Below, in pieces: positions 1-35,609 of a stretch of 35,609 bases of DNA. How positions within the stretch are numbered: position 1 is the first letter of the stretch; each line of letters opens with the position of its first letter. The notes under the pieces are model-generated. The model did no database searches, had not been told where the DNA came from, and saw only the letters and a program-made list of their open reading frames with translations. The position numbers and the translations under genes are program-made. The stretch comes from Tepidimonas sp. (GTDB lineage Bacteria > Pseudomonadota > Gammaproteobacteria > Burkholderiales > Burkholderiaceae_C): contig JANWZF010000299.1 in assembly GCA_025054905.1 (NCBI GenBank), positions 1 to 35,609 of the forward strand, given 5' to 3'.

Positions 1-1
1 C

Positions 2-77
2 TGGTGCCGCTTGTCTGACTCGAACAGACGACCTACCGCTTACAAGGCGGGTGCTCTACCAACTGAGCTAAAGCGGC
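2..77 (-). tRNA. tRNA-Thr (anticodon TGT)
   Basis: Reverse complement reads GCCGCTTTAGCTCAGTTGGTAGAGCACCCGCCTTGTAAGCGGTAGGTCGTCTGTTCGAGTCAGACAAGCGGCACCA: GCCGC/GCGGC acceptor, D-loop AGCTCAGTTGGTAGAGC, anticodon loop CTTGTAA, TTCGAGT T-loop, encoded CCA. Confidence 0.95.
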
Positions 78-79
78 AT

Positions 80-109
80 CTGCGGCGCGCATTGTAGCCC
101 GCGCCGCAG
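80..109. repeat. Perfect 10-bp inverted repeat (CTGCGGCGCG / CGCGCCGCAG, 10-nt loop) between sspB and tRNA-Thr
   Basis: Plus strand ctgcggcgcg-cattgtagcc-cgcgccgcag. The loop read on the minus strand contains TACAAT. Confidence 0.8.
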
Positions 110-114
110 GGCTT

Positions 115-609
115 TTACTTGACACGTTTGAGCGCCGGCCCTCCCCGCCGCGGCGGTGGAGGGGGATCGTCCCCTTCGCCCGCCGCGGTGTCACCGACGG
201 ATCCGCCGGCCCCCGGGCCTTCATCGGAGGCGCTGACCACCTGCAACGGCGTGCGTCCACGCGGCGGCGTGGCTTCCTCATCAATCGGATCGGGATGGGG
301 AAACGCCATACCCTGGCCGTTTTCGCGCGCGTAAATGCCGATCACATGCCCGATCGGGATCACGACGTCGCGCGCCACTCCTCCAAAGCGCGCCTTGAAC
401 GTGACCTCCTCGTTGCCGATGCGCAGGTTGGCGGTCGCGTCAAAGCTGATGTTGAGCACGATCTGGCCATCGCGCGCGTATTCGCGCGGCACCTGCACAC
501 GCTCGTCCACCGCCGCCACCAGATAGGGCGTCAAGCCATGGTCGGTGCACCATTCGTGCACCGCGCGCACCAGATACGGCCGCAGCGAGGGCAGGTCGGC
601 GTCCATCAC
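115..609 (-). CDS. sspB: ClpXP protease specificity-enhancing factor SspB
   Basis: ORF with SspB-like N-terminus (LPSLRPYLVRAVHEWCTDHGLTPYLVAAVDERVQVPREYARDGQIVLNIS) and an acidic/Pro-rich tail; 4-nt overlap with sspA. Confidence 0.93.
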   Translation of the reverse strand: MMDADLPSLRPYLVRAVHEWCTDHGLTPYLVAAVDERVQVPREYARDGQIVLNISFDATANLRIGNEEVTFKARFGGVARDVVIPIGHVIGIYARENGQGMAFPHPDPIDEEATPPRGRTPLQVVSASDEGPGAGGSVGDTAAGEGDDPPPPPRRGGPALKRVK

Positions 610-1217
610 TTGCGCATGACCTTTTCAGAGGGGGTCAGCGCCTCGATGTACGCCGGACGCGAGAAGATGCGCTCGGCGTATTTCAGCAGCGGCGCGGCAT
701 TACGACTGAGTTCAATGCCATAGTGATCCAGGCGCCACAGCAGCGGCGCAATGGCCACGTCCAGCATCGAAAAATGATCCCCCAGCATGAACTTGTTCTT
801 CAGGAACACCGGCGCCAGCTGGGTCAGCCGCTCGCGGATGTGGGCGCGAGCCTTCTCGAGCTGCTTGTCCGTCGGCTTGGGCGTGCGCTGCTCCAGCACC
901 GAGACGTGCGTGAAGAGCTCCTTTTCGAAATTGAGCAGGAACAGCCGCACGCGCGCGCGGTCGACCGGATCGCCCGGCATCAGCTGTGGATGCGGAAAGC
1001 GCTCGTCGATGTATTCGTTGATGATGTTGGATTCGTACAGGATCAGGTCGCGCTCGACCAGGATCGGCACCTGCCCGTACGGGTTCATCACGGAAATATC
1101 CTCGGGCTTGTTGTAAAGATCCACATCGCGGATCTCGAAGTCCATGCCCTTTTCGAACAGCACGAAACGGCAGCGGTGCGAATACGGGCAGGTCGTGCCC
1201 GAATACAAGACCATCAT
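606..1217 (-). CDS. sspA: Stringent starvation protein A / glutathione S-transferase-fold protein
   Basis: MMVLYSGTTCPYSHRCRFVLFEKGMDFEIRDVDLYNKPEDISVMNPYGQVPILVERDLILYESNIINEYIDERFPHPQLMPGDP. The ORF track start at 1283 is probably too early; internal ATGs at 1217/1214. Confidence 0.93.
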   Translation of the reverse strand: MMVLYSGTTCPYSHRCRFVLFEKGMDFEIRDVDLYNKPEDISVMNPYGQVPILVERDLILYESNIINEYIDERFPHPQLMPGDPVDRARVRLFLLNFEKELFTHVSVLEQRTPKPTDKQLEKARAHIRERLTQLAPVFLKNKFMLGDHFSMLDVAIAPLLWRLDHYGIELSRNAAPLLKYAERIFSRPAYIEALTPSEKVMRK

Positions 1218-1324
1218 GGCGTTTTCGCTCCAATCGTCGTAAACGAAAACAGTGGGAAGCCGCCCGCCGGCGGCTCGACCCACTGTGGCAACCCGGCGCG
1301 CGGCACGCCCGGCTCAGATGGGGA

Positions 1325-2092
1325 TTACTTGACGTCTTTCCAATAGGCGGCGTTGAGGCGCCAGGCCACGATGGCAAACAGTCCGAGGAATATCATCACC
1401 CACACGCCGAGCCGCACCCGGTCGTTTTTGCCCGGCTCGCCCATCCATTCCAGATAGGCCACCAGGTCGGCCACCAGGCGGTCGTACTCGGCCTGCGACA
1501 GCTGCCCCGGCTTGACCACCTCCCAGCCGCGGAACACCTCGGTCTCGTGCCCGTGGCTGGAGACCTTTTCGAACACCGGTTTGCGCTCACCCTGCAGCTC
1601 CCACAGCGGATGCGGCATGCCGATGTTGTGGAACACGACGTTGTTCCAGCCGGTCGGACGGTTTGGGTCTCGATAGTAGCCACGCAGCAGCGTGTAGAGG
1701 TAGTCGGCCCCGCTGTAGCCATGCCCTGCGCGCGAGCGTGCCACCAGCGACAGGTCCGGCGGCTGCGCCCCGAACCACGCCTTGGCCTGCTGCGGCGAGA
1801 TCGCCGCCACCATCAGATCGCCCACCTTGTCGGTGGTGAACATCAGGTTTTCCTTGATCTGCTTTTCGGTCAGGCCCAGCTCGGTCAGGCGGTTGTAGCG
1901 CACGAACGAGGCCGAATGGCAGCTCAGGCAGTAGTTGACAAAAATCTTGGCGCCGTGCTGCAGCGCCGCCTGATCGGTGCTCAGGCGCGGCGCCTTGTCC
2001 ATCGGAAAGTTGGTCCCGGCGGCCTGTGCGCCGCCGCCCAGGCCCACGAGGGCGCTCAGCGCGACCAGGCCGGTTGCGATCCATCGCTTCAT
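1325..2092 (-). CDS. petC: Ubiquinol-cytochrome c reductase cytochrome c1 subunit
   Basis: Signal peptide MKRWIATGLVALSALVGLGGG, heme motif CLSCH, C-terminal TM anchor; adjacent to cytochrome b. Confidence 0.95.
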   Translation of the reverse strand: MKRWIATGLVALSALVGLGGGAQAAGTNFPMDKAPRLSTDQAALQHGAKIFVNYCLSCHSASFVRYNRLTELGLTEKQIKENLMFTTDKVGDLMVAAISPQQAKAWFGAQPPDLSLVARSRAGHGYSGADYLYTLLRGYYRDPNRPTGWNNVVFHNIGMPHPLWELQGERKPVFEKVSSHGHETEVFRGWEVVKPGQLSQAEYDRLVADLVAYLEWMGEPGKNDRVRLGVWVMIFLGLFAIVAWRLNAAYWKDVK

Positions 2093-2123
2093 CGAATCGT
2101 TCTCCTCATCCTTGGGCACGGGG

Positions 2124-3545
2124 TCAGTGCGGCTTGAACGTCACGCGCGCCGGCACGGGCTTGAACTCACCCAGGCGGCTCCACCACGGCATCAGCAGGA
2201 AGAAGCCGAAGTAGAACAGTGTGCCGACCTGCGACACCCGCTCCCCGACCGGCGACGGCGGCAGCACGCCCAGATAGCCCAGGATCAGGAAGTTGATGAT
2301 GAACAGGCCGTAGAGCCACTTGTTCCAGCTCGGACGGTAGCGGATCGACTTGACCGGGCTCTTGTCCAGCCACGGCAGGAAGAACAGGATGATCACCGCG
2401 CCGCCCATGACCACCACGCCCCAGAATTTGGCATCGATGGTCAGCATCAGCGCAGCCAGCACCACCGCGCCGCCCAGGATCGCGGCTTTGCCCAGCGCGC
2501 CAGCGCCGGACTTCAGCGCCGCCAGCAGCGCCGCCACCAGCACCACCGCCACCAGCACCACCATCATCTCGCTGGTGGTGGCGCGCAGCATCGAGTAAAA
2601 CGGCGTGAAGTACCACACCGGCGCGATGTGCGGCGGCGTCACCATCGGGTCGGCCGGGATGAAGTTGTTGAACTCGAGGAAGTAGCCGCCGGCCTCGGGG
2701 GCAAAGAACACGATCGCCGAAAACACGAGCAGGAACACCGCCACGCCGAGAATGTCGTGGATGGTGTAGTACGGGTGGAACGGAATTCCATCCAGGGGCT
2801 TGCCGTCCGGGCCTTTGGTGGCCTTGATCTCGATGCCATCGGGGTTGTTGGAGCCCACCTCGTGCAGCGCGATGATGTGCGCCACCACCAGCCCCAGCAG
2901 CACCAGCGGAATGGCGATGACGTGGAAGCTGAAGAAGCGGTTCAGCGTTGCATCCGACACCACGTAGTCACCGCGGATCCAGATGGCCAGATCCGGGCCG
3001 ATGAACGGGATCGCCGAGAACAGGTTGACGATCACCTGCGCACCCCAGTACGACATCTGCCCCCACGGCAACAGGTAGCCGAAGAACGCCTCGGCCATCA
3101 GGCACAGGAAGATGGCCACCCCGAAGATCCACACCAGCTCCCGCGGCTTGCGGTACGACCCGTAAATCAGGCCACGCCACATGTGCAGGTAGACCACGAT
3201 GAAGAATGCCGAGGCGCCGGTGGAGTGCATGTAGCGGATCAGCCAACCCCACGGCACGTCGCGCATGATGTACTCGACCGACGCAAAGGCCACCGGCACG
3301 CCCGCAGCGTTGAGCGAGGCATCGGGTTTGTAGTGCATGACGAGAAAGATGCCGGTGACGATCTGGATCACCAGCACCAGCATCGCCAGCGAGCCGAAGA
3401 AATACCAGGTGTTGAAGTTCTTCGGCGCGTAGTACTCCGACATGTGCTCCCGGTACATCTTCGACAACGGAAAACGGTTGTCGATCCAGGTCAGGAGCTT
3501 GACGCCAGCGGGGGCATCGGCGGGGGCTTCCTTGAATTCGGCCAT
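2124..3545 (-). CDS. petB: Cytochrome bc1 complex cytochrome b subunit
   Basis: Multi-TM protein with the canonical region GWLIRYMHSTGASAFFIVVYLHMWRGLIYGSYR and PEW-like C-terminal motifs. Confidence 0.96.
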   Translation of the reverse strand: MAEFKEAPADAPAGVKLLTWIDNRFPLSKMYREHMSEYYAPKNFNTWYFFGSLAMLVLVIQIVTGIFLVMHYKPDASLNAAGVPVAFASVEYIMRDVPWGWLIRYMHSTGASAFFIVVYLHMWRGLIYGSYRKPRELVWIFGVAIFLCLMAEAFFGYLLPWGQMSYWGAQVIVNLFSAIPFIGPDLAIWIRGDYVVSDATLNRFFSFHVIAIPLVLLGLVVAHIIALHEVGSNNPDGIEIKATKGPDGKPLDGIPFHPYYTIHDILGVAVFLLVFSAIVFFAPEAGGYFLEFNNFIPADPMVTPPHIAPVWYFTPFYSMLRATTSEMMVVLVAVVLVAALLAALKSGAGALGKAAILGGAVVLAALMLTIDAKFWGVVVMGGAVIILFFLPWLDKSPVKSIRYRPSWNKWLYGLFIINFLILGYLGVLPPSPVGERVSQVGTLFYFGFFLLMPWWSRLGEFKPVPARVTFKPH

Positions 3546-3590
3546 GGTCAGGTTCCCTTGAAGCTTGGGCGGGCGTGGCAGCGGCGCGGT

Positions 3591-4190
3591 TCAGGCCTTG
3601 GGTGGATCCTCGCCGATCAGCACCACGGTGTCGGACACGTAATGATGCGGCGGAATCTCGAGGTTGTCCGGAGCGGGCTTGTTTTTGAACACGCGGCCGG
3701 CCATGTCGAACGTGGAGCCGTGGCAGGGGCACAGGAACCCACCCTGCCAGTCGTCAGGCAGCGACGGCTGCGGGCCTGGCTGCAGCTTGTCCACCGGCGA
3801 GCAGCCCAGGTGCGTGCAGATACCCACGGCCACCAGGTACTCGGGCTTGATCGAGCGGTGGCGGTTTTTGGCGTACGGCGGCGTGGGGTAGGCTTTGCGC
3901 TCGGAGTTGGGGTCGGCCAGCTGGTCCTCGACCTTTTCCAGCGCGGCCAGCTGCTCGGGCGTGCGCCGCATGATCCACACCGGCTTGCCGCGCCACTCGA
4001 CGACGATTTTCTCGCCGGGTTGCAACTTGGAGACGTCGACCTCGACCGACGCACCGGCGGCCTTGGCACGCTCCGACGGCGCAAACGATTGGACGAACGG
4101 CACGGCCGCGGCCACCACCCCGGCGCCACCCACGGCAGCCGAGGTGATGAGCCAAGTTCGACGTTGGGGATCGACGGTGGCTTCGCTCAT
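3591..4190 (-). CDS. petA: Ubiquinol-cytochrome c reductase Rieske iron-sulfur subunit
   Basis: CTHLGC...CPCHGS 2Fe-2S motifs; N-terminal TM/Tat-like region after MSEATVDPQRRTWL. The track start at 4328 is probably too early. Confidence 0.96.
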   Translation of the reverse strand: MSEATVDPQRRTWLITSAAVGGAGVVAAAVPFVQSFAPSERAKAAGASVEVDVSKLQPGEKIVVEWRGKPVWIMRRTPEQLAALEKVEDQLADPNSERKAYPTPPYAKNRHRSIKPEYLVAVGICTHLGCSPVDKLQPGPQPSLPDDWQGGFLCPCHGSTFDMAGRVFKNKPAPDNLEIPPHHYVSDTVVLIGEDPPKA

Positions 4191-4278
4191 GGGGGAAGTC
4201 TCTCCGGGAGAGGGATGGCTCGACGTTGGGGCGACCCGTTGCACCGGGTACGAGCCGGGCGTGCGCGGGCCATCCGGC

Positions 4279-4284
4279 ATTGTA
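4279..4284 (-). promoter_or_regulatory. Possible -10 element (TACAAT) upstream of petA
   Basis: Minus strand TTCCTTTACAATGCCGG in the 144-nt gap between pdxA and petA; no convincing -35. Position and -10 match only. Confidence 0.35.
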
Positions 4285-4334
4285 AAGGAACGGCTAGGGG
4301 CTAACCCTTGCCCGACCGACCACCCCAACGCAGC

Positions 4335-5354
4335 TCAAGCCCGGGCCTGCAGCACCTCCAGCGCTGCGGCCACCGCTGCCTGCAGGCTGGAGGGGTCGGC
4401 ACAACCTCGGCCCGCGATGTCGAACGCGGTGCCGTGATCCGGGCTCGTGCGCACGAAGGGCAGTCCAAGGGTGGAGTTGACACCATCGGCCAGCCCCGTG
4501 ACCTTGACCGGGATCAAGCCTTGGTCGTGGTATTGGGCGATCACCACATCGAATTCGCCCTGGCGCGCGCGCCAGAACACCGTATCGGGCGGCAGAGGCC
4601 CGTGCGCATCGATGCCCGCGGCGCGCGCGCGCGCCACTGCCGGCGCGATGATGTCGAGCTCCTCGCGGCCGAACAACCCGTCCTCGCCAGCGTGGGGATT
4701 GAGGCCGGCCACTGCGATACGGCAGCCCGGCCAGCCCAGCACGCGGGTGAAATGAGCATGGGTGATGCGCAGGGTCTCGTCAAGGTTGGCCGGTGTGACC
4801 AGCTCCAGCGCCTGCCGCAGCGAGACATGGATGCTGACCAGCACCGTGCGCAGCTGCGGGTTGGACAGCATCATGCGCACCGGCAGCCGCTCAGGCGGCA
4901 AACCCAGGTGCTGAGCCGCCACCGCTTGCAGCAGCTCGGTGTGCCCCGGATAGGGCAGCCCCGCCGCAGCCAGCGCCGCCTTGGCCAGCGGTGCGGTCAC
5001 CACCGCCGCCACCTCCCCGCGCAGCGCGCACTGCGCCGCCAGCACCACGGCATCGGCCGCCGCGCGCCCCGCTGCAGCGTCGACCTGCCCCCAGGCGGGC
5101 AGCCTCGACAGTGTCACCGCCGGCCACAGCGGCACCGCCCCCGGCGGCACGTCGGCCGCGTGGGCAGGCCCGTCCACCTCGGCGATCGGGACCGGCTCAC
5201 CGATGGCGCGCGCGGCACGGCGCAGCGCGGCCTGATCGCCGATCACCACGCAGCGCGACGACCAGTCCGGCCGGCGCTGAAACAGCCGCACGATGATCTC
5301 CGGGCCGATGCCCGCGGCATCGCCCATCGTGATGGCGATTGGCGCACCGGTCAC
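4335..5354 (-). CDS. pdxA: 4-hydroxythreonine-4-phosphate dehydrogenase
   Basis: MTGAPIAITMGDAAGIGPEIIVR start and C-terminal GLPFVRTSPDHGTAFDIAGRG. Confidence 0.96.
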   Translation of the reverse strand: MTGAPIAITMGDAAGIGPEIIVRLFQRRPDWSSRCVVIGDQAALRRAARAIGEPVPIAEVDGPAHAADVPPGAVPLWPAVTLSRLPAWGQVDAAAGRAAADAVVLAAQCALRGEVAAVVTAPLAKAALAAAGLPYPGHTELLQAVAAQHLGLPPERLPVRMMLSNPQLRTVLVSIHVSLRQALELVTPANLDETLRITHAHFTRVLGWPGCRIAVAGLNPHAGEDGLFGREELDIIAPAVARARAAGIDAHGPLPPDTVFWRARQGEFDVVIAQYHDQGLIPVKVTGLADGVNSTLGLPFVRTSPDHGTAFDIAGRGCADPSSLQAAVAAALEVLQARA

Positions 5355-5366
5355 GGGGGTGCTCCT

Positions 5367-6155
5367 TCAGGCCGGGTTGTCGATCTCGATGAAGCTGTGC
5401 TGCAGCCCCAGCTGCTGCGCCAGCCACGCCCCCAGCGCAGGGGCACCGTAGCGCTCGGTAGCGTGATGCCCGCACGCATAGAACGCCACCCCACACTCGC
5501 GCGCCAGGTGGGCCTGCGGCTCGGACATCTCGCCGGTCAGAAACGCGTCCACCCCTGCCGCGATGGCAGCCTCAAAATAGTTCTGCGCCCCGCCGCTGCA
5601 CCAGCCGATGCGGCGCAGCGGCCGTCCATCCCCCGGCACCCACAGCGGGCGGCGCCCCAGCACCTGCTCTAGATGGGCGGCCAACGCCGCCGCATCCGGC
5701 ACCGGACTCAGCCCCACAAAACCCAGCTGCTGCTCGCCAAACCGCCCCCACCCGTCTCCCTCGGGGCGAAACCCCAGGCGCAGGGCCAGCTGCGCGTTGT
5801 TGCCCACCTGCGGGTGGGCATCCAGCGGCAGGTGATAGGCCAGCAGGCTCACGTCGTGCACCAACAGGCGTTGCAGCCGCGTTTTCAGCCAGCCGGTCAC
5901 CGTGCCGCGCTGCCCCCGCCAGAACAGGCCGTGGTGCACAAGGATCGCATCCGCGCCGGCTTCGATGGCTGCATCGATCAGCGCCAGGCTGGCCGTCACA
6001 CCCGAGACCAGCCGCCGCACCTGCGGGCGTCCCTGCACCTGCAGGCCGTTGGGGCCGTAATCCTGGAAACGCGCGGGCTCCAGCAGGGCATCGGCGGCGG
6101 CCACCAGCTCGTCCAGCGCGCAGCCAGTGCTTTCGGGGTATGCGGATGGCGTCAT
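5367..6155 (-). CDS. Nif3-like dinuclear metal center protein
   Basis: ARFQDYGPNGLQVQGRPQVRRLVSGVTASLALIDAAIEAGADAILVHHGLFW and ACGHHATERYGAPALG are Nif3/YbgI family signatures. Confidence 0.93.
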   Translation of the reverse strand: MTPSAYPESTGCALDELVAAADALLEPARFQDYGPNGLQVQGRPQVRRLVSGVTASLALIDAAIEAGADAILVHHGLFWRGQRGTVTGWLKTRLQRLLVHDVSLLAYHLPLDAHPQVGNNAQLALRLGFRPEGDGWGRFGEQQLGFVGLSPVPDAAALAAHLEQVLGRRPLWVPGDGRPLRRIGWCSGGAQNYFEAAIAAGVDAFLTGEMSEPQAHLARECGVAFYACGHHATERYGAPALGAWLAQQLGLQHSFIEIDNPA

Positions 6156-6185
6156 GCGCGCATTGTCGCACCGCCGCGCCGCCGG

Positions 6186-6332
6186 TCAGGGTCGGCCAGC
6201 GTCGCGCGCCGACTCTTCGATCTTGCGGGTGAACAGGCGTACGAAATAGACGGCCATGCCAATGACGAACGCGATGACGGCCACACTCATCAGTCCATAA
6301 TCGGTGGAAAACAGGTCGACGAGGGCTTTCAT
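6186..6332 (-). CDS. Small DUF3149-like single-TM protein (48 aa)
   Basis: Manual translation: MKALVDLFSTDYGLMSVAVIAFVIGMAVYFVRLFTRKIEESARDAGRP*. Strong SD (GGAGGAGT) upstream of the ATG; below the length cut-off of the supplied track. Family assignment is from recognition. Confidence 0.8.
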   Translation of the reverse strand: MKALVDLFSTDYGLMSVAVIAFVIGMAVYFVRLFTRKIEESARDAGRP

Positions 6333-6400
6333 GACCGACTCCTCCAGACATTACCGATGCCGGTATGCCGACATTGGACGCCAGGCCAGGCCGCAAGGCC

Positions 6401-6414
6401 TTGACCCACATCAA
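6401..6414. promoter_or_regulatory. FNR/ANR/CRP-family-like box TTGAC-CCAC-ATCAA
   Basis: 9/10 match to TTGAT-N4-ATCAA, in the divergent intergenic region between the DUF3149-like gene (minus) and the protease (plus). Confidence 0.5.
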
Positions 6415-6452
6415 CCCTGCTGCCATCAGGGCTATGGGCGGGGCGGGCTGCG

Positions 6453-7610
6453 ATGAACCTGCGCCGTGGGTGGCTGCTGTTGGCCCAAACCGTGACCGTG
6501 CTGCTGGCCATCTGGTTCGTGGTGGCCACGCTCAAGCCGCAGTGGCTAACGTATCCCTGGGGATGGAGACGGTCCGTTGCGGTGCTGGAAAACACCCGCA
6601 CCGAACGCAGCGCGGTGATCGAAGCCAACAGCCTGGCCGCCGCCGCGCGCGCGGCCGCACCGGCGGTGGTCAGCATTTCCACCAGCACCGAGGTGCGCAA
6701 CCCCCACGCGCAGGAGCCGTGGTTTCGCCATTTCTTCGGCGATCGGCTGCCGGAGGCCGAACCCCAGAGCGGGCTGGGCTCCGGCGTCATCGTCAGCCCC
6801 GCCGGCTACATCCTGACCAACAACCACGTGATCGAAGGGGCCGATGAGATCGTGGTGCAGCTCAGCGACGGCCGGCAGTCGCGCGCGCAGGTGATCGGCA
6901 CCGACCCCGACACCGATCTGGCAGTGCTGCGCGTGACGCTGACCGATTTGCCCGTGATCGTCCTGGGCCGCTCCGACACCCTGCAGGTGGGCGACCGTGT
7001 GCTGGCCATTGGCAACCCGTTTGGGGTCGGTCAGACGGTGACGGCCGGCATCGTCAGCGCGCTGGGGCGCAGCCAGCTTGGCCTCAACACCTTCGAGAAT
7101 TTCATCCAGACCGACGCGGCCATCAACCCCGGCAATTCCGGCGGCGCCCTGGTCGATGCCGAGGGCCGGCTGGTTGGCATCAACACCGCCATCTATTCGC
7201 GCTCGGGTGGCTCGATGGGCATCGGTTTTGCGATCCCGATCGCCACCGCGCGTGAGGTGATGGAGGCCATCGTGCGCGACGGCCGCGTCACGCGTGGCTG
7301 GATCGGCGTGGAGCCACGCCCGCTGGAGCCGGAATGGATCGAGCATCTGGGGCTACCACGCCAGCTGCGCGGTGTCGTGGTGGGCGGCGTGCTGCAAGAC
7401 GGCCCGGCGGCGCGCGCCGGCGTCGTCCCGGGCGACGTCATCACCCACGTCGGCGAAACCCCGGTGACCGACGTGCCGACGCTGCTGGCTGCGGTGGCGG
7501 CGCTGAAGCCTGGTACGACGGTAACGTTGCGCCTGTGGCGCGACGGACGGGAACAGACGCTGCGGGTGGTCCCTGGCCGTCGCCCCTCGGCCGCGGAACT
7601 GGCTCGCTAA
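6453..7610 (+). CDS. S1C-family periplasmic serine protease (DegS/DegQ-like), one PDZ domain
   Basis: N-terminal TM helix; catalytic triad contexts NNHVIEGAD, DPDTDLAVLRV, NPGNSGGALVD; a single C-terminal PDZ. Confidence 0.93.
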   Translation: MNLRRGWLLLAQTVTVLLAIWFVVATLKPQWLTYPWGWRRSVAVLENTRTERSAVIEANSLAAAARAAAPAVVSISTSTEVRNPHAQEPWFRHFFGDRLPEAEPQSGLGSGVIVSPAGYILTNNHVIEGADEIVVQLSDGRQSRAQVIGTDPDTDLAVLRVTLTDLPVIVLGRSDTLQVGDRVLAIGNPFGVGQTVTAGIVSALGRSQLGLNTFENFIQTDAAINPGNSGGALVDAEGRLVGINTAIYSRSGGSMGIGFAIPIATAREVMEAIVRDGRVTRGWIGVEPRPLEPEWIEHLGLPRQLRGVVVGGVLQDGPAARAGVVPGDVITHVGETPVTDVPTLLAAVAALKPGTTVTLRLWRDGREQTLRVVPGRRPSAAELAR

Positions 7611-7663
7611 ACAGGGCCCCCCGCCTGGGGTGCGCGGCCACAGCGGCTGGGCGGCTGCGGCAC

Positions 7664-8458
7664 TTACTCCGGAGAGGCCGCCCCGGCTGACTCATCCGGG
7701 GCACGGCTGACGCGGGCAAACCAGCGCGAGCCCCAAATGCCCAATTCGTAGAGCAGGCACATCGGCACGGCCAGCGCGACCTGCGAGATGACGTCCGGCG
7801 GTGTCACGACAGCGGCCACGACGAAAGCGATGACGATGAAGTAGCCACGAAAGCTCTTCAACTTGTCCACCGTCACCATGTCGAAGCGCACCAGCAGCAT
7901 CACCACCACGGGCACCTGAAAGGCCAGCCCAAAGGCCAGGTACAGCGACAGGATCGCTTCGACGTAGGAGGCGATGTCTGGAGTGGCATTGACGCTGGCC
8001 GGCGTGAAGCCCTGGATGAAGGCAAACATCTTGTCCAGCACGAAAAACTGCACGAACGCGATGCCAAGGTAGGCCAGCGCACTGCCGATGACGATCAACG
8101 GCAGCGCAAAGCGCTTCTCGTGGCTGTAGAGCCCCGGGGCCACGAACGCCCAGATCTGATAGATGACCCAGGGCAAGGCCAGCAGCAGCCCGGCCATCAT
8201 CAGCACCTTCAGCGGCACAAAAAAGGGTGTGAACACCCCCACCGCAATCAGCTTGACGTCGGGCGGCATGTGGGCGCGGATCGGGGTGGCGATGAAATCG
8301 ATCAGCCCGCTGGGGCCGGGCCACAATGCCAGCAGCGCCATCGCCGCGCCGACCCCGTACAGCGCGTACAGGATGCGGTCGCGCAGCTCCATCAGATGCG
8401 CGACAAACGGCTGTTCGGTGCCGGCCAGCTCGTCGTGGGGATCGCGGGAGTCGGCCAT
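7664..8458 (-). CDS. tatC: Sec-independent (Tat) protein translocase subunit TatC
   Basis: EQPFVAHLMELRDRILYALYGVG; six-TM pattern; adjacent to tatB and tatA. Confidence 0.96.
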   Translation of the reverse strand: MADSRDPHDELAGTEQPFVAHLMELRDRILYALYGVGAAMALLALWPGPSGLIDFIATPIRAHMPPDVKLIAVGVFTPFFVPLKVLMMAGLLLALPWVIYQIWAFVAPGLYSHEKRFALPLIVIGSALAYLGIAFVQFFVLDKMFAFIQGFTPASVNATPDIASYVEAILSLYLAFGLAFQVPVVVMLLVRFDMVTVDKLKSFRGYFIVIAFVVAAVVTPPDVISQVALAVPMCLLYELGIWGSRWFARVSRAPDESAGAASPE

Positions 8459-8461
8459 GGA

Positions 8462-8965
8462 TCAGCGCGGAAGATGCTTGGGACGGTAGCGCGCCACCCG
8501 GGCGGCACCCGACAGCACGTGGCGGCGCACCCCGGCGCGCGCCTTGTACCACTGCGGCACCGCCTGGCGCTTGAGGCGGAAATTTTTCTTGGGACGCGAC
8601 GGCCGCGGCGCGACGGGCGAGCCGATGGAGGCCAGACTGTCCGCGATGTCGGGTGCCGGCGCGCTGGCCGAGGCCCCGTCCAGCCCGGCGGTGACCTGCG
8701 CCCACTCGCGCTCAAAATCGGCGGCCGTGGCGCTGACTTGCGTCTCGACGTCGCGCGCGGTCTTTTCGACCGACTCTTTCATGCGCTTGAGCTCTTCGAG
8801 CTCGATGGTGCGGTTGACCTCCGCCTTGACCTCGGCCACGTAGCGCTGGGCCTTGCCGAGCAGCGCGCCCACGGTGCGCGCCACGCGCGGCAGCTTTTCC
8901 GGGCCGATGACGACCAACGCCACGACCCCGATCAAGGCGAGTTTGGAAATGCCCAGATCGATCAT
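8462..8965 (-). CDS. tatB: Sec-independent protein translocase protein TatB
   Basis: [53 protein letters not shown] at 8965 (track start 9220 too early). Confidence 0.94.
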
Positions 8966-9026
8966 GGACACCTCCACAGGGCCTGCGTGCAGGCCCCCCC
9001 GATCCGTGCAGCGGCAGCGCGCAACC

Positions 9027-9278
9027 TCACGACTTGGTCTTGGCCTCGACGTCGATCGTGGTCTTGTCAGCCGCGCTCTTGTCCGCGGTGACCTGCGCCG
9101 TGGCGCCGTTGCCGGCCGCCGAGGCCTCGCTCGGGCTGCTGCCGTGCGCCATGCCGTCCTTGAAGCCCTTGACCGCCGCCCCGAGATCCGAGCCCAGGTT
9201 CTTGAGCTTCTTGGTGCCAAACACCAACACCACGATCAGCAGCACCACCAGCCAGTGCCAAATGGAAAAACTACCCAT
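9027..9278 (-). CDS. tatA: Sec-independent protein translocase protein TatA
   Basis: [43 protein letters not shown]. Confidence 0.95.
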
Positions 9279-9407
9279 GCTCGACTCCATCGACGGGGTC
9301 GCCAACGCCCCGATTGCAAGCTTCGATTCTAGGACCCCGCCAGCGGTTCGCCGCTCACCGGTGGGGGTACTGGATTGTGCCGCAAAGCGCGGGGACGCGC
9401 CGGCGTC

Positions 9408-9767
9408 TCAGCCTTTGCGCCAGGGGCGCGGGCCTCCAATGACGTGCACGTGCAGATGGTGCACCTCCTGCCCGCCGTGCTCGCCGGTGTTGCACACGAT
9501 GCGAAAGCCGCCTTGCGGATACGGCAGGCAGCCCTGCTGCAGCGCCAGCTGCGGTGCCAGCACCATCAGGCGCCCCATCAGACGCTCGTGCTCGGGCTGC
9601 AGCTGCGCCATCGAAGGGATGTGCAGCTTGGGCACCAGCAAAAAGTGCACGGGCGCCCACGGGTTGATGTCGTGAAAAGCGTACAGCTCGTCGTCTTCGT
9701 AGACCTTGCGGCTGGGAATCTGGCCCGCGATGATTTTGCAGAAGATGCAGCTCGGATCGTGTTGCAT
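9408..9767 (-). CDS. hinT: HIT-family histidine triad nucleotide-binding protein
   Basis: CIFCKIIAGQIPSRKVYEDDELYAFHDINPWAPVHFLLVPK and HHLHVHVIGG. Confidence 0.94.
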   Translation of the reverse strand: MQHDPSCIFCKIIAGQIPSRKVYEDDELYAFHDINPWAPVHFLLVPKLHIPSMAQLQPEHERLMGRLMVLAPQLALQQGCLPYPQGGFRIVCNTGEHGGQEVHHLHVHVIGGPRPWRKG

Positions 9768-9800
9768 GGCATTCGTGAAGGCAAGACAGCCGCCACCGAT

Positions 9801-10193
9801 TCACACCGGCAGCGGCTTGCGATCGTTCCAGTACAGCCAACCTTTGACCAGGCGGTACAGCGTCCAGACGAAGGTGGCGGCCCAAATCAGAAACCCCACA
9901 CCGACCACCAGGCTCAGGCCTCCCAGCAGCGCCCCCAGCAACGCCCACCAGAAGGTCCGAATCTGCCACGTGAAGTGGCTTTCGTACAGCGTACCCGCGA
10001 CATCGGCGCGCTTGATGTAGTTGATCATGATCGCGATCAGCGCCGTGATCCCGACGAACCACGACAAGGCATACAGGGCGTACACCGCCAACGTCAGCCG
10101 ACGCAGGCTGGCCAGGCGCTCCGCCGGGACGGCCGCGTCTGCCTGCAGCACCGGCGTGGCATCACGCGTGGAATCGGGCCATGCCTCGTTCAT
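9801..10193 (-). CDS. DUF4870-like small membrane protein
   Basis: Hydrophobic segments YALYALSWFVGITALIAIMINYI, TFWWALLGALLGGL and WAATFVWTLYRLVKGW are typical of DUF4870-like proteins; between hisE and hinT. ATG also possible at 10199. Confidence 0.75.
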   Translation of the reverse strand: MNEAWPDSTRDATPVLQADAAVPAERLASLRRLTLAVYALYALSWFVGITALIAIMINYIKRADVAGTLYESHFTWQIRTFWWALLGALLGGLSLVVGVGFLIWAATFVWTLYRLVKGWLYWNDRKPLPV

Positions 10194-10214
10194 GATCATC
10201 GCCCCGGTGAGCTC

Positions 10215-10616
10215 TCAAGGGGTCGGCGCCCCGGCACCTGCCTGCGTTTCGCGCTGACGCGCCTTGCGCAAAGCCTGCTCCTCCAGGCCACTGAGGCCTT
10301 CGCGGCGGACCAGCTCGGCCAACACCTCCGCGGGCCCCAGGCCAAAATGGGCCAGCGCGATCAGGCTGTGAAACCACAAATCGGCCACCTCCCCCACCAA
10401 AGCCTGCGCGCTGCCCGCACCGTGCTGCAGGTCCTTGGCGGCCATGACCACCTCGCCGGCCTCTTCGGTGATTTTTTTCAGAAAGGCATCGGGCCCCTTG
10501 TGCAGCAGCCGCGCCACGTAGCTGCGCTCGGGGTCGCCGCCGGCGGCGGGTTTGCGGCTGTCGATCACCGCGGCCAGCCGCAGCAGGATCTCATCGGTGG
10601 TGCCGGTCGTCGTCAT
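10215..10616 (-). CDS. hisE: Phosphoribosyl-ATP diphosphatase
   Basis: [31 protein letters not shown]; adjacent to hisI. Start at internal [12 protein letters not shown]. Confidence 0.94.
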
Positions 10617-10623
10617 GGCAGGC

Positions 10624-11019
10624 TCAGCGGTAGATCCGTTCGGGGTCACGCAGCACCGGCTCGACCGTGCGCCAGCATCGGTCAGCCGTATCCAGCCGCT
10701 GGTAGAAACAGCTGTGGCGCCCGGTATGGCAGGCAATGCCGGGGGTGTGCCCCAGCTGGGTGACTTTCAGCAGCACGACATCGCCGTCGCAGTCGAGCCG
10801 GATTTCGTGCACCTGCTGCACGTGTCCCGACTCCTCACCCTTGTACCACAGCCGGCCCCGCGAGCGGCTCCAGTACACGGCGCGGCCGAGCTCGGCCGTC
10901 TTGGCCAGCGCCTCGCGGTTCATCCACGCCATCATCAGCACGTCGCCGCTGTCGCGCTCCTGCGCGATGGCGGGCACCAGCCCCTGGGCGTCCCAGCGCA
11001 CCTCGTCCAACCAGTCCAT
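10624..11019 (-). CDS. hisI: Phosphoribosyl-AMP cyclohydrolase
   Basis: [50 protein letters not shown] and [12 protein letters not shown]. Confidence 0.95.
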
Positions 11020-11053
11020 GCCTGCAAGCGTACCACGCCCCAGCCGGCGGGCC

Positions 11054-11854
11054 TCAAAGCCGCACTGGGATACCGGCTTCGGCCATGCGCTGCTTGGCCT
11101 GCGCGATGGTGTACGTGCCGTAGTGGAAGATGCTGGCGGCCAGCACCGCATCCGCACCGCCGACGCGGATGCCATCGACGAGGTGGTCGAGGTTGCCGAC
11201 CCCGCCCGATGCAATCACCGGCACCTCGACCGCATCACTGACCGCGCGGGTCAGCGCCAGATCGAAGCCGGCTTGGGTGCCGTCGCGATCCATGCTGGTC
11301 AGCAGGATTTCGCCTGCGCCAAGCGCCGCCACGCGTCGCGCCCACTGCACGGCATCCAGCCCGGTGTTGTGGCGGCCACCGTGCGAGTACACGTCCCAGC
11401 CCGGGCCCAGCGGCTGGCCATCGGGCCCTGGACGCTGCTCGTCTTCGGGGCGGCGGCGCTTGGCGTCGATGGCCACGACGATGCACTGCGAGCCGTATTT
11501 GGCGGCGGCGTCGTGCACCACCTGCGGGTTGGCGATCGCCGCCGAGTTGAAGCTGACCTTGTCGGCCCCGGCGTTGAGCAGCCGGCGCACGTCCTGCACG
11601 GTGCGCACGCCACCGCCCACGGTCAACGGGATGAACACCTGGCTGGCCACCGCCTCGATGATCGGCAGGATCAGGTCGCGCCCGTCGCTGGTGGCGGTGA
11701 TGTCCAGAAACGTCAGCTCGTCGGCGCCCTGTTCGTTGTAGCGCGCGGCGATCTCCACCGGATCGCCGGCATCGCGCAGCTCGACGAAGTTGACCCCTTT
11801 GACGACGCGCCCGCCGGTGACGTCCAGACACGGGATGATGCGCTTGGCCAGCAT
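11054..11854 (-). CDS. hisF: Imidazole glycerol phosphate synthase cyclase subunit
   Basis: [55 protein letters not shown]. Confidence 0.97.
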
Positions 11855-11861
11855 CGCTGCC

Positions 11862-12602
11862 TCAGCCGCCCGATTGTTCGACCAACGCCACGGCGGCTGC
11901 GAAATCGAGCGCTCCGCTGTAAATCGCGCGGCCGCAGATCACGCCTTCGATGCCTTCGGACTCGACCTCGCAGAGACGGCGGATGTCCTCCAGCCCCGCC
12001 AGCCCACCGGAGGCGATGACCGGAATCGTCAGCGCCTGCGCCAGGCGCACGGTGGCCTCGATGTTGAGGCCGCTGAGCATGCCGTCGCGGCCGATGTCGG
12101 TGTAGACCACCGCCTCGACGCCATAATCCTCGAACTTGCGCGCCAGGTCCACCACTTCGTGCCCGGTCAGTTTGCTCCAGCCATCGGTGGCGACCTTGCC
12201 GTCCTTGGCGTCCAGGCCGACGATGATGTGGCCGCCGAAGGCGGTGCAGGCATCCTTCAGGAAACCCGGGTTTTTGACCGCCGCGGTGCCGATGATGACG
12301 TAGCGCAGGCCGGCATCGAGGTAGCGCTCGATGGTGTCCAGATCGCGGATACCGCCGCCCAGCTGCACGTCGACTTCGTCGCCGACTTCGCGCAGGATGC
12401 TGCGGATGGCGGCTTCGTTGCGCGGCTTGCCAGCAAAGGCGCCGTTGAGGTCCACCAGATGCAGCCGGCGCGCGCCCAGCTCGACCCAGTGGCGCGCCAT
12501 GGCCGCCGGATCGTCGCTGAACACGGTGGACTGTTCCATGTCGCCCTGCTTGAGGCGCACGCACTGGCCGTCCTTGAGGTCGATGGCGGGAATCAGCAGC
12601 AT
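11862..12602 (-). CDS. hisA: Phosphoribosylformimino-5-aminoimidazole carboxamide ribotide isomerase
   Basis: [22 protein letters not shown] and [30 protein letters not shown]. Confidence 0.97.
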
Positions 12603-12623
12603 GGCAGAAAAGGCGCTTGGCGG

Positions 12624-13316
12624 TTAGGGATTCCAGTGCAGGAAGTTGCGGTACAGCGCCAGCCCCTGGGCGGCGCTCTTTTCAGGGTGGAACTGGGTGG
12701 CAAACAGATTGTCGCGCGCGATGGCGCTGGCAAAGCGTACCCCGTACTCGGTCACGCCAACGGTGTGGGCCGGATCGTACGGATGGGCGTGATAGCTGTG
12801 CACGAAGTAGAAATAGCTGCCGTCGGGAATGCCGGCCCACAGTGGGTGAGCCACCGGCTGCGCCCCGGGGCCATGCTCCAAGCCATGCCAGACCCGGTTC
12901 CAGCCCATCTGGGGGACCTTGTAGCGGCTGCCATCGGGTTGCTGCTGCCCCTGCAGCCGAAAGCGCACCACCCGCCCCCCAATCAACCCCAGGCCCGGCG
13001 TGTCACCTTCTTCGGAATGGTCCAGCAGCATCTGCATGCCCACGCACACACCGAACAGCGGTTTGGTGGCGGCGGCGTGCAGCACCGCGGCGCGCAGCCC
13101 GCTGCGCTCCAGTTCGGCCATGCAGTCGGGCATCGCCCCCTGCCCCGGCAGCACCACGCGGTGCGCATCGCGCACCTGCTGCGGGCTGGAGGTGACGACC
13201 ACCTCGATGTAGTCGGTGGTCTGCGCGGCATGGATGACGGCTTGCGCCACCGAGCGCAGGTTGCCCATGCCGTAGTCCACCACGGCCACCGTTTCGCGTC
13301 CACCTGCCATCGCCAT
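12624..13316 (-). CDS. hisH: Imidazole glycerol phosphate synthase glutamine amidotransferase subunit
   Basis: [23 protein letters not shown] nucleophile elbow, QFHPEKS. Confidence 0.96.
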
Positions 13317-13338
13317 GCTCACCCGATGCCCATCGGCG

Positions 13339-13959
13339 TCACAAGCTGCCTTTGGTGGACGGCACCGCATCGCCCAGGCGCGGGTCGCGCTCCACGGCGG
13401 CGCGCAGCGCGCGGGCAAACGCCTTGAAGATCGTTTCGCACTGGTGATGCGCGTTGTGCCCCTTCAGATTGTCGATGTGCAGCGTCACGCCGGCGTGGTT
13501 GACGAAGCCCTGGAAAAACTCATGCACCAGCTGGGTGTCAAACTGGCCGATCTGCGCTGCAGTGAAGCGCACCTCCAGGTGCAGGCCGGGACGGCCGGAA
13601 AAATCGATCACCACGCGCGACAGCGCCTCATCCAGCGGCACGTAGGCGTGGCCGTAGCGGCGGATGCCGCGCCGGTCGCCGACCGCGCGCGCCACCGCCT
13701 GCCCCAACGTGATGCCGACGTCTTCCACCGTGTGGTGGCCGTCGACGTGCAGGTCGCCGTCGCAATCGATCTCCAGATCGATCAGCCCATGCCGGGCGAT
13801 CTGGTCGAGCATGTGGTCGAAAAAGCCGATGCCGGTGCGCAGCCGGCTGCGGCCACTGCCGTCGAGGTCCAGGCGCACACGGATGCGGGTTTCGGCCGTG
13901 GTGCGCTGCACGTCCGCCGTGCGGGCGGCAGCGCCAGAGGCAGCGGGCAAGGTCGTCAT
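13339..13959 (-). CDS. hisB: Imidazoleglycerol-phosphate dehydratase (monofunctional)
   Basis: [18 protein letters not shown]...[41 protein letters not shown]; no fused HAD phosphatase domain. Confidence 0.96.
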
Positions 13960-15050
13960 AGCGAGGGCGGCAGCGCTGCCAGCAGCGCATCGTTTTCGGC
14001 CGGGGTGCCGACCGTCAGCCGCAGGCAGTTGGCAAGCAACGGGTGCATTGTAGAAACATTCTTGACCAGCACGCCGCGTGCGCGCAAACCCGTGAAGGCG
14101 CGTGTCGCGTCGGGCACACGCACGAGGATCATGTTGGCCTCGCTCGGGTACGGCTGCACGCTGGGCAGCGCGGCCAGCGCCGCCAGCAGGCGGCTGCGCT
14201 CGGACCGGATGGCTGCGGCCTGGCGCGCGTACTCGTCGGCGTGCTCCAACGCAAACAGCGCACACTCGGCGTTGAGGCTGCCGACGTTGTAGGGCGGACG
14301 CACCTTGTCCAGCTCGGCCACCAGCGGTTGCGCACCGATCAGGTAGCCCAGCCGCACGCCGGCCAGCCCGAATTTGGACAGCGTGCGCATGATCAGCACG
14401 TGGCCGTGCGCCTGCGGCTCGGCACGCCAGACATCGAGCCAGGTGCGGCTGGCAAAGGGTTGGTAGGCTTCGTCGATCACCGCCAGCCCGCCGACGGCCG
14501 CCACCGCGTCGATCAGGCGGCGCAGCACCGCCTCGTCCCACAGGTTGGCGGTGGGGTTGTTGGGGTACGCCAGGTAAGTCAGCGCCGGTCGCTCACGCTC
14601 GATGGCCGCCAGCATCGCAGGCTCATCCAGCTCGAAGTCGGGCCGCAGCGGCACGCCGACAAAGCGCAGCCCCTGCAGCCGCGCCGACATTTCGTACATC
14701 ACAAAGCCCGGCACCGGCGCCAGGATGGTGGCTCCCGGCACGTCGCAGGCCAAGGCCAGCAGGCTGATCAGCTCATCCGAGCCGTTGCCCAGCAGCAGCG
14801 TCGCCCCCGCGGGCAGGCCGACAAACCGCGCCAGCGCCGCCTTGAGGTCTTCGATGCGCGGCCCAGGATAGCGGTGGATCGGCACGGCCCCCAGCCGCTG
14901 CCCGAGCGCCTGCTGCAGTGCCGGGGGCAGCGGGTAGGGGTTTTCCATCGCGTCGAGCTTGATCAGCCCGCGCGCGTCCTGGATGGCGTAGGCGTGCATG
15001 CCCTGCACGTCCTGGCGGATGCGCTGCAGCGCCGCCTGCAACCGGCTCAT
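13956..15050 (-). CDS. hisC: Histidinol-phosphate aminotransferase
   Basis: [39 protein letters not shown]; 4-nt overlaps with hisB and hisD. Confidence 0.95.
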
Positions 15051-16378
15051 GCCTGGCCCTCCAGACGCAGCTCGGCCGCGCGGGCGTGCGCCTGCAGACC
15101 CTCGCCGTGCGCCAGCACGCTGGCCACCTGCCCCAGCACCCGCGCCCCGGCCGCGCTGACCTCGATCAGGCTGGAGCGCTTCTGGAAGTCATACACCCCC
15201 AGCGGGCTGGAAAAGCGCGCCGTGCCGCTGGTGGGCAGCACGTGGTTGGGGCCCGCGCAGTAGTCGCCAAGCGACTCGCTGGTGTAGGCGCCCAGAAAAA
15301 TGGCGCCGGCATGGCGCAGCAGCGGCTCCCAGCGGGCCGGCGTTTGGCTGGCGATTTCGAGGTGCTCCGGGGCGATGCGGTTGCTGAGCGCGCAGGCCTC
15401 CTCCATGCTGCGCGTGCGGATCAACATGCCGCGGCCGTTCAAGCTGGCGGCGATGATGGACGCGCGCGGCAAGGTGGGCAGCAGGCGGTCGATGGCCTGC
15501 TGCACCGCGTCCAGGTAGGCCCCGTCCGGGCTGAGCAGAATCGACTGCGCCAGCTCGTCGTGCTCGGCCTGGCTGAACAAGTCCATCGCCACCCAGTCCG
15601 GCGGCGTGCTGCCGTCGGCCAGCACCAGGATTTCGCTGGGCCCGGCAATCATGTCGATGCCCACGGTGCCAAAGACGCGCCGTTTGGCCGCTGCGACATA
15701 GGCGTTGCCCGGCCCCGTGATCTTGTCCACCTTCGGGATGGTGGCGGTGCCGTAGGCCAGCGCGGCCACCGCCTGCGCGCCGCCGATGGCAAACGCGCGG
15801 CTGACCCCGGCCACGTGGGCTGCCGCCAGCACCAGCTGATTGCGCTCGCCGCGTGGGGTGGGCACCACCATGATGATTTCCGCCACCCCAGCCACGTGGG
15901 CCGGAATCGCATTCATCAGCACGCTGCTCGGATAGGCCGCCTTGCCCCCAGGCACGTAGATGCCGACGCGATCCAGCGCCGTGACCTTTTGCCCCAGGCG
16001 TGAGCCGTCCTCATCGACGATCTCCCACGAGCGTCCGCAGGCCTGCAGCTGCGCCTCGTGGTAGCGGCGGATGCGCGCGGCTGCCTGCTGCAGGGCCTCG
16101 CGCTGCGCCGCAGGCAGCGACTCGTACGCGCCCTGCAGCACGTCGGGCCCAAGCTCGAGCTCGGCCACGCGGGTGACGGGCCACTGATCGAAGCGGCTCG
16201 TGTACTCCAGCAGCGCGGCGTCCCCGCGCGCACGCACGTCGGCCAGGATCTCGGTGACGCGCGCCTCGATGGCGGCGTCGGTGTCGGCGCTCCAGTGCAG
16301 GCGCTGGGCCAGACGGGCTTCAAAATCGGGCTGCGTGGTGTCCAGGCGCAGCGGACGGGCAAGCAAGGCGGCGTTCAT
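15047..16378 (-). CDS. hisD: Histidinol dehydrogenase
   Basis: [68 protein letters not shown]. Confidence 0.97.
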
Positions 16379-16430
16379 GGTGGGATTGTCGCAGCAGGGC
16401 GCCGAGGGTGCGCGCGGCAGGGCCTCTCCT

Positions 16431-17117
16431 TCAGGCTGCCACCGGTGCGCCCACGGCACGCGCAAAGGCCTGCAGCAGCGGTCGGATCTGCGCGGCCTTG
16501 ACCTTCAGCGCCGCAGGCCGCACCACCAGGCGCGAGGAGATGTCCATGATGCGCTCGACCTCCACCAGCCGGTTGGCCTTGAGCGTGTTGCCGGTGGAGA
16601 CCAGATCGACGATCGCGTCGGCCAGACCGGTCAGAGGGGCCAGCTCCATGCTGCCGTAGAGCTTGATCAGATCGACGTGCACGCCCTTGCTGGCAAAAAA
16701 TTCGCGGGCGATGGCCACATATTTGGTGGCCACGCGCAGCCGCGCGCCCTGGCGCACCGCACGCGCGTAGTCGAAATCCGCCGGCACCGCCACGCTCATG
16801 CGGCAGCGGGCAATGCCCAGATCGAGCGGCTCGACCAGGCCGACGTGGGCGCTGCCGCCCCAGGCGGCGGCATGCTCGATCAGCGTATCCTTGCCGCAGA
16901 CGCCCAGGTCGGCGCCACCGTGCTCGACATAGGTCGGCACGTCGGTGGCGCGCACCAGCACCACGCGCACGCCCGGGCGGTTGGTCGGCAGGATCAGCTT
17001 GCGCGAGGTCTGCGGATCCTCCAGCACCTCGATGCCGGCCGCGCGCAGCAGCGGCAGGGTTTCGTCGAAGATGCGCCCCTTGGACAGGGCCAGCGTCAGG
17101 GTGTCGGTGGCATTCAT
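16431..17117 (-). CDS. hisG: ATP phosphoribosyltransferase (short form)
   Basis: [73 protein letters not shown]. Confidence 0.96.
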
Positions 17118-18388
17118 GGCAACCTTTCGATGTCGGCGCCCAGCGCGCGCAACTTGACCTCCATCTGGTCGTAGCCCCGGTCCAGGTGGTAGATGCGATC
17201 GACCACCGTGTCGCCGTCGGCCACCAAACCGGCGATCACCAGGCTGGCCGAGGCGCGCAGGTCGGTGGCCATGACGGCGGCCCCGGACAGACGCTGCCCC
17301 CCCTCGACGAAGGCGGTGCGACCGTCGATCCGGATGCGGGCCCCCAGGCGCACCAGCTCCTGCACGTGCATGAAGCGGTTTTCAAAAATCGTCTCGGTCA
17401 CGGCACTGGGCCCCTGCGCCACGCAATTGAGCGCCATAAACTGCGCCTGCATGTCGGTCGGAAAGCCCGGGTATTCGGTGGTGCGAAAGCTCTGCGCACT
17501 CAGCTGCGCACCACCGGGTGAGGCCACGGCGATGCCATCGTCGCGCGGCTCGATCTGCACGCCTGCGGCCAGCAGCTTGTCGATCACCGCATCCAGATGA
17601 TCGGCGCGGGCCCGGCGCAGCAGCGCCTGCCCACCCGCGGCGGCCACCGCGCACAAGAACGTGCCGGCCTCGATGCGGTCGGCCACCACGTGGTGCTCGG
17701 CCCCGTGCAGCGCCTCCACCCCCTGCACATGGATGCGGCTGGTGCCATGGCCTTCGATGCGCGCCCCCATGGCGATCAGCAGCTCGGCCAGATCGACCAC
17801 CTCGGGCTCCTGGGCCGCGTTTTCCAGCACGGTCTCGCCTTCGGCCAGTGTGGCGGCCATCAACAGGTTTTCGGTGCCGGTGACGGTGACCATGTCGGTG
17901 GTGATGCGCGCGCCGCGCAGCCGGCTGCGCCCGCTCGGCAGCCGCGCCTCGATGTCGCCGTGCTCGATCGTGATCTGCGCGCCCATCGCCTGCAGGCCGC
18001 GGATGTGCTGATCCACCGGCCGCGCCCCGATCGCGCAGCCCCCGGGCAGCGACACGCGCGCCCGACCGCAGCGCGCCAGCAGCGGCCCCAGCACCAGGAT
18101 CGAGGCGCGCATCGTCTTGACCAGCTCGTACGGTGCCACGGGATCGATCGCACCGGCGGCGTGCACCGTCAGCCCCTCGCGCACCCCGTGCGCCTCGACC
18201 CGCACGCCCATGCGCTGCAACAGCGCGCGCATCGTGGCCACGTCGCGCAGCCGCGGCACGTTGCGCAGCTGCACCGGCTGCTCGGTCAGCAGCGCCGCGC
18301 ACAGCTGCGGCAGTGCGGCGTTTTTGGCCCCGGAAATGACGACTTCGCCCGCCAGCGGGCGCCCCCCGCGTATCCGCAACTGGTCCAT
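17114..18388 (-). CDS. murA: UDP-N-acetylglucosamine 1-carboxyvinyltransferase
   Basis: [73 protein letters not shown]. Confidence 0.97.
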
Positions 18389-18394
18389 CGTCGC

Positions 18395-18643
18395 TCAGCG
18401 CCCGGCCTGTGCCTGCCATTCGGCCGGCGTCAGTGTCTTCATCGACAGCGCATGCACCTCGTCGGTGTGCAGGCGCTGCCCCAGCGTGGCGTAGACCATC
18501 TGGTGCCGCTGGATCGCCCGCTTGCCCTCAAAGGCAGACGAAACGACGACGGCATACCAGTGGCGGCCATCGCCGCTGACCTCCACGTGGTCGCACGGCA
18601 GGCCAGCGGCAATCAGCGAGCGGATCTGGTCGGCGGTGATCAT
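18395..18643 (-). CDS. ibaG: BolA-family protein (IbaG-like)
   Basis: MITADQIRSLIAAGLPCDHVEVSGDGRHWYAVVVSSAFEGKRAIQRHQMVYATLGQRLHTDEVHALSMKTLTP; next to murA. Confidence 0.9.
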   Translation of the reverse strand: MITADQIRSLIAAGLPCDHVEVSGDGRHWYAVVVSSAFEGKRAIQRHQMVYATLGQRLHTDEVHALSMKTLTPAEWQAQAGR

Positions 18644-18686
18644 AGGCAAGCAGCGGCGCCACGCAGGGCGCATGGGTTGAAGGCCA

Positions 18687-19442
18687 TCAGTGGCGAATCT
18701 TGTAGCCGATGCGCAGCAGGTGCACGGTCAGCGCGCCCACGGCCAGCAACGCAGCCACCACCACGCCCAGGCTCAGCCAGGGCGAGACGTCGCTGACGCC
18801 GAAAAAGCCGTAGCGCGCCCCATCGATCATGTAGAAGAACGGATTGAGGTGGCTGACCGCCTGCCAAAACGGCGGCAACGAATGGATCGAGTAGAACACG
18901 CCGGACAGAAACGTCATCGGCATGATGATGAAATTCTGGAACGCCGCCATCTGGTCGAACTTCTCGGCCCACAGACCGGCGATGATGCCCAGCGCCCCCA
19001 GCAGCGCCGCGCCCAGCACCGCGAAGGTCAGAATCCAGACCGGATGCGCCCAGCGCAGCTCGGCCGCCCAGGCAGTGACCGCCAGCACCCCGCCGCCGAC
19101 GACCAGACCGCGCAACACCGACGAGCCGACGTAGGCCACGAACCAGGCCCAATGCGACAGCGGCGCCACCAGCACAAAGACCAGGTTGCCCATGATCTTG
19201 CTCTGGATGAGGCTGGAGGAACTGTTGGCAAAGGCGTTTTGCAGCAGGCTCATCATCGCCAGCCCAGGCAACAGAAAGGCGGTGTAGCCGACCCCGTCGT
19301 ACACCTGCACATGCTCTTGCAGCACGTGGCCAAAGATCAGCAGGTAGAGGATGGCCGTGACGATGGGGGCGGCAATCGTCTGAAACGCCACCTTCCAGAA
19401 GCGCAGCACCTCCTTGACAAACAGGGCCTGCCAGCCGCTCAT
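18687..19442 (-). CDS. ABC-2 type transporter permease
   Basis: MSGWQALFVKEVLRFWKVAFQTIAAPIVTAILYLLIFGHVLQEHVQVYDGVGYTAFLLPGLAMMSLLQNAFANSSSSLIQSKIMGNLVFVLVAPLSHW; ATG at 19442, 4-nt overlap with the ATPase gene. Confidence 0.94.
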   Translation of the reverse strand: MSGWQALFVKEVLRFWKVAFQTIAAPIVTAILYLLIFGHVLQEHVQVYDGVGYTAFLLPGLAMMSLLQNAFANSSSSLIQSKIMGNLVFVLVAPLSHWAWFVAYVGSSVLRGLVVGGGVLAVTAWAAELRWAHPVWILTFAVLGAALLGALGIIAGLWAEKFDQMAAFQNFIIMPMTFLSGVFYSIHSLPPFWQAVSHLNPFFYMIDGARYGFFGVSDVSPWLSLGVVVAALLAVGALTVHLLRIGYKIRH

Positions 19443-20365
19443 GCTGCGGCCTCCTGCGCGCGCTGCTGCGCCATCAGCTCGAGGAAGACGTCTTCCAGAT
19501 CGGCCTTGTGCACCTCGACATCCTCCACGACCACCCCGGCCTGCCGCAGCGCAGCCAGCACCCGCTCCACCTCCAGCGCATCGTGCACCTTGACCTGCTT
19601 GATGCGGCCGGTGGCGCGCGCCTGCGCAGCCAGCGCCGGCGGCAGAGGCTGGTCGGTCTTGAAGCGCAGCACGTTGGCCGAAAAGCGCTGCAGCAGCGTG
19701 GCGGTGCGCTCCAGCGCCACCACACGCCCACCGCGCAGCATCGCGATGCGGCTGCACAGCGCCTCGGCCTCCTCCAGGTAGTGCGTGGTCAACAGCACCG
19801 TGCAGCCATCGCGGTTCAGGCGCGCGATGAACGCCCACAGGGTCTGGCGCAGCTCCACGTCCACGCCCGCGGTGGGCTCATCCAGCACGATGACGCGCGG
19901 CCGGTGCACCAGGGCCTGGGCCACCATCACGCGCCGCTTCATGCCACCGGAGAGCTGGCGCATGTTGGTGTCCGCCTTCTCCGCCAGCCCGAGGCCTTCC
20001 AGCAGCTCGTCGATCCAGGCGTCGTTGCGCGCCAGGCCAAAGTAGCCAGACTGAAAGCGCAGCGCCTCACGCACGGTGAAGAAGGGGTCGAAAACGAGCT
20101 CCTGCGGCACGATGCCCAACAGCCGGCGCGCCTGCAACGGCTCGGCCTGCACGTCGACCCCAAACACGCGCGCCCGCCCCGAGGTGGGCCGCGTCAGGCC
20201 GGCCAGAATGCTGATCAGGGTGGTCTTGCCGGCTCCGTTGGGGCCCAGCAGGCCGAAAAATTCACCCGGCGCAATCTCGAGCGTCACCTGGTCGAGCGCC
20301 TGCAGCACCCCGCGTGCGGTGGCGTAACGCTTGCTGACCTGGTCGAACGAAACGGCTGCAGACAT
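19439..20365 (-). CDS. ABC transporter ATP-binding protein (ABC-2 exporter partner)
   Basis: Walker A GPNGAGKTT, signature LSGGMKRR, Walker B VIVLDEPTAGVD. Confidence 0.95.
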   Translation of the reverse strand: MSAAVSFDQVSKRYATARGVLQALDQVTLEIAPGEFFGLLGPNGAGKTTLISILAGLTRPTSGRARVFGVDVQAEPLQARRLLGIVPQELVFDPFFTVREALRFQSGYFGLARNDAWIDELLEGLGLAEKADTNMRQLSGGMKRRVMVAQALVHRPRVIVLDEPTAGVDVELRQTLWAFIARLNRDGCTVLLTTHYLEEAEALCSRIAMLRGGRVVALERTATLLQRFSANVLRFKTDQPLPPALAAQARATGRIKQVKVHDALEVERVLAALRQAGVVVEDVEVHKADLEDVFLELMAQQRAQEAAA

Positions 20366-20378
20366 CGAACCGGGCATT

Positions 20379-20678
20379 CTACGCCGGCAGCAGTTCGTCA
20401 ACCCCGTACACGCCAGCCAGCGTGCGCAACCGCGCGGGCAGCCCCTCGATGCGCCAGCTCAAGCCTCGCCGCAGCAACGCGCGCCGCAGCGCCAGCAACA
20501 CCGCCAGCGCCGACGAATCGAACACCTGCAACGCGCGGGCGTCCAGCACCAGCGTGCTGCCGGCTGGCGCGGCCAGCACCGCCTGCTCGGCCTGCTGCAG
20601 CCAGCTGGGCGCCTGCACATGCGTCAGCTCGGCGGGCAACGCCGGCAACACCCGCTCGACCTCAGGAGCGCTGACCAT
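20379..20678 (-). CDS. mlaB: STAS-domain protein, MlaB-like
   Basis: TLVLDARALQVFDSSALAVLLALRRALLRRG STAS core; directly downstream of mlaC. Confidence 0.87.
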   Translation of the reverse strand: MVSAPEVERVLPALPAELTHVQAPSWLQQAEQAVLAAPAGSTLVLDARALQVFDSSALAVLLALRRALLRRGLSWRIEGLPARLRTLAGVYGVDELLPA

Positions 20679-21351
20679 GGGCGCGGTTGCGTTCGGCCAG
20701 CGTGGCGATCAGCCCGTCGATGCCGCGTGCGCTGATCTCCTGCGCAAACTGGGTGCGGTAGGTGTCCACCAGCCACACCCCCAACACGTTCAGGTCGTAG
20801 ACCTTCCAGCCCTGGGCGGTGCGGGCCAGGCGGTAGTCGAGCTGGATGGGATCGCCCTTGCCGCGGATCTCGGAACGCACCACCACCTCGGTGGCCTCCG
20901 GTGCGGCGCGCAACGGCCGGATCACCAGGGTCTGATCGGTGATCTGGGTCAGCGCGCCTGAGTAGGTGCGCACCAGCAGCGTCTTGAATTCGGCCATCAG
21001 GCGCTGGCGCTGCTCAGGCGTGGCCTGCCGCCAAAACCGCCCCACCGCCGAGGCTGTCATGCGCTCGAAGTCGACGTGCGGCATCAGCTTGCTGTCCACC
21101 AGCGCGGTGATGCGGCCCAGGTCGCCACCGCGCAGCGCCGGATCGCGCTTGACCGCCTCAAAAACCTCGCTGGCCACACGCTGGATCAACGCCTCGGGGG
21201 CTTCCAGCGTTTCGGCCGCGCGCACGGGCGGCCACGCCACGGCGAGCAGCCCCCCCAGACCCAGCAGCGCCAGCAGCGCACGGCGAGGCAAGCGGCCTGG
21301 CGACAGGACGCCCACGGCCTTCGATGCAGGGGATACCAATGTGGATTTCAT
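20662..21351 (-). CDS. mlaC: Phospholipid-binding protein MlaC
   Basis: Signal peptide; MPHVDFERMTASAVGRFWRQATPEQRQRLMAEFKTLLVRTYSGAL. Confidence 0.94.
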   Translation of the reverse strand: MKSTLVSPASKAVGVLSPGRLPRRALLALLGLGGLLAVAWPPVRAAETLEAPEALIQRVASEVFEAVKRDPALRGGDLGRITALVDSKLMPHVDFERMTASAVGRFWRQATPEQRQRLMAEFKTLLVRTYSGALTQITDQTLVIRPLRAAPEATEVVVRSEIRGKGDPIQLDYRLARTAQGWKVYDLNVLGVWLVDTYRTQFAQEISARGIDGLIATLAERNRAHGQRS

Positions 21352-21412
21352 GATCTTCAATGAGCCAGGACACGCATGCCAGGTTCCGGATGGATGCGCT
21401 TGGTTACCGTCG

Positions 21413-22162
21413 TTACCTCGTGTCGACCGGTTCGTCGCCGTCGAGCTGACCGCGCGCTTCGTCGATCTGGCGCTGGCGGCGTGCCAGGTAGGCGTCGCGC
21501 GTGAAGCTGTATTTGTCCAGCGCCGCCTGCTCCAGCAGCTCGCCAGCGCGCAGCAGACCCGCGCGCGTGTCGATCAGGCGCAAACCTTGCGCGGCGTTGC
21601 GGGTGGCCGTCTCCTCCAGGCCCTGCACCACGGCATCTCCGCGGCGGTCCAGCGGCAACGCCACCGTCTCGCGCACGCTGGAGGGCCCCAGCAACGGCAG
21701 CACCAGGTACGGGCCGGCCGGCACCCCCCAGCGCCCCAGTGTGTGGCCAAAATCCAGCGTCGTGCGGGCGATGCCCATTTCGCTGGCGATGTCCAGCACG
21801 CCAGCCAGACCGAACACCGTGTTGACCGCAAAACGCAGCGCATTTTCCGCAGCCGGCTGCGGCCGGGCCTGCAGCGCGGCGTTGACGGCCGACCACAGGT
21901 CGCGCCAGTTGGCAAAGAAGTTGCTCACCCCGGTGCGCAGCGGCTGCGGCACCGCGGCCACATAGCCCTTGGCCACCGGCTTGAGCACGGCCTCATCCAG
22001 CGCTTCGTTGAAGCGAAAGACGCTGCGGTTAAGCGGCTCCAGCGGATCGGCCGGATGCGCCTGCGGCACGCTGGCGCAGCCGCCCAGCCCCAGCGCCCCC
22101 ACCAGGACGACGGCGGCGGCCCCACGGGCCAGGCCGGGCAGCGGCCGATGCATCGGCGTCAT
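21413..22162 (-). CDS. mlaA: MlaA/VacJ family outer-membrane lipoprotein
   Basis: Lipobox LGGCAS; DPLEPLNRSVFRFNEALDEAVLKPVAKGY; NFFANWRDLWSAVNAALQARP. Confidence 0.95.
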   Translation of the reverse strand: MTPMHRPLPGLARGAAAVVLVGALGLGGCASVPQAHPADPLEPLNRSVFRFNEALDEAVLKPVAKGYVAAVPQPLRTGVSNFFANWRDLWSAVNAALQARPQPAAENALRFAVNTVFGLAGVLDIASEMGIARTTLDFGHTLGRWGVPAGPYLVLPLLGPSSVRETVALPLDRRGDAVVQGLEETATRNAAQGLRLIDTRAGLLRAGELLEQAALDKYSFTRDAYLARRQRQIDEARGQLDGDEPVDTR

Positions 22163-22632
22163 GGATCCTTCCCCCCTAGATCAGCGGCCTTGTTGAACAA
22201 AAACTGGCCGATCAGATTTTCCAGCACGACCGCCGACTGGGTACGCGTGATGACATCGCCGTTGGCCAGATTGGCCTCGGCCCCGCCGGGCTCGATGCCG
22301 ATGTACTGCTCCCCCAGCAACCCGCTGGTCAGGATCTTGAAGGAGCTGTCTTTCGGGAAAGCATAGCGTGACTCCAGTGCCAACACCACCTTGGCCTGGA
22401 AGCTGCGGTCGTCGAAGGTGATCGACTCCACCCGCCCGACCACCACGCCCGCGCTGCGCACCGCCGCCTTGGGCTTGAGCGAGCCGACATTGTCGAAGGT
22501 GGCGGTGACGCGGTAGGTGGGCGCCAGGCTCAGGTTGAGCAGGTTGGCCGCCTGCAGCGCCAGAAACAGAATGGCCGCCGCGCCGATCAGCACGAACAAC
22601 CCCACCCAGACGTCGATCTTGGAACGTTGCAT
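22159..22632 (-). CDS. mlaD: MCE-domain lipid transport protein MlaD
   Basis: KIDVWVGLFVLIGAAAILFLALQAANL...VTATFDNVGSLKPKAAVRSAGVVVGRVESITFD; SGLLGEQYIGIEPGG. Confidence 0.95.
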   Translation of the reverse strand: MQRSKIDVWVGLFVLIGAAAILFLALQAANLLNLSLAPTYRVTATFDNVGSLKPKAAVRSAGVVVGRVESITFDDRSFQAKVVLALESRYAFPKDSSFKILTSGLLGEQYIGIEPGGAEANLANGDVITRTQSAVVLENLIGQFLFNKAADLGGKDP

Positions 22633-22651
22633 CACGTCGGTCCACTCCCCA

Positions 22652-23434
22652 TCAGATCGAAAACATCAGCGCGGTCAGAATGAAATCCAGCCCCAGCACG
22701 GTCAGCGAGGCCATCACCACGGTACGGGTGGTCGCGCGCGAGACCCCCTCCGGCGTGGGGTGCGATTCGAACCCCTGCAGCAGCGCGATGAAGGTCACGG
22801 CCACGCCAAACACCACGCTCTTGACCATGCCGTTGCCCACATCGGACCACACATCGACGCCACCCTGGATCTGGCTCCAGAACGCCCCGCCGTCCACCCC
22901 GATCATCAGCACGCCCACCACCCAGCCGCCGATGATGCCCATGGCGCTGAACACCGCCGCCAGCAAGGGCATCACGATCACGCCGGCCCAAAAGCGCGGT
23001 GCCAGCACGCGGTCGATCGGATCGACCGCCATCATCTCCATCACGCTGAGCTGTTCGCCGGCCTTCATCAGGCCGATTTCGGCAGTCAACGAGGTGCCCG
23101 CCCGCCCGGCGAACAGCAGCGCCGTCACCACCGGCCCCAGCTCGCGCACCAGGCTCAGCGTCACCAGCAGCCCCAGCGCTTCGGCCGAGCCGTAACGCTG
23201 CAGCGTGTAGTAACCCTGCAGCCCGAACACAAAACCGACGAACAGGCCCGAGACGGCGATGATCGACAGCGAATAATTGCCCAGGAAGTGAATCTGGTCG
23301 CGGATCAGCCCGAAGCGGCGAAAACCCGCCCACGTCCTGAGCAGCAAACGCACGAACAGGCGCGCTCCCAGGCCCAGGTCGGCCAGCTTGGCGCGCACGC
23401 CCAGCCCCACATCGGCCGGATGCCACCAGCGCAT
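22652..23434 (-). CDS. mlaE: Lipid asymmetry ABC transporter permease MlaE
   Basis: [86 protein letters not shown]. Confidence 0.95.
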
Positions 23435-24258
23435 CAGCGTCCTCCCCCTGCGGCCTCCTGCGGGCCGAAATCTTCGGCCACCGCCGGGGCCGGGTAGTGA
23501 AAGCGCACCGGTCCGTCGGGCGAGGCAGTCACGTATTGCCGGATCAACGGGTTGTCGCTGTGGCGCACCTGCTCGGGCGTGCCCTGCATCGCCACGCGCC
23601 CATTGGCCAGCACGATGATGTGGTCGGCCACCGCAAAGGTCGACTCCAGCTCGTGCGAGACCATGAGGCTGGTCAGACCCAGCGTGTCGTTGAGCTGGCG
23701 GATCAGGCGCGCTGCGGTGCCCAGCGAAATCGGATCCAGCCCGGAGAACGGCTCGTCGTACATGATGAGCTGCGGATCCAGCGCAATCGCACGCGCCAGC
23801 GCCACCCGGCGCGCCATGCCACCTGACAGTTCACCTGGCATCAGATCGCGCGCGCCGCGCAGCCCCACGGCGTGCAGCTTCATCAGCACGATGTCACGGA
23901 TCAGCGTTTCCGGCAGGCGGGTGTGCTCCCGCAGCGGAAACGCGACGTTGTCGTACACCGACATGTCGGTGAACAAGGCGCCGAACTGAAACAGCATGCC
24001 CATGCGCCGGCGCACCGCATACAGGCCGTCGCGATCCAGGGTGCCGACATCCTGGCCATCGAACAGCACCTGGCCGCTGCGCGCGCGCAGCTGCCCGCCG
24101 ATCAGGCGCAGCAGTGTGGTCTTGCCCCCGCCAGAAGTGCCGATCAGCACGGTGACCTTGCCGCGCGGCACGTGCAGGCTGACGCGGTCGAGCACGAGCC
24201 GATCGTCGTCGTAGCCAAAGACGACGTCGCGTAGTTCGACAAGAGCAGACCCGGTCAT
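23434..24258 (-). CDS. mlaF: Lipid asymmetry ABC transporter ATP-binding protein MlaF
   Basis: Walker [46 protein letters not shown] at 24258; the track start at 24276 is a TTG inside a terminator hairpin. Confidence 0.94.
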
Positions 24259-24264
24259 GGATGC

Positions 24265-24299
24265 AAAAAATGACAACAGCCGGGCGATCCCGGCTGTTG
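24265..24299 (-). terminator. Rho-independent-type terminator downstream of gltD
   Basis: Minus strand CAACAGCCGGG-ATCG-CCCGGCTGTTG (perfect 11-bp stem, 4-nt loop), then TCA-TTTTTT. Confidence 0.85.
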
Positions 24300-24333
24300 C
24301 GATGATAAGGGATAACCCGCAAGCGTGCCGGGC

Positions 24334-25800
24334 TCAGCGTGGCAGCGTCGAAGCCCCCATCAAGAATTCGTCCACCGCGCGCGCGGCCTGACGCCCTTCG
24401 CGGATCGCCCACACCACCAGCGACTGTCCGCGGCGCATGTCCCCCGCGGCAAACACCTTCGGCACGTTGGTGGCGTAGCAACCTGCGCCGTCGGTGCTGG
24501 CGCGGGCGTTGCCGCGCGCGTCGCGCTCGACGCCGAAAGCCTCCAGGATCGTGCCGATCGGCGACACAAAGCCCATCGCCAGCAGCACCAGGTCGGCTTG
24601 GTACTCCTTCTCGGTGCCCGGGATCTCGACCAGCTTGCCATCCTTCATCTCGACGTGGACGGTGCGCACGGCCGTGACCTTGCCGTTCTTGCCGACAAAT
24701 TCCTTGGTGGCGATGGCAAATTCGCGCTGGCAGCCTTCCTCGTGGCTGGAGCTGGTGCGCAGCTTCAGCGGCCAATACGGCCACGTCAGCGGTTTGTTCT
24801 CCCGCTCAGGCGGCTGCGGCATCAGCTCGAACTGCGTCACGCTGGCCGCCCCGTGCCGGTTGCTGGTGCCCACGCAGTCGCTGCCGGTATCCCCGCCACC
24901 GATGACGATGACGTGCTTGCCATCGGCGCGGATCTGCTTTTTGAGCTTGTCGCCCGCATTGACCTTGTTTTGCTGCGGCAAAAACTCCATCGCGAAGTGG
25001 ATGCCATCGAGCTGGCGCCCCGGCACCGGCAGGTCGCGTGGCTGTTCGGCCCCGCCGCACAACAACACGGCATCGAACTCGGCCAGCAGCTGCTGCGGCT
25101 CGAGAGTCTCGCGCGCGTCGTTGGTGACCTTGCAGCCCTCGGGCAAGCGCCCCACCAGCACGCGCGTGCGGAAGGTCACCCCCTCAGCCTGCATCTGCTC
25201 GATGCGGCGGTCGATCAGCCACTTCTCCAGCTTGAAGTCCGGGATGCCATAGCGCAGCAAGCCACCGATGCGGTCGTTTTTTTCAAACACCGTGACGTCG
25301 TGGCCGGCACGGGCCAGCTGCTGCGCCGCCGCCAGGCCCGAAGGGCCCGACCCCACGATGGCCACACGCTTGCCGGTCTTGACCTTGGGCGGCTGTGGCG
25401 CCACCCAGCCTTCGTTCCAGGCACGGTCGGCGATGGCGTGCTCGATCGACTTGATACCCACCGGATCGTTGTTGATGTTGAGCACACAGGCCGCCTCGCA
25501 CGGCGCCGGACAGATGCGCCCGGTGAACTCCGGAAAGTTGTTGGTGCTGTGCAGCACCTGGATCGCGTGGCGCCAGTCACCGCGGTAGACCAGGTCGTTG
25601 AAGTCCGGGATGATGTTGTTGATGGGGCAGCCGTTGTTGCAAAACGGCGTGCCGCAGTCCATGCAGCGCGCGCCCTGCACCTTGGCCTGGGCCTCGTCCA
25701 GTCCGATGACAAATTCCCGGTAGTGCTTGATGCGCTCCTGGGGGGGCTGATAGCCCTCCTCGATGCGCTCAAATTCCAGAAAGCCGGTGATCTTGCCCAT
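24334..25800 (-). CDS. gltD: Glutamate synthase small subunit
   Basis: [109 protein letters not shown]. Confidence 0.97.
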
Positions 25801-25833
25801 GATTCTCAGTCCTTTCGTGCGTGCGCGGCATCC

Positions 25834-30588
<4,755 letters not shown>

Positions 30589-30627
30589 GCTCGGCTCCTG
30601 ACAGTAAGAGGACGAGAGAAGGCTCGC

Positions 30628-30656
30628 AGCATAGCCGAACCGATGCCGCGTCGCAA
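30628..30656 (-). promoter_or_regulatory. Putative sigma70 promoter P2 for gltBD (TTGCGA-17-TATGCT)
   Basis: Minus strand TTGCGA CGCGGCATCGGTTCGGC TATGCT, just upstream of the gltB start. Confidence 0.45.
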
Positions 30657-30660
30657 GCGT

Positions 30661-30688
30661 ATTATATGGGGTCAGAGTACAGTATCAA
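30661..30688 (-). promoter_or_regulatory. Putative strong sigma70 promoter P1 facing gltBD (TTGATA-16-TATAAT)
   Basis: Minus strand TTGATA CTGTACTCTGACCCCA TATAAT; -35 5/6, -10 6/6. The CTCTGACCCCA repeat forms part of the spacer. Confidence 0.6.
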
Positions 30689-30727
30689 AATCGATCGACT
30701 AAACCGACCTCTAAATTGGGGACAGAG
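30667..30727. repeat. Two direct copies of an 11-bp motif TGGGG[T/A]CAGAG, 50 bp apart, at the 3' end of the RAYT-like gene
   Basis: tggggtcagag at 30667-30677 and tggggacagag at 30717-30727 (10/11 identical), with AT-rich DNA between them. Confidence 0.8.
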
Positions 30728-31409
30728 CTGAACGTCGAGGTCGCCCCGGTCGCCCCGGGACCACCCGGCGCCCGGTCGCCTCTTGCACCGCCTGCAAAAA
30801 AGCCGCATCCCCGAGCGGCCAGCCGTGCAGCGCCGCATCCTGCAGGCGCTGCACCTGCCCCGCCGGCAGCCCCTCGGCAACGCGGCGCCGCCAGGCCAGC
30901 TCACGCGCAAACGGCGTGTCGGCCAGCGCCCACCAGGCCGCCGGAGGCTGCAGGCCGCGCTGCGGCTGCAGACCGGCGTGGTGGGCGTAGCTGCTCCAGC
31001 GATGCGCCTCGGCGCTGGCGGCCACGCCACGCTGCACCGGCAGGGTCTCGACGAACAGCAACCCCGGCAACACCCAGTCTGGCGCCAGCACGGTGGCCCG
31101 GTAGCGGCCTTCCCACAAGGTGCCGCAGCGCGCGTGGCGGGCGTTGAACCCGCGCACATAACGCCTCCCAAGCCCCTGCATCAGCCGCGGCAGGCCCTCG
31201 GCCTGCGCCGGGGTCAGCAACAGCCACACTTCCGCGGGCAGCCAGGCCCAACCATGCACCGCCACCTGCTCGCGGGGTGCCAGCTCCAGCAGCGCTGCCA
31301 GCAGCGCCGCGCGGTCGACGTCGTCGGCGAACACCGCTTGCCCGTTGTGCCCGCGCCAGACCACCAGATGCGCGTGGCCAGGCACGCTCAGGCGGGGCAG
31401 ACGCGCCAT
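30711..31409 (-). CDS. RAYT-like protein (Y1/TnpA_REP superfamily transposase homolog) with a degenerate HUH motif
   Basis: MARLPRLSVPGHAHLVVWRGHNGQAVF..., LMQGLGRRYVRGFNARHARCGTLWEGRYRATVL, HRWSSYAHHAG match the TnpA_REP layout. The HUH position reads LPAEVWLLLTP. Start ATG at 31409; stop TAG lies next to the terminal repeat. Confidence 0.85.
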   Translation of the reverse strand: MARLPRLSVPGHAHLVVWRGHNGQAVFADDVDRAALLAALLELAPREQVAVHGWAWLPAEVWLLLTPAQAEGLPRLMQGLGRRYVRGFNARHARCGTLWEGRYRATVLAPDWVLPGLLFVETLPVQRGVAASAEAHRWSSYAHHAGLQPQRGLQPPAAWWALADTPFARELAWRRRVAEGLPAGQVQRLQDAALHGWPLGDAAFLQAVQEATGRRVVPGRPGRPRRSALSPI

Positions 31410-31423
31410 CGTTTGACCCCCAC

Positions 31424-32647
31424 TCAGACACGCGCGGGCGCGGCCAGCGCCGCCCGCCAGCGCGCCTGCAATGCCACCGCCAGCGCGGCCCCCGCCGCGC
31501 AGCACAGCACGTTGAACACCCACGACCAGTGCCAGCCGCCCACCTGCGAGGCGAGCCAGGCCACCAACGGCGGCCCGCTGAACTGCCCCAGCGACGACAG
31601 CTGCTGCACCCAGCCCACCGTCGTCGATACCGTGGCCGGGCTGGGCGCCAGCCGCACCGCCAGCGCAAACAGCGTACCTGGCACCAGCCCGCCCAACGCC
31701 GAAAAACCCAGCGCCGCGGCATAGCCGGCCCAGCCGGGCAGGGTAAACGTCCCCACCGCCCCCAGCGCCATCGCCCCGTAACCCAGCCACAGCAAACGCC
31801 GCACGGACCAGCCGCGCGCCAGCAGACGCCCGGCCCCAACATTGCCGCTGAGATTGATGCCAGCGGCCAAGGCGCTGGCCCATCCCACCGCGGTGGCCGA
31901 CCATCCCGCTTCGGTGTAGAGCGTTGGCAAAAAGCCCACCACCGCCAGCCACTGGCCGGAATAGGCGCCAAACGCCAGCGCCACCCACCAGGGCCCCGGC
32001 GAAGCCAGTGTCAGGCGCAACCCGCCGCAGGCCGCCCGCAGCGCATCGGCCAGCCGTGCTGCATCCCCCTCGCCCCGCCCCTGATCGGCGGGCACGCTGC
32101 GCGCCAGCAGCGCCGCGCTGGCCAGGGCCAGCAGCGCCAGCCCCCACCACGCCGCACGCCAGCCCACCGCGGCGTACAGCGGGGGGCTCAGCGCCAGCCC
32201 CAGCGCGGCGCCGATCGGCATGTACGCCCCCCACCAGCCCAGCGCGCGCGCCTGCGCGCGCACCTCGGCCACGCGGCGACGGATCAACCCCGGCGCGGGC
32301 AGCACCGTCGTCAAAAAGCCGAGGCCCTCCAGACCGCGCGTCCACAACAGGGTCTGGGGTCCCTGGGCCAGGGCACCCAGCGCGCTGCCAGCGGCCAGCA
32401 GCAACAGACCCACCAGCATCACGCGCCGCGGCCCCAGCCGGTCGGCCAGCTGCCCCAGCAGCGCACCCAAGGTCATGCCAGCCAGTTGGATCATCGACAG
32501 CAAAAAGCCACCCTGCACCAGGGTGACGCCAAGCTCTCGCGCCAGCCAGGGCAGCGCCGGCGGCAGCTTGCCCACGTGCATCGCACTGGCCACCCCCACC
32601 GCCACGATCGGCAGCGCCGGCCCGGGAATGCCCAGCAGCGTGCGCAT
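31424..32647 (-). CDS. MFS transporter (CynX/NimT-like)
   Basis: About 12 hydrophobic segments; LGQLADRLGPRRVMLVGLLLL is the MFS motif A region. ATG at 32647. Confidence 0.85.
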   Translation of the reverse strand: MRTLLGIPGPALPIVAVGVASAMHVGKLPPALPWLARELGVTLVQGGFLLSMIQLAGMTLGALLGQLADRLGPRRVMLVGLLLLAAGSALGALAQGPQTLLWTRGLEGLGFLTTVLPAPGLIRRRVAEVRAQARALGWWGAYMPIGAALGLALSPPLYAAVGWRAAWWGLALLALASAALLARSVPADQGRGEGDAARLADALRAACGGLRLTLASPGPWWVALAFGAYSGQWLAVVGFLPTLYTEAGWSATAVGWASALAAGINLSGNVGAGRLLARGWSVRRLLWLGYGAMALGAVGTFTLPGWAGYAAALGFSALGGLVPGTLFALAVRLAPSPATVSTTVGWVQQLSSLGQFSGPPLVAWLASQVGGWHWSWVFNVLCCAAGAALAVALQARWRAALAAPARV

Positions 32648-32651
32648 GGAT

Positions 32652-33893
32652 TTACCCAAACAGCCGCTGGCCGGTCAGCCGCTCGTGCTCGCGGATCGCG
32701 TAGCGGTCGGTCATGCCAGCGATGTAGTCGGCCACCTGCCGCCGCAGCGACAACCCGGCACGCCGGCACGGGGCGGGCAGCCGCGCCGGGTCGGCACAGT
32801 AGGCACGGTAAAGATCGGCCACCACCTGGCGAGCGCGCGCCGTGGTGTCCATCACCTGCGGGTGGCGGTACAGGTTGACGAGCAAAAAGCGCTTGAGCTG
32901 GCTGGAGGCTTCGCGCATCGCCGGGGAAAACCCCAGCAACGGCGGGTGCGCGCGCACCTCCTGCAGCGTGCCCACACCGGCCTGCTGCAGCGCCCGGCGC
33001 GTGGCGTCGATCACGTCGTAGACCTGCGCGCTGAGCATGCGCCGGATCGATTCGTACAGCAGCCGCCGCCCCCGCAGGTGGGGGTGCTCGGCCAGCGCCG
33101 CGCGGCGAAAGTGGTCGAACAGCTCCACCTGCTCCAGCTGCTCCAGCGTCAGCAGGCCGCTGCGCACCCCATCGTCGATGTCGTGCGCGTTGTAGGCAAT
33201 CTCGTCGGCGACGTTGGCCAGCTGCGCCTCCAGCGACGGCGACTCTCCGCGCAGAAAACGCGCCCCGACGCCGTCGGGCTCGCGTTGCTCCAGCCAGGCG
33301 GCGTTGGCGCGTGAGCAGTGCTTGAGAATCCCCTCGCGCGTCTCCAAACAGAGGTTGAGCCCATCGAACGCCGGATAGCGCTCCTCCAGCTCATCCACCA
33401 CGCGCAAGCTCTGCAGGTTGTGCTCGAAGCCCCCGTGCGGCTCGTTCGGCCCGCGCGGCTCGGCCGCCCACGGGCCATCGTCCTCGTGCAGGCAGGCGTT
33501 GAGGGCATCCTGACCGGCATGGCCGAAGGGGGTGTGGCCCAGATCGTGCGCCAGCGCGATGGCTTCCACCAGATCCTCGTGCAGGCCCAGCGCACGCGCG
33601 ATGCTGCGCCCGAGCTGGGCCACCTCCAGCGAGTGCGTCAGGCGGGTGCGAAACAGATCGCCCTCGTGGTTGAGAAACACCTGGGTCTTGTACACCAGAC
33701 GCCGAAACGCCGTGGAATGGATGACGCGGTCGCGGTCGCGCTGAAAGGCGTTGCGCGTCGGCGCCTCAGGTTCGGGGTGGCGACGGCCACGGCTGCGTGC
33801 GGGGTCACAAGCCCACGGCGCCAGCGTGCCCGCCTGCCAAGTCGGCACGGTTGCCCCGGTGAGGCCCCACCGCGACGGTCGAACTTCGGTCAT
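32652..33893 (-). CDS. dgt: dGTP triphosphohydrolase-like HD-domain protein
   Basis: RNAFQRDRDRVIHSTAFRRLVYKTQVFLNHEGDLFRTRLTHSLEVAQLGRSIARALGL...ALAHDLGHTPFGHAGQDAL. Confidence 0.93.
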   Translation of the reverse strand: MTEVRPSRWGLTGATVPTWQAGTLAPWACDPARSRGRRHPEPEAPTRNAFQRDRDRVIHSTAFRRLVYKTQVFLNHEGDLFRTRLTHSLEVAQLGRSIARALGLHEDLVEAIALAHDLGHTPFGHAGQDALNACLHEDDGPWAAEPRGPNEPHGGFEHNLQSLRVVDELEERYPAFDGLNLCLETREGILKHCSRANAAWLEQREPDGVGARFLRGESPSLEAQLANVADEIAYNAHDIDDGVRSGLLTLEQLEQVELFDHFRRAALAEHPHLRGRRLLYESIRRMLSAQVYDVIDATRRALQQAGVGTLQEVRAHPPLLGFSPAMREASSQLKRFLLVNLYRHPQVMDTTARARQVVADLYRAYCADPARLPAPCRRAGLSLRRQVADYIAGMTDRYAIREHERLTGQRLFG

Positions 33894-33917
33894 GGTCCTG
33901 CTCCACGCCCGGTTGGC

Positions 33918-35081
33918 TCAGGCGCCGCTGCAGGCGTCGATCACCTCGGCCACCAGCGCATCGGGCACCGCACGCACCCACGCATGGCCGGCTTCGTCCA
34001 CCACCACGAAGCGGATCTGCCCTCCTTCGGCCTTTTTGTCCACCCGCATCAGCTCCAGGTAGCGCGCCGCATTGTCGGGGCCCAACACCGGCGCGCGCAC
34101 CGGCAGGCCCACCGCCGCGATCAGGCGGCGCAGACGTGCCGCATAGGCGTCCGAGACCAGGCCGAGGCGACGCGACAGCTCCAGCGCCATCACCATGCCG
34201 CAACCCACCGCCTCGCCATGCAACCACCGTCCGTAGCCCAGCCCAGCTTCGATCGCATGGCCAAACGTGTGGCCGAAATTCAGAATCGCGCGCAACCCCG
34301 ATTCGCGCTCATCCTGCCCGACGACCGCTGCCTTGATCTCGCAACTGCGCCGCACCGCGTGCGCCAGACAGGCTGGCTCGCGCGCCATCAGCCCCTCGAC
34401 GTGCGCTTCCACCCAATCCAACAACGCCGGGTCGGCAATCGGCCCGTACTTGATCACCTCCGCCAGCCCGGCGCTGAACTCCCGCGCCGGCAGCGTCGCC
34501 AGCGTGTCCAGGTCGCACACCACGCGCTGCGGCTGGTAGAACGCGCCGATCATGTTCTTGCCCAGCGGGTGGTTGATCGCGGTCTTGCCCCCGACCGACG
34601 AATCCACTTGCGCCAGCAGCGTCGTGGGTACCTGCACGAACGGCACCCCCCGCATGTAGCAGGCCGCGGCAAAGCCGGTCATGTCGCCGATCACCCCCCC
34701 GCCCAGCGCGAACAGCACCGTCTGGCGGTCGGCCCCTGCCTGCAGCAAGGCGTCGAAGATGCGGTTCAGCGTCGGCCAGTCCTTGTGCTCCTCGCCATCG
34801 GGCAACACCACCTCCAGCACGTGCGAATAATGAGGCTGCACGGCTGCACGCAGGCGCGCCAGATACAGCGGCGCCACCGTGGTGTTGGTGACGATGGCCG
34901 CCATCGCCGCGCGCGGCAGCCCCGCCCACGTCTCGGCCGCGCCCAGCAGGCCCGTGCCGATGACGATGGGATAGCTGCGCGCGCCAAGGTCGATGGTCAC
35001 CGTGTGCAACACCGCCGGCGGGCGGCGGGTCGCGGGCATGGTCGGCAAGACAGCAGGGGAAGCAACGGCGGGGCTGGACAT
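33918..35081 (-). CDS. aroB: 3-dehydroquinate synthase
   Basis: [71 protein letters not shown]. Confidence 0.97.
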
Positions 35082-35090
35082 GCCGCGAGT

Positions 35091-35609
35091 TTAGCCGGGC
35101 GCCATCCCTGGCTCGGCCGGCGCCCCGAGCTCCAGCTGCATCAGGATCATGTGGACCAGCGTGGCCACCGAAGGTCGGCCGGTCTCGATCACATGATGGG
35201 CCGTCTCGCGGTACAGCGGATCGCGCTGCGCGTACAGCTCACGCAGGCGCTCAAGCGGATCGGCCACCTGCAGCAAGGGGCGCGTGCGGTCGTGGCGCAG
35301 GCGGCGAATCAGCTCCTCCGGCGTGGAGCGCAGGTAGAACACCCGCCCGCGCGACCGCAGACGCTGCCGGTTGGCCGGCCGCAACACCGCCCCGCCGCCA
35401 GTGGACAGCACGCACGACGGCCCCTGCGTCAACTCATCCAGCACCTGCTCCTCCAGATCGCGAAACGGCGCCTCCCCCTCGCGCTCAAAAAACTCGCGGA
35501 TGCTGCAACCCAGCCGCTGCTCGATCACCGCATCGGAATCAACGAACGGCACCTGCAGACGCCGCGCCAGCTGCCGGCCGACCGTGGTCTTGCCGGCGCC
35601 GGGCAGGCC
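35091..35609 (-). CDS. aroK: Shikimate kinase (5' end truncated by the window edge)
   Basis: Reading through to the window end gives [53 protein letters not shown]...STGGGAVL. Confidence 0.95.

Follow-up and report, generated by a model that had tools for sequence, protein, structure and literature searches.

RAYTs are known as domesticated transposases, and we know of no established benefit to their hosts. Published surveys describe the HUH motif and the nucleophilic tyrosine as conserved in the members examined (PMC6006769, PMC3733652, PMC2817692). The class signature is Y---NP, whose Asn is a metal ligand (PMC6006769), and the RAYT nucleophile adjoins an NP(L/V)(R/K)xG motif (PMC2817692). 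Exchange of this tyrosine for phenylalanine, as in Y115F and Y130F, has been used experimentally to kill these enzymes (PMC8266576). TldR proteins are nuclease-dead transcription factors derived from TnpB (PMC13418256). Our literature search turned up no description of RAYTs that are linked to gltB or lack HUH; here we analyze such a protein, encoded in a 35,609-nucleotide stretch of Tepidimonas sp. DNA (the window).

Fold and active site of the window protein

The minus strand of the window contains an uninterrupted ORF of 232 codons (31409..30711), as established by translation, with the following features:

30711..31409, minus strand: HUH-dead RAYT-like gene, 232 aa (intact ORF, NCBIfam score, AlphaFold2 and Foldseek)
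31224..31232, minus strand: E-V-W at the HUH position, codons 60–62 (translation and homolog alignment)
31053..31055, minus strand: Phe at the nucleophile position, codon 119 (alignment to ISDra2 Tyr132)
31041..31043, minus strand: Leu at the metal-ligand Asn position of Y---NP, codon 123 (ortholog comparison; motif from PMC6006769)
30738..30746, minus strand: Gly-Arg-Pro, codons 222–224, an AT-hook-like C-terminal tail (ortholog conservation)

The protein matches the NCBIfam REP_Tyr_transpos profile weakly, at 22.4 bits and below the curated cut-off of 80, Pfam returned zero matches, Y1_Tnp included, and a sequence search of the PDB gave chance-level matches only. Because scores of this kind fall under the family thresholds, automatic annotation is likely to miss dead members. 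Using a 22-row ortholog alignment as input, AlphaFold2 produced a model with a mean pLDDT of 92 and a pTM of 0.87, for which the top Foldseek match in the PDB is the complex of the E. coli RAYT with a REP hairpin (4er8, E 9.8e-07), followed by ISDra2 TnpA and IS608 TnpA and including the ISDra2 Y132F mutant (2xo6). As judged by these matches, the predicted structure has the RAYT-type Y1 (HUH-fold) architecture. The model has three C-terminal helices: 166–179, 183–195 and 202–212. Assignment of the C terminus as a helix-turn-helix or AT-hook scores under curated thresholds: nothing among the Pfam HTH profiles matched the region above cut-off, and a Pfam AT_hook match occurs in one ortholog (L007), at sub-threshold level only. 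The Gly-Arg-Pro tail itself is kept by 97% of the active orthologs and 98% of the dead ones.

A sequence-only reading of this DNA had noted the intact 232-aa ORF and E-V-W in place of H-u-H, and translation, homolog alignment and Tepidimonas isolates bear out both. The column is H-u-H in intact relatives, with His at position 60 in 41 and at position 62 in 63 of 81 aligned sequences, and since Tepidimonas isolate genomes show QVW or EVW in the same column, E-V-W is not a product of chance or sequencing error. That reading had named a different intact H-x-H at the HUH position as the outcome that would count against it; the alignment contains none, and no alternative HxH lies close to this position in the dead sequences.

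The same reading had taken Y84 (LGRRYV) for the retained nucleophile, which proved incorrect. Y84 is a conserved residue in a different helix, and it is ruled out by the NPVRxG motif and by the alignment of ISDra2 TnpA with an HUH-intact relative (L078), in which catalytic Tyr132 (QKYIE) matches position 119. This position is Tyr in 109 of 109 HHYN orthologs and Phe in the window protein. The surrounding segment reads RYIELNPVR in relatives and LFVETLPVQR here, with F119---L123-P124 in place of Y---NP. Since F119 and L123 add to E60 and W62, all four catalytic positions are gone (EWFL versus HHYN). The earlier proposal of a RAYT derivative incapable of metal-dependent cleavage is supported, and the metal Asn and the Tyr are lost besides HUH.

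Parallel catalytic loss at the gltB locus

Downstream of the RAYT-like gene lie the two glutamate synthase genes:

25834..30588, minus strand: gltB, glutamate synthase large subunit, the conserved downstream neighbour (ORF list and family synteny)
24334..25800, minus strand: gltD (ORF list, annotated from sequence)

The first 80 homologs (loci L002–L081) are complete in length, and almost every one of them immediately precedes gltB on the same strand; they were recruited by query peptides, chiefly WSSYAHHA, so the invariance of that peptide among them is no evidence. Our family set is an even, by-species sample of the GTDB family of the window, comprising 301 species genomes, and the RAYT-like gene is present in 284 of these, mostly in single copy. 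The gltB start lies directly downstream, at a median gap of 180 nt, in 228 of the 237 family loci fetched, and four of the nine others stop at or near a contig edge. Seven of the 17 genomes without a match to the RAYT-like gene are also without a gltB match. Two of these seven, G644 and G658, are each a single contig listed as 100% complete, and joint loss of the two genes may explain the missing matches.

In the window an MFS transporter gene (31424–32659, minus strand) separates dgt from the RAYT-like gene. Such a gene was detected between the two at just 17 of the 237 family loci; at a number of others, L006, L153 and L163 among them, dgt comes immediately before the RAYT-like gene. Extra, distant RAYT paralogs away from gltB occur in some family genomes, for example G479 and G611 (E 1e-27 to 1e-44).

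Of the 237 family orthologs, 109 have an intact HHYN and 128 a broken one, so that 54% have lost at least one catalytic residue. HUH is lost in 104 of the 237, as anticipated by the suggestion of an HUH-less RAYT lineage in Burkholderiales, and HUH and Tyr are both lost in 84; the replacements at lost positions are of dozens of different kinds, the quartet reading QWFL in Tepidimonas alkaliphilus and QHYV in Janthinobacterium lividum, for example. Mapping on an independent, 296-locus gltB tree puts the number of HUH losses at 43 under a loss-only model, 35 under unordered parsimony and at least 32 when weak nodes are collapsed. HUH loss coincides with Tyr loss (independent pairs 11.3 versus 0.0, p about 0.001) and likewise with loss of the Asn (14.3 versus 0.0, p about 0.0001).

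Codon models gave omega values of 0.05–0.16 in dead clades, with one very shallow pair at 0.33 and Tepidimonas at 0.11–0.13, and of 0.02–0.14 in active clades. By pairwise codon likelihood, 2dlnL against omega = 1 is 42–156 in sixteen dead pairs, shallow ones (dS 0.3–0.8) included; synonymous sites are near saturation in some of the dN/dS pairs, and the shallow pairs agree. The dead clades are thus under strong purifying selection, in line with the earlier suggestion that the gene is kept, and the comparison of orthologs, with omega well below 1, gives no sign of general decay. The RAYT-like gene is single-copy, syntenic and under purifying selection, as in domesticated RAYTs. The sole clear disrupted copy among the 237 loci (L246, genome G542) is split across two overlapping frames and looks frameshifted.

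The columns lost in dead orthologs are H15, N21, R23, M57, N59, H60, H62, C116, Y119, L122 and N123. Kept at about 95–100% are M-A-R-x-x-R, H14, H52, P67, Q78, R82, W99, G101, R102, S140, G146, W160, T165-P166-F167, R169 and the terminal G-R-P, with R3, R6, Q78, R82, W99, R102, W160, T165, R169 and G222-R223-P224 at 98–100%. In this pattern the active site goes, and the basic tails and part of the DNA-facing framework stay.

Terminal repeats and the gltB promoter

Active loci carry TAATTGGGGTCAGATTCCAATTA upstream of the gene and an inverted copy, TAATTGGAATCTGACCCCAATTA, downstream, flanking repeats of the TIRYT type (PMC3733652, PMC6006769). In the window the right boxes are intact, and on the left only GGGGTCAAA is present:

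31412..31420, minus strand: GGGGTCAAA, possible left terminal repeat remnant, one mismatch to GGGGTCAGA
30718..30726, minus strand: box 1, TCTGTCCCC, which overlaps the gene's 3' end and lies 50 nt upstream of box 2 (conserved 48–50 nt offset)
30668..30676, minus strand: box 2, TCTGACCCC, right terminal repeat remnant, 11 nt upstream of the gltB -35 (family comparison)
30651..30656, minus strand: gltB -35-like TTGCGA at the family-conserved position (gap 11, spacer 17 as in the family)
30628..30633, minus strand: gltB -10-like TATGCT (family promoter comparison)

The upstream (left) repeat is present at 5 of 93 HUH-lost versus 81 of 130 HUH-intact loci, and its loss tracks that of HUH (independent pairs 8.4:1, p about 0.04) and of Tyr (7.8:0.2, p about 0.008). 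The downstream (right) box is present at 74 of 93 HUH-lost versus 128 of 129 HUH-intact loci and is unchanged in 15.6 of 18 independent pairs. With up to one mismatch allowed, it is found at 62 of 77 dead loci, where about 3 would be expected, and is missing from the other 15.

The position of the box relative to the promoter is also shared. TCTGACCCC lies 11–12 nt upstream of a -35/-10 pair with a 17-nt spacer at 92 of 107 active and 50 of 77 dead family loci, and a second box follows 48–50 nt further upstream at 90 of 107 and 46 of 77, respectively. Of 63 Oxalobacteraceae loci that have a box, 57 show a gap of 11 nt; for the HUH-lost ones among them the figure is 32 of 35. Between the two boxes there is no sequence conservation, and AT-rich sequence follows the box.

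The window has, in addition, a near-perfect sigma-70-like promoter, TTGATA-16-TATAAT (11 of 12), that spans box 2 (30661–30688, minus strand) and sits 28–32 nt above the family-type gltB promoter. It was the automatic promoter pick in the window, and the family-type promoter was placed by hand and checked. The site is not apparent in the other Tepidimonas sequences compared and may be specific to the genome of the window.

Proposed role, alternatives and relation to known systems

The sequence-only reading of a cleavage-dead RAYT lineage under selection stands, apart from the identity of the tyrosine; it missed the gltB synteny, the massively parallel loss and the former terminal repeat at the gltB promoter. 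A dead gene that is under strong selection in front of gltB and beside a leftover transposon end is probably, for these reasons, a local gene regulator. With homology, fold, catalytic-residue loss, purifying selection, synteny, and box retention and spacing demonstrated, we consider it reasonably probable that the gltB-linked RAYT has been repeatedly converted into a nuclease-dead, DNA-binding regulator of gltB that acts via the former transposon end. Binding of the boxes and regulation of gltBD by the dead protein are suggested by the position and co-retention of gene and box.

In the course of events that we envisage, an ancestor of these Burkholderiales would have acquired a RAYT, or have had one become fixed, in the interval from dgt to gltB, and the gene would have passed vertically to its descendants. 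Lineages that keep HHYN presumably still process their own GGGGTCAGA repeats. Many others, including that of the window, have lost both His, the Tyr and the metal Asn and retained the putative DNA-binding parts: the MARxxR N-terminus, the helix/loop residues Q78/R82/W99/R102, the C-terminal extension and the GRP tail. The window protein is best explained as a domesticated, nuclease-dead RAYT descendant (TnpA_REP/TIRYT type, subclass 2.1). We propose that it would recognize TCTGACCCC-AATTTA boxes in double-stranded form. These boxes, which were once the right terminal repeat, lie at about -52 and -100 of the gltB promoter, and their occupation would set gltBD transcription. Activation would fit the position of the box upstream of the -35 in the family; in the window, binding at box 2 would repress the second strong promoter-like site around it.

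The complementary hairpin arm at the box decays in dead loci, from 5.8 to 3.8 of 8 pairs (p 4e-10), and the box stays, as would be expected if the processing of ssDNA hairpins had given way to the binding of a double-stranded operator. TCTGACCCCWWWWW has one occurrence in the genome of the window (88.6% complete), at gltB, and no dispersed cognate repeats were found there beyond it. Of 80 genomes compared, 40 active and 40 dead, eight of the active and none of the dead ones contain at least three copies of TCTGACCCCNNTTWW outside the locus (Fisher p 0.005), a difference consistent with catalysis being needed for repeat dispersal. These data, together with the fixed position of the box relative to the gltB promoter, make it rather unlikely that the dead protein was kept as an ssDNA- or hairpin-binding factor (fork or REP-type) with an incidental location at gltB, even though the Y1 fold is conserved with its hairpin-facing helix and REPs in the form of folded ssDNA are bound by the RAYTs of E. 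coli and Stenotrophomonas (PMC8266576).

Four genomes (G681, G614, G652 and G512) have dispersed GGGGTCAGA/TCTGACCCC repeats, 9–25 copies by exact pattern, partly as closely spaced inverted doublets. These repeats resemble a REPIN family belonging to a subclass 2.1 RAYT; REP-like repeats had been reported as not found for subclass 2.1 RAYTs.

The box could also be a mere element of the gltB promoter, such as an upstream element or another factor's site, with the retained function of the protein unrelated to it. A promoter role could keep the box whatever the protein does, and the box does adjoin the -35, at a distance that is constant whether the locus is active or dead, with AT-rich sequence after it. 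We nevertheless regard this explanation as improbable: the boxes are paired at a conserved spacing and are the element's own terminal repeat, and six gltB loci without the gene (L341, L343, L344, L345, L348 and L349) have promoter-like sites and no paired boxes. In L344, dgt is followed directly by gltB, an empty site without the RAYT-like gene. Loci of this kind are no proof of a link between protein and box, since their number is small and they may have been deprived of gene and boxes jointly or never have acquired either.

Fewer dispersed repeats in dead genomes would also be expected if the dead copy were a dominant-negative suppressor that occupies repeat ends and blocks mobilization by active relatives. 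This is very unlikely, since most genomes, including that of the window, have no second close copy to suppress, and the gltB synteny and box spacing would be left unexplained. Ordinary decay, with a pseudogene in progress open by chance, might be read into the proportion of broken orthologs and the frameshifted L246, but is rejected by the dN/dS of the dead clades, shallow pairs included, and is scarcely credible given the near-invariant N- and C-terminal DNA-contact motifs and near-universal retention.

Returning to the regulator that we favour, we lean slightly towards a broader view in which an ssDNA transposase has become a family-wide transcription factor for glutamate synthase, its terminal repeat an operator and its nuclease inactivated in more than 30 independent events at a single orthologous locus, making it the TnpA equivalent of the TnpB-derived TldR. 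The occurrence of active and dead versions at one orthologous locus in hundreds of species makes the features kept by the host separable from those needed for transposition, and the pattern points to a concrete, testable role in the control of gltBD, and thus in ammonia assimilation.

Among known systems, RAYT/TnpA_REP class 2, subclass 2.1 (TIRYT) shares with the window protein the Y1 fold, the RAYT motifs outside the active site and a C-terminal extension, as well as single-copy vertical inheritance and GGGG[AT][CG]A[CG] repeats beside the gene (PMC6006769, PMC3733652, PMC2817692). Unlike these RAYTs, the window protein is without HUH, Tyr and Asn, and its locus is fixed at gltB, with a degenerate left repeat and no dispersed repeats in the genome. 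Its best structural matches are E. coli TnpA_REP (4er8) and ISDra2 TnpA Y132F (2xo6). Its natural Y119F change is equivalent to the mutations made in the laboratory at the catalytic Tyr (Y132F, Y115F and Y130F), whereas the natural E. coli and ISDra2 proteins are active nucleases, and in the window protein the Asn and both His are missing as well. The nearest parallel to the gltB-linked dead RAYT is TldR: in both, an IS200/IS605-family nuclease has been inactivated repeatedly and independently, retained and tied to a non-transposon gene, with a proposed switch to transcriptional control, regulation being a prediction in the present case. Unlike TldR, the window protein is related to TnpA/Y1 and not to TnpB, has no RuvC and no guide RNA, and its proposed target is the former terminal repeat itself. 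If the proposal is true, the gltB-linked RAYT would provide a TnpA parallel to the nuclease-dead TnpB regulators.
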